Origin: Spongiibacter marinus
GTDB taxonomy: Bacteria; Pseudomonadota; Gammaproteobacteria; Pseudomonadales; Spongiibacteraceae
DNA length: 64,000 bases
NCBI RefSeq assembly: GCF_016906995.1
Contig: NZ_JAFBBD010000003.1
Span: forward strand, 62,001 to 126,000
Reading direction: 5' to 3'
The notes beneath the pieces are model-generated. The model ran no database searches, was not told the DNA's origin, and saw only the letters and a program-made list of their open reading frames with translations. The position numbers were made by a program, and so were the translations under genes. Position 1 is the stretch's first letter; every line of letters begins with the position of its first letter. Positions 1-64,000 of this stretch are shown here, in pieces.

Positions 1-306
1 GGCGGGGAAAATATCTATCCAGCGGAAATTGAGACACTGCTAAGCCGCCACCCATCGGTTCTTGAATCCGCAGTTATCGGCTTGCCGGATGAGCGTATGG
101 GAGAATCGGTAGCCGCCCTGGTCAGGCTGAATGACGGCGAAACGCTCACTGAAGATGCCCTGCTATCCTTTTTACGCGAGCAATTGGCCGGCTTTAAAGT
201 GCCCTCGGCGCTGCACTTCGTACCACAGCCCCTGCCCCGCAATGCCGCAGGCAAGCTGCTGAAAAAGCAAATTAAGGAGGAGTACGCTACACTGGCGAAG
301 GTTTAA
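1..306 (+). CDS. AMP-dependent acyl-CoA synthetase/ligase, C-terminal part (cut by window edge)
   Basis: Only the last 101 codons are in the window; the frame is open at base 1. The fragment starts in the A8 core motif of adenylate-forming enzymes (GGENIYPAEIE) and ends with the A10 motif (PRNAAGKLLKKQI), whose lysine is the one that contacts the acyl-adenylate. It therefore covers the mobile C-terminal lid domain that rotates between the adenylation and thioesterification steps. The family activates a carboxylic acid with ATP and passes it to coenzyme A. Substrate cannot be read from this part; a fatty-acid CoA ligase is the default reading. It ends 44 bases before the next gene on the same strand. 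A GC-rich hairpin at 315-333 follows the stop but has no T-tract. Confidence 0.85.
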   Translation, partial: GGENIYPAEIETLLSRHPSVLESAVIGLPDERMGESVAALVRLNDGETLTEDALLSFLREQLAGFKVPSALHFVPQPLPRNAAGKLLKKQIKEEYATLAKV

Positions 307-350
307 GTTCTCACGCCCGGCTAACGGCCGGGCCATCCTTCGGAGCGCTA

Positions 351-776
351 ATGAAATTTTTCTCCGAGCGCCGGGCGCGCAAGATTCTTGAAGACGGGGC
401 CGACGACGCCCAACAAGAACAGCTTGAAGCCACCCTGACAAACCGGCGGCGCATTCTCGATAAAGTCCTCACTAACGCATCACTGGCCCCTTACCTGGAA
501 CAAGTGAAAACCCTGTTTCAACTTGTGCAAGACTATGCTCGGGGCAATTATCGGGAAATACCCTGGTGGTCCATCGGCGCGGTCATTACAGCCCTTGGTT
601 ATATTTTAATGCCATTGGACAGCATCCCGGACTTCATTCCTGTAGCGGGCTATCTGGATGACGCCGTGGTGTTAAAACTGTGTTTAGACATGATCGCCCG
701 GGACCTTCAGCAGTACCGTCTGAGTAAAGATGAGGCCGAGCAACAGGGCGAAATAAGCAACGAAGACACCGATTAA
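351..776 (+). CDS. YkvA-family (DUF1232) small membrane-associated protein
   Basis: This 141-residue protein carries the DUF1232 signature at residues 87-104 (MPLDSIPDFIPVAGYLDD), preceded by a hydrophobic stretch (about 72-88) that can form one membrane segment. The charged N-terminus (residues 1-40) and acidic C-terminus are probably cytoplasmic. DUF1232/YkvA proteins are widespread in bacteria and have no agreed function. The stop codon overlaps by four bases the stop of the convergent gene on the other strand, so transcripts of the two genes overlap at their 3' ends. Confidence 0.8.
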   Translation: MKFFSERRARKILEDGADDAQQEQLEATLTNRRRILDKVLTNASLAPYLEQVKTLFQLVQDYARGNYREIPWWSIGAVITALGYILMPLDSIPDFIPVAGYLDDAVVLKLCLDMIARDLQQYRLSKDEAEQQGEISNEDTD

Positions 777-1213
777 TCGTCAGGCAGGTCACCGGCGAGA
801 ATGAAATTGAGGTCAGAGGGCGGTGGTTCGTCATTGAGCACGCTCTGGCAATAACGCACTGCCTCCTCCACAGTATCGCAGGCGACATAGGTCATCCCCG
901 AGTCGGCGTAGGAAAAGTCCAGCGCTTTTAAGTCAACCGAGTTGCAGCCGACATAAACCTGGTCAACACAGCCTTGTAACTGGCACCAGAGCGACAACTT
1001 CGGCTGCGCCGCGGTGACTTCCGGGGTATGAAGGTCGTAATCGCGATAATCCACCACTCGACACCACGGCTGCTTGTCATAGCGGGCAACCACGCGCTCC
1101 AATTCTTGGAAATACGCCATGGCGCCCTCTATATTCCAGGCCCCGCGCAAGGTGGCAATAACGATATTGCCCTGAGTTTCTACGGAAAAAGAACCGTGTG
1201 CGTCGCTGCTCAT
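773..1213 (-). CDS. Hypothetical protein, possibly STAS-like fold
   Basis: I do not recognise this 146-residue protein. It looks soluble, with no signal peptide or membrane segment. The alternation of a beta-rich start (GNIVIATLRGAWN), a helix (AMAYFQELERVVARY) and a central strand (CRVVDYRDYD) recalls STAS/SpoIIAA-like domains, but that is only a pattern impression. The second ATG (1213) is chosen over 1219 because AGGAG lies six bases upstream of it, whereas the same AGGAG directly abuts the ATG at 1219. Its 3' end overlaps the convergent DUF1232 gene by four bases. Confidence 0.6.
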   Translation of the reverse strand: MSSDAHGSFSVETQGNIVIATLRGAWNIEGAMAYFQELERVVARYDKQPWCRVVDYRDYDLHTPEVTAAQPKLSLWCQLQGCVDQVYVGCNSVDLKALDFSYADSGMTYVACDTVEEAVRYCQSVLNDEPPPSDLNFILAGDLPDD

Positions 1214-1285
1214 CGGCATCTCCTGTGACGTTACCTCTTTATAGCAAGCCCACAGAACCTTGCCTATGCGTATTTATGCGCGGTT

Positions 1286-1780
1286 TCAGCCTAAATCCAG
1301 CTCATCGAGCAAGCTGATAACGTCGTCGTGATGGCGCTTGGTATTCACTTTTTCCATCACATGTTTTAAGCGGCCATCTTTGCCAATAATAAAGGTCGTA
1401 CGCAAAATGCCATCGTACTCACGCCCCATGAACTTCTTGAGGCCCCAGGCGCCGTACTTGTCCGCTATAGCGTGGTCTTCATCAGACAACAGGGTAAAGT
1501 TTAACGGCGCCTCTTCCTTCTTGGGGTTTTCTTCAAATTTCTTCAATTTCGCAACCGGGTCGGGGCTAACAGCCAGCACCACGGTGTCCCGCTTAGCAAA
1601 TTCTTTCTGCGTGTCACGAATACCGCAGGCCTGCACAGTGCAACCCGGGGTCTTCGCTTTGGGGTAAAAATACAAAACGACATTTTTACTACCCTTGAAA
1701 TCTTTCAAGCTGACTTTGTCGCCATTTTGATCTTGCAACGTAAAGGCGGGAGCCAGATTACCGATTTTGGGGAACGCCAT
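1286..1780 (-). CDS. bcp: Thioredoxin-dependent thiol peroxidase (Bcp/PrxQ peroxiredoxin)
   Basis: The 164-residue protein is a full-length peroxiredoxin of the Bcp/PrxQ class, which reduces hydrogen peroxide and organic hydroperoxides in the cytoplasm using thioredoxin. The peroxidatic cysteine is C47 in TPGCTVQAC, and C52 five residues later is the resolving cysteine typical of atypical 2-Cys PrxQ. The thioredoxin-fold strands (NVVLYFYPKAKTPGC) are intact. The start at 1780 is backed by GAGGAG six bases upstream. It follows rmuC by ten bases on the same strand and is probably cotranscribed with it. Confidence 0.93.
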   Translation of the reverse strand: MAFPKIGNLAPAFTLQDQNGDKVSLKDFKGSKNVVLYFYPKAKTPGCTVQACGIRDTQKEFAKRDTVVLAVSPDPVAKLKKFEENPKKEEAPLNFTLLSDEDHAIADKYGAWGLKKFMGREYDGILRTTFIIGKDGRLKHVMEKVNTKRHHDDVISLLDELDLG

Positions 1781-1790
1781 GATTTACTCC

Positions 1791-3239
1791 TCAATCATCT
1801 ATCGCTGAATTGTCAGTATCGTCGTGTTGCAGATCAGCGCGATCGCTGAGTGCCGCTGGGATCTGCTTTTTAACCTTCGCACCCAGAGCCTCAAGCCTGG
1901 CAATACGACCAACCACGTTGCCGCGCCCCTCTGTCATACGCTTAAGGGTTTTCTCATAGGCTTGTTGGCCTCTTTCCAGGTGCTTACCCAGGTCTTCCAG
2001 AGACTCGGACACCAATACAAATTGGTCGTGCAAGGCACCCGCTTCGCGAGCAATTTTCTCGGCGTTGCGGTTTTGGCGCTCGTAACGCCAGATACTCTGC
2101 ACCGTGCGCAGCGTCGCCAATAAGGTTGTCGGCCCGACAACCACAATGTTTTGCTCATACGCGCTGCGAAACAGCTCCGGATCATGTTCAAAAGCCGCCA
2201 TAAACGCGGCCTCTACAGGGATAAAGATAAACACGAAATCCAGGGTTCGCAGGCCCTCAATATGCTGATAGGCCTTGGTCGACAGGCCTCCAATATGCTG
2301 GCGCACCGACTGGATATGTTCTTTGAGCGCTGCGCTGCGCTCGCTGTCATCCTCGCTGCTGCAGTAGCGTTCATAAGCAATAAGAGAGACTTTGGCATCG
2401 ATAATGATGTCTTTGTCGTCAGGCAAGTGGACGATCACGTCGGGCTGACGGCGGCGCCCCTGCTCATCAGTAAAACTTTGCTGGGTGTCATACTCGTGGC
2501 CCTTGCGCAGCCCGGACTCCTCCAACACCCGCTCCAGAATCACTTCGCCCCAGTTGCCCTGCGCCTTGTTGTCCCCTTTAAGCGCGCGCGTTAAGTTGTG
2601 CGCCTCGCGACTGATACTGTGGTTCATTTCCTGAAGGGTTTTTAACTGCTCGCGCAATTCACCATGCTGGCGATTTTCGATGTCGTAAATTTGGTTTACG
2701 CGCTCCTGAAAGCCTTTAAGTTGTTCGCGAAAGGGATTGAGCGACTGCTGAAGGCTCTGTTGATTACTCTCGCTAAAGCGGCGGGATTTTTCGTCAAAGA
2801 TCTTGTGCGCCAACTTCTCGAACTGCGCACTCAGTTCTTCCTTGGCCTGCTTGAGCAGGCCAATTTGCTCGGCGCTGGCAGTTTGCAGGTGCTGATAGTC
2901 ACTCTCTTTGCGCGCCAGCGCCGCCTGAGCGTCCGCCAGTTGCTTGCGGTACGCCTCGGCTTTTGCCAGCTCCTCTGCCTGATGGCGCACTCTATCCTGA
3001 GCAACGGCTTCAGCGCGCTGCGCCTCATTAGCCCGTTGCTCAGCGGCATTCAAGCGATGTTGTGCGGTGTCTAAACGCGCGTTAAGGTCCTCGCTCTGTG
3101 CACGTAATGCGTCCATTTGCTGGACCGTTTTTTTTCGCTCAAGCACGGCTATGCGATGCCAGATCAGCGCACCAATACCCAGCCCTAGCAGTAGCGCTAC
3201 CGCGCTGCTAACAAGCAAAATTAGATCTACATTATTCAT
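1791..3239 (-). CDS. rmuC: DNA recombination protein RmuC
   Basis: The 482-residue product has the RmuC layout: an N-terminal membrane anchor (about residues 6-28), a long coiled coil rich in A, Q, E and R (about 35-200), then the RmuC domain with a PD-(D/E)XK-like core (PDVIVHLPDD, then IIIDAKVS). In E. coli loss of RmuC alters the rate of inversions at short inverted repeats; a nuclease role is inferred from the fold. Its length is normal for the family. It is the first gene of a two-gene unit with bcp, and the start ATG at 3239 is the only one that keeps the anchor. Confidence 0.93.
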   Translation of the reverse strand: MNNVDLILLVSSAVALLLGLGIGALIWHRIAVLERKKTVQQMDALRAQSEDLNARLDTAQHRLNAAEQRANEAQRAEAVAQDRVRHQAEELAKAEAYRKQLADAQAALARKESDYQHLQTASAEQIGLLKQAKEELSAQFEKLAHKIFDEKSRRFSESNQQSLQQSLNPFREQLKGFQERVNQIYDIENRQHGELREQLKTLQEMNHSISREAHNLTRALKGDNKAQGNWGEVILERVLEESGLRKGHEYDTQQSFTDEQGRRRQPDVIVHLPDDKDIIIDAKVSLIAYERYCSSEDDSERSAALKEHIQSVRQHIGGLSTKAYQHIEGLRTLDFVFIFIPVEAAFMAAFEHDPELFRSAYEQNIVVVGPTTLLATLRTVQSIWRYERQNRNAEKIAREAGALHDQFVLVSESLEDLGKHLERGQQAYEKTLKRMTEGRGNVVGRIARLEALGAKVKKQIPAALSDRADLQHDDTDNSAIDD

Positions 3240-3316
3240 CGTATTCGGGCTGACTAGAAAGTGAATGGAGTACTATACACCGAGCGCTGAAACCCTACCC
3301 GGGTGCCGCGCAGCGG

Positions 3317-3880
3317 CTATTGGTCGAAGTTCCAGTTTACGTGCTTGGCCCAGAGGGGGCCGGGCTTACCCAGGCGAATGGGGTAATCGTTGCGCCGACG
3401 GTCTTCGAAATAATCTATTAAAATATCGGTAACCACCGGAAACGCCAGCTCGGACCAGGGAATGTCTTCTTCTCGGAAAAGCTTACTTTCCAGGCTTTCC
3501 GGACCGACGCCGAAATCGCCGTCGAGTTCACCGCGGAAAAATACATACACCTGATTGATATGGGGAATATCGAATAATCGATACAGGCTCTCGTCCTTCA
3601 CTTTCGCGGCCGCTTCCTCACGGGTTTCCCTGAGAGCGCCCTCCAGCATCGTCTCGCCGTTTTCCATAAAACCGGCGGGAATCGTCCAGAACCCCAACCG
3701 CGGCTCAATAGCGCGCCGGCAAAGCAGAACCTGATCGCCGATGGTGGGCAGGCAGCCCACCACCACACGGGGGTTTTGGTAATGAATAATGTCGCACTGA
3801 GTGCATGTATAACGTGGTCGGTCGTCTCCTTCCGGCACACGGAGTTCAACCGGCGCACCACACTCACTGCAAAACTTCAT
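3317..3880 (-). CDS. Nudix hydrolase with N-terminal zinc ribbon
   Basis: This 187-residue protein opens with a zinc ribbon (C4, C7, C26, C29) like that of NudC-type enzymes, then a Nudix domain. The Nudix box runs G70, E76, R84-E85, E88-E89, so the metal-binding REUXEE core is intact; the glycine that usually ends the box is alanine (A91). The family hydrolyses a nucleoside diphosphate linked to another moiety. ADP-ribose or NAD(H)-related substrates are plausible from the zinc ribbon but not proven. It lies 31 bases downstream of the flavin reductase gene on the same strand. Confidence 0.85.
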   Translation of the reverse strand: MKFCSECGAPVELRVPEGDDRPRYTCTQCDIIHYQNPRVVVGCLPTIGDQVLLCRRAIEPRLGFWTIPAGFMENGETMLEGALRETREEAAAKVKDESLYRLFDIPHINQVYVFFRGELDGDFGVGPESLESKLFREEDIPWSELAFPVVTDILIDYFEDRRRNDYPIRLGKPGPLWAKHVNWNFDQ

Positions 3881-3911
3881 CTATACCGCTACTCCGCTGA
3901 GAGGCAAAGTC

Positions 3912-4388
3912 CTAGCGCAGTTCCTGATAGCCACCACCGTGGAAAACAAGAGGTTTACCAGTGGGACTCAGGTCCATTTCAGTAACTTTACCAACAAGAA
4001 TCAAATGATCCCCGCCATCATAGCGCTGCCAGATATCACATTCAAAGCTAGTGAGTGCACCGCGCAGAACCGGCAGGCCACTTTTACCAATGCGGTAGTG
4101 ATCCTTATCCAGTTGGTGAGCATCTTTCTTCGCATATTGGTTGGACAGGCCAACCTGCTCTTGGCTCAGTACGTTGACCGTAAAGCCATCGGCCGCTTCA
4201 AAGGCCGGGTAACATTCGGAGTCGTTACGCAGGCTCCACAACACCAGAGCCGGGTCCAGCGACACCGAGGCAAATGAATTAACCGTCATACCGAAAGGCT
4301 CATAGCCGCGTGGATTGGCGGTAATTACGCACACACCTGTCGCGAACTGACCGAGGGCATTGCGGAAGTTACGGGGATCGAAGCTCAT
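3912..4388 (-). CDS. Flavin reductase-like (FMN-binding split barrel) protein
   Basis: The 158-residue protein starts MSFDPRNFRNALGQFATGV, the classical opening of the flavin reductase domain of two-component monooxygenase systems (HpaC-like). These use NAD(P)H to reduce FMN or FAD for a partner oxygenase. The conserved tract MTVNSFASVSLDPALVLWSL (flavin contact) is present. The frame extends upstream to 4469, but the ATG at 4388, with an AGGA nearby, gives the normal family length and is preferred. No monooxygenase partner lies nearby, so the physiological role is open. Confidence 0.85.
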   Translation of the reverse strand: MSFDPRNFRNALGQFATGVCVITANPRGYEPFGMTVNSFASVSLDPALVLWSLRNDSECYPAFEAADGFTVNVLSQEQVGLSNQYAKKDAHQLDKDHYRIGKSGLPVLRGALTSFECDIWQRYDGGDHLILVGKVTEMDLSPTGKPLVFHGGGYQELR

Positions 4389-4508
4389 AAATATCCTGTT
4401 ATCTGTGATTCGCCGCCGACCTGCGTATGGGCCGGCGTGAGGAGCGCGTAGTATACCGTGGGAATGCATTCACCGATGCTGTTACAGCTCGTCCGAACGG
4501 CTGACGCC

Positions 4509-4955
4509 CTACCAGCGCGCGGCGGCCCTATCGTCGCTTTCCCTGGCGTCCACCCAGCGGCTCTCACCGTTGTGCAGTTGTTCTTTTTTCCAAAATGGCG
4601 CCTGGGTTTTAAGGTAGTCCATAACGAACTCACAGGCTTGAAATGCAGCGTGACGGTGCGCCGCGCTCACCGCAACCAGTACAATCTGCTCGCCGGGCAG
4701 CACGGTACCAACCCGGTGGATAACGGTGCAGCCAAGCAAGGACCAGCGCTCACTCGCCTCTACCACAATGCGCTCGATGCTGGACTCGGTCATACCGGGG
4801 TAATGCTCAAGGTGCATCGACGCCACGGTGTCGCCCTGGTTGTTATCGCGCATTACGCCTACAAACTGCACAATTGCGCCGCTGGCGGTGCTGCGCAGTT
4901 GCGCTACTTCAGCGCCTGCATCGAAATCCTCAACCTGAACTAAAACTTTAATCAC
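4509..4955 (-). CDS. moaE: Molybdopterin synthase catalytic subunit MoaE
   Basis: This is the large subunit of molybdopterin synthase (148 residues, normal length), which with thiocarboxylated MoaD converts cyclic pyranopterin monophosphate into molybdopterin. MoaE hallmarks are the GAIVQFVGVMRDNN motif near residues 26-39, HRVG, AAHRHAAF, and the active-site lysines in PFWKKE. It starts at GTG (4955), nine bases after a strong AGGAGG placed at the end of moaD. It is the last gene of the overlapping gloC-moaC-moaD-moaE group. Confidence 0.95.
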   Translation of the reverse strand: MIKVLVQVEDFDAGAEVAQLRSTASGAIVQFVGVMRDNNQGDTVASMHLEHYPGMTESSIERIVVEASERWSLLGCTVIHRVGTVLPGEQIVLVAVSAAHRHAAFQACEFVMDYLKTQAPFWKKEQLHNGESRWVDARESDDRAAARW

Positions 4956-4960
4956 TTAGC

Positions 4961-5203
4961 TTAACCTCCTGTAACTGGAGGAAAAAAAGCAACCTCATCA
5001 CCCTTGGAAACAGGGCTTTCGTCGGCAGCAACTTGCTGATTAATCGCGCATAGCAAATTTTCCTGGGCGAACTGCTCGGCCCAACAATCATTGCGCGTGG
5101 ACAGCTGTGCCTTAAGGCCGGCTACAGTGCCGGCGTAGTCAATATCCAAGTCAGAGGTGCCCAAGGTTTCACGCAGCTTGGCAAAGAACAAGACCTTAAT
5201 CAT
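4961..5203 (-). CDS. moaD: Molybdopterin synthase sulfur carrier subunit MoaD
   Basis: This 80-residue ubiquitin-fold protein ends in the diagnostic Gly-Gly (FFPPVTGG), the site that is adenylated by MoeB and thiocarboxylated before sulfur is handed to MoaE. The frame is open to 5272, but the start is placed at the ATG at 5203. That gives the family length, and GGAGGGG lies seven bases upstream. The start overlaps the moaC stop in ATGATTAA, suggesting translational coupling. The gap to moaE is five bases. Confidence 0.93.
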
Positions 5204-5705
5204 GGTCATGCCCCTCCGCCGACCACTCGCCGGAACGCCCGCCTCGCTTGCTGAGAAGGCGGATGCCCTCAATGCACATGCCTTTATCGACAGCCTTACA
5301 CATGTCGTAGATCGTCAATGCGGCCACAGATACGGCCGTAAGGGCTTCCATCTCGACGCCGGTTTGCGCAGCTAATTTACACCGCGCACGAATGTGCACG
5401 CACTGCCCTGCACTGTCGATGTCAAAATCGACCTTGACTGAAGACAGCATCAGCGGATGGCACAAGGGGATCAAATCGCTGCATTTTTTTGCCGCTTGAA
5501 TGCCCGCCAACCTGGCTACACCGAGCACATCACCCTTTTTATGATTGCCAGCGGCAACCATAGCCAGCGTTTCTGCTTGCATCACCACACGGCCTGTCGC
5601 CTCGGCTTCCCTGGCCGTTACCGCTTTATCGGTCACGTCGACCATGCTCGCCTGGCCCTGTGCATCAAAATGCGTGAACTGTTTTTCTTCCACGTGATCA
5701 CCCAT
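5196..5705 (-). CDS. moaC: Cyclic pyranopterin monophosphate synthase MoaC
   Basis: MoaC acts after MoaA in the first stage of molybdenum cofactor synthesis, rearranging the GTP-derived intermediate to cyclic pyranopterin monophosphate. Family signatures are all visible: [16 protein letters not shown] near the start, [13 protein letters not shown] in the middle, [20 protein letters not shown] and CKAVDK at the end. The frame extends to 5792, but the ATG at 5705 ([13 protein letters not shown]) gives the normal length of 169 residues. It overlaps the upstream gloC stop by eight bases. MoaA is not in this window. Confidence 0.95.
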
Positions 5706-6342
5706 AGCGACTGTCAGCAACGAAAGGATTGGTCTGGCGTTCCTCGCCGAATGTCGAGGTCGGGCCATGGCCGGGGATAAAGGTGACATCATCCCCTAGC
5801 GGCCAGAGTTTTTCTCGGATGGACGTAATCAAGGTATCGTAATCACCACGCGGGAAGTCGGTGCGACCGATCGAGCCTTGAAATAACACATCACCGACAA
5901 TCGCCAGCTTGCTCGGCTCATGAAAAAACACCACATGCCCCGGGGTGTGCCCAGGGCAATGACTGACCGCCAGCTGCTGGTTCCCGAAACTAACAGACTC
6001 ACCGTCATCCAGCCAGCGGTCCGGCGTGAAAGCCTCCGCATGGGGAAAGCCGGACATCTGGCACCATTCAGGCAATTTGTCGATCCAGAATGCATCGTCC
6101 TTATGCGGCCCGATGATCTGCACCCCGTATTTCTGGCGCAAGGTATCTGCCGCCGCGCAATGATCCATATGGCCATGGGTCAGCAAAATCACTGACAGTT
6201 TGCCGCCCAACTGCTCCAACGCTGCCTCGATGCGGTCAATATCGCCGCCTGGATCAACCACCGCGGCTTGCCCCGTTTCTTCACAGAGCAGCACCGAGCA
6301 ATTTTGCTGATATGCCGTTACCGGCACCATCGCACACTTCAT
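5698..6342 (-). CDS. gloC: Hydroxyacylglutathione hydrolase, GloC/YcbL-type metallo-beta-lactamase fold
   Basis: The 214-residue protein closely resembles E. coli YcbL (GloC), a type II glyoxalase that hydrolyses S-lactoylglutathione in methylglyoxal detoxification. It keeps the metal site [12 protein letters not shown], the CPGHTPGH histidine and VGDVLF, and the family-specific tracts IPVTA-like ([11 protein letters not shown]), GRTDFPRGD and FIPGHGP. The ATG at 6342 is preferred to 6369 because GGAAG sits five bases upstream and the family begins there. It heads the moaC-moaD-moaE overlap group, an unusual partner for cofactor genes; the link may be only cotranscription. Confidence 0.9.
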
Positions 6343-6557
6343 TTTTTCTTCCACTTCGTTATTCCACATCTGGCGACAATGATAAGCAGTCGACTGGCAA
6401 CTTCATAGCGCAAGCGGCGATAAATCGATACTGGCACGCTGTTTGCTGACTGTTACTGAGAAACCACAAACGTCGCAAACACTAGCTTAGCTAGCCATTT
6501 ACACAGGGAGGTGAGGAGTTCGCCAGGAGGCGATACATTATTAGAGGTAATTTCACT

Positions 6558-8396
6558 ATGCAGCGTGCATTCGCATACACCCTAGCCCCCATCGTCCTCG
6601 CACTTGCTGCGTGCGGCGGCTCGTCCAGCTCATCAAGTACCAGCGCGCCGCCCGCGCCGCCTACCACTCCAGGTGGGGAGTTTGTGCTGGAAGAAGCCAC
6701 CACGGCGGACGTCCACGCGGCGCTTCGCGGCGATCTCAGCCTTGCCGATGGTCAGCGACTCACCTGCGAAGCCCTCGTTAATATGTATATCCAGCGAATC
6801 TTCGCCTATAACGACAACCCCCAACCAAACGGTGGGCTGCCTATTCGCGGCGTGCTTGCTGTTAACCCCGACAGTATCGACCAGGCCAAGGCGCTGGATG
6901 CCCTCTATGCACGTGACGGTGGCATCGGCGACCGCCCGCTGCACTGCATGCCCGTTTTATTAAAAGACAACTACGACACCTACGATTACCCAAGCACACA
7001 GGGCTCCTACAGTATGCTCGGCCATCAGGCCGGGGTAGATGCCCACTCGGTTGCGGGCTTGCGACAGGCTGGAGCAGTCATTCTCGGCAAGGCCAATCAA
7101 GACGAATTCGCCTTTTTTACTACTGGCTTTTCCAATCGCGCCATCCAGGTAAGCAACCCCTATAACACCTCAGAAAGCCCCGCAGGTTCATCCTCTGGCA
7201 CCGGCGCGTCTATCGCCGCCAACTTTGCCCTAGGCGGCACCGGTAGTGACACCTGCCAGTCAATTCGCCATCCCTCCTCAGTTAACGGCTTAGTGGGCAT
7301 CCGCCCGAGTTTAGGTGTTATCTCTCAGCACGGTATCTTCCCCCTCAGCCACGAGCGCGACACCGGCGGGCCGATGACAAGAACGGTGCGCGACGCAGCG
7401 TTAATGCTCGATGCAATGGCGGGCGTTGATCCCCGCGACCCGAAAACCCTTCTCTACCCTGCCGAATTGCGGCCCGAAAGCTATATGAGCTTTCTGGACC
7501 GGGAAAAATATGGTCTGAAGGGAAGAAAAATTGGCGTGGTAAAACAGCTGGGCAGCAACAGCGATGCGGCAGGTACCGGCGCCCAGGGCGAACTGATTAG
7601 CGCTGCTGTTGAAAAAATGCGCGAATTGGGCGCAGAGGTCTATGACATCTACCTCCCCGATTTTGAAAGCCGCGGCGCGGGTTCACGGCACTATGATGTG
7701 AACCAGTACTTCCTCACCTTCGAGGAAGAAGGCGGAGACAGCCCCAGAGCCTGCGTAAGCAGCCTGGCGATTGCCACCAACGGCTCCGACTCCATCGCCC
7801 ATGAGCGCGAGGCCTGCAGTGGCCTGGACGGCATACTTGAAACGGGCAGAGTGGGACCGCGCACAGCCGCGCTATTCGCGCTTGTTGCCGCAGACGACCC
7901 AAATCTTGCGCCTAGCGAAGCCCAGCTCAACGGTCTGATTGAAATGCGTGACTACACCACCTCACTTATGGACGCCTTGGTCGATGAGTCAGGCGAACCG
8001 GTACTGGACGAAAATGGTGCACAGGTACGCTTGGATGCGCTGATTTTGAGCCCGGGGCCGACCGGCGGCAGAACCTGCGATTTCGGTTCGACCACTCAAA
8101 TGGGCTCAATCGTCGTGCCAGTCGGCTTTGACGACAGCGTTGGTGTACCGCGCGGCATGGAGATATTCGTTCGTCAGTATGACGAGGGAACCGGACTTGC
8201 CATCGCTTACGACTACGAACAGGCAACTCTGCACCGTCAGCCCCCCAGTATTTCGCCCTCTCCCCTGACAGCGGACCAGAGCATTGCAGACTTCAATGCA
8301 CGCATGCAGCAGGCCTTATCAGAGGCAATGACCGAAGCCCCTGAGAACCTGCCCGTTGAGCATTACATTGAAGTTCTGGGAAATATTGGCGGCTAA
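6558..8396 (+). CDS. Amidase-signature family enzyme, predicted lipoprotein
   Basis: This 612-residue protein has a lipoprotein signal peptide ending in LALAAC (lipidated C19), then a Ser/Gly/Pro-rich linker (20-40) and an amidase-signature domain. The Ser-cisSer-Lys triad is K136 (PVLLKDN), S211 or S212 (PAGSSSGTG) and S235 (DTCQSIRHP), with CQ where GG is usual before the nucleophile. Such enzymes hydrolyse amides or related C-N bonds; here the site would be the periplasm or outer membrane. An inserted segment (about 390-480) is longer than in cytoplasmic amidases. A 215-base leader precedes it, so it is likely transcribed alone; AGAGG lies 9-13 bases before the ATG. Substrate unknown. Confidence 0.88.
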   Translation: MQRAFAYTLAPIVLALAACGGSSSSSSTSAPPAPPTTPGGEFVLEEATTADVHAALRGDLSLADGQRLTCEALVNMYIQRIFAYNDNPQPNGGLPIRGVLAVNPDSIDQAKALDALYARDGGIGDRPLHCMPVLLKDNYDTYDYPSTQGSYSMLGHQAGVDAHSVAGLRQAGAVILGKANQDEFAFFTTGFSNRAIQVSNPYNTSESPAGSSSGTGASIAANFALGGTGSDTCQSIRHPSSVNGLVGIRPSLGVISQHGIFPLSHERDTGGPMTRTVRDAALMLDAMAGVDPRDPKTLLYPAELRPESYMSFLDREKYGLKGRKIGVVKQLGSNSDAAGTGAQGELISAAVEKMRELGAEVYDIYLPDFESRGAGSRHYDVNQYFLTFEEEGGDSPRACVSSLAIATNGSDSIAHEREACSGLDGILETGRVGPRTAALFALVAADDPNLAPSEAQLNGLIEMRDYTTSLMDALVDESGEPVLDENGAQVRLDALILSPGPTGGRTCDFGSTTQMGSIVVPVGFDDSVGVPRGMEIFVRQYDEGTGLAIAYDYEQATLHRQPPSISPSPLTADQSIADFNARMQQALSEAMTEAPENLPVEHYIEVLGNIGG

Positions 8397-8414
8397 CACC
8401 GCCAGCAGAAAACC

Positions 8415-8741
8415 TTACTTATAAAACACCCGTCCCCGGTACACATGCTTTTTAGCGCCGGGGGCCGGGTTTTGCTGCTCATCAATAGAGGGGATCTTAT
8501 GTCCCCGGTAAGTAATCTCGGTAATAGCCTCCAGCGATTTTTTCTCCGCCGACTCTCGACCAGCGAGGCTGAGTAGCTCGCCGATGGTGTTTTTCGAGAT
8601 AGGGTCGCGGGTGCGGGGCGCCAACGCCGACAAAATATCTAGCAATTCCGGATCGGCCAAACGAATACGAATGCCAAACTCGGCATACAATCTGGAGCGC
8701 AGCTTCTGAAGGCGCGACACCATCTCCGGGGTATACAACAT
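8415..8741 (-). CDS. Hypothetical protein, 108 residues
   Basis: I do not recognise this protein. It is basic, soluble, has no cysteine, and starts with a helix (PEMVSRLQKLRSRLYAEFG) followed by a segment rich in leucine that could be a second helical hairpin. The C-terminus is short and basic (KKHVYRGRVFYK), suggesting nucleic-acid contact, but no HTH or ribbon motif is clear. The start at 8741 has AAGGA upstream. It converges with the amidase gene with 18 bases between stops. Confidence 0.6.
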   Translation of the reverse strand: MLYTPEMVSRLQKLRSRLYAEFGIRIRLADPELLDILSALAPRTRDPISKNTIGELLSLAGRESAEKKSLEAITEITYRGHKIPSIDEQQNPAPGAKKHVYRGRVFYK

Positions 8742-8912
8742 TGGATATCCTTAGCCGCACAAGGCGTAGCGTGAATAAGCAGCAACGTCGACGCAAGAAA
8801 TGTTCCACTCTTAGCGCAGCCGCATGCGTCAATGTAAATTCACAATTGCCAAGGCGTAGAAAATCCCTTAGAGTGTCGGCCCTCAAAACACAGCCTCGGC
8901 TGTACCTGTTTT

Positions 8913-9000
8913 GGTGAGGTGTCTGAGTGGTCGAAAGAGCACGCCTGGAAAGTGTGTGTACGGCAACGTACCGAGGGTTCGAATCCCTCCCTCACCGCCA
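8913..9000 (+). tRNA. tRNA-Ser (anticodon GGA)
   Basis: The 88-base sequence folds as a class II tRNA. The acceptor strands are GGTGAGG and CCTCACC, followed by G73 and an encoded CCA. The anticodon stem CACGC/GTGTG encloses the loop CTGGAAA, giving anticodon GGA, which reads UCC and UCU serine codons. A long variable arm (TACGGCAACGTA) and a T arm with GGTTCGAATCC are present. A strong terminator follows at once. Confidence 0.97.
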
Positions 9001-9039
9001 TAAATAAAAAACCCGGCCTTGAGCCGGGTTTTTTATTTA
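9001..9039 (+). terminator. Rho-independent terminator after tRNA-Ser
   Basis: A perfect 17-base inverted repeat (9001-9017 with 9023-9039, loop CTTGA) has a CCCGGC/GCCGGG core and a run of six T. The symmetry extends four or five bases further left into the CCA end of the tRNA (8996-9000 with 9040-9044), so the terminator hairpin and the mature 3' end of the tRNA share sequence. Confidence 0.9.
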
Positions 9040-9056
9040 TGGCGTGTGGGTCGGTG

Positions 9057-9096
9057 AGAACCCTCGCCAGGGTTCTATAAAACGCAACGCGTTTTA
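9057..9096. repeat. Two tandem short hairpins
   Basis: Just past the tRNA terminator are two back-to-back inverted repeats: AGAACCCT-CGCC-AGGGTTCT at 9057-9076, and TAAAACGC-AAC-GCGTTTTA at 9078-9096. Neither belongs to a gene. They lie in the 166-base spacer before the 3' end of the large left-pointing lipoprotein gene, so they could act as its transcript-end structure or be remnants of a small palindromic element. Confidence 0.5.
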
Positions 9097-9206
9097 GACG
9101 CCGAAGCAACGCGAAGGCGCCCCGAAGGGATAAGCAAATAGCTATTCATCGTGTAGTAAGGGCTAGGCCGCTCAACCTGCGGATACAACCCTTTCTCTAA
9201 GTCTGC

Positions 9207-12200
9207 TCAAGACTTGGGCACTGGCTCCAATTTGCGACGGAAGCTGCCCGAGATCCGCACGATATTGTCGCCATCGGGCATGATTTGCTCACCGTCGATA
9301 ATCAGCGCTGTGGCCTTATAGGTGCCGGTCACATAACCATTGTCATCGGTAAGAATTTCTACCTGACAGGCTGCACCATCCAGCGTCAGCTCTGCCTTGG
9401 CGTCACGATCATACTGCGTAGTCTGGTACAGTGCGCCAATCGCCTGCAGATTCACCTGCACCGCGCGATTGTCGGCACTGTTTACATCGGCGCAGTTATA
9501 CACACCCACTGCACGCGGCATATTGATCACATCCAACTTGAGGCCTTTGCGGCGATCCAGGGTGCGATAACCGTACTGACTGTAAGAACTCTCATAGCTG
9601 TAAAGCTGATCGAAGGGGTCATAGATAAATTTGAAACGATCGCCCGTCTGCCAATGGCCGCTGCCGTCTTCAACACGCATGGTCATGCCGACTTCGTCGG
9701 GCGCCAGTTCGCCTTCGTCACCGCTGTCATTATCAGGGCGCGTCAGCACAACGGCATAGTTACGGAATTTACCACTGATTTCCAAACGGCGATCGTCACC
9801 CTCCAATAAGTTTTCCTGGGCAAACAACGTCGCGGTGTAGCTAGCGTCATAGAATTTGCCACCACGCGACACGGTTACGATTTCACACTCACCACCGGCA
9901 TCATCTGAGGTATAGCGTTGCTCCAGCAAATAGGTACCGACTTTTACCCACATGTGCATAGCGCCAGCACGATTTCGGTACTCGGTGCCACAGTGGTAGG
10001 TTGCATCCCCAGCAAAGCCACCCTGTGGCTGGGTGCCCGCATGCAGGCTAATGATATCGGAGGCATTGCCGGTAAACGGAGGCGTGCCGTCATCAGGGCT
10101 GGTACCACCGAGACCAACAGGGTTATCCAACAGGAAGTGCTGATCTGAACCCAGTTCATAACTTGGATTATCGGCCAGTTCGATACTGCCAAAATAGTCC
10201 CGAGGCAAGTCACCCTCAAGTGTTCCTGGTACACCCTCATGGTCATATACGCGGAACGGCACATTTTCAAGCTGAATAGCGTAGTCGTCCTTCTCCAGTG
10301 TGGCCGCAAGAATAACGCCTTGAATACCCCCCAACTCGCTGACGTAGTCAGTGCGTAGCCTACAGTCGCTGGCCGTGTAATCGCCGCGATTAGCTGGCGC
10401 TCCGGTAACGGCATTCATTGACAGCACCATCTGTAGCTGATCGTCGCAGATTTGCTCGCCCAGAATATGAGGAATATTCAGATACATGGCCGCAGGCACT
10501 ACGCCTTCGTACTCTGTGGTATCGATGTTGTTACGGGTATCGACATTAAACCGCAGCTGCCGAACACCACCCAACGTGGTATACACGCTGGCATAATCCA
10601 ACAAATAGCGATAATTACTGCCTGCAAACTTCAAGTAAGCGCCGTTCTTACCATTCAGAGAATCGTAAACCGGATTGTCGAGTTCGCCCGCGACGCCACC
10701 GCCTCCGGTCTCGCCCCCGGTTTCACCACCGCTGCTATTCTCGATCGTCGCCTTAAAGTAGCCATTGCTCACCGCCCGGCGAGGCTCCTCGCCCGAGAAA
10801 TTACCGGAGAAGTAACCCTCGTAGACAGGGCCGGCCTGCACCACCTTAATCACACAGTCGCCATTGTTCGAAGCCAGTCCTGACTGATCGAGATCATCGG
10901 CATTGATGTACTGCAGTACTGTGTCGTGGCCACTATCGTCACAAGAATAGGTGCCTATTGCTTCCGGTACGTGAACTCGCCATTTCTCGCGCCGTTCACT
11001 ATCCAGCCCCTCGAGATAAACCAGCCCGTTGCCGTTGTTACTTCTTAGGACATCGACAACATCGGTGAAGGTATAGCTCACTCCGTCGATATCGCCAGTG
11101 AAACCATCGCCAGTGAAGCGGCCTCGGCCTTGATTATCGACTTCCGGGTCTTCCCCGCCAGTCTCGCCACCAGTTTCCCCGCCAGTTTCCCCGCCAGTTT
11201 CCCCGCCAGTTTCCCCGCCAGTTTCTCCGCCAGTCTCTCCTCCGGTTTCTCCGCCAGTCTCTCCTCCGGTTTCTCCTCCGGTCTCTCCTCCGGTCTCTCC
11301 GCCAGTCTCTCCTCCGGTTTCTCCGCCAGTCTCTCCTCCGGTTTCTCCACCAGACTCACCTCCGGTTTCGCCGCCAGCCTCGCCTCCGGCTTCTCCACCC
11401 GACGCGTTGTCACCTATTGTGTTTGAATCGGGAATGAGGACTACTGTGTTTGCCTGTAGAGCAGTGTTGGCTAACAGCGCAGCCTGTGAATTGATCGCTG
11501 CAGACAAGTCCGCCACAAAATCAGTATAGGGAACGGCCACTGAAGAACCGTCCGAGACACCATCCAGGGCGCTGTCTTTACCATCGGCAATCAGCGCATT
11601 CATGGTGCTCACAGCAGGTAATCCTTCGCCAGAAGACATTTCCGCGAGAGCGGCCAGTAGCAGAGCGTAACGCCCTGCCTCGGTATCATCCAGGCTGTTG
11701 GCTTCCGTCGCACCAGACACGAGGCTCGGCACACTGAGAATACTAATTAAACTTGGCGCGATCGCAGTGCGAACCTCATCGTTAATCGCAGTCACAATAT
11801 CGCTTGTCAGCGGAGAGCTGCCACGGGCCATAGCGATCTCATATGCGAGGTGGGTCAGTGGTGTTACCGCCAGGGCACGATTAGGAGCAATAGCCATCGC
11901 GCGCATACTCTGACCCGAAGGAAAAGCCAATGTTGCCCTGGCAGATTCGTCGTAATAGCTAGCACCACCGCCACCGAGCACTTCTACGACTACCGGCCCT
12001 TGGTAACGACCGTAGTCCACGCTAACACTGCCGTCAGCAGCCGTTGTTCCGGTACCGATAAGCGTGACGCCATCTGCCTCATAAATGTTAACCAGAGCAC
12101 TGGACACCAAACCTAGAGACGGCGACACCGCTATCGACTCTGACTCACCGCCCTGAGGATATTTATGATCTTCATTACAAGCTGCCACCGTGACGACCAA

Positions 12201-12239
12201 CGCCAGCACGGGAAGGTGCTTCCAAGCTACAAATTTCAT
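9207..12239 (-). CDS. Large predicted surface lipoprotein with GGET repeat linker and four paralogous modules
   Basis: The 1010-residue protein has a lipoprotein signal peptide (VVTVAAC, lipidated C21). Residues about 45-110 look like a carboxypeptidase-regulatory-like beta sandwich (SALVNIYEADG, then GTTAADGSVSVDY). A helical, Ala-rich domain follows (about 110-280), typical of bacterial surface lipoproteins. Then comes a linker of 21 GGE[T/A/S/D] tetrads. The C-terminal two thirds holds four modules that I read as related: each has a first cysteine near GxYxC, a second cysteine in a strand (C-x-I/L/V), and a closing G-x-F/FR strand. Examples are YSCDD with GDCVIK and VYNCAD with AACQVE. This suggests one disulfide per module. 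Function is unknown; adhesion or ligand binding is a guess. The start at 12239 has GGAGAG three bases upstream. Confidence 0.8.
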   Translation of the reverse strand: MKFVAWKHLPVLALVVTVAACNEDHKYPQGGESESIAVSPSLGLVSSALVNIYEADGVTLIGTGTTAADGSVSVDYGRYQGPVVVEVLGGGGASYYDESARATLAFPSGQSMRAMAIAPNRALAVTPLTHLAYEIAMARGSSPLTSDIVTAINDEVRTAIAPSLISILSVPSLVSGATEANSLDDTEAGRYALLLAALAEMSSGEGLPAVSTMNALIADGKDSALDGVSDGSSVAVPYTDFVADLSAAINSQAALLANTALQANTVVLIPDSNTIGDNASGGEAGGEAGGETGGESGGETGGETGGETGGETGGETGGETGGETGGETGGETGGETGGETGGETGGETGGETGGETGGETGGEDPEVDNQGRGRFTGDGFTGDIDGVSYTFTDVVDVLRSNNGNGLVYLEGLDSERREKWRVHVPEAIGTYSCDDSGHDTVLQYINADDLDQSGLASNNGDCVIKVVQAGPVYEGYFSGNFSGEEPRRAVSNGYFKATIENSSGGETGGETGGGGVAGELDNPVYDSLNGKNGAYLKFAGSNYRYLLDYASVYTTLGGVRQLRFNVDTRNNIDTTEYEGVVPAAMYLNIPHILGEQICDDQLQMVLSMNAVTGAPANRGDYTASDCRLRTDYVSELGGIQGVILAATLEKDDYAIQLENVPFRVYDHEGVPGTLEGDLPRDYFGSIELADNPSYELGSDQHFLLDNPVGLGGTSPDDGTPPFTGNASDIISLHAGTQPQGGFAGDATYHCGTEYRNRAGAMHMWVKVGTYLLEQRYTSDDAGGECEIVTVSRGGKFYDASYTATLFAQENLLEGDDRRLEISGKFRNYAVVLTRPDNDSGDEGELAPDEVGMTMRVEDGSGHWQTGDRFKFIYDPFDQLYSYESSYSQYGYRTLDRRKGLKLDVINMPRAVGVYNCADVNSADNRAVQVNLQAIGALYQTTQYDRDAKAELTLDGAACQVEILTDDNGYVTGTYKATALIIDGEQIMPDGDNIVRISGSFRRKLEPVPKS
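11148..11399 (-). repeat. 12-bp tandem repeat (21 units) encoding GGE[T] tetrads
   Basis: The stretch is 252 bases of a 12-base unit (GGCGGAGAAACC-like on the coding strand) read as GGET, with GGEA, GGES and GGED variants at the ends. Synonymous drift (third positions alternate between blocks) shows that several blocks were copied in groups. A change of unit number keeps the frame, so linker length may vary between strains. A second mini-copy (two units) lies near 10706-10732 in the same gene. Confidence 0.95.
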
Positions 12240-12698
12240 AACGCTCTCCGACTATACGATCATCTAGTTCCGTCGCTGGGATAACAACTGCGCGAAACCT
12301 CTGAATAATTTTGCAAGCAGTATTCGCAGGACAAGCCCCTCCAACAACCCCGTATTCAGGGGTGCTGTGTCTAATCAGCGCGAGCTGTGGGTGGCCTTAG
12401 TACATTCAAACCGGACTTAATATTTTCCGCCGTAGCATGATTTAACTTGTGGGGATCACTCGTAGAGAAAGGCTTATATTCACCGGGACATGTTGATAAT
12501 GCGGTAGCTAATGTAAAGGTAAATTGCACGAGAAAGGCTGACTATGCGGATGCAGTTGCGACAAAGCAGTGGGTGTAACAGGAGCAATGGCTGCGTATTC
12601 GTTTAACTTGACGCTATACCCCTGCGCAGGTTTAGCATGATGTTCCACTTCAATACATTGAAACGGATATCTCTTCGCTTACTCACAACGCCGCGCTG
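12240..12698. other. 459-base gap with a possible decayed coding fragment
   Basis: No intact gene is seen. On the + strand 12441-12578 is open for 45 codons after a stop and reads like protein (WGSLVEKGLYSPGHV, then KADYADAVATKQWV), ending in TAA without any start codon context. I do not recognise it. The short motif TTTAACTTG occurs twice (12441-12449 and 12602-12610). Given the chimeric relic directly to the right, this gap may be scar from the same rearrangements. The promoter of the large lipoprotein gene must lie near its left end. Confidence 0.4.
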
Positions 12699-13169
12699 CT
12701 AAGAGTCAGCCATTTGAAGTTGATTCAGTTGAAGGATACCGTGCTGAATCGCAACCAGTGTCGCCATCGCCCGGTTTCTAACGCCGAGGTTTCGGTAAAT
12801 GTCTTTCACGTATCCGTCTACCGTGTACATGCTGATGGATAAGATATTGGCAAATATCTTATTGCTCTTACCCATCGCGAGTTCGTGGAGTACCTGGCAT
12901 TCGAGTGGCGTGGCCGTCAGTCCGATTAGAGAGCTATCGAAGTAGTCGGAGATGGCCCGGTACTTATTGATACACGTTGTGTGGGCTTCGTCGATAATTA
13001 CCAGGTCGAAACGACCAATTCCAAAGCGTCGTTTACCGTCGGTCTTGATTTCAATTAAGCCCATCATAATGGGGTAGATACTAAAATAGACCGCACCCTT
13101 GGTGCCTTTCTCAGATACAAGGCTCACCGGGCTAGAATCCGACAGGTGTCCTTTGGACGCATTGACGGC
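12699..13169 (-). pseudogene. Chimeric relic: HsdR-like helicase fragment fused in frame to a LuxR-type HTH
   Basis: One open frame joins two unrelated pieces. From 13169 down to about 12906 it reads as the middle of a type I restriction R subunit or related DEAD/DEAH helicase: SDSSPVSLVSEKG, then YFSIYPIMM, RRFGIGRFDLVIIDEAH (motif II) and GLTATP (motif III). At TATP it switches to a LuxR/NarL HTH (LECQVLHELAMGKSNK to the end at 12699). By eye 54 of 67 residues of that part match the intact LuxR gene at 14260-14613. The fusion point coincides with a shared ACGCC, the codons for Thr-Pro in both parents. No restriction gene lies nearby. The longest frame with a start codon is 12699-13127 (GTG). 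Probably non-functional, although a short HTH protein could still be made. Confidence 0.75.
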
Positions 13170-13213
13170 CTACCATGCTTGTTGTCGCAACCCAATGCTT
13201 GCAAGCCGAGCAT

Positions 13214-14221
13214 TTAATCGGTGAAACAGATTTCCTTGCCGTTGCCCTGGTCGTAGCAATCGCGGCGATTGGAGCTTGGCGCTGACGGCAACTGGTTTTG
13301 CGAGTTGTTGATCATTGTTCTATATGCAGCATCTGCAGCCTGTTTGCGGGCTTGGTCTTTGGCTGCCTGTTTATCGCGTTCCTGCCTGGCATAGAATTCA
13401 CGCTGCGCCCGGCCCGCCTCATAAGCCTCTTTGGCTAGTTTCTGGCCCCGAATACTATCGAGATATTGCTGACGTTGAGCCGCTGCGATTTTTCGTGCTT
13501 TTTCGGCAACTTCTCGACCCGCTGCGTCGTTTTCCAGCGCGTATTCATAGGCGATGGCAGGAACATATCCACACCCTCGCGCATTGCGATGCTCGATTTG
13601 CGAGCGCCCCCAATGCATCAAGGCTTTATCTTTTGCTAGGTAGTGCGTCATTTTCGGCATTGCCGCTGCCGCGTTGCAGAAGTCGGCCGAGAATTCACCG
13701 CGAATCAGTCCAATCTCCTCGAAATTGAGCTCTGCGCTGCGCTCACCAAAGCAATCGCCGTAAATCTTTGTCACCATGATCATCGCTTCACGCGGCGGAT
13801 ACTCGGATATTCTGTCGAGAGGAAGCGGCTTGTGCTTTTCCAGCGCTTTTTCCACCTTTTTATCGGGCACAATGCCCCAGCGGTTTGGTTCGCCTTTCTT
13901 TAATTTATTGGAGTGATCTTGAGCCCATTTTCCAAATACCTGTGCTGCGAAGTCGCGTCGCATGTAGGAGGCCGCCGTTTGTATCCCCTCTTTGCCCTTC
14001 AGGGCCCAAAACGCAACAACACCAAAAGACTTGTCAACGGCGACGAAAGCACGGGGATTCTCGAGCTGCTCTGAGCTTAAATTACATGCGGGCGGAGGCT
14101 GACTGTTCGAGTCCAATTGCGCCACGGCAGAGGAAGAAAAAGACAAAATGGCAACGGTGGCCACTATTGATTTAACTATTGCGGCCGTAAACGCCCGGTC
14201 CGCCTTCGTATACTTGGGCAT
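13214..14221 (-). CDS. Hypothetical exported protein, 335 residues
   Basis: I do not recognise this protein. It has a Sec-type signal peptide with a charged start and a hydrophobic core (about 14-34), with likely cleavage after AVA before QLDSN. The mature part has six or more cysteines. Its middle (about 200-300) is helical and rich in A, K, R and Q (RQQYLDSIRGQKLAKEAYEAG), likely coiled coil. The C-terminus ends in a short cysteine-bearing motif (CYDQGNGKEICFTD) that recurs at the ends of several small exported proteobacterial proteins, as far as I recall. It is flanked by the two LuxR-type copies, so it may have been carried or bracketed by the same duplication. Confidence 0.7.
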   Translation of the reverse strand: MPKYTKADRAFTAAIVKSIVATVAILSFSSSAVAQLDSNSQPPPACNLSSEQLENPRAFVAVDKSFGVVAFWALKGKEGIQTAASYMRRDFAAQVFGKWAQDHSNKLKKGEPNRWGIVPDKKVEKALEKHKPLPLDRISEYPPREAMIMVTKIYGDCFGERSAELNFEEIGLIRGEFSADFCNAAAAMPKMTHYLAKDKALMHWGRSQIEHRNARGCGYVPAIAYEYALENDAAGREVAEKARKIAAAQRQQYLDSIRGQKLAKEAYEAGRAQREFYARQERDKQAAKDQARKQAADAAYRTMINNSQNQLPSAPSSNRRDCYDQGNGKEICFTD

Positions 14222-14259
14222 TAGGTTCCCTCTAAAAATGTTGCAGCGCTGGGTTGTCT

Positions 14260-14613
14260 TTACTGAGTTGCAGCGTTGTTCTGAGAAAAGTCTGCCATAT
14301 CAAGATGGTTCAAATTAAGAATGCCGTGCTGGACGGCGACGAGTGTCGCCATCGCGCGATTTTTAATCCCGAGTTTTCGATAAATGTCTTTCACGTATCC
14401 GTCTACCGTGTACATGCTGATAGATAAGATATTTGCAATCATCTTGTTGCTCTTACCTAGTGCAAGTTCCTGGAGCACCTGGCGCTCACGGGGCGTGAGA
14501 GGCAGCGGCTTTACGTCGGAATACAGCATACTAGCGTTGTCGAGGGGCATGTTGGCGATCACTTTTCCGTTGCGATTGCCGAGTATCTTCCCCTGTGAAT
14601 ACGGGGCTGACAA
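14260..14613 (-). CDS. LuxR-type HTH regulator, short form (HTH domain only)
   Basis: The 117-residue protein consists of a 35-residue N-terminal tail and a LuxR/NarL-type HTH (LTPRERQVLQELALGKSNKM, then SMYTVDGYVKDIYRKLGIKNR). There is no receiver or ligand-binding domain, so it resembles stand-alone HTH regulators such as GerE. Its HTH is nearly duplicated in the chimeric relic 1.4 kb to the left, with 41 identical consecutive bases (12796-12836 and 14381-14421). It lies between the exported protein gene and a LysR gene on the same strand. Target genes are unknown. Confidence 0.8.
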   Translation of the reverse strand: MSAPYSQGKILGNRNGKVIANMPLDNASMLYSDVKPLPLTPRERQVLQELALGKSNKMIANILSISMYTVDGYVKDIYRKLGIKNRAMATLVAVQHGILNLNHLDMADFSQNNAATQ

Positions 14614-14636
14614 ATGAATAATTCAGCGCCGTCAGG

Positions 14637-15545
14637 TTAGATTATCTTATCCGACCATTCTTTAGCGATGATGCCAGACACCCACTGCTGGAAGTCCTGA
14701 ATGACGCCATCGCCCCGATAGTTGTTGCTATAGGTTAAAAAACATTCCCCGTGCCGCGTCACCTTTTCTGACATTGGCAGTACTAGCTCATCATCACTAC
14801 GCATGAATTGGTAGGATGTTGGCAGGTAGCCCATTGCAACGCCGATATTGCTCTTGACGGCCTCGATACTCGCCTGAACCGTGCTGACTACAAGCTCATT
14901 CGCAATATCCGAGAGCAGGCCCCACTGCGTTTGCCATCGTGGCCATTGATAACTGTCGTTGGCGATTTTGATGATCCGGCAACCCGTGAAGTCGCCTTCT
15001 GCCAAGCCGGGGTGCTCAGCGAGATAGCGACGCGTGCAGATAGGCGTGAGTGAGATTTCTACCAGGGGATGATAGGTAAGCTCTGGCTCATTACCACATT
15101 CGTGACGGATTGCGACGGTGGTTTCCGAGTTTTCTAGATCAACACGAGAAATATCGGAATCGATCTGAATTGTCAGATCTGGATATTTGGTTTGGAATTC
15201 GTGGATATTGGGAAAAAGTAATAGCGTTGCGATATTTGGCAAAGTATTGATAACAAAGCGCCGCTTTTTTTGCTCTTTGCGCACCGCCAGTGTAGCGGTA
15301 TCAATCAAGTCTAAACCGCGTTTAACATGCAAATAATAGCGTTTGCCCTCCGCTGTCAAAGAGATTTTACGATTCTCTCGTTGAAACAAAGTGACACCAA
15401 GATTTTCCTCTAGCGCCTTAATCTGGTGGCTAACAGCCGGGGGAGACACAAACAGTTCATTTGCCGCGTCTTTAAAGCTTAATCGACGCGCGGCGACTTC
15501 GAAAACACGAATCAAGTTAAGTGAGGGCAGGTGCGGCGTGGGCAT
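14637..15545 (-). CDS. LysR-family transcriptional regulator (GcvA-like)
   Basis: The protein has the N-terminal winged HTH of LysR regulators in the GcvA subgroup (SLNLIRVFEVAARRLSFKDA, then ELFVSPPAVSHQIKALE) and a periplasmic-binding-type effector domain (about 95-300). Length is 302 residues from the ATG at 15545, which matches the family start; an upstream ATG at 15584 would add 13 residues with no better ribosome site. LysR proteins usually control a divergent neighbour. Here the gene on that side, yqhA-like at 16023, is about 480 bases away, so the target is uncertain. Confidence 0.88.
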   Translation of the reverse strand: MPTPHLPSLNLIRVFEVAARRLSFKDAANELFVSPPAVSHQIKALEENLGVTLFQRENRKISLTAEGKRYYLHVKRGLDLIDTATLAVRKEQKKRRFVINTLPNIATLLLFPNIHEFQTKYPDLTIQIDSDISRVDLENSETTVAIRHECGNEPELTYHPLVEISLTPICTRRYLAEHPGLAEGDFTGCRIIKIANDSYQWPRWQTQWGLLSDIANELVVSTVQASIEAVKSNIGVAMGYLPTSYQFMRSDDELVLPMSEKVTRHGECFLTYSNNYRGDGVIQDFQQWVSGIIAKEWSDKII

Positions 15546-16022
15546 ACGATACGACTCAACGATACAGCAGGCTAATCGATACAAACATTGCAGGGCAGCG
15601 ACAAGAATATCTCAATGTTAGACGCGAGATCATCCTATATTACGGATGGCCTGAAAACCCCTCATTCCTGTGCCATTCGAAATCCAAACCGCCCAAACTA
15701 TCATTTCCGCCGTTAGCGCGGCGAAGTGGGTGAAGCCAAATACAACCGTGTAACCACCTAGTCATATCAGCAAACAGGTGTGAGCCACTCAAGAACAAAC
15801 CGAATGTATAATCGCCACATGTCATCAACACGAAGCCACACACCTAAGGCAAAGCAGAGCCGATGAGTACTGCCTGCACACCATTTCGGCATCAGCATGA
15901 TCAACCGTACTCAACCGCGGACCACAAACAATTGTGTGCTGTGAATCTGGGCGGTATTATCCCGCCCCGGTTAACCGCCGCTTGTCACGCTCTCTACATC
16001 TTTACACAGAGTCTTTACCGCC
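15546..16022. other. 477-base intergenic region between LysR gene and yqhA-like gene
   Basis: No supported gene lies here; the 67-codon frame at 15640-15843 has no recognisable features. The region must hold both divergent promoters. Visible structures are a palindromic ACAATTGT core at about 15929-15936, a possible regulator site, and a GGGCGG/CCGCCC hairpin (15949-15967) upstream of the right-hand gene. Confidence 0.4.
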
Positions 16023-16517
16023 ATGGAAAAAATGTTTGAAAAACTCATGTATTCATCCCGCTGGATCATGGCGCCGATCTATCTCGGCCTCAGCCTGGTC
16101 TTGCTTGCTCTTGGCATCAAATTTTTCCAGGAAATTTTCCATGTGTTCCCGCATATCCTTTCGATGAAGGAAGCAGATTTAATTCTCGTCACCCTGTCGT
16201 TAATCGACATCGCCCTGGTGGGTGGCCTGATTGTGATGGTGATGTTTTCCGGTTACGAAAATTTTGTTTCCCAGCTGGATGTCGATGATGACGCCGATAA
16301 GCTTGGCTGGCTCGGCAAGTTGGATGCGGGCTCACTTAAGAACAAGGTCGCGGCTTCTATCGTGGCGATTTCGTCTATTCATCTGCTTAAGGTATTCATG
16401 AACGCCAAGCAGATCGATAACGACAAAATTATGTGGTACTTGCTGCTGCACATCACCTTTGTGGTGTCTGCTTTTGCGATGGGCTATTTGGACAAGATCA
16501 CCCGCAGCGGCAAGTAA
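16023..16517 (+). CDS. YqhA-family (UPF0114) inner-membrane protein
   Basis: The 164-residue protein matches the YqhA/UPF0114 family (TIGR00645): start [20 protein letters not shown], four hydrophobic segments (about 13-32, 52-77, 105-122 and 136-155), and the loop [21 protein letters not shown]. The function of the family is not established. Its stop is 50 bases from the stop of the convergent rdgC gene, with a hairpin between. Confidence 0.9.
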
Positions 16518-16520
16518 GGC

Positions 16521-16549
16521 AATGCGCTGGTCTGCATGATCAGCGCATT
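16521..16549. terminator. Hairpin between convergent yqhA-like and rdgC genes
   Basis: A 9-base perfect inverted repeat (AATGCGCTG at 16521-16529 with CAGCGCATT at 16541-16549) sits between the two stop codons. It lacks a clear T-tract on either side, so it is a weak or processing-type end structure rather than a textbook terminator. Confidence 0.45.
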
Positions 16550-16567
16550 ACTGCATGCTATGGCGCA

Positions 16568-17485
16568 CTATGCGGCGCCCTCTTCCACCTCTTCGCCGCC
16601 AAAGGCGGCAATGACTGCCGGGATAAATTTCGCAAATTCGCCCGCCATAATGCTGAAGTCTGCATCGAATTGCTCGGCCATGGTATCGGCATTGATGTCG
16701 TCGGCGCGCTCACGGATCAAGTCACCAAACGCAATACGCTTTATACTCAGCTGATCATCAACCACGAAATCGATCCCGCCGGTCCATGTCATGGCCAACT
16801 TGCTGACAAACATACCAGACTGCAAATGGCTTTGAATTTGCTCCGAGGACAAGTCTTGGTTTTTGGCGCGAATGACGGCCGTTTCATCAGCGCGATCACG
16901 CAATTCACACTCTCCGCCTAATTCAAAACCGGTTGGCGCTGCGCCAGCAACCCATTCGGTCAGACAATGCTGAGCAGTGTTCTTAGCTTTCAGAGGAATA
17001 ACGGGCAAACTGCCAAGGGTCTCGCGCAACAAGGTGAGAAGCTCCTCGGCCTTTTTGTGGGAGGCGCTGTCGACAAACAGCAAGCCCGCTTCAATGTCGA
17101 TATAGGCGTACAGCTTTCTGGATCGCGAAAAAGCGCGCGGCAGCAGGTCGAAAACAATCTCTTCCTTCATATCCGTTCGCTCTTTTCGGCCCGGCTTGCG
17201 CCCGTCAGCTTCTTGAATTTCGCGAATTTTTTCATCGAGCACTTCGTTAACCACGGCGGCAGGCAAGACTTTTTCCTGCTGTTTAACACACAACATGACG
17301 CAGCCGTTTGCCGCGTGCAGATACTCGCTGCCGGCGTCGCCTAGGGGCTTGCTCCACCCATAGCTCGACTGCTCCTGGCTCGAACAGGGGTGGAATGCCG
17401 CTGCACTGAGCTTTTCATTAAGTTCTTCCAGGCTGGTGCTAAAGGGACGGGTAAAACGGTAGGCGAGCAGATTTTTAAACCACAT
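16568..17485 (-). CDS. rdgC: Recombination-associated protein RdgC
   Basis: The 305-residue protein is RdgC: start MWFKNLLAYRFTRPF, the KPLG and LPAAVVNEVLDEKI tracts, the RKERTDMKEE segment, and TGGIDFVVDDQLSIKRI near the end. RdgC forms a ring-shaped dimer around DNA and competes with RecA; it is needed when RecF pathway components are altered. Length is standard. It lies 81 bases downstream of the lipoprotein gene, with a terminator in between, so it has its own promoter there. Confidence 0.95.
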   Translation of the reverse strand: MWFKNLLAYRFTRPFSTSLEELNEKLSAAAFHPCSSQEQSSYGWSKPLGDAGSEYLHAANGCVMLCVKQQEKVLPAAVVNEVLDEKIREIQEADGRKPGRKERTDMKEEIVFDLLPRAFSRSRKLYAYIDIEAGLLFVDSASHKKAEELLTLLRETLGSLPVIPLKAKNTAQHCLTEWVAGAAPTGFELGGECELRDRADETAVIRAKNQDLSSEQIQSHLQSGMFVSKLAMTWTGGIDFVVDDQLSIKRIAFGDLIRERADDINADTMAEQFDADFSIMAGEFAKFIPAVIAAFGGEEVEEGAA

Positions 17486-17505
17486 AAAATCGATAATTCC
17501 AGTAT

Positions 17506-17529
17506 AAAAAAGGCGGCAAAAAGGCCGCC
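17506..17529 (-). terminator. Rho-independent terminator of the lipoprotein gene
   Basis: Read on the minus strand the sequence is a GGCGGC stem, a short T-rich loop and GCCGCC, followed by TTTTTTA. It sits 38 bases after the stop of the 17567-19192 gene and just upstream of rdgC, separating the two transcripts. Confidence 0.8.
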
Positions 17530-17566
17530 CATTGTAGAGTTTTTTGCCGCCGACACCAGCGCTAGC

Positions 17567-19192
17567 TTACTGGCTATTGGCGCCAAACTCGGCCTGCATT
17601 GCGTCGCATCGGGTAATACCGTAGGCCTGCTGGCATATCTGCGCAATGGTCACATCGGCCTGTAGGCGGCACTGCCAGCGCAATGCATCAAAGCTCTCAC
17701 CCTGACTCCGGCAAAAGCGCAGCGCCTGCTCTGCATGCAGCGCTTCCAGTTGTTCGCTGTAGTGCTTGTGTTTGGCAAGCAACGCACGGCGCAGTGTTGA
17801 GATATCCTTCGCACTGCGGCGCGATGCCCAAGGCCAACGTGAGAGCAGCGCATTAGAGTCTTGCTGCCAGCGCTGATAAAGGCTCAAGGCGCCGGGCAAT
17901 TGCTTGACGGCATCCGCCGCTGGTTGCTGATAGGCTTTCACCAGTGCAGATTTCAGCGCTTCCGCCCGGCGCGTGTTTAGACTCCCTACCCCCTTGGCTT
18001 TAAATATCTGCTCCAGGCGCTCAGCGTCGTTGGCTGTTAGGCCATTGAGCGCGGCGTGCTGACTTTCAGATGGCGCGCTTCCCTCGCTGCCTTCGAGCCG
18101 GTGGCTGATAAAACGCGGCTCGCCAGCACTAAGCTGCTCAATACCTACGCCAACAGCTTGCCCGTGCTGTGCGTGGTGGGCGGCACGCAATTGACCATAA
18201 TGCCAGTCTAAATACAGACCGTGGGGGCGCAATACCCCCTGCAATAAGGCCTCGGCATCCACCTCAAATTCTGAGGTATTACCGTGGTGCATGATACGTA
18301 CTTTGTGGAAGCGGCCGCTGTTATCGATCTGGCTGCTGGCAATACTGAGCACAGAGGCCGGCAGGCTTTCACTCAATGCATAGAAATTACCACTGTCGCA
18401 GTCGTAGGCATAGACGTTGATCAGTTGCTGGGGGACGGTGAGGTTTGGCGCTTCGCAACCGCCGATAATGCTAACCCGCTCAAAGCTGCCCGGTTCAAAG
18501 TAAAAGTAGTGACTGCGCTGGTCGGGTAATTGATAGTTAAAATACTGGCGCTCAATAACATAACGCTGGCCGCTACTGAGTTCACGGCGAATTTGTGCAA
18601 CACCGCGCGGCAGGCCGTCTTGATAGTTGGCTTTGACAATGAAGGGCCCCGACACGGGACGGTAGATGCTCAACAGTCGGCGGGGGGCGTTAGCGGGGCT
18701 GATATCGCGGCGATACTGGCGATACTGTTGTTTGCCATCCATGGCAAACAACGGCGGCGATATGCGAAACACCGCTGCCGGATAATGGCTCACCCATTGG
18801 CTCTTGTTTGACTCAGCCAATACGCGTTGTTTGCTATCGCTCAAAACAAAAGCGCCGCGAAAGCGTAACTGCCGCTCGCTAGCGTTATACCGAAACCGGC
18901 CATCCAAAGAGAGTGTAAGCGGCTCCCCGGAGCGATCAGAATACACCTGAGTCAGCACACCTTCTTTTGGAAAGCCGGCATCGTCAAAGCGGCCGCTAAA
19001 CTCGCTGCGACTGGCGCTGAACACCAATTTCCCCTCGCGCGGCATGTCGCCATTCATCCGGCCTTCAAACACCACGCTGCCCGCATCACCATCGAACAGC
19101 ACGCGCTCCTGAGTAGGCAGAGCACAGGCCGACACGAGCAATACACTGGCTAAAAAGCTGTTGCGAAAAACACCCAAGGAACTACATTTCAT
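17567..19192 (-). CDS. Hypothetical lipoprotein with MORN-like N-terminal repeats
   Basis: The 541-residue protein has a lipoprotein signal peptide (LLVSAC, lipidated C23). Residues about 35-140 contain G-x-F/G-x-P patterns (VVFEGRMNGDMPREGKLVF, then FSGRFDDAGFPKEGVLTQ) that recall MORN or toxin-like beta hairpin repeats. The middle is beta-rich and the C-terminal 150 residues are helical, with four cysteines (CRSQGESFDALRWQCRL, CQQAYGITRC). I cannot name a family. It is divergent from the antiporter gene across 135 bases and ends at a strong terminator. Confidence 0.75.
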   Translation of the reverse strand: MKCSSLGVFRNSFLASVLLVSACALPTQERVLFDGDAGSVVFEGRMNGDMPREGKLVFSASRSEFSGRFDDAGFPKEGVLTQVYSDRSGEPLTLSLDGRFRYNASERQLRFRGAFVLSDSKQRVLAESNKSQWVSHYPAAVFRISPPLFAMDGKQQYRQYRRDISPANAPRRLLSIYRPVSGPFIVKANYQDGLPRGVAQIRRELSSGQRYVIERQYFNYQLPDQRSHYFYFEPGSFERVSIIGGCEAPNLTVPQQLINVYAYDCDSGNFYALSESLPASVLSIASSQIDNSGRFHKVRIMHHGNTSEFEVDAEALLQGVLRPHGLYLDWHYGQLRAAHHAQHGQAVGVGIEQLSAGEPRFISHRLEGSEGSAPSESQHAALNGLTANDAERLEQIFKAKGVGSLNTRRAEALKSALVKAYQQPAADAVKQLPGALSLYQRWQQDSNALLSRWPWASRRSAKDISTLRRALLAKHKHYSEQLEALHAEQALRFCRSQGESFDALRWQCRLQADVTIAQICQQAYGITRCDAMQAEFGANSQ

Positions 19193-19327
19193 TTCATTAT
19201 CTCTTTACCCTGCGTCATCCTAGCCCGGTATTTGTGCGTAGACGTTGATCGCTGTCGCGTCTTTACTGTCTACCTCGCTTCATGCCAATGTGGCGGGCTG
19301 TAACGTAAGTTTTAATCTTGGTGGTTT

Positions 19328-21178
19328 ATGACCCTTACTTTGGTCAGCATTCTGGTTTTAGGTATTTTCTGTCAATGGCTGGCGTGGCGGTTCCGCCTGC
19401 CGGCCATTGTACTACTCGCTGCGGGTGGCCTGATACTTGGCCCACTCAGCGGCTGGATCTCGCCGCTGGACGACTTTGGCGACGGTTTAAAAGCCGTTAC
19501 CTCACTGTTTGTAGCGATCATCCTCTTTGAGGGGGGACTGAACCTTCAGTTCCACGAATTGCGAGAAACCGCAAAAGTTACGCGGCGACTCACGTCCCTC
19601 GGGGTGATTTTTGCGTGGCTGCTGGGCACCGCCGCCGCCCATTGGGTTGGCCAGCTCAGTTGGGGCGTCTCGGCGCTACTCGGGGCGATTTTAGTGGTCA
19701 CTGGCCCCACGGTAATCATGCCACTGTTAAAACACGCCAAACTGAATCGGCGCACCGCGTCTTACCTGAAGTGGGAAGGTATTATCAACGACCCCATCGG
19801 GGTGCTGCTCGCGGTGCTTGTCTATCAGTACTTGCTGTACTCGGGTGAAGGCCCAGCGATCGGCCACGTGTTAACCAGTCTGGGCCTGGCCATCAGTGTA
19901 TCGCTGCTATTGGGCGGCGGCATTGCCTACGGCCTGGGAGTGAGCTTTCGTCAGGGCTGGATACCGGAATACTTGAAAGCGCCAGTAATCATCGCGTCGG
20001 TACTGGCGGTATATGCTCTGGCGGACTTGGTGCAGCACGAATCCGGCCTGCTGGCGACAACCCTGATGGGCATTGTGATGGGCAATATGCGCCTGCGCAG
20101 TCTGGATGAAATGCGGCGCTTTAAAGAGTATTTAACACTGATACTCGTGTCATTTTTGTTCGTGGTCCTCACCGCCTCACTCACCATGGAATCCATTCGC
20201 GCGATACACCCTCCGCTGATATTTATGGTGCTGGCGTTTCTGTTTGTGGTGCGCCCTCTCGCGGTGTACCTGGCAACGATCGGCGCGGGTGGCGACTGGC
20301 GCGACCGATTGTTAATTGGCTGGATCGCCCCTCGCGGAGTGGTGGCGGCGGCCTCGGCAGGTGCATTTTCACCAGCGTTGATCGATGCCGGCTTTAGTGA
20401 TGCTCAGTATCTGGTACCCGCCGTCTTTATGTTGATATTTGTGACGGTACTTGCCCACGGCTTCTCATTGGGGCCCCTCACCCGCCTACTGAAATTAGGC
20501 TCGCCGGGCAAAGGCCGCATCTTGATTGTCGGCGCCTCACCGTGGGCCATAGAACTCGCACTGGAGCTGAAGAACCTAAAGCAGGATGTGATCATCGCCG
20601 ACAGCGAGTGGGCGCGATTACAAACGGCCCGTCAGCGCGGTATTGAGACCTGGTTCGGCGAAGTATTGTCCGATATGGCAGAGGAAGCGATGGCGCTGGA
20701 CAACATATACACCGTGCTGGCGGCCACAGGTAACAACCATTACAACTCCATGGTGTGTAACCACTACGCCCCCCATATTGGACGCCACCGCGTTTTTCAG
20801 CCCCACGACAGTGGCAGCGAGCGCGAAAAACACCAAGTCCCCGAGACCCGTCGCGGAATCACCGCATTTTCAAGCAATGTCTCCTACGCCGAAATGTGGA
20901 CCCGGCTCATTCGCGGTTGGGGCTTTCGTAAAACCAGTATCACCGAGAGCTTCGACGAGTCCCAGTTTCTCAGTAGCCTGCCAGACGAGGCAGTGCAACT
21001 GGCCCTAATTCCGGAAAGTGGCAAGCTGGAGTGGTTGAGCAAATCCAGTCGCCGCTTGCAAAACGGCGACACAGTGATCAGCTTCGTGCCGCCGGATGCA
21101 AAGAAACTGACGACTAAACCCGAGGTGGTAACCAGTACTAAGCGCGACGGCGGCGCACCTGTGGACCTTCCGGCCTAG
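19328..21178 (+). CDS. CPA1-type Na+(K+)/H+ antiporter with C-terminal TrkA-N domain
   Basis: The 616-residue protein has about twelve membrane segments in residues 1-390 with the CPA antiporter core. VVTGPTVIMPLL matches the discontinuous helix region, and EGIINDPIGVLLA has the Asn-Asp pair typical of electroneutral NhaP exchangers. Residues about 397-520 form a TrkA-N (RCK) nucleotide-binding domain (GRILIVGASPWAIELALEL, then D of VIIAD), and the tail may be TrkA-C-like. It would exchange cations for protons across the inner membrane under NAD(H) or nucleotide control. It stands alone, divergent from the lipoprotein gene. Confidence 0.9.
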   Translation: MTLTLVSILVLGIFCQWLAWRFRLPAIVLLAAGGLILGPLSGWISPLDDFGDGLKAVTSLFVAIILFEGGLNLQFHELRETAKVTRRLTSLGVIFAWLLGTAAAHWVGQLSWGVSALLGAILVVTGPTVIMPLLKHAKLNRRTASYLKWEGIINDPIGVLLAVLVYQYLLYSGEGPAIGHVLTSLGLAISVSLLLGGGIAYGLGVSFRQGWIPEYLKAPVIIASVLAVYALADLVQHESGLLATTLMGIVMGNMRLRSLDEMRRFKEYLTLILVSFLFVVLTASLTMESIRAIHPPLIFMVLAFLFVVRPLAVYLATIGAGGDWRDRLLIGWIAPRGVVAAASAGAFSPALIDAGFSDAQYLVPAVFMLIFVTVLAHGFSLGPLTRLLKLGSPGKGRILIVGASPWAIELALELKNLKQDVIIADSEWARLQTARQRGIETWFGEVLSDMAEEAMALDNIYTVLAATGNNHYNSMVCNHYAPHIGRHRVFQPHDSGSEREKHQVPETRRGITAFSSNVSYAEMWTRLIRGWGFRKTSITESFDESQFLSSLPDEAVQLALIPESGKLEWLSKSSRRLQNGDTVISFVPPDAKKLTTKPEVVTSTKRDGGAPVDLPA

Positions 21179-21187
21179 GGCTGCCTT

Positions 21188-21631
21188 TTACAAGCCCATA
21201 AAGTCGGGCACATTAAATACCCAGCTGCGCTCTTCACGGCGGCTGGAAATTTGCCAACCATTGTCGCCACGGCGGTATTCATCTACGTACCAGAGGCCCA
21301 GCATAAATACTTGGCTTTCTTCACCCAGCGGCATTTCCATCGGGTTAAAGCACATTACCCGCCCGGTTGCGCGGTCACCGTCAACGCGTATCTGAATGTT
21401 CGCGTTCAGGTGTTGGGTATTACTGAAGGCAGGCAGCGCTTCTTTCAAAAACGCGATTGTGGTCTCCACATCACCCACTGAGCCACCAAAAGCGCTGTAG
21501 TCTATCGCCGCGTCCGGCGTGAACACGTCACGCAGTTCGTCGGCCGCCTGCCGGTCGATAATATCGGCGTAATGGAATAGCAGGTCCTGTATTTCAAGGC
21601 GGTCAGAAATCTCTTGCAAGCTCAAGCTCAC
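21188..21631 (-). CDS. SnoaL-like (NTF2-fold) protein
   Basis: This 147-residue protein begins with the SnoaL_4 pattern (EISDRLEIQDLLFHYADIID), then FTPDAAIDYSAFGG and a closing pair of strands (VFMLGLWYVDEYRR, WQISSRREERSW). The NTF2-like fold serves as a small dehydratase, isomerase or cyclase; members of this subgroup often sit in steroid or lipid catabolism loci. Its neighbour upstream on the same strand is the amidohydrolase-fold gene, but a terminator separates them. It converges with the antiporter gene with nine bases between stops. Confidence 0.8.
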   Translation of the reverse strand: MSLSLQEISDRLEIQDLLFHYADIIDRQAADELRDVFTPDAAIDYSAFGGSVGDVETTIAFLKEALPAFSNTQHLNANIQIRVDGDRATGRVMCFNPMEMPLGEESQVFMLGLWYVDEYRRGDNGWQISSRREERSWVFNVPDFMGL

Positions 21632-21681
21632 GGCAATGCCCTCTTATTGTTATCGTTAAAAATATAACGCCAGTACAACGA

Positions 21682-21709
21682 AAAACGGCAGTCTAGTGAC
21701 TGCCGTTTT
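21682..21709 (-). terminator. Rho-independent terminator of the amidohydrolase-like gene
   Basis: A perfect 12-base inverted repeat, AAAACGGCAGTC-TAGT-GACTGCCGTTTT, lies 25 bases after the stop of the 21735-22604 gene. It has A/T runs on both sides, so it could work in both directions. Confidence 0.85.
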
Positions 21710-21734
21710 ATCGCGCATGACCCAAGCGGGTGAA

Positions 21735-22604
21735 TCAGTCGAGCTTGAACACGCGGCGTGCGTTTTCACTCAGGAACTTCGGCCATACTTCGTCTTTGAA
21801 CGGCACATTGGGCATATCGCGGAAAATACGATCCAGTGACAGGCCCATCGGGAAGTAACCCGCGTACATGACTTTGTCAGCACCGCGACTATTGGCAAAG
21901 TTCACAATTTCTTGTGGGTAGTGCTTCGGCGCGAAGGCGCTGGTCATGTAGTACAGGTTTGGGTATTTCAGCATAAGCTTCCACGCCAATTTTTCCCATG
22001 GCTCGGCGCCGTGACGCATAACAACCTTCAGCTCGGGGAAGAACCAGCAAACCTCATCCAGCAGTTCCACCTTTTGCGGCGCCATGGGCAGTCGTGGTCC
22101 GGGAACCCCTACACATGGGCAGAATGGAATATCCAGCTCGACCAGCTTGGCGTAGATCGGATACCACTTTTTGTCGTTGTAAGGCACTTGCGGACACAAG
22201 CCCGAGGCAAAGCCAGTTACAGCTTTAATACCGTACTCTTCGTGGAAGCGCACAATTTTACGCACTTCGTCCATGCCATTGTTCGGGTTGACTTCCAGTG
22301 AGGTAAAGAAGCGATCCGGATGACGCTTGTAGGCTTCTTTGGCCACTTCGTTGTGGTCGTCAATGCCCAGCATTGCCCGCTCAATATTATGCTTGTCCAT
22401 CTGTTCGATGGTGTAGGCAATATAGTCTTCTTTTTTACCGGTGTCGGGAATGTCTTTGAACATGTACTGCGCCGGCATTTTGAACATGGTCCGGCTTTCT
22501 TCGTCCATCAGCAGCGGCTTCATAAACTCGTACCACTGGCTGTTGTCTTCCCCGGGCACACTCAGCATCAGGTCCACGACCTTAATGTCACTGGGTATTG
22601 GCAT
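21735..22604 (-). CDS. Amidohydrolase_2-type TIM-barrel protein with degenerate metal site
   Basis: The 289-residue protein has the overall sequence pattern of ACMSD-like amidohydrolases: a central GIKAVTGFASGL, KVVMRHGAEPWEKL, YPNLYYMTSAF, and a C-terminal ENARRVFKLD matching the usual N-A-x-R-L/V-F-x-L. The N-terminal D-x-H-x-H metal motif is replaced by VVDLMLSVPGE, and the usual GSDYP is KVMYAGYFP, so the catalytic metal His pair and Asp are missing. It may be a metal-free enzyme or a binding protein. It starts at 22604 and is followed by a strong terminator. Confidence 0.75.
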   Translation of the reverse strand: MPIPSDIKVVDLMLSVPGEDNSQWYEFMKPLLMDEESRTMFKMPAQYMFKDIPDTGKKEDYIAYTIEQMDKHNIERAMLGIDDHNEVAKEAYKRHPDRFFTSLEVNPNNGMDEVRKIVRFHEEYGIKAVTGFASGLCPQVPYNDKKWYPIYAKLVELDIPFCPCVGVPGPRLPMAPQKVELLDEVCWFFPELKVVMRHGAEPWEKLAWKLMLKYPNLYYMTSAFAPKHYPQEIVNFANSRGADKVMYAGYFPMGLSLDRIFRDMPNVPFKDEVWPKFLSENARRVFKLD

Positions 22605-22700
22605 GGGTTGGCTCCTCGATGATTCCTAAAGTGCCTTCATTCTCTGCGCAGACCGGCCTTCCCTCAATAGCATTACACGCCAGCCCATGCACAAAATCGG

Positions 22701-23120
22701 TCAATTACCCGCGGCCAGCGCCTCACGTAACGCCGCCGCGTTATCAGCCAATTGCTGCGGGTCACCCTGGGTGCGACCGTGTATTTGAATGCTTTGCCCC
22801 GGATAGGCGGGAATCAAATGCATGTGATAATGAAATACCGTTTGGCCAGCGGCGGCGCCGTTTAGCTGATGAACACCAATGCCATCTGCTTGGCAGTGCG
22901 CCTTTAAAATGGGCGCTAGGCGTCCAGCGAACTGGTTTACTGCCGCCAGCAAAGTGTCTGACATGGTGAAAATATCATCGTGGTGCTCATGCGGAATTAT
23001 CAAGCAGTGGCCATTACTGGCCGGTGCGATATCCATAAAACACAGTAACTGATCATCGCGATACACTTCGTGACAGGGAAGTTGGCCCGCAACAATTTGG
23101 CAAAAAATACAATCGCTCAT
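22701..23120 (-). CDS. HIT-family nucleotide-binding protein
   Basis: The 139-residue protein has the histidine-triad motif HYHMHLIP (H-x-H-x-H) near residue 97 and the CIFCQIVAGQLPCHEVY start of HinT-like proteins, with two or three cysteines that can bind zinc (C4, C7). HIT hydrolases act on phosphoramidates such as AMP-lysine or adenosine monophosphoramidate. It lies two bases after the metallo-beta-lactamase gene stop, so these two are surely cotranscribed, with the MBL gene first. Confidence 0.9.
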   Translation of the reverse strand: MSDCIFCQIVAGQLPCHEVYRDDQLLCFMDIAPASNGHCLIIPHEHHDDIFTMSDTLLAAVNQFAGRLAPILKAHCQADGIGVHQLNGAAAGQTVFHYHMHLIPAYPGQSIQIHGRTQGDPQQLADNAAALREALAAGN

Positions 23121-23122
23121 TT

Positions 23123-24226
23123 CTATACCTCCATCGGGCCATCATCGGGCTGATGCGGGCAGCGCGAGTAAGGGCTGCCATCCGGGTCTAAACTGCTGTA
23201 GCGATAAACGCCTTGCTCGTCCAGATGACGCTGTAAGCGCCCCTGGTAATACAAGTAATGCAGGTGGGCAATGGACTCACCGAGGGCCAGCGTTAATTGG
23301 CTCATCTCGACCTTGCGCGCGAACAGAACATCGAAAAGCTCAATGGCACATTTGGGCTGTTCACAGGCCTTCTCCACAGCCGCCAAGTGCCCCTTGTGAT
23401 GATCAATCAAATACTCCAAGCGGTAATGCACGCCGTAGAACGGTGCATTGTGGGCCGGCATCACCAAGGTATCGGCAGGCAATGCTTCACGAAAGCGCGT
23501 GAGGGCGGCAAACCAGTCTGCGAGGGGGTTGGCCTCTGGCTCGCTGGGCATCACGCTAACATTTGACGTGATGCGCGGAATAATTTGGTCGCCGGAAAGC
23601 AACAGTTTATCGTCGGCAGAAAACAGACTGACGTGCTCCGGCGAATGCCCGCTGCCTGTCATTACCTGCCATCGTCGGCCACCAATCTTCAGCGTTTGAC
23701 CGTCTCTCAGACGCTGGTAGGCCTTGGGCATTGGCTCAACGATATTGCCGAAGCCGCGGAATTTATTGCGCATTTTCTCTATGACGTCTGCGGGAATGCC
23801 GGCGTTCTGAAAATAGCGCTCAGTGGTCCATTCCAGATCACCCTGCCCCATCGAGCTAAACACGCGCGAGCTGATATATTCGCCAAAGCTCATATACAGG
23901 GGCACGCGGTGCTCGCGGCAAAGCCAACCCGCCTGACCAATATGATCGGGGTGCATATGGGTACAGATAACCCCCTTGAGCGGCTTGCCCGCCATCGGGC
24001 CGTCGAACAATAACTGCCAGCGCTCCTGGGTATCCCCTGTTTTCATGCCGGTATCGACGATATACCAACCGTCGCCGTCGTCCAGCACATATAAATTAAT
24101 GTGATCCAAGGCCATGGGCAGCGCCATCTGCAACCAAAAGACGCCGGGCGCAACTTCAATCCACTCCCCTTTAGCAGGCGCCTGAGAGAAGGGATAACGA
24201 ATAGGGTTTTGGGATTCGGAACTCAT
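23123..24226 (-). CDS. Metallo-beta-lactamase-fold hydrolase
   Basis: The 367-residue protein (start at ATG 24226; the frame is open to 24304) keeps the MBL metal site: CTHMHPDHIGQ, the GSGHSPEHV histidine, LLSGDQIIP and the last histidine in MPAHNAPF. The C-terminal extension (about 250-367) is the winged-helix-like region seen in MBL proteins related to LACTB2 or glyoxalase-like hydrolases. Substrate is unknown; thioesters, lactones or RNA are all possible for this fold. It forms a tight operon with the downstream HIT gene. Confidence 0.87.
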   Translation of the reverse strand: MSSESQNPIRYPFSQAPAKGEWIEVAPGVFWLQMALPMALDHINLYVLDDGDGWYIVDTGMKTGDTQERWQLLFDGPMAGKPLKGVICTHMHPDHIGQAGWLCREHRVPLYMSFGEYISSRVFSSMGQGDLEWTTERYFQNAGIPADVIEKMRNKFRGFGNIVEPMPKAYQRLRDGQTLKIGGRRWQVMTGSGHSPEHVSLFSADDKLLLSGDQIIPRITSNVSVMPSEPEANPLADWFAALTRFREALPADTLVMPAHNAPFYGVHYRLEYLIDHHKGHLAAVEKACEQPKCAIELFDVLFARKVEMSQLTLALGESIAHLHYLYYQGRLQRHLDEQGVYRYSSLDPDGSPYSRCPHQPDDGPMEV

Positions 24227-24303
24227 AGATACGGTCCATCGTTGCCGTGAAGAGAGGCAAAAACACCAGTTTGGCAGAAGATTGGCGAAGATGCAGCTAA
24301 ACA

Positions 24304-24322
24304 CGCCGCCAAAGCGGCGGCG
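24304..24322 (-). terminator. Possible terminator after the molybdenum hydroxylase operon
   Basis: A CGCCGCC-AAAGC-GGCGGCG hairpin lies about 20 bases past the stop of the large hydroxylase subunit gene. On the minus strand it is followed by TGTTTAG, a weak T-tract. Confidence 0.45.
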
Positions 24323-24341
24323 GTTTAACCTCAGTGCAGAC

Positions 24342-26504
24342 TTAGCTCAAACGCAAAGGAAGCTCGCGCAGACGCTGCCCGGTCGCCGCAAAAATGGCAT
24401 TGGCCAGCGCCGGTGCCACGGGTGGCGTACCTGGCTCACCGACGCCGCTGGGCGGGTTGGTACTCGGCAGTATATGAACGTCAATTTCTGGGGATTCGTT
24501 AATCCGCAGCAACTGATAATCGTGGAAGTTACTCTGCTGGACAGCGCCATCCTCAAGGGTGATTTCGCCTTTCAGGGCCGCCGTCAAACCAAAGTTAATG
24601 CCGCTTTGCATCTGCCCAACGACGATATCCGGGTTAATCACTTGACCGCAGTCAACAACACACGTCACCTTGTGCACCCGAATGCGCCCACCGTCAGCTG
24701 ACACATTCACCACCTCTGCCACCACACTGCCAAAGGATTCATGCACCGCTAAGCCCTGATACTGACCGGCAGGCGGGTTACCCCAATCAGCCAGTTCAGC
24801 GGCCTTACTCAACACCGCAAAGTGGCGAGACTCCGGATCCATATTGGCCAGACGAAAATCCAGCGGATTTTTGTTGGTTTGGTGAGCCAGTTCGTCGATA
24901 AAGCCTTCCATAAAGAACGCATTCTGCGAATGGCCCACTGAGCGCCAGTAACCCAGCGGCGCAGACACGTCCTGCATCACGTAGTTACTGCGCTTGTAAG
25001 CAAAGTTGTAGGGCGTGTGAATCAAGCCTTCTGTTGCCGCAGGGTCTGAGCCCGCCGCCATGCTACCAATACCGTCGTGTACACCCGATGGCAACCAGCT
25101 CGGTAACAAACTGCGGGTCATCACCGGTAAAAACTGACCGAAAATACTCGGCGCCACCGCTTTGATCTGCACGCTGCTTACGCTGTCGCCATCGATGGTC
25201 GCGGCCATCAATGCCGTAGAGTTGGGGCGATAAAAATCGTGGCGAGTGTCGTCCTCACGGCTCCATACCAGTCGCACAGGCTTGCCAGAGAGTTGGGCAA
25301 TACGTGCTGCTTCAACCACATAGTCGTTCTGAATGCGTCGCCCGAAGCCACCGCCCAGAAAGTGGTTATGCAGGCGAATCCGTGAACGCTCAATTCCGGT
25401 GGCACGCTCTACCGCATCGAGCGCCAGTTGCACACCCTGCATACCAGACCAGATTTCTATGCCATCGTCACTGGCAACGGCCAGCGCGTTCATCGGCTCC
25501 ATCGTGGCGTGTGCCAACAGTGGCACGTCGTAGAAAGCTTCAAAGCGCTCCCCTACCGCGGCACTTGCCTCACCGACCTCTTCAACTTGTTTGCCTTCTT
25601 CAGTCTTTGCCAGCTCGTGACGCTGGGCGCGCAGTGCTCTGCTACTCACACCAGCCAGTGGCCCCTTGTTCCACTCAACACTGATTTTGTTTGCCGCCTG
25701 GCGCGCTTGCCAATAATTACCGGCCAATACCGCCACGGCACCGTCGACTTCAAGCACCTGCTCGACACCGGGGCTGGACAAGGCAGCGCTGGCATCAAAG
25801 CTTTTTAAGCTGCCGCCAAAATGTGGACAGCGCACCAGCACGGCGCTCAGCGCACCAGGATACTGGGCATCAAGTCCGAAGTCGGCCTGCCCTGTCACTT
25901 TTGCCCGAGCGTCTAAGCGCGCATTGTGCTTGCCAATAAAACGGTAGTCGCGCGCGGCTTTGAGCGGCACCTCCTCGGGTAATTCTTGTTGACGAGCTCG
26001 ATCAATCAGGCTGGCCGGCTTAACCTCTAAATCACCGATATAAACATTTCCATCGCGCAACATCACTGTCGCAATATCCACGCCCGCCTGCTCCGCCGCG
26101 GCGCTGCGCAGCAAATACGCAAGGCTGGCGGCAGCTTTACGCAAGGGCTCAAAACTGGTGCGAATCGATGAGCTGCCACCGGTAAGCATTACGTAGAAAT
26201 CGGGGTCGATAAAATCCGGGTGGAATTGAGCTTGTTCGATATACAGCATGTTTGGCGGCATGTTCAGCTCTTCGGCGGCCATCGTCGCCATTCCTGTGTA
26301 GGTTCCCTGACCCATTTCCGATTTGTGCAACTGCAAGGTTATCTGCCCGTCGGGGCTCAGCTGCAAAAACGCATTGGGTTGAAGGTCTGCTGACGCGGCA
26401 TGCGGCAGCGGCGTTGGCCCACAACCGGTGAGATTAACGCCCAGAACCAGGGACCCGCCGACGGCGGCACTACCTTGGATAAAACGGCGACGACGAATAC
26501 TCAT
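24342..26504 (-). CDS. Molybdopterin-binding large subunit of xanthine dehydrogenase family (IorB-like), Tat-exported
   Basis: The 720-residue protein starts with a twin-arginine signal ([21 protein letters not shown]) and has the split aldehyde-oxidase/IorB layout. Molybdopterin-contact motifs include [23 protein letters not shown] and the catalytic glutamate in GVGEPGTPP near the C-terminus. Partner gene order, small Fe-S subunit first with a four-base overlap, is typical of isoquinoline 1-oxidoreductase-type enzymes, which hydroxylate N-heterocycles or oxidise aldehydes using water and pass electrons to a cytochrome. No cytochrome or XdhC chaperone gene is adjacent. It would need the cofactor from the moa pathway at 4.5-5.7 kb. 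Confidence 0.9.
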
Positions 26505-27007
26505 GACGCCACCTCCGCTTTATTTGCCTGGGGGTCATAATGTTGCACGCCCGCCGCTGCAGCGTGAATCGCCGCGCGAATTTTTGAATACGTACCGCAG
26601 CGGCAGATATTACCGGACATGGCCGCATCGATATCGGCATCGCTCGGTTGCGGATTGCTTTCCAACAAGGCCACCGCCGACATAATTTGACCGGACTGGC
26701 AATATCCACACTGGGGAACATTGTGCTCGATCCACGCTTCCTGAACCGGGTGGAGGCCACCCTGCTCGTCAACCAAGCCTTCAATCGTGGTGATTGCCTG
26801 GCCTACGGCCCCCTGAACAGGGAAGCTACAGCTGCGAATAGGGTTGCCGTTTAAGTGCACCGTGCATGCGCCGCACAGCCCCATGCCGCAACCGAATTTG
26901 GTGCCGGTCATTGCCAGCTCGTCGCGAATGACCCATAACAGCGGTGTGCTCGGGTCAACATCAAGTTCAACGGCCTTACCGTTTAGCGTAAATGCCAGAC
27001 TGGTCAT
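26501..27007 (-). CDS. 2Fe-2S subunit of xanthine dehydrogenase family (IorA-like)
   Basis: The 168-residue protein carries two 2Fe-2S sites. The plant-ferredoxin-type cluster is in the first half ([15 protein letters not shown] with a later cysteine in IRSC). The second, helical domain cluster lies in CGYCQSG and CRCGTYSKI. It relays electrons from the molybdenum centre of the large subunit encoded immediately downstream, and the ATGA overlap indicates translational coupling. It has no signal peptide, so it probably rides with the Tat signal of the large subunit. Confidence 0.92.
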
Positions 27008-27171
27008 ATTTTCTCCGTACTAGATCTGCATGCTCAGCAGCGAGCATACGACTATTTTTTATAACCGACGATTATGGAGAAAAGATGCTGACAACCCCAT
27101 TACAGCTTGTTCATAATTCGCAGAACATGCAGCGAAAATGCATTATTATCGAGTTACATAGCCGTAACTTC

Positions 27172-27846
27172 CTAGAAGCTCATCACCACATCCAGTGACA
27201 ACACATCGGCTGCTGACTCAAAGGAGCGGCGGTCATCTTCTAGAGGATAGTAGTCATAGGAAAGCGATACCGCAGCGGCGGGCGAGATCGCCATCATAAA
27301 GCCAACGCCCACATAGGGGTCGCTACCCTCAAGGGTGAATTGGCCGCGGCGATCGCTGTCGTCGACCCAGCCCTCCATTGTCCAGCCATACATCCCCGCT
27401 CGGAAAAAGGCCGACGCCGGTTCTGACATCGGCGTATGAAAGCGCACACCGAAAAACGCACCGTCTATGTCGCCATCGATCGCAACCGGCCCCGGCGCAT
27501 AGCCATTATTTAACACCTGGCTACCGTCGGACTGCGCTCTGGCGCTGAGCTCACCCAAATGCGCGTAACCCAACTCCAGCGACAGCGCCTCACTGAGCAC
27601 AACCCCAAATCCAAAACGCCCAGCGGTAGACTGGTTATCCACCTCGATATCTCTCAGTGAGCCGTCGCCAAAACTGTAGCGAATATCACCGGCATCGGTG
27701 GTGAACTCAGAGGCTCCCAGGCCTCCGAATAAATAAAAATTGGGAGAGCGGCTATAAGAAGAATAATGCCCGCCAGCGTGGCCGGCCGTCGCAACACCTG
27801 AGGTAGTAGAAAGTAAAAGCGCCCAGCCCATCAGTTGTGGCTTCAT
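27172..27846 (-). CDS. Predicted outer-membrane beta-barrel protein
   Basis: The 224-residue protein has a signal peptide (cleavage near AGHA, about residue 24). It is followed by alternating hydrophobic/polar strands with many Gly, Tyr and aromatic residues (FYLFGGLGASEF, LSLELGYAHLGEL, ASAFFRAGMYGWTMEG), ending in a terminal phenylalanine (LDVVMSF), the C-terminal signature recognised by the Bam complex. It fits an eight-stranded OmpA/OmpW-like barrel. Function unknown. Confidence 0.82.
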   Translation of the reverse strand: MKPQLMGWALLLSTTSGVATAGHAGGHYSSYSRSPNFYLFGGLGASEFTTDAGDIRYSFGDGSLRDIEVDNQSTAGRFGFGVVLSEALSLELGYAHLGELSARAQSDGSQVLNNGYAPGPVAIDGDIDGAFFGVRFHTPMSEPASAFFRAGMYGWTMEGWVDDSDRRGQFTLEGSDPYVGVGFMMAISPAAAVSLSYDYYPLEDDRRSFESAADVLSLDVVMSF

Positions 27847-27921
27847 TGCAGTACTCCAAGAGTGAACAGTGAAGCCAGTGTGGCGCGCTCAGCCTGAATC
27901 GAGCCTGAATAACGACCTTAG

Positions 27922-29199
27922 CTAGTGGTGCCGTTTTGCAATTTCCACAATGCGCTCACGTAAATCGACTTGCGCTTCCAGCCTGCGCAGCAACCAGTAG
28001 CCGCCACTGAGAGAACGAGCGACGAAGGCCAGGTCAGGAACCGGCTTAAATTGCCCCCACACCGGCAGTGCGCGCCGCGCGATCGCCCGGGCGTCGGTAA
28101 TAAAACTCGGATCTGCGAAATCGAATGGCGGCTCTACAATCATCCGCTCATGCAAAAACTCGGTGCTTTCCGTGTATGCGCGCTCCAGGCCAGCAGAGGG
28201 CTGACGGCCCGGCTTGGCCAAACTTCCCATCTCACCCAGCGATTGATGCAGCGCCGCCATGTTGCGCTCAACCACCGCACGCACTTGCTCGGCAATCAGC
28301 CGTTGGTCTTTGCCATTAACGCGCTTCACGCAACCAAAATCGAAAACAACAATGCTGCCGTCTTCGCGGAAACTGTAGTTACCGGGGTGCGGATCGGCGT
28401 GGACAATACCGTGATCAAATATCTGCGCCACCATCCAGTCGACATAGCGCTCACCGATGCGATCGCGCACAGCCTGAGGCCAGCGTTGCGCCACCTCGAT
28501 GCCGCTACCGCTGACAAACTCCGTCACTACCACCGATGGACTGCAGAGCTCAGTGACGACATCGGGAACGATGATGCCATCGCGATTTGGCAAGCCGGCA
28601 AAAATTTCTAAATGTTCTCGCTCGCGCTGGTAATCCATCTCCTCGGCCATCCGCTCGCGAACCTCTTCCAACACGGCCTTCAGGCTGTCGCCATCAAAGG
28701 GCAAAATGCCCGCCATCCGTAGCATTCTGCCGAGATTACTAATATCAGCGTCCATCGCCGCAGCAACACTGGGGTAGCGTACTTTTACCGCCACCTTTCG
28801 CCCGTCACGAAGTGTTGCCACATGCACCTGACCAATCGAGGCACTGGCCAGTGGCGCGTGTTCAATCTCTGCAATCAGTTGCCACTGATGTGCTGACCAC
28901 TGTCCATCAAGCACTTCGCGGATGCGCTCCCAGGGCAACGGCGCGGCGTCGGCCTGCAGTCGCGCCAACTGCTTAGACAACTCGGGCGGCAGCACATCGT
29001 GATACTGGGATGCTAGCTGGCCAAGTTTCATTGCCGCGCCTTTAAGCTCCCCCAGGGTTTCGTACCAGTCGCCCCCTACTCGCGCCCAGTGTGCCCCCGC
29101 ATCTGATCGGGTAACGGTGCGCACTATGCCGCGCCCTAAGGTACGCGCCCCCGCCGCCAGGATGCGCCGCCCGCGCTTTGTAGAATTCGGCAATGCCAT
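27922..29199 (-). CDS. ABC1/UbiB-family atypical kinase (AarF domain)
   Basis: The 425-residue protein has the ABC1 kinase-like core. The KxGQ motif is in AAMKLGQLASQ, ASIGQVH is the nucleotide loop characteristic of the family, VAVKVRYP holds the conserved lysine, and HADPHPGN and VVFDFG are the catalytic and metal loops. UbiB-family proteins support ubiquinone synthesis or lipid handling. This copy lacks the two C-terminal membrane helices of UbiB itself, so it is a paralogue of the AarF/ADCK type. ATG 29199 is chosen because GGAGGG lies just upstream; the frame is open to 29253. It is divergent from the FAN1 gene. Confidence 0.87.
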   Translation of the reverse strand: MALPNSTKRGRRILAAGARTLGRGIVRTVTRSDAGAHWARVGGDWYETLGELKGAAMKLGQLASQYHDVLPPELSKQLARLQADAAPLPWERIREVLDGQWSAHQWQLIAEIEHAPLASASIGQVHVATLRDGRKVAVKVRYPSVAAAMDADISNLGRMLRMAGILPFDGDSLKAVLEEVRERMAEEMDYQREREHLEIFAGLPNRDGIIVPDVVTELCSPSVVVTEFVSGSGIEVAQRWPQAVRDRIGERYVDWMVAQIFDHGIVHADPHPGNYSFREDGSIVVFDFGCVKRVNGKDQRLIAEQVRAVVERNMAALHQSLGEMGSLAKPGRQPSAGLERAYTESTEFLHERMIVEPPFDFADPSFITDARAIARRALPVWGQFKPVPDLAFVARSLSGGYWLLRRLEAQVDLRERIVEIAKRHH

Positions 29200-29380
29200 T
29201 TCCCTCCGATATAGGTTGGCGATATCCCAACGCCGATGAAATTCACCCGCCACGGCGGTTGATCACATCACTACTGAGCCATCTGTTACGGTATACGATG
29301 TTACAGCGCGTATTTGGATTACGGTTTATTTAATCGCCCCACAGGCGCGCGGCTGCATTCCCGCCCGCCCCGGCCGATCA

Positions 29381-29411
29381 CTGTACACCCGTACAGTACA
29401 AAATGTATGAT
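29381..29411 (+). promoter_or_regulatory. LexA-type SOS operator overlapping a sigma-70 promoter
   Basis: CTGTACACCCGTACAG (29381-29396) matches the LexA consensus CTGT-N8-ACAG at every fixed position and is almost a perfect palindrome. A -10-like TATGAT lies at 29406-29411, and TGTACA at 29382-29387 can serve as -35 with an 18-base spacer. The operator therefore covers the -35 element, the classic position for repression. It lies about 97 bases before the FAN1 start codon and 180 bases from the divergent ABC1 kinase start. Confidence 0.8.
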
Positions 29412-29492
29412 GAGCGAAGACCGATCGACGCAGTATCGCCAGTCGCTTTCCTCTAACTGCTAAGACCCCTGCTTCATTCACAAACACCCTCT

Positions 29493-31184
29493 ATGAAAAC
29501 AACGCCCTCGGATAAACGCCATCACAACGCAGAAATTCAGCGCGCCTCGCTGAACGATCCGCTGTACTACCTGGCGAATCTGGAAACGGTTATTCACTGG
29601 GTACGCAGCCACCACAGTGACTTATTGGAGACGGCAGAACGATCGATACTCGACCAGTTTATCGCGCTACCGAAGCACAGCCGCGCATTACTCGCCAGAC
29701 TAAGCATGCGCAGTGGCACACTATTTCGTGGCGACGCGCTGCGCTATCGAGAGATTCCGTCTATCGATGACGCGCTACGGCCACTGGTCGACGCTGGCTG
29801 GGTGGCGCTAAACCCGACATTAACGGCCAACGACGTTCACAAGCTGTGCCGCCGAGCGGAATTACTGCAATTACTGACCAGCCGCGGCGTTGACTGCCCA
29901 CGAACACTGCGCAAAAGCGAGATGCTGGCGCCGCTGCAAACCCTGGTTGCCAATCACTCCGCACAAACCATGCAGCAGTGGTGGCCCGAGGGCGCTATTA
30001 ACACGATCAGCCTACTTCGCGACGCGCTATTGCAGCGAATTCGATTGATGTTCTTCGGCAATCTCTACCAAGACTGGTCGGAATTTGTGCTCGCCGAGCT
30101 GGGCTATCAGCGCTACGAGGCAGTGAGTTTCACGCCACAATCGCGCGCGTTTTCAGACCGCAATGACGTCGACGATTACCTCGACATCTACCACTGTCAA
30201 ACAGCCCTGGCAGAGGGCGTTCCAGTCAATGAGCTTCAGGTGCCTGGCCCCAGCACAAATAACTGGCTGGAACACCGCCGACAAAAACTACTCTTTCAGC
30301 TCGCCCATCACGCTGAGCGCTGCGGTGATATCGATACCGCACTACAGTTCTACCGCGACAACCCCTTAGAAGAAGCACTGGTCAGGCAGTTTCGCGTGTT
30401 GGAAAAATCCACACCCTTACCCGAGCAACTGCTACCGCGTTTGGATGCGTCACTTCACAACGTGCAGCGCCCGGAAACTCGACTGCACTTACAACGGATT
30501 CAACATCGCCTTCGGCGCAAGGCCGGTCAGCCCAGCCCGACGCGCCGCGTGCAGCCTATTCCCAGCCAGACCCTGCTATTGCGTAAATCTGAACACAGCG
30601 TGGAAATTGCAACGCTAACCGCGCTAACCGAAAATAGCGCGCTTACCGGCTTCTATAGCGAAAACACCTTATTCACTGGGCTTTTTGGATTGCTGTTCTG
30701 GCCGGTGTTATTTGAACCACTGCCCGGCGCCTTCTTTCATCCTTTTCAGGCCGGCCCCGCCGACTTGTTTCGAGCCGATTTTGTCACTCGCCGGCAAACA
30801 CTAATCGACCAGCGTTTACGCTTGCTCGAAACCAAGGCCTATCAGCAGGAAATATGGAAAATCTGGCGGGCCAAGCACGGTATTTCCTGCACATTGATAC
30901 ACTGGCCAGCGATGAGCGAAGCGCTTGTCCAAGCGGCGCTACGCTGTATTCCTGCCGAGCATTTGCGCATCGTTTTCCGCCACCTACTCAGCGATCTTCG
31001 CCACCACCGGCGCGGTATGCCGGATCTGGTGATATTCGATACCGCCCAATGCTGCTATCAACTGATTGAAGTCAAAGGCCCCGGCGACCGCCTGCAAGAC
31101 CATCAGCGCCTGTGGATTGAAACCATGCTTCAGGCCGGTTTGCCCGTATCCGTTGCAGAAGTCGATTGGGAGAGCAAATCATGA
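29493..31184 (+). CDS. FAN1-type VRR-NUC domain nuclease
   Basis: The 563-residue protein is a bacterial FAN1 homologue, structure-specific 5' flap/interstrand-crosslink nuclease family. The C-terminal VRR_NUC domain keeps the PD-(D/E)XK residues D511 (GMPDLVIFD), E526 and K528 (LIEVKGPGDRL, next to Q532-like helix). The upstream HPFQAGPADLFRADF tract is conserved with the human enzyme. The N-terminal 350 residues are helical, as expected for the SAP-like and TPR-like DNA-binding regions. Length equals the Pseudomonas FAN1 form. Its stop overlaps the helicase start in ATGA. A LexA-type operator precedes it, suggesting SOS induction. Confidence 0.92.
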   Translation: MKTTPSDKRHHNAEIQRASLNDPLYYLANLETVIHWVRSHHSDLLETAERSILDQFIALPKHSRALLARLSMRSGTLFRGDALRYREIPSIDDALRPLVDAGWVALNPTLTANDVHKLCRRAELLQLLTSRGVDCPRTLRKSEMLAPLQTLVANHSAQTMQQWWPEGAINTISLLRDALLQRIRLMFFGNLYQDWSEFVLAELGYQRYEAVSFTPQSRAFSDRNDVDDYLDIYHCQTALAEGVPVNELQVPGPSTNNWLEHRRQKLLFQLAHHAERCGDIDTALQFYRDNPLEEALVRQFRVLEKSTPLPEQLLPRLDASLHNVQRPETRLHLQRIQHRLRRKAGQPSPTRRVQPIPSQTLLLRKSEHSVEIATLTALTENSALTGFYSENTLFTGLFGLLFWPVLFEPLPGAFFHPFQAGPADLFRADFVTRRQTLIDQRLRLLETKAYQQEIWKIWRAKHGISCTLIHWPAMSEALVQAALRCIPAEHLRIVFRHLLSDLRHHRRGMPDLVIFDTAQCCYQLIEVKGPGDRLQDHQRLWIETMLQAGLPVSVAEVDWESKS

Positions 31185-33469
31185 TCGAGGTATCGGTGCG
31201 CAACCTCTGCGAATTTGCCGCGCGAAGCGGCAGCCTGGAGTTTCGCTACACCCCCGCACCGAGCGCCGATGAGGGCATTATCGGCCACCTCACCGTTCAA
31301 CAACGCCGGCCCGATCCCTATGTCGCGGAATACCGGTTAACCGGGGAGTGCTCGGGCATCGCGATAAGCGGGCGCGTAGACGGCTACTACGCGAACCCCG
31401 ACAAATGCTATCTGGAGGAAATTAAAACGCATCGGGGAAATATCAATCGCATTGGACCCGGGCGGCGAGCCTTACACTGGGCGCAGCTAAAAGTGTACGG
31501 CGCTCTACTGTGCATGCGCGTCAAACGCGACAATATCGACCTGCGGCTCACCTACTTTGAAGTCCGCGACGAACAGGAAACGCAGGACACGCAAACCTTC
31601 GAGGCCACATTACTGACCCAGTTTTTAACCACACTTTGCGACCGCTATCGGCACTGGGCGGAAAGTGAAACCGCACACCGCCGCGCGCGGGACGAGGCCC
31701 TCGCGGCACTGCGTTTCCCCTACCCGGACTTTCGCACCGGCCAACGGGCACTGTCCGAAAACGTGTACAAGGCCGCAAGGCGCGACACGCCACTGTTACT
31801 CCAAGCGCCGACCGGTATCGGAAAAACCGTCGGTGTTTTATTCCCGGCGATAAAGGCTATGCCGGCCAGTGATCTCGATCGCGTGTTTTTTCTAAGTAAT
31901 CGCAATACCGGGCGTCAGCTCGGCTTAGATGGCCTTCGCAGCATCCTCGACCACCAAGACACCACAGTGCCCCTGCGATTCGTGGAGCTCTCTGCCAAAG
32001 AAGCCAGCTGTGACCATCCAGACAAAGCCTGTCACGGCGATTCCTGCCCCCTGGCCAATGGTTTTTTCGACAGGCTTAGCGCAGCGCGTCAGCAGGCGAC
32101 CCAGACGCGCTGTCTCGACCAAACAACGCTGCGCCGTATTGCCGCAGAGCACGACATTTGCCGCTACTTTCTCGCCCAGGAAATGGCGCGCTGGTCAGAT
32201 ATTGTGGTGGGCGATGTGAATCATTATTTCGATCAATTCGCCCTCCTATACAGCTTGGCCCAGCAACATTTATGGCGAGTAATGCCGGTGGTTGACGAAG
32301 CCCACAACCTTATCGACCGGGCCCGCGGCATGTACAGCATGGAGCTTTCCGAGGCCGAGTTACTTTACACCGTGCGCAAGGTTCCGGCACCGCTACTCAA
32401 ACCGCTCTCTGAGTTGGAAACCGCCTGGGCCGCGTTGATTCGCCCCTATCTTGAGGACAGCGAGTTCGAACTTCACCACCAATACTATCTCGACGAGGTG
32501 CCAGAGGCGCTCAATAGCGCGCTGTACAGTGTCATTGCCGCCATTACCGACTACCTCACTGACCACCCAGCCGCCGCCGATGTACAACAGGTATTATTCA
32601 CCGCCCTCGCCTTTCTGCGCCTGGCTGACAGCTTCGCAGACCACTCCCTGTGTACGCTCAGCTTTGAAACCGTAAGTGGTAGTCTTCAAGCGAAGCCGGG
32701 AAGTGGCAAACTGTGTATCGACAACCTTATTCCCGCCGACCATTTGCGGCCTCGCTTTGACGCCGCCGCCTGCACCGTGTTGTTCTCCGCCACCCTGTCC
32801 CCTCCTCAGTACCACCAAGACCTGCTGGGACTGCCCGCCGATACGGTTTTTAAGGATGTGGAGAGCCCATTTTCTCGCGAGCAAATAGACCTGAGACTCA
32901 TCACCTCAATCAACACGCGTCAGCAGCAGCGCCAGCACTCACTCGCGCCAATTTGCGACCGTATCGTGCAACAAATGACCGCAATCCCTGGCAACTACCT
33001 GGTGTATGTCAGCAGTTTTGACTACCTAAACGCCCTGTTTGAATACCTTCGGGAGCACGCCCCCACATTGCGGCTATTGCGCCAACGCCCAGGCATGCCT
33101 CCCACTGAAAGAGACAGTTTTATCACTGAAGCCAGCGATGCCACCCCCAGTGTCGGGTTCGCGGTATTAGGCGGGGTATTTGGCGAGGGCATAGATTTAC
33201 CGGGCGAACGGCTGATCGGCGTGTTCGTTGCCACCCTCGGCCTTCCTCCCCACAACGACCTGTACGAAGTTCTCCGGCAACGGCTTGAAGCGCGCTACGG
33301 CCGCGGTTATGACTACACCTACCTCTACCCCGGCATACAAAAAGTGGTACAAGCGGCAGGGAGATTAATTCGCACCGAGGAGGATCGCGGCGTTATCGAG
33401 TTAATCGATGATCGCTTTAGCCGGCCCGCAATCCGGGCATTACTGCCCAAGTGGTGGGGCCTGCGTTGA
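31181..33469 (+). CDS. XPD/DinG-type Fe-S DNA helicase with N-terminal PD-(D/E)XK nuclease-like domain
   Basis: The 762-residue protein has two parts. Residues 1-110 look like a Cas4/RecB-type nuclease fold: D67 (GRVDGYY), E80-I-K82 (YLEEIKTHRG) and a downstream Q102-x3-Y106. Residues 180-762 form a superfamily 2 Rad3/XPD helicase with Walker A APTGIGKT (209-216), DEAH box at 372-375, four candidate cluster cysteines (C277, C284, C289, C327), and the C-terminal motifs GGVFGEGIDLPG and AAGRLIRTEEDRG. It is predicted to unwind DNA 5' to 3' and perhaps cut. ATG 31181 is used (GGGAG upstream; the frame is open from a TTG at 31166). It is translationally coupled to the FAN1 gene. Confidence 0.9.
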   Translation: MIEVSVRNLCEFAARSGSLEFRYTPAPSADEGIIGHLTVQQRRPDPYVAEYRLTGECSGIAISGRVDGYYANPDKCYLEEIKTHRGNINRIGPGRRALHWAQLKVYGALLCMRVKRDNIDLRLTYFEVRDEQETQDTQTFEATLLTQFLTTLCDRYRHWAESETAHRRARDEALAALRFPYPDFRTGQRALSENVYKAARRDTPLLLQAPTGIGKTVGVLFPAIKAMPASDLDRVFFLSNRNTGRQLGLDGLRSILDHQDTTVPLRFVELSAKEASCDHPDKACHGDSCPLANGFFDRLSAARQQATQTRCLDQTTLRRIAAEHDICRYFLAQEMARWSDIVVGDVNHYFDQFALLYSLAQQHLWRVMPVVDEAHNLIDRARGMYSMELSEAELLYTVRKVPAPLLKPLSELETAWAALIRPYLEDSEFELHHQYYLDEVPEALNSALYSVIAAITDYLTDHPAAADVQQVLFTALAFLRLADSFADHSLCTLSFETVSGSLQAKPGSGKLCIDNLIPADHLRPRFDAAACTVLFSATLSPPQYHQDLLGLPADTVFKDVESPFSREQIDLRLITSINTRQQQRQHSLAPICDRIVQQMTAIPGNYLVYVSSFDYLNALFEYLREHAPTLRLLRQRPGMPPTERDSFITEASDATPSVGFAVLGGVFGEGIDLPGERLIGVFVATLGLPPHNDLYEVLRQRLEARYGRGYDYTYLYPGIQKVVQAAGRLIRTEEDRGVIELIDDRFSRPAIRALLPKWWGLR

Positions 33470-33481
33470 CCGCCATGAATA

Positions 33482-34126
33482 CTACGCTGTGAAAGAATCG
33501 GGAAAGTCCTTCAGCCGGGCATTATTGAGCTGGGGATCAACCGTCCTGGCTAACAGCGGAACACTTGCGCCAGACACAGCCGCCAGCACGTCTTTTGGCG
33601 CAAGCCGGTGGTCGAGCCAGTGGTTTATTTGCTCGCCCGATAGCATAACCGGCATACGCGGGTGGTAGCGGGTAAAATTGCTATCGGCAGGCTGCGTGAG
33701 CACTGATACCGACAGTAATTCCCCGCCCCTCTCCTCCCAGATAGCCGCTAGCGCCAGCGGCTTTGGGTCACCGGTAAAATAATAGGGCTGTTTCTTACCC
33801 GCTACCGTCTGCCATTCCATGAATGCTGACGCTGGAACAATCCCACGCCGGTATTTGAGCGGCCCCTTGTAGGCCCTGCTTGTCTGTACCGACTCGATCC
33901 GGGCGTTGAACATTGCAAACTTCGTGCTTGGCCCGTCTGACCAACTTGGCACCAACCACCAACGCATAGGGCTGATCGTCAACTGCCCCTCTAGAAAACG
34001 TACAACAGGCACGGCCTCAGTAGGTGCCACATTGGGCAACGACGGCATTTTAAAGTCATTAAACCCCAGTGCTCTGATTAACATTTCAACCGATGCACTG
34101 TGTTCAAAAAACAGGCGACCACACAT
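33482..34126 (-). CDS. SRAP-domain protein (HMCES/YedK family), abasic-site DNA-protein crosslinker
   Basis: The 214-residue protein starts MCGRLFF, so Cys2 becomes the N-terminal catalytic residue after Met removal. It forms a thiazolidine bond with abasic sites in single-stranded DNA. The other active-site residues N74 (FNARIES), E104 (SAFMEWQ) and H155 (HPRMPVM) are all present. The frame is open to 34174, but only the ATG at 34126 places Cys at position 2, so that start is firm. It converges with the helicase gene with 12 bases between stops, placing three DNA-damage proteins together. Confidence 0.93.
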   Translation of the reverse strand: MCGRLFFEHSASVEMLIRALGFNDFKMPSLPNVAPTEAVPVVRFLEGQLTISPMRWWLVPSWSDGPSTKFAMFNARIESVQTSRAYKGPLKYRRGIVPASAFMEWQTVAGKKQPYYFTGDPKPLALAAIWEERGGELLSVSVLTQPADSNFTRYHPRMPVMLSGEQINHWLDHRLAPKDVLAAVSGASVPLLARTVDPQLNNARLKDFPDSFTA

Positions 34127-34144
34127 TAGAGCTACCCAAACAAC

Positions 34145-34172
34145 GCGGCTGCGCTCAGACAAGCACAGCCGC
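34145..34172 (-). terminator. Hairpin between the MOSC fusion gene and the SRAP gene
   Basis: The stem GCGGCTG/CAGCCGC, with three further pairs inside, lies 76 bases past the stop of the left-pointing MOSC fusion gene and 19 bases upstream of the SRAP start. There is no T-run, so termination is uncertain; it could also be an operator or a 5' leader structure. Confidence 0.4.
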
Positions 34173-34247
34173 AATTCTTAAAACACGCTTGTTGGAATCG
34201 ACAACAAGCCAGAGCGTTACTCGTCGCAACCCTACATTGACGGCAAC

Positions 34248-36296
34248 TTACAGCGCTAGCGTTAAGTCCGACTTTGGCCTCGCTGAGCAAAGTAGGATTT
34301 TGTTTTTGCCTCCCGGCGGCTGAATATCATCGGGATAGCTGACCTCACCGGAAAGCAAGGTACACTCGCAAGCCTGGCAGGCGCCGTAGCGACAGCCCGA
34401 ATTGGCATCAATGCCCTGCTCTTCGGCAAAGCTAAGCAAACTCTCCTGTTCAGGGTTCCAGTTTACTGTTTGCTCGCTCTGGCTAAAGTGGATGCGATAC
34501 GCGGTTTGGTCGCCGTCATCGACGCCAAGGCTAGCACCGAAACTCTCGAAGTGCAGGCGTCCTGCGGCGATTCCGCACGCTAACAAGCCGTCGTGGAAGG
34601 CCTTACTGAATGCCGGTTTTCCGCAGATCAGAACGTCATATTTGTCGACATCGGGCAGTACAGCGCACACTCGCTCAGGGGTCATGCGACCCGCATGGCT
34701 GCCAACAGGCGGCTCACCTCCCTGCCCCGTCACAAAAAGCTGTAAGCGGAAATTGGCTAACTGCTGCTTCAGCCCCTCGAGCGCACCTTGGAAAGCAAAA
34801 TCCTGCGGGTCGCGAATGCCATGAAATAAGCGCACATCCCGTTCGGGGTTTTCTTTGGCGACACTCTGCAGGATCGACAGCATGGGCGTAATACCGATGC
34901 CGGTACTAATTAACGCGAGCGGTCGGGAATCTGTCGGCACGGCGCCAAACTGCCCATTGGGATCTTTAATCGCCACCCTGTCACCAACGGCGAGTTGATC
35001 ATGCAGCCAGCCGGAGCCTCTGCCCACCGCCGGTTCACCGTTCACCGAGCCGACTTCGCGCTTCACGGATATGCGAAAACTGTCCAATTGATGGCCGGGG
35101 CTGGACAGCGTGTAGGGCCGATAAACCAGGCCGCCATCAAGCTGCGGTATGGCCAGCACGATATGCTGACCGGGTACAAAGCGCGGCAGCTCGCTGCGCT
35201 CCGGGTCTTGAAACCACAGCGAGATAATATCGCTGGATTCCTGCTCCCGTTTAACCAGGGTAAAAGGACGGAATCCCCGGGGATAAGGCGATTTTAGCGC
35301 TGACGACGGGTCGCGCTTCTGCTCCTGCCACTGGGCAATACGATTCCCTGCCTTAACGACCTGCGACTTGACTCGACGCCCAACGTCATCAACCCAGACG
35401 TAAAGTTTTGTGCTTGCCTGGTCGACCAGCTCAACGCTATCACCGAGCTGAATCCCCGCGCGGTTACGCGGGCTCGCATACGCCCCCAGGTGCTGACCGG
35501 CATGCCGCATCACCGTGAGGGGAACATTGGGGTCTTGGTGAATACCGGGCTGCTGCGTGCCGGGCATAGAACAGCGGATAGTCGGATGATTACAGCGAAT
35601 GAGGGCATCGCCGATACGCAGGTCACGGCCGCGCCAGCTGTTCTCCACTATGCCCGTTAGCTCGGGGTTAGTTTCGATAACAAAACTCGGCCGGTAGCGC
35701 TGGGGGCAAAAATTTCCCTCAGGGTAAATGGCATTCATGCTATCCAGCGCGGCAGTTGTGATGAAATGCAGCGGATAGACATCGTAGAGCGCACCTGGCG
35801 GCGTTGTGTACTTAGACAAATTGGTGAGTACTTTGAGCGAAAACCAAGAAAAATCCGGGTCTGGGTCATCCGCTGCCATGCCCAATATATAGCGGATTTC
35901 TCGCGGGCTCATCGGCTGAGTCAGGCGGTAGGCAGCCTTATCTCGCGCAGCCGGTCGCGGTATCAAGGTTACGCGTTTGCCGAGATACATCGACAAAATC
36001 GCCGATGCATAGGGATCATCAGAGCTCACGCGGCGCCCATCTGGAAATTCGATCTCTACCCGCGACGCCGCCACTGGGCCAAAACCGGTGGTCGGCTCAG
36101 TGAGATAGCGGGCCTTTAGCATCATTAGCTTGGGAATACGCCGAGCAGTGGCAATCTCATTGGTCTCGTCATCGCGGACCGCCCAGGTGCGATCATCTGC
36201 AAAGCCCGCATAGTCAATGTTGGCTGCGCTGATGCGCTCACCACCCATCGACTTTACAGGAAAACGCCATATTTCCTTAATGGTGCCTACATGCAT
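34248..36296 (-). CDS. MOSC domain - ferredoxin reductase - 2Fe-2S ferredoxin fusion
   Basis: The 682-residue protein joins three units. Residues 1-300 are a MOSC beta-barrel plus MOSC domain, related to mARC/YcbX, with a Cys in TIRCSMPGTQ as candidate molybdenum ligand. Residues about 340-590 are a FAD/NAD(P)-binding ferredoxin reductase (RPYTLSS flavin motif, GIGITPMLSIL). Residues about 600-682 are a plant-type 2Fe-2S domain with C635, C640, C643 and C670. The whole electron chain NAD(P)H-FAD-2Fe-2S-molybdenum would be on one chain, suited to reduce N-hydroxylated compounds as mARC does. It is the last gene of a likely three-gene unit with the amine oxidase and alpha/beta hydrolase. Confidence 0.88.
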   Translation of the reverse strand: MHVGTIKEIWRFPVKSMGGERISAANIDYAGFADDRTWAVRDDETNEIATARRIPKLMMLKARYLTEPTTGFGPVAASRVEIEFPDGRRVSSDDPYASAILSMYLGKRVTLIPRPAARDKAAYRLTQPMSPREIRYILGMAADDPDPDFSWFSLKVLTNLSKYTTPPGALYDVYPLHFITTAALDSMNAIYPEGNFCPQRYRPSFVIETNPELTGIVENSWRGRDLRIGDALIRCNHPTIRCSMPGTQQPGIHQDPNVPLTVMRHAGQHLGAYASPRNRAGIQLGDSVELVDQASTKLYVWVDDVGRRVKSQVVKAGNRIAQWQEQKRDPSSALKSPYPRGFRPFTLVKREQESSDIISLWFQDPERSELPRFVPGQHIVLAIPQLDGGLVYRPYTLSSPGHQLDSFRISVKREVGSVNGEPAVGRGSGWLHDQLAVGDRVAIKDPNGQFGAVPTDSRPLALISTGIGITPMLSILQSVAKENPERDVRLFHGIRDPQDFAFQGALEGLKQQLANFRLQLFVTGQGGEPPVGSHAGRMTPERVCAVLPDVDKYDVLICGKPAFSKAFHDGLLACGIAAGRLHFESFGASLGVDDGDQTAYRIHFSQSEQTVNWNPEQESLLSFAEEQGIDANSGCRYGACQACECTLLSGEVSYPDDIQPPGGKNKILLCSARPKSDLTLAL

Positions 36297-36331
36297 TTTT
36301 CACCCATACCCTCAGAGAATCACCTGCCGTT

Positions 36332-37702
36332 TTAAGACAAAGTCTCGATCACTTGAGAAGCGGCGCGCTTCCCCGCGCGCACCGCCCCTTCGAAATAACC
36401 ATTCCACTGCGTCGCCGTTTCCGTTCCCGCCCAAAACACCCGCTCGTGCGGCGCACGAATGCTATGCCCAACGGACGTCCAGTGGCCCGGGCCAGCAACT
36501 CCGGCGTAACAACCACGCGCCCAGTCATCATTTCGCCAACTGTGGTCGTAGTAATCCAGCGGGGTTGCTGCCTCATCGCCAAACCAATTTGCCAGCCCTG
36601 CCAAGAAGGCGTTGCGGCGCGCCGATTCACCCAACTCGGTGTATTTGACGCCTTCGCGCCCCTCGATAAAGCCCATAAGAATGCCGCGCGTTTCGTCGGG
36701 AGGCGTTACGTCAAAACACACATGTACCGGGGGCACATCCGAAACCGCCGAGCCAGACCAACCCTGTTTGCGCCAGAATGGCGTTTCATAAATAGCGAAA
36801 CACTTAATGGCGCAGCCCGGTTGTAGATTGTTAAGCAGCGCTTTCTTTGCCTGCGGCAAGGGCGGCGTAAATACAATGTCATGCGCGAGAATTGGCGGCG
36901 CGGCGCATACTGCTGCCGCTGCCTGCCACTCGCGGGTATCGCTTTTCACTATTACCGCGCTGCCCGTCTGCTCGACGCTGCGCACAGGAGCATTCAGGAA
37001 AATCTGCACTCCGCGCTGCTGCAGGTGCTTAGCATAGGCCTCGGCCAAGGGTTGCACGCCTCTCTGCAGACGGTCTTGCTGCGCACCACCCTCGGATTCC
37101 ACCAAGGAGAAAAAGCCCCCACCACTGCGAAAATAGAACAGCGCATGCAGCAGGCTGATATCGTCCGGGTGAGCCGCGAAGATACTTTCGACAGCAATAC
37201 GAAAAACACTGAAGGCATCGGGGTGACGCACATGTTTGCGCATCCACTCCCCCACACTTTGGCTATCCAGCTCCTGCGCCCTCGGCGACAGCCAGGGGCT
37301 ATTTCTGTCGACCTTTCGCATCAGGCGCAGCAAGCGTAAGTAGGCATAGCCTAAGCTAGAGAGTGCGCGCAGTGGCAAGTTAAGGGGAATGCTGCCGCGA
37401 TATGAGCCGAGCCGCCCGGAAAACAAGGTGCGGTGCTTGCCAGCGGTATACATCGGCCAGGTGCTATGGCCCAAGCGCTTTGCCAGCGCATACATCTCGT
37501 CTTGCCCGGGCCCCAGCCATTGACCGCCGTAATCCAGCCAAATACCATTTTCCTGTTGCTGCGTGCGCGCTCGTCCACCAACGCGGTCACGCGCTTCCAC
37601 AATGGTTACCGCCAGGCCCGCTGAATTAAGTGCATCAGCCGCGGCCAGCCCGGAAAAACCCGCTCCGATGACAATGACATTGTCGGCACCCGTAGCGATC
37701 AT
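36332..37702 (-). CDS. Flavin-containing amine oxidoreductase
   Basis: The 456-residue protein has an N-terminal Rossmann dinucleotide motif (VIVIGAGFSGLAAADAL, then E of IVEARDRVGGRART) and the C-terminal GTETATQWNGYFEGAVRAG motif of the monoamine oxidase family, which holds the flavin isoalloxazine. It would oxidise an amine or a related C-N or C-C bond with FAD. No signal peptide. Its ATG overlaps the stop of the upstream alpha/beta hydrolase by one base (TGATG), so the two are coupled. Confidence 0.9.
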   Translation of the reverse strand: MIATGADNVIVIGAGFSGLAAADALNSAGLAVTIVEARDRVGGRARTQQQENGIWLDYGGQWLGPGQDEMYALAKRLGHSTWPMYTAGKHRTLFSGRLGSYRGSIPLNLPLRALSSLGYAYLRLLRLMRKVDRNSPWLSPRAQELDSQSVGEWMRKHVRHPDAFSVFRIAVESIFAAHPDDISLLHALFYFRSGGGFFSLVESEGGAQQDRLQRGVQPLAEAYAKHLQQRGVQIFLNAPVRSVEQTGSAVIVKSDTREWQAAAAVCAAPPILAHDIVFTPPLPQAKKALLNNLQPGCAIKCFAIYETPFWRKQGWSGSAVSDVPPVHVCFDVTPPDETRGILMGFIEGREGVKYTELGESARRNAFLAGLANWFGDEAATPLDYYDHSWRNDDWARGCYAGVAGPGHWTSVGHSIRAPHERVFWAGTETATQWNGYFEGAVRAGKRAASQVIETLS

Positions 37703-38643
37703 CAGCGCTCTCCTTCAAGCTGAGCATCAGTCTCGATGCTATAACGGCTATACTGCGATGCAACGTCGTTAACAGCCCCCTCGATGGCGGTCATGCAGAC
37801 CTCGGTAGCTTCCATAAACGGCATATGACCAACCTCTTGGAACACCACCGTTTTGACCCGTTTAATCGCTCCCGCCAACAACAGGGATTGCTCGGCTGGA
37901 ACAACAGGGTCGTGAGTGCCGGCAAGCAGATGGCACGGTATGGAAATGTCACTCAGCTGTTCAGCAATCTCCAGACGGTTGATACCTCGGAATAAATAAA
38001 ACAGTGCCGAGGAGTCTTGGCTGCGAACATTAGCCCGAATATTGTCGATCATCTTCTGACTCAATAGGCTTGCCAGGTAAGTCTGACGGTCGTAGGCCAG
38101 CAAACTGGCAAACAAGCGCTGAACGAATGCGCTTTTTTTGGCCAACCAGATATTGAACGCAAACAGGCTTCTCGCCCAGCTTCCCGCAGCCGCCAGCTTA
38201 ACGAGCAAACCTTCCACTCCGCCCCAGTTGCCGCTGTGAAAGCCAGCAATACTTACAATACCAATCACATTCGGCGCACGACGGATCGCCAGATTTAACG
38301 CGCAGAAACCGCCAGTGGAATGCCCGATAACAATTACCTTTCGGCTACCTAGCAATGCGGTAATTGCACCGTGAGTAATGTCGTAAAACCACTGCTCATC
38401 CAGGTTTTCAGAAGCAAAGTTTTCCGAAACGGTAGAGGGGTGATGGGCGGGCAAACTTAAGGCATACCACGCGCGCTGTTCACGGAAGCTGGCCGGCACA
38501 CAGTCTCGCCAAAAGTTGACTGAGGCCAGCACTCCATGAATAAAGATAATCGTCGGCTGATCATCGCTCGCCAAGTGTTCATTGACCGCCAAATAAGCGA
38601 GGCGATGGCCATGCGACTCAACGAAACCCTCTCTGACCTTCAT
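37702..38643 (-). CDS. Alpha/beta hydrolase
   Basis: The 313-residue protein is an alpha/beta-hydrolase fold enzyme with oxyanion motif IFIHGVLAS, nucleophile elbow GHSTGG (S109), acid in AGTHDPVVP and catalytic histidine in VGHMPFMEA. The helical cap (about 140-220) is of the size found in esterases and C-C hydrolases. It is the first gene of the hydrolase-amine oxidase-MOSC fusion unit, transcribed towards lower coordinates. The AraC regulator gene lies 82 bases upstream on the same strand. Confidence 0.88.
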   Translation of the reverse strand: MKVREGFVESHGHRLAYLAVNEHLASDDQPTIIFIHGVLASVNFWRDCVPASFREQRAWYALSLPAHHPSTVSENFASENLDEQWFYDITHGAITALLGSRKVIVIGHSTGGFCALNLAIRRAPNVIGIVSIAGFHSGNWGGVEGLLVKLAAAGSWARSLFAFNIWLAKKSAFVQRLFASLLAYDRQTYLASLLSQKMIDNIRANVRSQDSSALFYLFRGINRLEIAEQLSDISIPCHLLAGTHDPVVPAEQSLLLAGAIKRVKTVVFQEVGHMPFMEATEVCMTAIEGAVNDVASQYSRYSIETDAQLEGER

Positions 38644-38725
38644 GCCAGCACTCCCCTAACAGCCGCGGATTATTCTAAAAGACCCAGTCTACTCTGTGAG
38701 TTGGCAGAGGTATTGAACGAAACAG

Positions 38726-39463
38726 CTATACCAAGGTTGATTGCGCCATCGCGCGCATCGCATCGGAATAGGTGAAGCCAAAAGACGCTGAAAACGCACG
38801 GCTCATATGCGCCAGGTCGCTAAAACCGGCCTGCATTGCCGCCTCCATCGGAGGCTGACCCGCCAACACCGCATCCACCGCCAGCCTCAACTTGAGCCAT
38901 TTTTTGTAGCTCCGCAGTGGCACACCAGAACACTCAACAAACCAATGCGAAAAACGACTAGGAGATAAACCCGCGACCGCCGCCAGGGCATCTCGACTGA
39001 TATCCCGTCCCAACGCCAGCTGCTGGCTGATTTCCTCGGCTACTAAAGCAAATCGCGGATCCATCGTCTGACGTGGCCTGAGCAAGTTCCCCGAATCTAC
39101 GAGCGCCCGTAAATCTGTCTCTCGGTCAATGCCCGATAACCACTCCGGTAAGGTATCCAATGGCAACGTCGCCCAGCCATCAACCAGCTTAAAATCGACG
39201 CTATCGGGAAGCGGCGCTGCCAATGGATCAAGATAGATCGAACAGACAAAGCCCGACTCAAGGCGATGCTCAGTCTTTGAGGGGAAATACACCGCCCCGG
39301 CACTGCGCCGACCCGCGCGCGTTTCAAAAATGAGCTCAGAATCCAGCGCTATGGTTAACTGCGATGCCCAGTGGCTATGCAAACGATTATCGCCGACGCG
39401 ACCGCGGTAAATTGCCACCCCTTGGGACACAACAATATCGCCACCCCAGTCTCTACTCGTCAA
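38726..39463 (-). CDS. AraC-family transcriptional regulator
   Basis: The 245-residue protein has an N-terminal cupin-like sensor region and a C-terminal double HTH of the AraC/XylS type (LAAVAGLSPSRFSHWFVECSG, then AAMQAGFSDLAHMSRAFSASFG). It lies upstream of, and on the same strand as, the alpha/beta hydrolase-amine oxidase-MOSC genes, which are its most likely targets. Confidence 0.88.
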   Translation of the reverse strand: MTSRDWGGDIVVSQGVAIYRGRVGDNRLHSHWASQLTIALDSELIFETRAGRRSAGAVYFPSKTEHRLESGFVCSIYLDPLAAPLPDSVDFKLVDGWATLPLDTLPEWLSGIDRETDLRALVDSGNLLRPRQTMDPRFALVAEEISQQLALGRDISRDALAAVAGLSPSRFSHWFVECSGVPLRSYKKWLKLRLAVDAVLAGQPPMEAAMQAGFSDLAHMSRAFSASFGFTYSDAMRAMAQSTLV

Positions 39464-39686
39464 CTAGCCTGCCTCGACAGTATTTTTGTATTGAAGGGCA
39501 TCTTAACGGCATTTCCACAGAAAAATAGGTCGGGAGGCAAACAACGAGAAGTGTGATGACCTAGGAATACGACGTGTTGTTTTAGAAACAGTCACCGTTG
39601 ATCATCTACGCGTCCCAATAAAGGCACTATTAAGGTCAGTAAACCAAGCTCGATCAAAGAAGATACACTATCTGCTTGAGAGGTAT

Positions 39687-39773
39687 TGGTGCCCGGAGCC
39701 GGAATCGAACCGGCACGACCGTGAGGTCGAGAGATTTTAAGTCTCTTGTGTCTACCAATTTCACCATCCGGGC
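39687..39773 (-). tRNA. tRNA-Leu (anticodon UAA)
   Basis: On the minus strand the sequence starts GCCCGGA and ends TCCGGGCACCA (CCA encoded). The anticodon arm AGAGA-CTTAAAA-TCTCT gives anticodon TAA, and a class II variable arm (GACCTCACGGTC) and the T arm GGTTCGATTCC are present. In E. coli and Pseudomonas the equivalent tRNA-Leu (leuZ) follows tRNA-Gly and tRNA-Cys directly; here it is 3.9 kb from them. Confidence 0.97.
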
Positions 39774-39868
39774 AAAACGCCGACGAGGCTATTGCAGCCA
39801 TCGCGGTTTTTGTAGAGGCGGCAGATTCTACTGCCTACCCCCCTCAAAAACAATGCCTTAGCGCTGTT

Positions 39869-42244
39869 CTACACTTGAATCAGCGCTTTTTTTTGACGTC
39901 GGATGTGCAACGCGAGCAGCATCAGCAGTAAGCCTGCCGCGCTGCTCAGCGGATAACGAATAGAAAGTACCATTGGGTACAGGCCAGCACGAACCACCGA
40001 TTTTGCCCATTCTCGCTCGGCAATGGCGTTGGCGAGTTTTGGCGAGTGCTGGTAGTAAAAGGCGACAAATTGTCTGCCAAGACCAAACTGCAACAGCACG
40101 CGGTCTCTGAAGTCCCGCAGCAGCTCAACATCTTCGGCAATAAAGCTACCGTAGGCAGCCGTGGCGATAAAACACCCACCACCGCCTCCGCCGGAGCTGC
40201 CACCGACACTACCTCCGCTGCCGCCACCGGTATTGCCGCCGTCATTATCCTGCGGCGGAGTGTCGTCGGTATTGTCATCGTCGCCAACACGCTGCGCTAA
40301 AAGATCCGCCGCTGCGCTGGCGTTTAGTAAGCCCGGGCCGGTTACATCGTCGTTGCCCGATGCGGCGCGAAATCCGGTGACATCAATGGCGCTATCGCGC
40401 GCGGCACTGATTAATTGCGCGGGCGTTGCGGCCGGAAATGCTTCCAACATCAGCGCAAAAACCGCAGCAACATTGGGGGCCGCGGCTGAGGTGCCAAAGA
40501 AATTGGGAAAGCCGTCGGGCTCGCCATCTTCGGGGGCTGCACTGCTGGAGGGCGAGCCCAGGAAGGTTGTGTTATTGCCATCGACGCCGGCGAAGGCAGG
40601 CGGGTTGCGATTGCTGGCTTGGTAGTTACCCTGGGAATCGAATTGGATGGTTTGGCTGCCACCGCGAGAGGTGAATGGCTCGGGGTCGATATCCGGTGTG
40701 GTGTAACGGCTGGGTGCAAACTCTGGTGATTCCCACCACGGCACGGCCGCCACGGCTGCTATGCCCGCGGTAAGCGCGTGCCCCCACGTACTGGGGCCGT
40801 TGTAGTCGTATTCAACAGAGTCAGGCGATGTACCGGAAAATAGCAGCCGGAACTCCAAGGGCACCCCCCTCTGTTGCGGGATGTCTCCCTGGCTGCCGGC
40901 ATAGTGTTCAACGGCCAGGTAAAATGTCTGGGCAGTGCTGCCGGTTTCAAGCAATAAAAACTCGACGGCGTCGCCACGCGGGTTATTGGTGGTGCCCTGT
41001 GTATTGGCGCCGCGCGCATAGAAGCTTGCGTTAGTGGTGGTGAGAGCACTGATATCGGCGCGGGTTGTCGCGTAGAGGTCTAAGTCAACTTGCGCGCCAT
41101 TGCTTGGGTTTACGCTGGCACTGGGTTGATTCCAGTTAAGCAATACAAACGTGGACGCTCGGGCTGGCAGGGTGACCGCCATAAAGTGGTCAGTGCCGCT
41201 CTGCGACCAATTGTGAAGATCGCTGCCCGTCGGCGCGTTGCGATTGCCGGCCTCTTCATCAACCAAGCGGTTGCTGTCGCGATAGACAAAGCGATGCCCT
41301 TGGTCGCCGTCATTACCGACCGCACTGACATAGGGAATGCCTTTGGCGACACAATTACTGGCCGCAATCGCCGGTAAATCGTCCTGATAACTGGATTCGG
41401 TTAGAAATAGAATATCGTCGACGACAATGCTGGCGCCACCATTGCAAAGGTTGCTGATTGCATCGGCGAATTCGCGGCGATTGCCCCCCGCGGTGTGGAA
41501 TAGAATATCGGCGCCGGGAGCGATGTCGTACACCAGCTCGGCCATAGCGGCGCCTTCATCCGTACCGTCGAAATTCCCACTTTCGTCTCGGCTGCCATCG
41601 GCGAGGATGCGCACGGATTGCGGCAAATCGCCACTGTCTTGCGGCCGACTGCCCATTAACGTGCCCGTCTGGCCCACCGCGGGCGTGGTATTGGCGTCAC
41701 GGACATTACTGGTGTGCGAGAAACTGTCTGAGATAATACCAATCGCTTGACCGCTGCCATCAACGGTATAGCTCGCCGCCAGTTGCTCGCTACGCAGCGC
41801 AACGCCTGCTCGGCTTCGGGCTTCACCACGGCGAAGAATGGCCGGCGGGGCAAAACTTGCTTCACTCAGCCACGGCTGCTGACTAAGCTGATCGAGCACA
41901 TCCAGGTTGGAAATACTGATGCGCGCCCAGCGCCTATCGTTGCTCAGATAGCGCAGATCAACGCCCGCCAGGCTGTGTATTTCGCGGCGCAAAGCCTCGT
42001 CCGTGACATTCTCCGGGTTGATGCGCAACGTGATGAACAAGCGCGCTTGCTCCATGCTACTGCGCATCAAGCGCGTTAGCCCGGCGCTGTCTTGTTGGCC
42101 GACGCCTGCGCGCATATCCCGCAAATGGCTGCCCAATCGCTCGCTAATGGCAGTGTCTGCCCCCTGACTCAATGTTACTGAGCTCATGCCCAGGCTCAGT
42201 ATTCCCGCGATCGCACATCCGATTTTTGCTGGGGCTAGGGTCAT
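39869..42244 (-). CDS. S8-like secreted serine peptidase with atypical catalytic His and CFIATAAYGS tail
   Basis: The 791-residue protein has a signal peptide (about 1-27), a pro-region (about 30-140) and an S8-like domain. The Asp motif is AIGIISDSFSH (D173) and the Ser motif is FFGTSAAAPNVAAV. At the place of the catalytic His (normally HGTAMA) it reads DEGAAMAELVYDIAPGA, so His is replaced by Glu (E230), as in sedolisins. A Gly/Ser linker (about 680-700) leads to CFIATAAYGSFIAEDVELLR, a conserved tail motif found on many exported bacterial proteins. A final hydrophobic segment with basic end (LLLMLLALHIRRQKK) suggests membrane anchoring or C-terminal sorting. It lies nine bases after the broken lipoprotein gene. 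Confidence 0.85.
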   Translation of the reverse strand: MTLAPAKIGCAIAGILSLGMSSVTLSQGADTAISERLGSHLRDMRAGVGQQDSAGLTRLMRSSMEQARLFITLRINPENVTDEALRREIHSLAGVDLRYLSNDRRWARISISNLDVLDQLSQQPWLSEASFAPPAILRRGEARSRAGVALRSEQLAASYTVDGSGQAIGIISDSFSHTSNVRDANTTPAVGQTGTLMGSRPQDSGDLPQSVRILADGSRDESGNFDGTDEGAAMAELVYDIAPGADILFHTAGGNRREFADAISNLCNGGASIVVDDILFLTESSYQDDLPAIAASNCVAKGIPYVSAVGNDGDQGHRFVYRDSNRLVDEEAGNRNAPTGSDLHNWSQSGTDHFMAVTLPARASTFVLLNWNQPSASVNPSNGAQVDLDLYATTRADISALTTTNASFYARGANTQGTTNNPRGDAVEFLLLETGSTAQTFYLAVEHYAGSQGDIPQQRGVPLEFRLLFSGTSPDSVEYDYNGPSTWGHALTAGIAAVAAVPWWESPEFAPSRYTTPDIDPEPFTSRGGSQTIQFDSQGNYQASNRNPPAFAGVDGNNTTFLGSPSSSAAPEDGEPDGFPNFFGTSAAAPNVAAVFALMLEAFPAATPAQLISAARDSAIDVTGFRAASGNDDVTGPGLLNASAAADLLAQRVGDDDNTDDTPPQDNDGGNTGGGSGGSVGGSSGGGGGGCFIATAAYGSFIAEDVELLRDFRDRVLLQFGLGRQFVAFYYQHSPKLANAIAEREWAKSVVRAGLYPMVLSIRYPLSSAAGLLLMLLALHIRRQKKALIQV

Positions 42245-42253
42245 ATCAGGGTC

Positions 42254-42688
42254 TCATTTAGAAATTGAGGATTGCATTGGCGCGAGAGATACCGCCGTTA
42301 TTGCATCGATTTGTTGCAGTTGATGTAGCTTCTCTTCACTGTTCAGGCGCAGTGTAATCTGCAGAAAGGTCGCATTCGTCTTCTCCACAGCGTAGTCGTG
42401 GAGTTTTAAGCGCTCAAGTTAGTCGGCCAGACTTCCCGCGCGGTAATGCAGCAGAAAACGCTGTTCTGAATTAAACAAAACCTCCGCCCTGCCCCGTTCT
42501 ATATATTCTCGTAATCGCGGCCCATAAAACCTGTCCGCTCGCCATTGTGCGTCGCCCGCTGAGAGCTTATGTTCCGGGCTTTCGGAGCACGCTAATAACA
42601 ACGCGCTGGATAGCGTAATCGCGCAAAGCAGCCAATGTATTACGCGCAGCTTCCCCAACACCGATCCCTCACACTGGGTATGACACAA
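42254..42688 (-). pseudogene. Small lipoprotein gene interrupted by an in-frame TAA
   Basis: The frame from 42688 encodes a signal peptide with lipobox (LLLAC) and 55 more residues, then meets TAA at 42421-42419. The same frame continues at once for 54 codons (start LERLKLHDYAVEK, then FLQITLRLNSEEKLHQLQQI, ending at TGA 42256-42254). This continuation is plausible protein and resembles the pro-region of the adjacent peptidase (compare LRLNSEEKLHQL with SISNLDVLDQLSQQPWL). The most economical reading is a single 144-codon gene with one nonsense mutation. It may have encoded a lipoprotein with a propeptide-like inhibitor or chaperone domain. A sequencing error or readthrough cannot be excluded. 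Confidence 0.65.
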
Positions 42689-43009
42689 ACACGAGGAAAA
42701 GGATAAAGCGAAGACGGTCGAGGAACTGTAAGGGATTCACGCAGTGTTCAGCGCCTCGGCGCTATGTCTGCACGGGCTGGCATAAAGGCCAAAGACTACT
42801 GCACACTTTTCTGCAGATACATGGTTTAACACTAGTTAAGTTAGGGGTTTTCGCGTCATTTCGCAGCAAAATAGCCGCAGCAATACCATTAGAAAAGGAG
42901 ACACACTGCACGTTTTTCTGTAACAATAGGGAAAAATACGTATCTGGATTTGTTCCTACGCCAGACCAGAGACATAATAAAACCGTTAGAGCACAGAGGC
43001 GGATAAACC
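42689..43009. other. 321-base divergent intergenic region
   Basis: It separates the lipoprotein relic from the integrase-like gene and must carry both promoters. Visible are a short AGCGCC-TC-GGCGCT hairpin at about 42750-42763 and an AT-rich TAATAA close to 42976 that could be the -10 of the right-hand gene. No coding pattern. Confidence 0.4.
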
Positions 43010-43594
43010 ATGCGATTTTCAGACCTGAATTGCTTTGTGGACCTAAGCTGTTTTAAACAAACATGCTTTTATGACCTACGACTGGAGGAAGTCGCTCTTA
43101 AGGATGTTGCGGAAGCCCTTAACCGCATTGAGCTAATGGACGGTGCAAGCGCTAGGCACGACGCTTTCCACCGTTTACAAATTTCCGCCGAGCAAGCGGA
43201 GCAAAACGGTTGGATTGCAACCGCTAACAGCTTGCTGCCAGACCCATTAAGCAATGTGTCAGAAACGGGGTATATGATCTCGCGCTTTGAGCGGGGTGAG
43301 CGAGCTGCCATCTTGTTTGCCTTGAGCGAAAACCTGTCGCTACTCGAAGCCATTACCATGAAACGCAGTGACTTGCGTGGCGTCAAGCTAAGCCCCGCGG
43401 CCGCGCAGATTGCCAGCCGCCTGACACCGCATTTACACTGTGACTGGCTGTTCTGGCGTGACAGCGACGGTATTGCGGTGCCGCTGAGCAACCTACCCGG
43501 CCGCTGGCGCCAAAAAATGCCAATGAGTTGGGAACACTTTAGCCAGGCGCACCGGGGTCATTACGACACTACCCGCCATGTCGGCATTGCCTGA
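43010..43594 (+). CDS. Hypothetical protein, weakly integrase-like
   Basis: I do not firmly recognise this 194-residue protein. The tract RGERAAILFALSENLSLLEAITMKRSDL (split here: residues 95-108 and 109-122) has the spacing of the first arginine region of tyrosine recombinases (AAILFALSTGL-x-E-x2-x-L-x-W-x-DL-like). It is followed by KLSPAAAQIASRL and LPGRWRQKMPMSWEHF, but the catalytic Arg, His and Tyr are not clear. It could be a degenerate recombinase or an unrelated protein. It sits next to tRNA genes, the usual target of such enzymes. The four cysteines near the N-terminus are unusual. GGCGG lies upstream of the ATG, and a strong terminator follows. Confidence 0.55.
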   Translation: MRFSDLNCFVDLSCFKQTCFYDLRLEEVALKDVAEALNRIELMDGASARHDAFHRLQISAEQAEQNGWIATANSLLPDPLSNVSETGYMISRFERGERAAILFALSENLSLLEAITMKRSDLRGVKLSPAAAQIASRLTPHLHCDWLFWRDSDGIAVPLSNLPGRWRQKMPMSWEHFSQAHRGHYDTTRHVGIA

Positions 43595-43626
43595 TTTCAG
43601 ATAAAGAAAACGTAAAGAAACACTAC

Positions 43627-43655
43627 AAAACGGCTGATTATTCAGCCGTTTTTTT
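43627..43655. terminator. Bidirectional rho-independent terminator
   Basis: A perfect 11-base inverted repeat AAAACGGCTGA-TTAT-TCAGCCGTTTT is followed by a further T-run. On the + strand it ends the integrase-like gene; on the minus strand it lies 16 bases past tRNA-Cys and can end the tRNA operon. Confidence 0.9.
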
Positions 43656-43670
43656 ATGTCTGGAGAAAAA

Positions 43671-43744
43671 TGGAGGCGCGGGTCGGAATCGAACCGGCGT
43701 ACACGGAGTTGCAGTCCGCTGCATAACCACTCTGCCACCGCGCC
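43671..43744 (-). tRNA. tRNA-Cys (anticodon GCA)
   Basis: On the minus strand the sequence starts GGCGCGG and ends CCGCGCCTCCA, with U73 as expected for cysteine and an encoded CCA. The anticodon loop CTGCAAC gives GCA. It is 31 bases downstream of tRNA-Gly and belongs to the same transcript as pgsA by position. Confidence 0.97.
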
Positions 43745-43775
43745 TTTAATACTCCAACCGACTGGTTACAAGTAT

Positions 43776-43851
43776 TGGAGCGGGAAACCGGGTTCGAACC
43801 GGCGACCTCAACCTTGGCAAGGTTGCGCTCTACCAACTGAGCTATTCCCGC
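43776..43851 (-). tRNA. tRNA-Gly (anticodon GCC)
   Basis: On the minus strand the 76 bases start GCGGGAA and end TTCCCGCTCCA (CCA encoded), with the D-arm AGCTCAGTTGGTAGAGC and the anticodon loop TTGCCAA giving GCC. It corresponds to the glyW position after pgsA in related genomes. Confidence 0.97.
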
Positions 43852-43957
43852 ACTTTGAGATGCCAGACAAGAACCCAACAGGGCGGCAACTCAAGAAGGC
43901 GCCTATTCTAGCTTCTCGCCGCTTGCTGTCAAGGAAAGTTGCTGATTTATCGCAGTT

Positions 43958-44524
43958 TTATCTGTTTTCTTCCGCTTTGCCGCGCAAATCAGGCCACGCC
44001 GCATGAAGATAGATCAACATTGACCACAGGGTTAATACCGCCGCAACATACAAGCACAGCATATTTGCTTGGTACCACAAACTGCCCTCCACGGGCGGCA
44101 TCATCAGCAGGCCGATAATCGCGACGATTTGCGCCGTCGTTTTAACTTTACCTAAGTAAGAAACGGCCACGCTGGTGCGCTTGCCCAATTCCGCCATCCA
44201 CTCACGCAGAGCGGAAATTACAATTTCGCGACCAATGATGACGATGGCAGGCACGGTAAACCAGAGGGTGTTGTAGCGCTCTATCAACAGCGCCAAGGCA
44301 ACGGCGACCATAAGCTTATCGGCCACGGGGTCTAGAAACGCGCCCAGCGGGGTGGACTGCTCAAGCTTGCGGGCAAGGTAACCGTCGAGCCAGTCGGTCA
44401 TGCCGGCTATCGCAAATACCGCGGCCGTTGCGATGTAACTACCGGGAAAGTCCAGATAGAACAGGATTACAAACACGGGAATCAATCCAATCCGGAATAG
44501 CGTCAAGGCGTTGGGTATATTCAT
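43958..44524 (-). CDS. pgsA: CDP-diacylglycerol-glycerol-3-phosphate 3-phosphatidyltransferase PgsA
   Basis: This 188-residue inner-membrane enzyme makes phosphatidylglycerophosphate, the committed step to phosphatidylglycerol and cardiolipin. The CDP-alcohol phosphotransferase motif D-G-x2-A-R-x8-G-x3-D-x3-D is complete ([13 protein letters not shown], then [12 protein letters not shown]). About five hydrophobic helices are present. It follows uvrC by 42 bases and precedes tRNA-Gly, the order seen in E. coli and Pseudomonas. Confidence 0.96.
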
Positions 44525-44566
44525 GGGGCTCTCATTTCTTTGAATTGGCGCTATTTTAGGCTTTTT

Positions 44567-46402
44567 CTAGGCGCTACGCAGTCCTTCATAGATATCACGG
44601 GCAATTTTTTCGCTAATACCCGACACGCGACACAGGTCGGCAATACTCGCCTGGCGTACCGCTTGTAAACCGCCAAAATGGCGCAGCAGCTCTCTGCGAC
44701 GCTTGGCGCCCACGCCGGGAATCGCCTCCAGGCCCGACTGTCGACGCGCCTTGTCGCGACGGGCTTTGTGCCCACCAATCGCAAACCGGTGTGATTCATC
44801 GCGGATATGCTGAATAAGATGCAGCGCGGGACTGTTGTCTGGCAAGCTGAGTTCGCGACCATTATCGCCGCGAATCAGCACTTCTAATCCCGCGCGGCGA
44901 TCGGAGCCCTTGGCAACGCCCACGGTCAGCAGGTCGCGAATGCCGAGCTCATGCAAAACCGTAAGCGCCTGGTTCAACTGTCCTTTACCGCCATCGATGA
45001 ACAGGATGTCGGGTTTGGGGACTTCGCCGCTGGCGATACGTTTGTAGCGGCGACTCAGCGCCTGGTTCATAGCCGCGTAATCATCCCCCCCGGTAATACC
45101 CTCGATATTCATCCGGCGGTAATCCGACTTCAGTGGTCCGTTATCGTCAAACACGACGCAGGAGGCGACCGTTGCCTCACCACTGCTGTGACTAATATCA
45201 AAACACTCCAGTCGCGACGGCGGCGCGTCCAAATCAAGCAGCTCCTGCAGGGCTCGATAGCGGCCAGCCATACTCTCTGTTGCCGCCAAGCGATTCTGCA
45301 GGTTCTGCTCGGCGGCGGTAATTGCCAGCTGCAACCATTTGGCGCGCTGGCTACGCACCCGGTGCGCGATGGAAACACTGCGCCCTGCTTGCTCACTTAA
45401 ACTGCTGGCCAGCAACGGGGCATCGTTGAGCTCGATATTGACTACCAGCTCCTTCGGCAAATCCATTGCGCCGCTACCCGTCAGGTAGTGCTGAGCGATA
45501 AACGCTTCCACGTGATCTTGGACGCCCTCCTCCAATGCGCTTTTGGGAAAATAACTGCGACTGCCAAGCACCCGCCCACCGCGGACCGATAGTAGTTGTA
45601 TGCAACACAGACCCGCGTTGATAACACCGGCCACGATATCCAGGTCGCCGGTTTCTCCCTCAATACATTGGCTGGCTTGAACTTGCTGCAGATAACCGAT
45701 GCGGTCGCGCAGCTCCGCCGCTTTTTCAAACTCCAGGGCCTCGGCACTGCGCTCCATTTCATCGGCCAGTGAGGCCTGCAAATCGGCACTTTTCCCGCTG
45801 AGGAACATTTCTGTGTAGGCGACGTCGCGCCGATACTCGTCATCGGAAATTTTGCCGACGCAGGGCGCAGTACAGCGACCAATTTGATATTGCAAGCAAG
45901 GCCGACTGCGATTGCGGTAGTAGCTGTCCTCACACTGGCGGACTTTAAAGACTTTTTGCAGCCAGCTCAGGCTCTCTCGCACCGCGCCGGCACTTGGGTA
46001 AGGGCCAAAATACGTGCCCTTGGCGCGTTTGCTGCCGCGGTGCAGACTCAGGCGAGGATGACGATGATCGCTGCTCAGGTAGATATAGGGGTAGGATTTA
46101 TCGTCACGCAGCAGGATGTTATAGGGCGGCCGGTACTGCTTGATGAGGTTTTGCTCCAACAGCAGAGCTTCTCGCTCTGTGCTGGTAACCGTCACTTCAA
46201 TTTGATGAATGCGCGCCACCAACGCCATCGTTTTATTGGTCAGCCCGGCGCTGCGGAAATAGCTACTCAGCCGGTTTCGCAGATTTTTGGCTTTACCGAC
46301 ATAGAGAATATCGGCCGCTTCGCTGAGCATCACATAGACACCCGCTTTTTGGGTGACCGTCTTTAAAAAGCGCTGGTGGTCAAAACTCTGCGAAGACGCC
46401 AT
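44567..46402 (-). CDS. uvrC: Excinuclease ABC subunit C (UvrC)
   Basis: The 611-residue protein has all UvrC parts: GIY-YIG nuclease (GVYVMLSEAADILYVGKAKN, about 17-45) for the 3' incision; a four-cysteine patch (C148-C178 region, CEDSYYRNRSRPCLQYQIGRC); the UVR domain that binds UvrB (about 205-235); the RNase H-like endonuclease for the 5' incision (LECFDISHSSGE, FIDGGKGQLNQA); and C-terminal helix-hairpin-helix repeats (LEAIPGVGAKRR). It acts in nucleotide excision repair. It starts nine bases after the response-regulator gene, the conserved gacA-uvrC pair. Confidence 0.97.
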   Translation of the reverse strand: MASSQSFDHQRFLKTVTQKAGVYVMLSEAADILYVGKAKNLRNRLSSYFRSAGLTNKTMALVARIHQIEVTVTSTEREALLLEQNLIKQYRPPYNILLRDDKSYPYIYLSSDHRHPRLSLHRGSKRAKGTYFGPYPSAGAVRESLSWLQKVFKVRQCEDSYYRNRSRPCLQYQIGRCTAPCVGKISDDEYRRDVAYTEMFLSGKSADLQASLADEMERSAEALEFEKAAELRDRIGYLQQVQASQCIEGETGDLDIVAGVINAGLCCIQLLSVRGGRVLGSRSYFPKSALEEGVQDHVEAFIAQHYLTGSGAMDLPKELVVNIELNDAPLLASSLSEQAGRSVSIAHRVRSQRAKWLQLAITAAEQNLQNRLAATESMAGRYRALQELLDLDAPPSRLECFDISHSSGEATVASCVVFDDNGPLKSDYRRMNIEGITGGDDYAAMNQALSRRYKRIASGEVPKPDILFIDGGKGQLNQALTVLHELGIRDLLTVGVAKGSDRRAGLEVLIRGDNGRELSLPDNSPALHLIQHIRDESHRFAIGGHKARRDKARRQSGLEAIPGVGAKRRRELLRHFGGLQAVRQASIADLCRVSGISEKIARDIYEGLRSA

Positions 46403-46411
46403 ATTGTCCTA

Positions 46412-47065
46412 TCAACTACTGCTTGGAGCCTCGATGAGGCCGTGGCGAATGGCCAGTAGCGTCAGTGCCACATCACCATTGACATCAAGCTTTTCAAAGA
46501 TGCGATAGCGGTAACTGTTCACGGTTTTCGCCTGAATATGCAAGGTATCGGCAATATCCTGCACGCGTAAGCCATTGCCTATCATGATACTGATCTGAAT
46601 TTCTCGCTCAGACAGGCTGTCAAAGGGCGACGCCGACTGCTCGTCATAACCCCTCAGCGCCAGGGCCTGGGCAATACTGGGGCTTAAATAGCGCTTGCCG
46701 CTGGCCACTTGGCGCACGGCGGTCAGCACCTCTTGTCCGCTGTCGTCACCACCCTTCGTCAGGTAGGCCCAGGCGCCGGCTTTCAATAAGCGGCTAGGCA
46801 TCGGCTCCTGTTCGCAGGCGCTGACGGCGATAATCCGGGTATCCGGCGCAACCTGCTGAAGTTTTCGGGTGGCTTCAAGGCCACTCATGCCCGGCATTCG
46901 TATATCCATCAGCACGATATCAGGCCGAAGTTCGCGGCAACGTTGAATGGCCTCTTCGCCATTTGCCGCCTCGCCAATGACACTGATATCGTCCGCGTCG
47001 TCTAGCATCCTTGCTATGCCCGTCCGCACCATGGCGTGGTCATCTGCAACCAGCACTGTGATCAT
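46412..47065 (-). CDS. gacA: Response regulator GacA/UvrY
   Basis: The 217-residue NarL-type regulator has a receiver domain (acid pocket D8-D9, phospho-acceptor D54 in DIVLMDIRMPG, a Lys in the TKGG region) and a LuxR-type HTH (SLSEREIQISIMIGNGLRVQDIA). As GacA/UvrY it would be phosphorylated by GacS/BarA and switch on small RNAs that titrate CsrA/RsmA. ATG 47065 has GGGAG at a good distance; the frame is open to 47101. The position before uvrC supports the assignment. Confidence 0.93.
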   Translation of the reverse strand: MITVLVADDHAMVRTGIARMLDDADDISVIGEAANGEEAIQRCRELRPDIVLMDIRMPGMSGLEATRKLQQVAPDTRIIAVSACEQEPMPSRLLKAGAWAYLTKGGDDSGQEVLTAVRQVASGKRYLSPSIAQALALRGYDEQSASPFDSLSEREIQISIMIGNGLRVQDIADTLHIQAKTVNSYRYRIFEKLDVNGDVALTLLAIRHGLIEAPSSS

Positions 47066-47129
47066 AGTGTTACTCCCTGTGTAAGACGCAAACGATACCA
47101 TTTAGGGATATATTCAGGCTACAGGGAGC

Positions 47130-47726
47130 TCAGCGAATCAGCTGACGAAACGTGATATTTATGCGTGGACCGCGTTTTGCTCGCTTGGGGAGGCTATGCT
47201 GCCAGTGGGATTGGGTCGGCGGCAGCATCAGCAGCAGCGAACCGTGCTCCAGTGCGATACTCATGGGCGGACGGCCCGCCGCACACCCCTTGGGCGAGGG
47301 CCGAAGCCGAAAATCCCGACACTCCCCCACGCTGACCGAAGCGATGGCCGGCGATGGCCCCAGCTCACGCTCATTATCACTGTGCCAACCCATGCAGTCC
47401 TTGCCATCGCGGTAGTAATTTAATAATGCACAGTTGAATAACAGGCCGTATTTATCAGCCAGTTCGGCTTTTAGCGGTAACAGAGCATCTGGCCACGGCA
47501 TACTGTCGTGCTGCTGACCACTGTAGCGATAGCTCAGCCCATCGTCGCCGACAAAGCTCACCAGGCGCGGCGTAGGAGACCAACGCCCGAAAACCTGCAG
47601 CATCGGCTGCTGCCACATAACGTGATCACGCAACTGCTGGAACAACTGATCCGGCGCCGGTACAAAATCCGCCTGATAAATTAACGCACCGCCGGGAAGT
47701 TGTATCTCCCGCTGGCCGGTCGCCAT
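47130..47726 (-). CDS. AlkB-like 2-oxoglutarate/Fe(II) dioxygenase
   Basis: The 198-residue protein has the AlkB fold with the iron ligands H115 and D117 (WHSDNE), H177 (WQHSLPKR) and the 2-oxoglutarate arginine R188 followed by R194 (RINITFR). The substrate-lid region (LLNYYRDGKDCMGWH) matches the ALKBH2/3 and bacterial AlkB2 type, which directly demethylate 1-methyladenine and 3-methylcytosine in DNA. It follows murB by two bases on the same strand. Confidence 0.92.
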   Translation of the reverse strand: MATGQREIQLPGGALIYQADFVPAPDQLFQQLRDHVMWQQPMLQVFGRWSPTPRLVSFVGDDGLSYRYSGQQHDSMPWPDALLPLKAELADKYGLLFNCALLNYYRDGKDCMGWHSDNERELGPSPAIASVSVGECRDFRLRPSPKGCAAGRPPMSIALEHGSLLLMLPPTQSHWQHSLPKRAKRGPRINITFRQLIR

Positions 47727-47728
47727 CG

Positions 47729-48751
47729 TCAGTAGACCCGCGGTTCGATGGCCAACTGCACACCAAAGCGCTGGGCGACATCGCCAATAATGGCATCGGC
47801 GAGGGCAAGAATATCCTCGCCCCTGCCCTGCTGGTAATTCACCAGCACAATCGCCTGCTTAGGATGCACGCCGACCGGGCCAAGGCGGCGCCCTTTCCAG
47901 CCGCACTGGTCCACTAACCAGGCAGCGGCCAGCTTCACCTGCCCATCGGGCATCGGCCAGTGCGCCATTTCCGGAAAATCGATAAGTAATTGCTTGGCGA
48001 CATCAGCACTGACCAGCGGATTTTTGAAAAAACTGCCGGCATTCGGCTCAGCGTGCACATCGGGAAGCTTAGCAGCACGGATAGCGGCAACGGCTTGCGC
48101 AACGATACGAGGGTGAACCTCCTCGGGTGATTCGCCGTGCTCGACAAGGAATTGCCGCAGCGCAGGATAATCGGTATTGGCGTGGGCGCGATGGCGCAGA
48201 TGTAGCCCGACTTCAGTAATGATGAATTGATCGCGCAACGCGCCCTTAAAAATACTGTCCCGATAGGCCAGCTGGCACTGCTCTGCCGACAGGCGCCGGC
48301 GCTCGCCGAGCTGCCGATCCCAGCCCTCTACCCAGGCCAGGCACTGAGACAGCTCCACCCCGTATGCGCCTATATTTTGCACCGGTGCGGCCCCCACGGA
48401 CCCAGGAATGGCTATCAGGTTTTCGAGCCCATACCACCCTTGATCCAGACAATACCGCAGCAAGGCATCCCAGTTTTCGCCCGCGGTAACCCGCAGCGCC
48501 ACGCCGCCCTCAATGGGACTTGCGCTGATACCGCGCTGGCGCATGTGTATCACTAAACCGGGGTAGTCATCACTCAATACTATATTGCTACCGCCACCCA
48601 GTACGAGACTTGGCAGGCCGTGCTGCTCGGCGTACTGCAGGGCGTCGCGCAAGTCGCCGTCGCTGTCGATCGCGCTGTAGGCGTATGCCTGCGCCGCTAC
48701 GCCAAGGGTATTGTGATTGAGCAGTGAGACGTTTTTTGCGATTTCCAACAT
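47729..48751 (-). CDS. murB: UDP-N-acetylenolpyruvoylglucosamine reductase MurB
   Basis: The 340-residue flavoenzyme reduces UDP-GlcNAc-enolpyruvate to UDP-MurNAc in cytoplasmic peptidoglycan synthesis. It shows NTLGVAAQA, the FAD motif LVLGGGSNIVLS, the active-site serine tract YRDSIFKG and HAEPNAGSFFKNP, WLVDQCGWKG near the end. Length and motifs fit the longer, type I (E. coli-like) MurB. Its ATG shares one base with the stop of the phosphatase gene (TAATG). Confidence 0.97.
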   Translation of the reverse strand: MLEIAKNVSLLNHNTLGVAAQAYAYSAIDSDGDLRDALQYAEQHGLPSLVLGGGSNIVLSDDYPGLVIHMRQRGISASPIEGGVALRVTAGENWDALLRYCLDQGWYGLENLIAIPGSVGAAPVQNIGAYGVELSQCLAWVEGWDRQLGERRRLSAEQCQLAYRDSIFKGALRDQFIITEVGLHLRHRAHANTDYPALRQFLVEHGESPEEVHPRIVAQAVAAIRAAKLPDVHAEPNAGSFFKNPLVSADVAKQLLIDFPEMAHWPMPDGQVKLAAAWLVDQCGWKGRRLGPVGVHPKQAIVLVNYQQGRGEDILALADAIIGDVAQRFGVQLAIEPRVY

Positions 48752-49221
48752 TAATGTTCTCGCTGCAGAGCCTGTAGCAGCCCCTCTGATGCGTCCTCGA
48801 CAAGATCTAACACGGCGTTAAAGCCGTCATCGCCGCCGTAGTATGGGTCGGGAACCTCTTCAATCGTGCTGCTGCCAAAGTTCAGCAATAAGGAGACTGT
48901 CGCGCTGGCATCATTCGGCGCGATCTCTGCCAAGGAATCCATATTGGCGCGGTCCATCGCCAATATATAGTCAAAGCGATAAAAGTCGGCTTCACACACC
49001 TGTCGGGCACGCAGGGCCGATAAATCGTAGCCGCGCCGCGCGGCGAAGGCTTGGCTGCGCTCATCTGGCGACTTACCGGTATGCCAAGCCGCGGTGCCCG
49101 CCGAGTCTATCTCGATCTGCGCCTGCAAACCGGCATCAATCACCTTGTGCAAAAATACGCCGTGCGCCGTCGGCGAGCGGCATATGTTTCCCAGACAGAC
49201 AAATAACACCCGCTTAACCAC
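48751..49221 (-). CDS. Low-molecular-weight protein tyrosine phosphatase
   Basis: The 156-residue enzyme carries the P-loop C-x5-R-S (CLGNICRSP) right at its N-terminus and the general-acid DP motif in VPDPYYGG. The start is placed at GTG 49221: GGAG lies seven bases upstream and this gives the family length, whereas ATG 49251 would add ten residues. It overlaps the kdsB stop by eight bases. Such phosphatases near LPS or capsule genes often balance tyrosine kinases; no kinase is in view here. Confidence 0.9.
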
Positions 49222-49981
49222 GGCCTGACTCCAAAATGGCGCGTACCGCATTGAGGTCTTCTTCGGTGTCTACACCGCCGGGAATATCGACACAGCTCTG
49301 CGCCACATGTATGCGCACGCCGTTCTCCATGGCCCGAAGCTGTTCCAGGCGCTCACAACTCTCCAGCTCGCCCGCGGGCCAGCTAACAAACTGGTGCAGA
49401 AAGCCGACGCGGTAGGCGTAGATACCAATATGCCGCCAGTATTCAACGCCCTCAGGCAGCACCCCCTGGCCATCGGACCATTGGTCGCGGCAATACGGGA
49501 TGGGGGCGCGGCTAAAGTACAGTGCTAAACCCTGGCGATCGCTCACCACTTTTACCGCATTGGGATTGAAGACCGTCGCGGCATCGTTAATCGGCTCTTT
49601 CAGTGTTGCAATGCCGGCCTGAGTATTGGCCGCGAGGTTTTGCGCCACTTGCTCTATTGCCGGTGCGGGCAGCAGGGGCTCGTCACCTTGGACATTGACC
49701 ACGATATCGTCATCGGCAAGCCCCAATTTGGCAACCACCTCTTGCAAGCGGTCAGTGCCACTCTCGTGCTCAGCACTGGTCATGCAAACTTGCGCCCCAA
49801 ACGCTTCACAGCGGCGGGCCACGCGTTCATCTTCGGTTGCAATCACCACTCGTTCGGCGCCGCTCTGTGAGGCGCGCAGCCATACATGCTGAATCATCGG
49901 CATGCCCGCGATGTCCATCAGCGGTTTCCCCGGCAGACGGCTCGAGGCGTAACGGGCTGGAATAATAACGGTGTAAGACAT
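49214..49981 (-). CDS. kdsB: 3-deoxy-manno-octulosonate cytidylyltransferase KdsB
   Basis: The 255-residue enzyme activates Kdo as CMP-Kdo for lipid A-core synthesis. It has the nucleotidyl-transferase signature [15 protein letters not shown] near the start, then [23 protein letters not shown] and a C-terminal GVDTEEDL. It follows lpxK by 15 bases on the same strand, between msbA-lpxK and the phosphatase-murB genes, the order found in related gammaproteobacteria. Confidence 0.97.
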
Positions 49982-49996
49982 GGAAACCTCTGGCGT

Positions 49997-50989
49997 TTAG
50001 GCAACTCGGTCGAGTAACTGATCAAGCGATTCAAAAAACGTGTCGGGCAACACGGCATCAACAGGAAGCATCCAGCTATCCGCCGGACTGATCTGTGCGC
50101 ATTTAACCGCATCTTTCTCCGTCATCACCAGTGGTAATGACGAGTCCTGCTGCAGGTCTTCGGGTCGATATTCGTAGTGGTCGGGAAAAGCCTGCCCCCG
50201 ACAGTCAAAGCCCAGCGCAGTCAATGCAGCAAAAAAGCGTGGTGGATGGCCAATACCCGCAATTGCATTCACCCGACGGGCATTCTCGGGCCAGTCTGCT
50301 GCCGCGCATCGCTCGCCCGAATGAACATTGATCAAGGTGTCGCCCTTCAGGCGCATTTCATAGCCGGATAACGCCGCAAGAACATCGCTTTCAACGCGGC
50401 CGTTGCTGATCACCAGATCCACTTCTTCACTGCGCCGCGGCGGTTCCCGCAGCGGCCCAAGCGGCAGGCAGTGGCCATTGCCAAAGCCGCGCGCTGCGTC
50501 AACAAGCAGAATTTCAACATCCCTGTAGAGGCGATAATGCTGCAGACCATCGTCGCTGATAATGACGTTGCAAGCGTGCTCGTCCACTAACAAATTTGCA
50601 GCGGCGACCCTGTCTGGCGCTACCGCAACCGGCAGGCCGCTGCGCCGCGCCATCAGGCAGGGTTCATCGCCCGCTTCCGAGGGCAGTGTGGCATTGGTGA
50701 CGAATAAGGGATACTGCGCAGCCTTACCACCATAACCGCGGCTGACGATTCCGGGGCGCCAACCGCGCTGCTGGAGGTGCTGGGCGATCGCTAAAACAGC
50801 GGGGGTTTTACCACTGCCACCGACAGCGATATTGCCGACCACAATAACCGGCGCCGAACAGCGCTGTGGGCGGGTATTGCGCCGTCGCAATGCGGCCAAT
50901 GCGCGAAACAGGCACTCCAGAGGCCAGAATGCATACAGCACTCCCGGCCGCCCGTACCAACGCGCATTCAGCCATTGCTCAAGCTTCAC
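49997..50989 (-). CDS. lpxK: Tetraacyldisaccharide 4'-kinase LpxK
   Basis: The enzyme phosphorylates the 4' position of the lipid A precursor at the inner membrane. It shows the membrane-proximal start (WLNARWYGRPGVLYAFWPLE), the P-loop VGNIAVGGSGKTP, and DDGLQHYRLYRD with LLVDAARGFGNG. GTG 50989 is preferred, with GAGGAAG upstream and an 11-base overlap with msbA; a TTG at 51001 is the outer limit of the frame. Length is 330 residues. Confidence 0.95.
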   Translation of the reverse strand: MKLEQWLNARWYGRPGVLYAFWPLECLFRALAALRRRNTRPQRCSAPVIVVGNIAVGGSGKTPAVLAIAQHLQQRGWRPGIVSRGYGGKAAQYPLFVTNATLPSEAGDEPCLMARRSGLPVAVAPDRVAAANLLVDEHACNVIISDDGLQHYRLYRDVEILLVDAARGFGNGHCLPLGPLREPPRRSEEVDLVISNGRVESDVLAALSGYEMRLKGDTLINVHSGERCAAADWPENARRVNAIAGIGHPPRFFAALTALGFDCRGQAFPDHYEYRPEDLQQDSSLPLVMTEKDAVKCAQISPADSWMLPVDAVLPDTFFESLDQLLDRVA

Positions 50990-52790
50990 TATCTTCCTCA
51001 AAATTGCGGTTATACAACTGAGCGTAGCGTTGCCCCAAGGCCAACAAGTCAGCGTGGCTGCCCCGCTCCAGAATGCGCCCCTCCTCCATCACCACGATTT
51101 GGTCGGCACTCTCAATAGTGCTGAGTCGGTGGGCAATCACGATGGTCGTGCGGCCTTTCATGACCTCTTCCATCGCCTTTTGAATATGGGATTCCGCCTG
51201 GTTATCGAGCGCCGACGTTGCCTCGTCGAGTATCAGCAGCGGCGCATTTTTCAAAAATGCCCGGGCAATGGCCAAACGCTGACGCTGGCCGCCGGATAAC
51301 ATGACGCCGTCCTCACCGATGACGGTATCGATTCCCTCAGGCAAACTATTGATAAAGTCGCTGGCGTGGGCCGCCTCAACCGCGCGAAGCACCTCTTCAC
51401 GGCTGGACGATGCCATGCTGCCATAGGCAATATTGTTGTACACCGTGTCGTTGAACAGCGTCACTTGTTGGGTAACCAAGGCGATATTGTGGCGCAGGTT
51501 ATCCAGGGTGTAATCGCGAATATCAACGCCGTCGAGCAACAGCTCACCTTCGCTGTGTTGATAAAAACGCGACAGCAAGCTGACCAAGGTGGACTTGCCG
51601 GAGCCAGAAAGCCCCACCAAGGCTAGCGACGTACCGGGCTCCACATGCAGGTTAATATCGGTAAGCACATTCGGCAGCTCTGGGCCGTAGCGAAAATTGA
51701 GGTGGCGGATGTCAATCTCGCCACGCACCCGTTCACACTCGATGCGGCCCTCGTCTTTTTCCTGTTCGGCATCGAGAAACTCAAAAATACTCTCGGCGGC
51801 CGCCAAGCCCTTCTGAATCACGCTGCTCACTTCGGCCAGTTGGCGAATGGGTTTGGGCAAAAAGAGCGCCGCGGACAGGTAGGCCACAAAAGAACCGGGT
51901 GTCATTTGGCCGGTAAGCCCAAGAGCGATCCATATCAACAGGCCCGTCGCCAACACCACCGGAAATTGAATGACCGTTGGACTAATCGCGTTGTAAAACG
52001 CCATTTTAATATTTTGATTGCGGTTTTTTTCGCTTGCCGCCTGAAACCGCTTTGCTTCCTGGGCGCTGCCGCCATAAAGGCGAATTTCACGATAGGCATT
52101 AATGCTGTCGTTGGTGACTTGGTTCACCTCGCCCATTGCGTTCTGGATCTTGCGGCTGATCTTGCGAAAGCGCTTGCCCACCCACCACACGGTCACGCCG
52201 ATCATTGGCAAGGCAAGTAAAAAAACCAGGGTCAGCTGCCAATTCATATACAGAAGGTAGGCCAGCAACCCAATCGCAAAGGTGCCTTCGCGCAGTACCA
52301 CCTTCAAGGCGTTGACTGCAGCACCCGTCACTTGCTCCACGTTAAAGGTAATTTTCGAGATCAGTGCACCCGTGGAGCTTCGATCGAAATAGCTACTGGG
52401 GATGAACTGCATTTTTTGATAGAGCTCTACCCGCAACACGTGCACCAAGCGGTGTGAGATACCGGCAATAAAATAGTTACCCGCGAAAAAGCCCAGCCCG
52501 CGACCAACACCCAGTGCCACCAGCGCCACCACGATCCAGGTACGCGCCGAGCCCAGGTGGAAGTCATCACCGCCCAGCGCCCACATCATCTTGGCCGTTA
52601 CCCCGCCCTCGCCCGGCTTAACATTTCCGCCGATGTAATCGACGATCAGCTGCATCATATCGGCGAGTAAAACCTGCACACCCGAATAGAATGAGAAGCC
52701 CAGAACACTGAGCAAAAACAACGGCCAAAATGGGATAACGTACTTTAAAAGTCGGCCATAAATAGCTAAATCTGAAGGTTTTTTGCTCAT
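50979..52790 (-). CDS. msbA: Lipid A export ATP-binding/permease protein MsbA
   Basis: The 603-residue ABC half-transporter flips core-lipid A across the inner membrane. The membrane domain has six helices (about 20-310) and the ATPase domain has Walker A (GLSGSGKST), Q-loop, signature LSGGQRQRL, Walker B (LLILDEATSAL) and the switch histidine (IAHRLSTI). The start is ATG 52790 (MSKKPSD); the frame is open to 52958 but that extension has no hydrophobic or family match. It follows exbD by 13 bases and overlaps lpxK. Confidence 0.96.
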   Translation of the reverse strand: MSKKPSDLAIYGRLLKYVIPFWPLFLLSVLGFSFYSGVQVLLADMMQLIVDYIGGNVKPGEGGVTAKMMWALGGDDFHLGSARTWIVVALVALGVGRGLGFFAGNYFIAGISHRLVHVLRVELYQKMQFIPSSYFDRSSTGALISKITFNVEQVTGAAVNALKVVLREGTFAIGLLAYLLYMNWQLTLVFLLALPMIGVTVWWVGKRFRKISRKIQNAMGEVNQVTNDSINAYREIRLYGGSAQEAKRFQAASEKNRNQNIKMAFYNAISPTVIQFPVVLATGLLIWIALGLTGQMTPGSFVAYLSAALFLPKPIRQLAEVSSVIQKGLAAAESIFEFLDAEQEKDEGRIECERVRGEIDIRHLNFRYGPELPNVLTDINLHVEPGTSLALVGLSGSGKSTLVSLLSRFYQHSEGELLLDGVDIRDYTLDNLRHNIALVTQQVTLFNDTVYNNIAYGSMASSSREEVLRAVEAAHASDFINSLPEGIDTVIGEDGVMLSGGQRQRLAIARAFLKNAPLLILDEATSALDNQAESHIQKAMEEVMKGRTTIVIAHRLSTIESADQIVVMEEGRILERGSHADLLALGQRYAQLYNRNFEEDSEA

Positions 52791-52803
52791 AATATAAGCC
52801 GCC

Positions 52804-53229
52804 CTAGTTTGGGCTGGCATCAGCTTCCTGTGTGGTAATTCTAAGCTTAACAAAGCCCAGGCGGCCCGCCGCATCCATCGCCGTAACAACTGCTTGATGG
52901 GGGCTGTTGGCGTCAGCGGTAATGGTGACCGGGCGCATCGTATCACCGCCCGAGGCATTCTGCAGAGCCTTAAGTAATGCCTCTAGACCACCATCACCCA
53001 GTGGTTGTTCATTGACTTGAAAACGGCCCTGCGCGTTGATGATAATTTCGATCAGGTCTGTGTCATCGCTAACCGACTCACCCTCGGCCGTGGGCAACTC
53101 CAGCTGTAGACGACTTTCCTTAGTAAAGGTTGTAGACACCATAAAGAAAATCAACAGGAGAAATACCACGTCGATCAGCGGCGTCAGGTTTACGCCGCCG
53201 TCATCGATACGCTGCCGGCGAAACTTCAC
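52804..53229 (-). CDS. exbD: ExbD/TolR-family biopolymer transport protein
   Basis: The 141-residue protein has one N-terminal membrane helix with the protonatable aspartate (LTPLIDVVFLLLIFFMVSTTF) and a periplasmic domain. With ExbB it forms a proton-driven motor that energises TonB-dependent or related outer-membrane processes. Its ATG overlaps the exbB stop (ATGA). No tonB gene is adjacent; this exbBD pair next to msbA is a common arrangement in Pseudomonas relatives. Confidence 0.93.
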   Translation of the reverse strand: MKFRRQRIDDGGVNLTPLIDVVFLLLIFFMVSTTFTKESRLQLELPTAEGESVSDDTDLIEIIINAQGRFQVNEQPLGDGGLEALLKALQNASGGDTMRPVTITADANSPHQAVVTAMDAAGRLGFVKLRITTQEADASPN

Positions 53230-53867
53230 GCCGAGCGCCCCGAGTGGCTATTTTCTTTCATTTGCACATCGCCGTGGACGGCATTAATGAGCTTGATGGT
53301 GTCTTGCTCCATCGTCACAACGATGGCATCAATACGGCGCAAGAAATACCGGTGCATAATCAGCGCGGGAATGGCTACACACAGTCCGGAGGCGGTGGTG
53401 ATCAGTGCCTCGGAAATACCTCCAGCCAGTACCCCCGCATTTCCGGTCCCCTGCACCATGATCTCGCTGAATACCCGGATCATGCCGACCACGGTTCCCA
53501 GCAAGCCCAGTAGCGGGGTAACAGCAGCAATTGTTCCCAGGGCATTGAGGTAGCGTTCCAGCTCGTGAATAACATGGGAGGCCGCGTCTTCGATGCTCTC
53601 TTTCATAATATCGCGGCCGTGTTTGGCGTTGCCAAGCCCGGCGGCAATGATTTCACCAAGTGGTGAGCCCTTGCGCAGTTGGCGAAGTTTTTCATTATCC
53701 AGTTGCTTGTTTTGCATCCAGCCCCACACCTGATTGAGCAAATTGCGCGGGGCGACCTTGTCGGGGTTCAGCGCTAAAAACCGTTCTACACAAATTGCCA
53801 GGGCGAGAATGGAAGATAGGATGATTGGTAGCATTAGCCAGCCACCAGCTTTGACGAGTTCCAGCAC
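53226..53867 (-). CDS. exbB: ExbB/TolQ/MotA-family proton channel protein
   Basis: The 213-residue protein has three membrane segments (about 10-28, 105-140 and 155-185) and the MotA/TolQ/ExbB signature around YLNALGTIAAVTPLLGLLGT, then ISEALITTASGLCVAIPALI. It is the partner of the ExbD encoded immediately downstream. It starts at GTG 53867 with GAGG upstream. It lies 60 bases after comEC on the same strand. Confidence 0.93.
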   Translation of the reverse strand: MLELVKAGGWLMLPIILSSILALAICVERFLALNPDKVAPRNLLNQVWGWMQNKQLDNEKLRQLRKGSPLGEIIAAGLGNAKHGRDIMKESIEDAASHVIHELERYLNALGTIAAVTPLLGLLGTVVGMIRVFSEIMVQGTGNAGVLAGGISEALITTASGLCVAIPALIMHRYFLRRIDAIVVTMEQDTIKLINAVHGDVQMKENSHSGRSA

Positions 53868-53927
53868 AGCACAGCCTCTTTATTTTTGTCGCTGCATTAT
53901 ACAGCGATGCTGACAATGAAAAAGTCA

Positions 53928-56249
53928 TCATGGCCCTGAATCCGGTATGGCGCACACATCTTTGGGGGTAATCTGCCAGAAGTAGCGCTTTTTCCCGTCA
54001 TATCGCAAAAGTTGCATGCCGTTGCTGGTCATCTCGAAATGCACACTACCGTGGATACCCGTTTGCCAACAGCGGCTCCCCAGCCTTTGGAAACGCTCGG
54101 TAACGTCTTTGGCCGGGTGCCCATAGGAGTTAAACCGCGAGGCCGCAAAGACGACGTGCTCGGCTTGGGTAGCACGAAGAAATACATTAGAAGAAGAGCT
54201 CTTACTGCCGTGGTGCGCCGCCAGAAGCATGTCTAGCCCAGCCTCTGGGGGCCAACTCCGCGCCAGCTCTGCTTCAATACCACGCTCAATATCGCCGGTC
54301 AGCAGCACTCGATGATCGCCAGCGCGAATAAGCAGAACGCAGCTGCGGTTATTGCTCTTGCTGTCACGAGAGGGTAAATAGCGTAAAAAACGGTATTCCA
54401 CACCCTCCCACACCCAAGGTGAAGCGTGATGACAGTTTTTCGCCGCCAATTCGCGGTGTCGCTCGGGTTCGCCGGACAGTACCTGCTTCACCGGCACCGC
54501 GCTCACCAGCCTGTCGGCCGCGCCGGCGTGATCGCGATCTCCGTGGCTGAGAACTAAGCGGTCGACCCGGTGAATGCCGCGGCGACGGAGCAGCGGAAGT
54601 AGCACCGCATCAACACTGTTGTAGCGCGCCGAGAAGCTCGGCCCGGTGTCGTAGATCAATGCACGCCGCCCTTGTTGAACCAACACCGACAAGCCCTGAC
54701 CCACATCTAACACACTCACCCATACATGGCCGGGTGGTGGCGATGGTGGTGTTTGTAGCAAACCGAGCCCGGCAAAAATCACCGCCAAGGGGCGACCCAG
54801 TACGCCGCGGGGCAACAACAGTAAACCCGCAGCCAACAGTAGGCACAGGATCGATAAAACGCTAAGTGCGGGCTGCCAATATGGCAGCTGTGACAGCAGT
54901 TCAAGATAATTAAACAGCCACTTGAGCAACGAATTCGCGGCAGAAAATAGGCCAAAATCGGGCAAGCCTAGCCAAGCCGCCAATAACGCGATAAAGAGCA
55001 CCGGCATAATGACCAGCGCGAGCGCCGGAATTGCCACTAAATTTGCCGGCAATGCCGCAACGCCTGAGCCGAAACCCCAAATCGCCAGCACCGGCAATAA
55101 TACGAATAACAGTTGCGCTTGAAGAAGCGGCAGTTTGCGCCACGCGGCCTGGCCCGATTGCACCCCCATTGTCAGCATCAGCAACACGCCCACAGCAACA
55201 AATGACAGATAAAACCCAGCGCTGTGCAGTGCCAGTGGGTCGCGAATTAGCACCAATACCAGCGCAATCTGAAGGCCCTGCCACGGCGATATGCGCCGCT
55301 GTAATAGCAGCCCGACGCATAGCACGGCGGCCATGATTAATGCCCGCTGAGTGGGCAGCGTAAACCCGGCCATTGCGGCATAAGCGCTGGCCAGAGCAAA
55401 CCCAAGAGTCGGCCCCAGCCACACACTGCCCTGCCCGCCTCGTGTCAATACGGCGCCAAGCAGGCGAGCCAGAACAAAGCCCCAAGCCATAACAATGCCA
55501 ATATGCATACCTGATATGGCCATCAGGTGACTGGTGCCGGTTCGGGAAAGCAGCGCCCAATCCTCGTCGCTGACATCGCGCCGATCCGCGTAGAGCAGCG
55601 CCCGCATAATACCCTGCCGCGACAGGCCAACGAGCGCCTCGCGCTGCTGACTCAACAAGCGATTACGCACTTGCTGATAGCGAACACCAATACTGGCTGC
55701 GTGTTCAGTCCCTGCGATTGGCACAATGGCTTTGGCATAACCGCGCCCGGCGTAGCCGTTGGCAATCAGCCACTGGCCGTAGTCAAACGCACCCACTGAC
55801 CGGGCACCCGTTGGCGGTCGCAAGCGCAGCGTCAACCTCGCCCAGGTGCCAGCTAGAGGGGGGCGGGCGCCGTAATAGTTCACACGGTATCGGGCGCGAC
55901 CGGCGGGGCAGTAGCCGTCGGCACACTGCCCGGCGGCCAACTGAATATCAAAGCGATAGTAAACCCGCCCATAGCCACTCTGTTCCTCAATTGGGCCGAG
56001 GATAAGGGCGTCGAAAACCGCCTTTGTCGGCATGTCTCCTGCCGGGGGAAGCTGAGCGAAACGCTGCTCGCAATAATGGGCGCTGTAGCCGCAAGCGAGG
56101 AAAAACGCTACCGCTGCGCTGCGCCACTGCCGTTTTACCATCAGGCCAGCAGCAATCGCAGCGCCGACGAGCAGGCGCCAGTCGATGACCTCTGGCAGAA
56201 AAGGAGGCACTGCCAGCCCGGCTGCAGCAAATGTCATCCATGACAACAT
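53928..56249 (-). CDS. comEC: DNA internalization-related competence protein ComEC/Rec2
   Basis: The 773-residue inner-membrane protein has the three ComEC parts: an N-terminal soluble OB-like domain between the first helices (DUF4131, about 60-190), the Competence domain with many membrane helices (about 220-500; GTSHLMAISGMHIGI), and a C-terminal MBL-fold domain (LSHGDRDHAGAADRL, LLTGDIE, LLAAHHGSKSS). It forms the channel for incoming single-stranded DNA in natural transformation, and the MBL part may degrade the other strand. Divergent from the DUF2062 gene. Confidence 0.95.
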   Translation of the reverse strand: MLSWMTFAAAGLAVPPFLPEVIDWRLLVGAAIAAGLMVKRQWRSAAVAFFLACGYSAHYCEQRFAQLPPAGDMPTKAVFDALILGPIEEQSGYGRVYYRFDIQLAAGQCADGYCPAGRARYRVNYYGARPPLAGTWARLTLRLRPPTGARSVGAFDYGQWLIANGYAGRGYAKAIVPIAGTEHAASIGVRYQQVRNRLLSQQREALVGLSRQGIMRALLYADRRDVSDEDWALLSRTGTSHLMAISGMHIGIVMAWGFVLARLLGAVLTRGGQGSVWLGPTLGFALASAYAAMAGFTLPTQRALIMAAVLCVGLLLQRRISPWQGLQIALVLVLIRDPLALHSAGFYLSFVAVGVLLMLTMGVQSGQAAWRKLPLLQAQLLFVLLPVLAIWGFGSGVAALPANLVAIPALALVIMPVLFIALLAAWLGLPDFGLFSAANSLLKWLFNYLELLSQLPYWQPALSVLSILCLLLAAGLLLLPRGVLGRPLAVIFAGLGLLQTPPSPPPGHVWVSVLDVGQGLSVLVQQGRRALIYDTGPSFSARYNSVDAVLLPLLRRRGIHRVDRLVLSHGDRDHAGAADRLVSAVPVKQVLSGEPERHRELAAKNCHHASPWVWEGVEYRFLRYLPSRDSKSNNRSCVLLIRAGDHRVLLTGDIERGIEAELARSWPPEAGLDMLLAAHHGSKSSSSNVFLRATQAEHVVFAASRFNSYGHPAKDVTERFQRLGSRCWQTGIHGSVHFEMTSNGMQLLRYDGKKRYFWQITPKDVCAIPDSGP

Positions 56250-56342
56250 ACTGGTCTCGCTCTCGACTTACATGCATAATACCGCCGCATGGCACTGTGC
56301 TAGCGGCTGTCATGTGCATTCATTTTACGTAAAGTGGGGCCA

Positions 56343-56873
56343 ATGGCTCGTAAATTCTTCAAGCGATGGCTTCCGGCTCCCGAGCGCATGCGTGAACACC
56401 CCTCAGTGCGCGTGTTCGGCAGTCTTCTTCACGAACCCAATCTGTGGCATTTAAATCGCCGTTCAGTGACCTTTGCGTTTTTTATTGGTCTGTTCACTGC
56501 CTTTGTGCCCATTCCCACACAAATGCTCCTTGCGGCACTGCTGGCTATTTTGCTGCGGGCAAATCTGCCGCTATCGGTAATGCTGGTATGGATCACCAAC
56601 CCCGTTACCATGCCGGCCTTCTTCTATTTTAGCTACAAAGTGGGTGCTGCCCTGCTTGATGTGCCTGCCAAGGACTTCGCCTTTGAGCTGTCTTGGCAGT
56701 GGATTCAGGATGAACTGATTTTGTTGTGGCGGCCATTCTTGCTCGGCTGCTTGCTGACCGGGCTATTCTGCGGCCTGGTCGGTGCGGTGAGTATCCATAT
56801 ACTGTGGCGCGTGCACGTTGTGCGCCGCTGGCGTAAACGTCAACAGCAGCGCAGAGCAAAAACACCTAACTGA
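56343..56873 (+). CDS. DUF2062-family membrane protein
   Basis: The 176-residue protein starts MARKFFKRWLPAPERMREHP, the usual DUF2062 opening, and has three or four hydrophobic segments (about 40-58, 66-95 and 125-160) with the conserved FVPIPTQMLLAALLA and NPVTMPAFFYFSYKVG tracts. The function of the family is not known. A GTG three codons upstream (56334) is possible, but the ATG at 56343 matches the family. It converges with lolE with six bases between stops. Confidence 0.85.
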   Translation: MARKFFKRWLPAPERMREHPSVRVFGSLLHEPNLWHLNRRSVTFAFFIGLFTAFVPIPTQMLLAALLAILLRANLPLSVMLVWITNPVTMPAFFYFSYKVGAALLDVPAKDFAFELSWQWIQDELILLWRPFLLGCLLTGLFCGLVGAVSIHILWRVHVVRRWRKRQQQRRAKTPN

Positions 56874-56879
56874 CCCCTG

Positions 56880-58088
56880 TTACTGCTGCCGCAGGGTATG
56901 CGCGGGCGCGAGCCGCGATGCTCGCCATGCGGGATACAAACTGGCAAAAACACTCATAAAATACGCCGCCGCACTTACAATCGCGACGTCGCTGGCACGA
57001 ATATCAGTCGGCAGATAACTAATTGGGTAGACATCCGAGCGCAACAGCTGCGCTCCGGACACCTGCTCCAGGCCAGCCACAAGGTCACCGATCACCAAAG
57101 AAAAGAGCACGCCCAGTATGGCGCCGATGAGCGTGCCAATACCGCCAATGATCGCGCCGTACACCATAAAGGTTTTCAGAATGTCGCTCTGTGTGGCGCC
57201 CTGGCTGCGCAGAATGGCAATATCCGAGCGCTTGTCATTCACCACAAGCACCAGTGTTGAAACAATGTTGAATACCGCAACGGCCACTACGGCCAACATC
57301 ATTATCACCACTAACTTTTTCGACATTTGTATCGCGTGATACATATTGCCAAATTGCTGACTCCAATCACGCAACCGGTAGTGTCGACCATGCACTGTTG
57401 ACAACTCCCAGGCTACTTTCGGCGCCGCAAACACGTCGTGCAGGGCAACCCGCAATGACAACGACTGATTCGGCAATAATGACTGGGCCGTAGCCAGCGG
57501 CATCAACACCAGCTGTTGGTCAAGCTCCGTGCCACTGCTGAAAATCGCCGCAAGCGTAAAGCGATAAAACCGCACTCCCCCCTTCTCCGGCTGCGGAATT
57601 GCCAAGCTCAACGAGTCTCCCGCCGCCAGTCCAAGGCGCGTCGCAAGCCCCTTACCAAGCACGACGTTCTGTCCTTGAAATGCGCTGAAATCAGCGAACT
57701 GTGTCATCTGCGACACCGTCGCTTCCTGCGCAAGGTCGACCCCAAAGAACTGCACCGGCTCGGCCTGACTGGACTTCACTAACAGCGCGTTGCCCTGTAC
57801 AAAGGGCGCCACAGCGCGAACCTCAGAATGTGCAAGAACACTGCTGCGAAATGACTGCCAATCGGCGTCGCCGCCATTCCAGGGCACCATACTTATGTGC
57901 GGCACAAGGGCGAGAATACGCTGACGCATCTCCCGGTCAAAACCGTTCATTACCGACAACACGGTAATCAGCATGGCAATGCCCAATATCAACCCCGCCA
58001 TGGACAACCGCGATAGAAATGACATCAGCTGACTGCCATCACCGCCGGTGCTATAGCGCAAACCAATAAATCTGGAGATACCGGCCAC
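56880..58088 (-). CDS. lolE: Lipoprotein-releasing system permease LolE
   Basis: The 402-residue permease has the four membrane segments of MacB/FtsX-type LolC/E proteins (about 25-50, 265-295, 310-345 and 370-390) with a large periplasmic domain between the first two. It starts MAGISRFIGLRYSTGG and has the NGFDREMRQRI motif after helix 1. As the second permease, after lolD, it is assigned LolE by order; the two permeases are similar and swapping names is possible. It extracts outer-membrane lipoproteins to LolA. Confidence 0.92.
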   Translation of the reverse strand: MAGISRFIGLRYSTGGDGSQLMSFLSRLSMAGLILGIAMLITVLSVMNGFDREMRQRILALVPHISMVPWNGGDADWQSFRSSVLAHSEVRAVAPFVQGNALLVKSSQAEPVQFFGVDLAQEATVSQMTQFADFSAFQGQNVVLGKGLATRLGLAAGDSLSLAIPQPEKGGVRFYRFTLAAIFSSGTELDQQLVLMPLATAQSLLPNQSLSLRVALHDVFAAPKVAWELSTVHGRHYRLRDWSQQFGNMYHAIQMSKKLVVIMMLAVVAVAVFNIVSTLVLVVNDKRSDIAILRSQGATQSDILKTFMVYGAIIGGIGTLIGAILGVLFSLVIGDLVAGLEQVSGAQLLRSDVYPISYLPTDIRASDVAIVSAAAYFMSVFASLYPAWRASRLAPAHTLRQQ

Positions 58089-58090
58089 TG

Positions 58091-58798
58091 CTATACCTTC
58101 TGGGTCAATTGGCCAGCCCGCAATTCCAGAATCCTGTCCATGCGCTGCGCCAGTTGTAGGTCGTGGGTAACAATTAAAAAACTCGTTGCAGACTCGCGGT
58201 TAAGTTCAGCCAGCAGCGCGTGCACAGACTCAGCGGTATCACCGTCCAAATTCCCGGTTGGTTCATCAAGCAACACACAAGCAGGGCGATTGACCAGCGC
58301 CCGGGCAATGGCCACGCGCTGCCGCTCGCCACCGGAAAGCTGAGCGGGACGATGGCTGAGCCGACTGCCCAAGCCAACGCGCTCCAGCAAGCTCGCGGCC
58401 TCTGCCATTGCCTCACGCCGCTTTCTACCGGCAACAAGCAGCGGCATTGCGGCGTTTTCGACCGCGCTGAATTCTGCCAGCAGGTGGTGAAATTGGTAGA
58501 CAAAGCCCAGCTCGGCATTGCGCAGACGACTGCGGTCACGGTCATTAAGAGCGGCGATATCACGGTCGTTAATCAGCACCCGACCACTACTGGGCAAGTC
58601 TAAGCCTCCCAGCATATGCAACAAGGTGGTTTTACCAGCCCCTGAGGGCCCGACTATCGCCAGCATTTCCCCCTTCTTCACCACCAGCTCGATGTTATCG
58701 AGAATGGTGAGCTCGCCGTCGCCCTGACGATAACGCTTGCAGAGGGCTTGGCAGTGTAAAACCGGTTTCGCGGTGCTTAGTTGTTCCATATTTTTCAT
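58091..58798 (-). CDS. lolD: Lipoprotein-releasing system ATPase LolD
   Basis: The 235-residue ABC ATPase has Walker A GPSGAGKTT, signature LSGGERQRVAIARAL, Walker B CVLLDEPTGNLD and the switch histidine VTHDLQLA, plus the LolD-motif tract FVYQFHHLLAEFSAVEN after the Q-loop. It drives LolCE. It begins directly after the lolC stop and ends two bases before lolE. Confidence 0.96.
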   Translation of the reverse strand: MKNMEQLSTAKPVLHCQALCKRYRQGDGELTILDNIELVVKKGEMLAIVGPSGAGKTTLLHMLGGLDLPSSGRVLINDRDIAALNDRDRSRLRNAELGFVYQFHHLLAEFSAVENAAMPLLVAGRKRREAMAEAASLLERVGLGSRLSHRPAQLSGGERQRVAIARALVNRPACVLLDEPTGNLDGDTAESVHALLAELNRESATSFLIVTHDLQLAQRMDRILELRAGQLTQKV

Positions 58799-60046
58799 TT
58801 ACTCGTAGCGCAATGCTTCTGCCGGCTGGACTTTGGCCGCCTGGCGCGCGGGATACAATGTGGCCAATACACTTAGTGCGAGACCAAAACCGCAAATCCA
58901 CACAATATCCGTCACCCTCAGCAGCGACGGTATTCGGCTGATAAAGTACACCTGCGGATCAAACACATACAGACCTGTCACGGACTCTAACCACGCGACG
59001 ACGTCACCAATATTCACTGCCAGCGGCACGCCAATCAGCAAGCCCAACAACACACCGCACAGCCCGGTTGCGACCCCGTAGACAATGAATACCCCGGTGA
59101 TACTGCCAGGCGATGCACCCATGGTACGCAACACCGCAATGGCGCCGCGCCGAGAGGAAACGGCCATACTTAGAATGGAAATAATATTGAAGGCGGCGAT
59201 GATGACGATAAACATCAACAGCAGCCGCACCATCAGCTTTTCCATCTTAACGGCTTGAAACAGGCTGCCCTGGCTGATACTCCAGTCCACCACTGTGCTG
59301 CCTTTAGGGAGCAAGGGCAGTAGATCGGCAGACCACTTTGCCGACTGGAGAAGGTCGCTAAACTGCAGGCGCAAGCCCTGCACATCAGTGCCCAGTTGAT
59401 AGAGTTTTTGCGCGTCCTGAAGATGAATAAACGCGGTGCTGGCATCAAGCTGCGCGCCCGCTGAAAACATTCCAACAACGGTGAAAACCCGCTCCCGGGG
59501 AAATAAACCAAAGGGCGTGACGGTGACCTTCGGCAAAATCACCCGCAGCGTGTCGCCGGGCATCAAATCCAACTGCCGCGCAAGGATATCGCCGACTACC
59601 ACTTCGTAGTGACCCGGCGTTTCGCTCAAGTAGCGGCCGGCGATCATTTTTTCGGCGACCGATGACACTGATCGCTCTAATTCGGGGTCGATGCCGTACA
59701 TCGCAACGCCCTGTATTCTGCCTGCCGCCGACAGCATCGCCTTGCCACCGACATAGGGTGCCGAGGCCTTTAGCCCTGGCGCCGAGGCTATCGCTTGTCG
59801 CTGTGCAGGCCAATCATCCAGGCGCTGATTCGGCCCCTCCACATACGCATGGGGTAACACTGACAACACTCGTTTCTGTAGCTCGGCTTCAAAGCCATTC
59901 ATGACGGCGGTCACGACGATCAGTGAGACAACACCGAGCATCATGCCCAGCAGTGAAAACCACGACATCAAGGATAGAAAACGGTCATCACCCGCACCCT
60001 TGCGAAAGTAGCGAAGACCAATAAAGAATGGGAGTGAAGCTGGCAT
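58799..60046 (-). CDS. lolC: Lipoprotein-releasing system permease LolC
   Basis: The 415-residue permease has the LolC/E layout with four membrane segments and a periplasmic domain. The VTPFGLFPRERVFTVVGMF tract matches the region of the LolC hook that binds LolA, and together with its place as first gene of the operon makes it LolC. The start is ATG 60046. A gap of 99 bases separates it from nqrM upstream. Confidence 0.93.
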   Translation of the reverse strand: MPASLPFFIGLRYFRKGAGDDRFLSLMSWFSLLGMMLGVVSLIVVTAVMNGFEAELQKRVLSVLPHAYVEGPNQRLDDWPAQRQAIASAPGLKASAPYVGGKAMLSAAGRIQGVAMYGIDPELERSVSSVAEKMIAGRYLSETPGHYEVVVGDILARQLDLMPGDTLRVILPKVTVTPFGLFPRERVFTVVGMFSAGAQLDASTAFIHLQDAQKLYQLGTDVQGLRLQFSDLLQSAKWSADLLPLLPKGSTVVDWSISQGSLFQAVKMEKLMVRLLLMFIVIIAAFNIISILSMAVSSRRGAIAVLRTMGASPGSITGVFIVYGVATGLCGVLLGLLIGVPLAVNIGDVVAWLESVTGLYVFDPQVYFISRIPSLLRVTDIVWICGFGLALSVLATLYPARQAAKVQPAEALRYE

Positions 60047-60115
60047 AGTGTTGCTGGAGGCCGTGAACGGTTGGGCCTCTATACTAGCATTGTCGGGACA
60101 AGAAACCGCAGTTAT

Positions 60116-60136
60116 TGCGCCGCTGTGTGCGGCGCA
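60116..60136 (-). terminator. Hairpin after the nqr-apbE-nqrM operon
   Basis: An 8-base perfect stem TGCGCCGC-TGTGT-GCGGCGCA lies nine bases past the nqrM stop and upstream of lolC. On the minus strand it is followed by ATAACTG, not a T-run, so it may be a rho-dependent or partial terminator. Confidence 0.45.
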
Positions 60137-60145
60137 CAGGAACCG

Positions 60146-60385
60146 CTAGTCGCGGCTAGCGTCATAAAATTGCTTGCTGTCAGCCTGCATCGCCGCTTTC
60201 TCGGACTCTTCTTTACACTTATTCGGGTCGTTCCCGCAGAGGTCACAGACATAATCCGGATCAGCCAACGCTGCACCCACGCCGCCACAAGAGCCCGCTA
60301 TCGGCTTGCGTCCAAAGATAACGCCGACCGACATCGCCGCCACGATCAGCAACATCACCAGTACTGCTGCAAAAATAGTCGCCAT
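60146..60385 (-). CDS. nqrM: (Na+)-NQR maturation protein NqrM
   Basis: The 79-residue protein has one N-terminal membrane helix (about 3-24) and four cysteines in a short domain (SCGG, then YVCDLCGNDPNKC). NqrM is required to assemble the iron site (between NqrD and NqrE) of the sodium-pumping NADH:quinone oxidoreductase. ATG 60385 is chosen over the GTG one codon upstream because AAGGAG lies six bases before it. It directly follows apbE, in the standard order nqrABCDEF-apbE-nqrM. Confidence 0.93.
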   Translation of the reverse strand: MATIFAAVLVMLLIVAAMSVGVIFGRKPIAGSCGGVGAALADPDYVCDLCGNDPNKCKEESEKAAMQADSKQFYDASRD

Positions 60386-60388
60386 CAC

Positions 60389-61417
60389 TTACTCCTTCGG
60401 TAGATAGGGAGCAAAGGCCGAGCTGTAACGACTGACAAAGCCCTCTTCCCCTTTCTCAATAATATACACAGGTAAATCCTGAGCTTCAGCAAGCGCCAGC
60501 GCACGCTCCGTACCCATTACGGACAGCGCGGTCGCCATCGCGTCAGCAAAAGCGCACGATGGATCAAGCACCGTCACCGACGCCAGCGTGTGAGTGATGG
60601 GCCTGCCAGTGCGCGGGTCAATAGTATGAGAATAACGCACACCATCCTGCTCGAAATAGTTGCGGTAGTCACCGGAGGTCGCCACCGCAATATCGCCCAG
60701 CGCTATCGCCAACTGAGGGCCACCGCCGGCCGGATTCTCAACACCGATGCGCCAGGCATCGCCGCGCGGGCTCTTCCCAGCTACACGCATTTCGCCGCCG
60801 ATTTCAACGAGGTAGTCTTTCACACCCAGCGACGTCAGCCAAATCGCGGCAGCGTCGACGCCATAGCCCTTGGCAATGGCTGAAAGATCCATGCTCAATG
60901 CCGCAGACTTCATCAGCTTTGGCTCAAGCATATCGAGCTGCAGGCGGGTATAACCCACCCTATCCATCACGTCGGCCAGGGCGTCGTCACTCGGACGGCC
61001 CTCGCGCTTCACCGGCCCGAACCCCCAAAGGTCCACCAGCGGCGCCACGGTAATATCGAATGCCCCGCCGCTAAGCCAGCTCACCTCCATTGCCATGGTC
61101 AGAATCGCATATAGCGGCTCGCTCAGCTGTTGCCACTCACCGATGGGCGCGCGGTTTAACTTATTTAGCTCAGAGTCTTCAATATAGGTCGACGCAATTT
61201 GGTTAAAGTGCGCGAGCTGATAGTCGAGCTGTTGCTTCAAGCGCTCTGCGCGCAAATCACCAGGGTTTCGCAGCGTGACGTGGTAGGTGGTGCCCATCGT
61301 CTCGCCACTGAACTGGATAATTTCCTCTGGCGCCGGACTACAGGCACTTAAAAACAGAAAAAGCAGCACTAAGGCTGCTTTTTCCACGGACAGAGATCGC
61401 TTAACCACCGAAGTCAT
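60389..61417 (-). CDS. apbE: FAD:protein FMN transferase ApbE, lipoprotein
   Basis: The 342-residue protein has a lipoprotein signal (LFLSAC, lipidated C26) and the ApbE domain: [13 protein letters not shown] near the mature start, [19 protein letters not shown], and [12 protein letters not shown]. It acts in the periplasm, transferring FMN from FAD to a threonine of NqrB and NqrC. ATG 61417 is used; a TTG one codon earlier is the frame limit. It overlaps the nqrF stop by 17 bases, and GGAG lies upstream within nqrF. Confidence 0.95.
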
Positions 61418-62624
61418 CAAGAAGAATATTCTCCGGTTCTACGCCCAAATCTTCGAGCATTTTAATCACTGCCGCGTTCATCATCGGGGGTCCACACATG
61501 TAGAACTCACAATCTTCAGGAGCCTCGTGGTCCTTCAGATAGTTTTCGTACAACACGGTGTGAATGAAGCCCGTCAAACCTTCCCAATTGTCTTCAGGCT
61601 GCGGGTCAGACAACGCCAAGTGCCACTCAAAGTTGTCGTTTTCTTCCGCCAGCTTGTCGTACTCGTCCATGTAGAACGCCTCGCGCAATGAGCGAGCGCC
61701 GTACCAGAAAGAAATCTTACGCTTGGAGTTCAGGCGCTTGAGTTGGTCAAAGATGTGCGAACGCATCGGCGCCATACCCGCACCACCACCGATGAACACC
61801 ATCTCTGCCTCAGTTTCCTTAGCAAAGAACTCACCGAAGGGACCGTACACCTTAACTTTGTCACCGGGTTTCAGGCTGAATACCCAGGAAGACATCTGGC
61901 CAGCTGGCAGCGAAAGATTATTCGGCGGCGGTGTTGCTGCACGAATATTGAACTTAACAATGCCCTTCTCTTCGGGATAGTTGGCCATTGAGTAAGCGCG
62001 CACAACGGTCTCGTCAACTTTTGACTCAACATTGAAGAAGCCAAAACGCTCCCAATCGCCGCGATACTCTTCGGGGATATCAAAGTCAGAGTACTTCACG
62101 TGGTGAGGCGGACACTCCAACTGCACGTAACCACCGGCGCGGAAGTCTACGTTCTCACCTTCGGGCAGCTTGAGCGTCAGCTCTTTGATGAAGGTAGCTA
62201 CGTTGGGGTTAGACTCAACCGTACATTCCCACTGCTTAACGCCAAAGACATCTTCAGGCACTTCAATAACCATGTCCTGCTTGACGGGCGTCTGACAGGA
62301 CAAACGCCAACCTTCGCGAGCTTCACGGGGGCTGAAGTGTGCCTCTTCAGTAGCAAGCATGGAGCCGCCACCATCTTTTACAATGCACTTACACTGCGCG
62401 CAGCTACCGCCGCCGCCACAGGCAGATGCCAAAAAGATGCCCTGATTCGAAAGCGTACCCAGGAGCTTATCGCCAGCGGGTACGCTGATTGTTTTTTCAC
62501 CATTTATCTCGATGGTCACATTACCGCTGCTCACCAAGCGCGCGCGAGCAAACAGGATAACGGCTACCAGCGACAACACGATCGCGGTAAACATCGTTAC
62601 ACCGAGAACAACCACTGTATTCAT
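61401..62624 (-). CDS. nqrF: Na+-translocating NADH:quinone reductase subunit F
   Basis: The 407-residue subunit is the NADH entry point of Na+-NQR. It has one N-terminal membrane helix, a 2Fe-2S ferredoxin domain ([12 protein letters not shown] and a later Cys in LSCQTPV), and a FAD/NADH reductase domain ([34 protein letters not shown]). Full length. It lies 27 bases after nqrE. Confidence 0.97.
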
Positions 62625-62651
62625 TAAAACGCCTCCAGTTCTTCTTCTCGG

Positions 62652-63260
62652 TTACAGATCGATGCCGCCGAAGGACATAAAGCCCAACGACATCAAGCCG
62701 ACAGTAATAAAGGTGATGCCAAGACCGCGAAGGCCTTCGGGAACATCGCTGTACTTGAGCTTTTCGCGGATCCCTGCCAAGGCAGTGATCGCCAGCGCCC
62801 AACCGGTTCCCGCGCCCGCGCCGTAAACTACCGACTCGGTGAAGTTGTAATCACGCTCTACCATGAACAGTGAACCACCCATGATCGCGCAGTTCACCGT
62901 GATCAGCGGCAAGAATACACCCAGCGCGCTGTAGAGAGCCGGAACGAACTTGTCCAGGAACATCTCCATGATTTGTACGATAGCGGCGATAACGCCGATG
63001 TAGCTCAACAAGCCCAGGAAGCTGAGATCCACATCCGGGAAGCCGGCCCACGCCAGCGCGCCGTCGCGCAACAAATAGGTATAAATCAGGTTGTTAACCG
63101 GCACGGTAAGTGTCAGTACAACAATTACCGCAATACCGAGACCGATGGCGGCCTGGATTTTTTTTGAAATTGCCAAGAAGGTACACATACCAAGAAAGAA
63201 GGCCAACGCCATATTCTCGATAAACACCGACCTGACAAACAGGCTGAGATAGTGTTCCAT
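62652..63260 (-). CDS. nqrE: Na+-translocating NADH:quinone reductase subunit E
   Basis: The 202-residue protein has six membrane helices and the start [32 protein letters not shown] typical of NqrE/RnfA (quoted in two parts: residues 1-15 and 16-32). NqrE pairs with NqrD and shares an intramembrane iron centre through cysteines such as C26 and C120 (TVNCAIMGG). Its ATG shares a base with the nqrD stop. Confidence 0.97.
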
Positions 63261-63925
63261 CAGAAGGCCTCCTTAACGCTGCGTGTATTCTTGGTGATTT
63301 TAAATTCTTCCTCTTCTACCTGCTCTTTATCTGCACTGCGCAGGATCCAGATGAAGAAACCGATCAAGAAGAACGCACTGGGAGGCAGCAGCAACAAGCC
63401 ATTCGGCACATACCAGCCACCGTTATTGATTGTGGCGAGAATCTCGATACCAAACAGGCTTCCAGAACCAAGCAGCTCACGCACAAACGCCACACTGAAC
63501 AGCACCACGCTATAGCCCAAGCCATTACCGATACCATCGATAAAGCTCGCCAGCGGTGGATTCTTCATTGCAAAGCCTTCAGCGCGACCCATAACGATAC
63601 AGTTGGTGATGATCAAACCAACAAATACCGACAGCTGCTTACTGATGGCATAGGCGTAGGCCTTAAGTACCTGGTCAACCACGATAACCAGCGAGGCAAT
63701 AATGACCATCTGTACGATGATACGGATAGCGCCAGGAATGTGGTTGCGAATCATCGATACGGCGAGGTTGGAAAACGCCGTAACGAAAATCACTGAAATA
63801 CACATTACCAGGGTAACCTTCATGCTTGAGGTTACCGCCAGGGCACTACAAATACCGAGGATCTGCAGCGCTATTGGGTTGTTTTTAAATATGGGTGAGG
63901 TCAATGCCTCTTTCATCGTTGCCAT
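63260..63925 (-). CDS. nqrD: Na+-translocating NADH:quinone reductase subunit D
   Basis: The 221-residue protein has six membrane helices with the NqrD/RnfE signatures [17 protein letters not shown] and [19 protein letters not shown]. The conserved cysteines (in GICSALA and TNCIVMG) match the iron-binding residues. It lies directly between nqrC and nqrE. Its ATG is four bases from the nqrC stop. Confidence 0.97.
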
Positions 63926-63928
63926 TAC

Positions 63929-64000
63929 TTAGGCCTCCCCTGACTGCAGGTTGCTCAAGAAAGGCTTGTAGCCATTCTCGCCCATCCAGAATTGCAGTAG
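63929..64000 (-). CDS. nqrC: Na+-translocating NADH:quinone reductase subunit C, C-terminal end (cut by window edge)
   Basis: The last 23 codons and stop of the gene upstream of nqrD are visible (FWMGENGYKPFLSNLQSGEA), matching the end of NqrC, which carries a covalently bound FMN at a periplasmic threonine outside this window. The remainder continues past base 64000. Confidence 0.88.
   Translation of the reverse strand, partial: LLQFWMGENGYKPFLSNLQSGEA

Follow-up and report, generated by a model that had tools for sequence, protein, structure and literature searches.

A FAN1 nuclease gene coupled to an EndoDinG-type helicase-nuclease gene behind a predicted LexA box in Spongiibacter marinus

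The components of the locus described here, bacterial FAN1 nucleases and EndoDinG helicase-nucleases, are known already. Crystal structures and biochemistry exist for bacterial FAN1, which is reportedly able to unhook crosslinks (a result attributed to Jin, 2018); in the literature searched, as far as its available portions go, neither an in vivo role of bacterial FAN1 nor an operon or SOS context for the Pseudomonas aeruginosa protein was found. DinG and YoaA of the E. coli type are SF2 helicases of the Rad3/XPD type linked to damage responses, and to our knowledge both subgroups are without an N-terminal RecB-like nuclease. Eukaryotic FAN1 is paired with the Fe-S helicase FANCJ under control of the Fanconi pathway and not of LexA; we know of no FANCJ with an N-terminal RecB-type nuclease and of no linkage between the two eukaryotic genes. 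In the accessible text of PMC6550410, FAN1 of Arabidopsis shares one mitomycin-resistance pathway with the Fe-S helicase FANCJB, and that of PMC4103454 reports cleavage of 5' flaps by FAN1 orthologues including the one from Pseudomonas. An N-terminal PD-(D/E)XK domain followed by an Fe-S core is described for the EndoDinG subgroup (PMC11981726, in excerpts) and for Finegoldia magna DinG (PDB 9kqh); a term search of this review gave no mention of FAN1 or VRR-NUC. None of the literature matches listed describes a FAN1-helicase operon in bacteria or a LexA box ahead of it, as judged from titles, abstract beginnings and passages, which does not establish absence from print.

The window (the whole stretch of 64 kb that was analysed) carries on its forward strand an intact FAN1 gene of 563 amino acids (29493..31184) with the FAN1_HTH, SAP and VRR-NUC domains, the domain matches PF21315 (8.3e-29), PF18081 (3.6e-06) and PF08774 (3e-30) all lying above cut-off. 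The presumed active site comprises E390, D511, E526 and K528, residues which we take to be catalytic. D511 and K528 occur in 174 out of 174 aligned FAN1 loci and E526 in 173 out of 174 (loci not de-duplicated), and E390 has a frequency of 1.0. The FAN1-type nuclease proposed in the initial annotation is borne out. Residues 16-560 match PDB 4r89/5y7g with 382.9 bits. These entries are presumably P. aeruginosa FAN1, PA1865, which fits the citations in PMC12796719; the protein is a homologue with the same domains and presumed active-site residues. The FAN1 gene of N. salexigens is frame-broken.

The second gene (31181..33469, forward strand, 762 amino acids) overlaps FAN1 by ATGA, as had been noted before, and its product matches 9kqh over the full length with 336.9 bits, compared to a weak match of 31.7 bits to the human FANCJ chain. 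Its Fe-S SF2 helicase core (31721..33469) possesses Walker A (K215, T216), DEAH (372-375) and Q724, R728 and R731, and the four Fe-S cysteines C277, C284, C289 and C327 (CCCC motif) are invariant in 30 sequences. In front of this core lies an intact RecB/Cas4-like nuclease domain of the PD-(D/E)XK type (31181..31720, forward strand; EXO5-like as well), recognized from alignment, predicted structure and fold search, and this architecture makes the protein an EndoDinG. The catalytic-type residues H36, E50, D67, E80-x-K82 and Q102...Y106 are invariant in 28 aligned sequences; 9kqh has an alanine at the aligned position of D67. The domain is predicted with a pLDDT of 92.5 and its fold matches SSO0001, EXO5 and RecE at TM 0.48-0.54, with AddAB and Cas4 also among the best folds; SSO0001 we take to be Cas4 itself. 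A Pfam search of the window helicase N-terminus alone gave no match, and PDDEXK_1 matches three of the 28 family members (best 1e-05). The Fe-S helicase of XPD/DinG type recognized at first sight is thus present, and the view of it as a plain XPD/FANCJ analogue had overlooked the nuclease domain. Models of E. coli-type DinG and YoaA score far under cut-off on the window helicase, and it is not an orthologue of FANCJ by our comparison, although it may act like FANCJ.

The two genes tend to stay together. Related genomes had been suggested as a check, and there the helicase gene lies downstream of FAN1 in 77 out of 80 named loci, with nearly all gaps at most 80 bp (345 bp in locus L044). Among 274 genomes of the class eight contain both genes, five FAN1 only, one the helicase only and 260 neither (Fisher p = 1.6e-11, relatedness not corrected for). 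FAN1 without EndoDinG also occurs in G298, G300, G326 and G462, and EndoDinG without a FAN1 match at E 1e-15 in G127, G1219, G1237 and G1266, so that the pair is not obligate. The box is absent from three of these four solo helicase genes. In the family of genome G585, FAN1 is present in 352 out of 398 genomes. Its ten relatives among plasmid records (Vibrio five, Burkholderia four, Pseudoalteromonas one) are all predicted to be non-mobilizable and the eight listed are 1.7-3.5 Mb in size, which gives no support to a mobile-element origin.

Upstream of FAN1 we find the palindrome CTGTACACCCGTACAG (29381..29396, forward strand), a predicted LexA box of the perfect CTGT-N8-ACAG form, flanked by A and T (ACTGT...ACAGT). 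It overlaps a sigma-70-like motif match TGTACA-18-TATGAT (29382..29411, forward strand), the sole one in 29200-33700. Shuffled sequences average 2.0 such matches, so the motif by itself is not above chance, and both promoter and terminator scans of the region gave counts at or below shuffle expectation. The perfect box and its overlap with a promoter match are confirmed. The bare 16-mer match is weak evidence for a LexA site: the window contains two perfect sites, and the genome 35 compared to 25 for the reversed pattern. Because these counts are inconclusive, a matrix was trained on 26 distinct boxes upstream of lexA from 18 genomes of the same genus including the own one (one box, in L220, is doubtful). 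On both strands of the window the site at 29381 obtains the top score, 9.3 bits compared to 6.6 for the next, and in 300 segments drawn at random from the window the best score had its 99th percentile at 5.5. Nearly all lexA boxes score far higher by the same matrix (21-31). The same box type occurs upstream of lexA (twice) and of dinB in this genome. Each of the 18 genomes has two or more boxes ahead of lexA with no more than one mismatch, the CCAG variant being frequent. With regard to membership in the LexA regulon, the box fits the organism's own LexA sites and sits over a promoter match, and it is weaker than nearly all lexA boxes.

To look beyond a single genome, we counted boxes of the type CTGT-N8-(A/C)CAG with at most one mismatch at -165..+10 of FAN1. 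They occur in 53 out of 89 protein clusters (36 without), compared to 181 out of 2981 comparison windows (6%; approximately five of 89 clusters expected by chance) and to 10 out of 89 clusters for the reversed motif; this count covered loci that include the FAN1 N-terminus and at least 200 bp upstream, with the exception of L270-L285. The 100-bp bin directly ahead of FAN1 held a box in 72 (80 loci), the mean across 115 bins being 4%. All seven named betaproteobacterial loci have the pair and the box, six of them perfect, and in the genus of G772 (25 genomes) a box precedes FAN1 in 20 out of 20 loci examined. In the window's own genus the picture is mixed: absence of the palindrome from close relatives had been named as a refutation, and this is partly the case. 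A box is found in four of ten FAN1 operons (the own one, G011, G013 and G018; in N. salexigens at the same place), and the matrix gave no convincing box in the other six (G004, G007, G008, G009, G010 and G019, the last with a poorly scoring one-mismatch site at -117).

The strongest evidence for a putative LexA control comes from genomes in which the genes are apart. In 11 Pseudomonas-type genomes of this kind, a box precedes FAN1 in all 11 and the helicase gene in 10, and the FAN1 proteins are 70-98% alike, which argues that the boxes were kept over long divergence. The Burkholderia-like genome G1260, whose FAN1 DNA is, among plasmid records, nearest to Burkholderia (66-68%), has perfect boxes ahead of both genes; both designations are assignments from sequence similarity. 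Of 24 helicase genes directly behind FAN1, only four have any box match within 350 bp, at scattered positions. A perfect box together with the helicase is also present in another genome (L155), whose FAN1 is 91% identical to the 4r89 protein over the first 304 residues queried. The LexA control predicted from these comparisons is well supported by the linkage, the box in distant lineages and the boxes on both split genes, with the six same-genus operons as the part that does not fit.

For P. aeruginosa the excerpts of PMC12796719 report UV-C induction of PA1865/PA1866, with no regulator assigned. A LexA-controlled FAN1-helicase unit may be its cause. PA1865 is not among the approximately 15 genes assigned to the LexA regulon and is reported, in the material available, to be repressed by hydrogen peroxide; simple LexA control does not predict this repression, which lowers our confidence in the explanation given next.

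In our view the locus is best explained as a LexA-repressed two-gene DNA-repair operon in which FAN1 and EndoDinG unhook interstrand crosslinks, to which we assign a probability of about two in three. In the undamaged cell, transcription would be blocked by LexA bound to the box over the -35 region; upon damage, RecA filaments would provoke LexA self-cleavage, and both ATGA-coupled proteins would be produced together. FAN1 could then cut the 5' flap beside a blocked fork and trim in 5'-3' direction past the crosslink, thereby unhooking it, and the Fe-S helicase could open the duplex 5'-3', exposing a strand for its RecB/Cas4-like domain to cut or trim. We infer that LexA binds the box and the operon is induced, that the two proteins divide the work in this way, and that interstrand crosslinks are their main target, the repair role by analogy with FAN1 biochemistry and plant FAN1-FANCJ genetics. 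Of the minimal inducible crosslink-repair unit envisaged initially, the two-gene unit with a LexA-type box holds by comparison; the crosslink role is the conjectural part, and the helicase is no plain FANCJ analogue.

The most serious rival, which we consider unlikely at perhaps one part to several, shares the LexA control and sees a general unit for processing forks, flaps and double-strand ends, with interstrand crosslinks as a minor substrate. The flap cleavage cited above would suit it, as would the resemblance of the EndoDinG N-terminus to the end- and strand-processing nucleases EXO5, RecE, AddAB and Cas4. UV-C and ciprofloxacin cause mainly lesions other than interstrand crosslinks. PA1865 is reported to respond to both (PMC12796719, in part). 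The joint action of plant FAN1 and FANCJB in mitomycin resistance and the unhooking reported for bacterial FAN1 speak against this rival.

A chance occurrence of the palindrome at 29381 between divergent genes, with no SOS control here even if it exists in Pseudomonas, is rather improbable. The genome-wide site counts, the low score relative to lexA sites, the six operons and the unremarkable promoter motif would agree with chance; the top rank by the lexA-trained matrix, the flanks, the position over the promoter match, the site at the same place in N. salexigens and the recurrence of this box type ahead of FAN1 in distant lineages would not. The box also lies next to the divergent gene of an ABC1/UbiB-like kinase (27922-29253, reverse strand), and we rejected this gene as its target with little hesitation, since among the loci compared a close kinase homologue adjoins FAN1 only here and in N. 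salexigens/G011, whereas lineages that lack this neighbour still have the box ahead of FAN1. The match of PADLOC model PDLC01439 'typeIV_DinG' to the helicase core (7.6e-105) could suggest a module accessory to anti-phage defence or to CRISPR type IV-A, which is judged very unlikely given the far weaker Csf4 model (Csf4_0_IVA, 9.3e-11), the broad linkage with FAN1 and the latter's prevalence in the family of G585, and SOS boxes that suit repair.

A more far-reaching proposal, which we hold tentatively and at somewhat less than even odds, is that both proteins constitute a single SOS-induced helicase equipped with two nucleases (5'-flap and RecB/Cas4-like), which would serve Pseudomonas, Burkholderia and relatives as their dedicated machine for unhooking interstrand crosslinks. 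As an overlooked part of their SOS regulon it would run parallel to UvrABC, and it would correspond in bacteria to the FAN1-FANCJ pathway of eukaryotes.

Both the gene pair and its predicted SOS switch are found repeatedly in relatives of Pseudomonas and Burkholderia, and the unit is probably switched by damage. This predicts that the published LexA regulon of P. aeruginosa is incomplete and makes LexA a candidate regulator for the induction of PA1865-PA1866. It also suggests that the partnership of FAN1 with Fe-S helicases for crosslink repair is either ancient or has arisen more than once. The apparently SOS-controlled partnership would supply bacterial FAN1 with a partner and a switch, and with a pathway open to testing in the genetically easy Pseudomonas.

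The LexA-type box CTGTACACCCGTACAG (29381-29396) lies before the FAN1 gene (29493-31184) in the 3.57 Mb window genome (G000; window G000:C3:62001-126000) and overlaps a sigma-70-like match, TGTACA-18-TATGAT (29382-29411). This match is the sole one within 29200-33700, where a single match is no more than expected from shuffled sequence. The helicase gene (31181-33469) is joined to FAN1 by an ATGA overlap. Both the perfect palindrome over the promoter match and the gene coupling were described in the initial annotation and are confirmed here. A gene for an SOS response associated peptidase (SRAP) follows on the minus strand (33482-34174), convergent with the helicase; among the loci examined, many of them too short to reach it, it was found elsewhere only in Neomelitea salexigens and one same-genus genome (L226).

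The window FAN1 contains FAN1_HTH, SAP and VRR-NUC domains, and its residues 16-560 align with the solved Pseudomonas FAN1 (4r89, 5y7g). The presumed active-site residues D511 and K528 are conserved in 174/174 aligned loci and E526 in 173/174. Its closest named relatives, among the best 80 of 332, are from N. salexigens (98%) and Zhongshania (56%). In N. salexigens DSM 19753 (L001:5001-6708; also G011) a 19-bp tandem duplication breaks the FAN1 frame, which is either a true loss or an assembly error; the box and the helicase nevertheless agree with those of the window.

The helicase has a Rad3/XPD core, and its full-length relative is the Finegoldia magna DinG (9kqh). YoaA and DinG proper were rejected as assignments, both models scoring far below their own cut-offs. 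Residues ~1-176 form a separate domain in which Pfam gave no domain match and H36, E50, D67, E80, K82, Q102 and Y106 are invariant in 28 aligned sequences. The AlphaFold2 model of this domain (mean pLDDT 92.5; 89.6 for the full helicase) matched 9kqh best, followed by SSO0001, EXO5, Cas4, RecE, AddAB and lambda exonuclease at TM ~0.45-0.54, together with some weaker matches to unrelated folds. The same architecture was named EndoDinG in a 2025 review, which cites the endonuclease activity as unpublished data (PMC11981726); a term search of the review text returned neither FAN1 nor VRR-NUC. The PADLOC model PDLC01439 "typeIV_DinG" matches this chromosomal helicase at 7.6e-105; EndoDinG proteins may therefore be mislabelled when defence systems are annotated.

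The form of the 29381 box recurs in the window genome, twice upstream of lexA (assigned from sequence and TIGR00498) and once upstream of dinB (from sequence). In 18/18 same-genus genomes, the window genome included, lexA is preceded by two or more boxes with no more than one mismatch each, many of them ending in CCAG. With a matrix built from 26 distinct lexA-upstream sites of the genus, one of them doubtful (L220), the 29381 site ranks first in the window (9.3 bits vs 6.6 for the runner-up), and for segments drawn at random from the window (n=300) the best score stayed below 5.5 in 99%. As the site scores well under nearly all lexA boxes, its predicted LexA affinity may be moderate. Two further sites of the genome were seen: a LexA-like box, CTGTAAATACATACAG (L095:882-897; G000:C2:87581), upstream of an ORF resembling a DNA cytosine methyltransferase by eye, and a perfect CTGT-N8-ACAG core within a 42-bp inverted repeat with 19-bp arms, by eye (L094:945-986; G000:C3:386957). 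The latter precedes a small ORF, HTH-like by eye, and could be an operator, a hairpin or a mobile-element end.

The pair was sought in related genomes and found adjoining in 77/80 named loci (all but L009, L019 and L069), these being the best 80 of 332 relatives in one scan and mostly Pseudomonas. A box falls within the 100-bp bin upstream of FAN1 in 72/80, compared to a mean of 4% over 115 bins; the runner-up bin, +1600..+1699 (31/80), is the FAN1-helicase junction. We also pooled 179 loci, each including the N-terminus of FAN1 and 200 bp of sequence ahead of it. The box occurs in 123/163 near-identity and 53/89 broader clusters, compared to 353/6002 and 181/2981 comparison windows and to 13/163 and 10/89 clusters for the reversed motif; the cluster counts are not independent, as the sample leans to Pseudomonas. 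Pair and box are both present in all seven betaproteobacterial loci that carry a name (Collimonas 2, Undibacterium 2, Herminiimonas, two MAGs), and the box is perfect in six. FAN1 is present in 168/390 order genomes and in 352/398 genomes of the family of G585. Among 274 class genomes 13 carry FAN1, 9 the helicase (E 1e-30) and 8 both (Fisher p = 1.6e-11, relatedness ignored). In one family of the order (f4; L113, L135, L144, L152, L154), half of a box (ATGGATAAATGAACAG or nearly so) is conserved where FAN1 presumably starts; it may be a degenerate LexA site.

Against this stands the window's own genus. The initial annotation had named absence in close relatives as a refutation of the LexA-controlled unit, and this was partly observed: by the lexA matrix a box precedes FAN1 in four of ten FAN1-bearing genomes (the window's, G011, G013, G018) and in none of the other six (G004, G007, G008, G009, G010, G019), G019 having a one-mismatch site with a poor matrix score. 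These sequences suggest gain or loss of SOS control inside the genus.

Separated genes speak for SOS control of the pair. In 11/59 loci no helicase adjoins FAN1; these all belong to one Pseudomonas-type genus, whose closest named match is Pseudomonas sp. JUb42 (67-72%), and in 11/11 the helicase lies elsewhere in the genome. A box precedes FAN1 in 11/11. The helicase has one of its own in 10/11, between -119 and -143 relative to the start of the match, and in the remaining genome a palindrome with two mismatches occupies a similar position. Directly after FAN1 (n=24), only 4 helicases have a match within 350 bp, at scattered positions. The eleven genomes may share a single separation event; even so, their FAN1 proteins, 70-98% alike, indicate that the boxes outlasted long divergence. 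The genes are also on different contigs in G1260 (FAN1 DNA 66-68% similar to Burkholderia records), with a perfect box before each. For solo helicases (no FAN1 at E 1e-15), a perfect box was found in G1266 and none in G127, G1219 and G1237. That each gene, when apart, has a box of its own is difficult to account for without selection for SOS control of both.

FAN1 and EndoDinG are already known components; in the literature covered, which leaves some key papers outside, we found no account of an SOS-controlled FAN1-helicase pair or of its persistence when separated. The FAN1 of G772 shares 91% identity with 4r89 across the 304 residues queried, and its gene is followed ~38 bp later by the helicase and preceded by a perfect box (CTGTATGCATGAACAG); a box was present in 20/20 loci examined from this genus (25 genomes). 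PA1865 and PA1866 of P. aeruginosa are reported among UV-C-responsive genes outside known regulons, PA1865 being ciprofloxacin-induced and hydrogen peroxide-repressed (PMC12796719). We propose that PA1865-PA1866 is the FAN1-helicase operon under LexA control, PA1866 being presumably the helicase by gene numbering; the peroxide repression is not explained by this proposal.

A mechanistic model may be drawn from the 5'-flap cutting by Pseudomonas FAN1 (PMC4103454) and from the Arabidopsis fan1 fancjb double mutant, whose mitomycin sensitivity is no greater than that of either single mutant (PMC6550410). LexA would bind the box and the pair would be induced, with crosslinks as the presumed main target: the helicase would open or remodel the fork, FAN1 would unhook, and the RecB/Cas4-like N-terminal domain of the helicase would trim.
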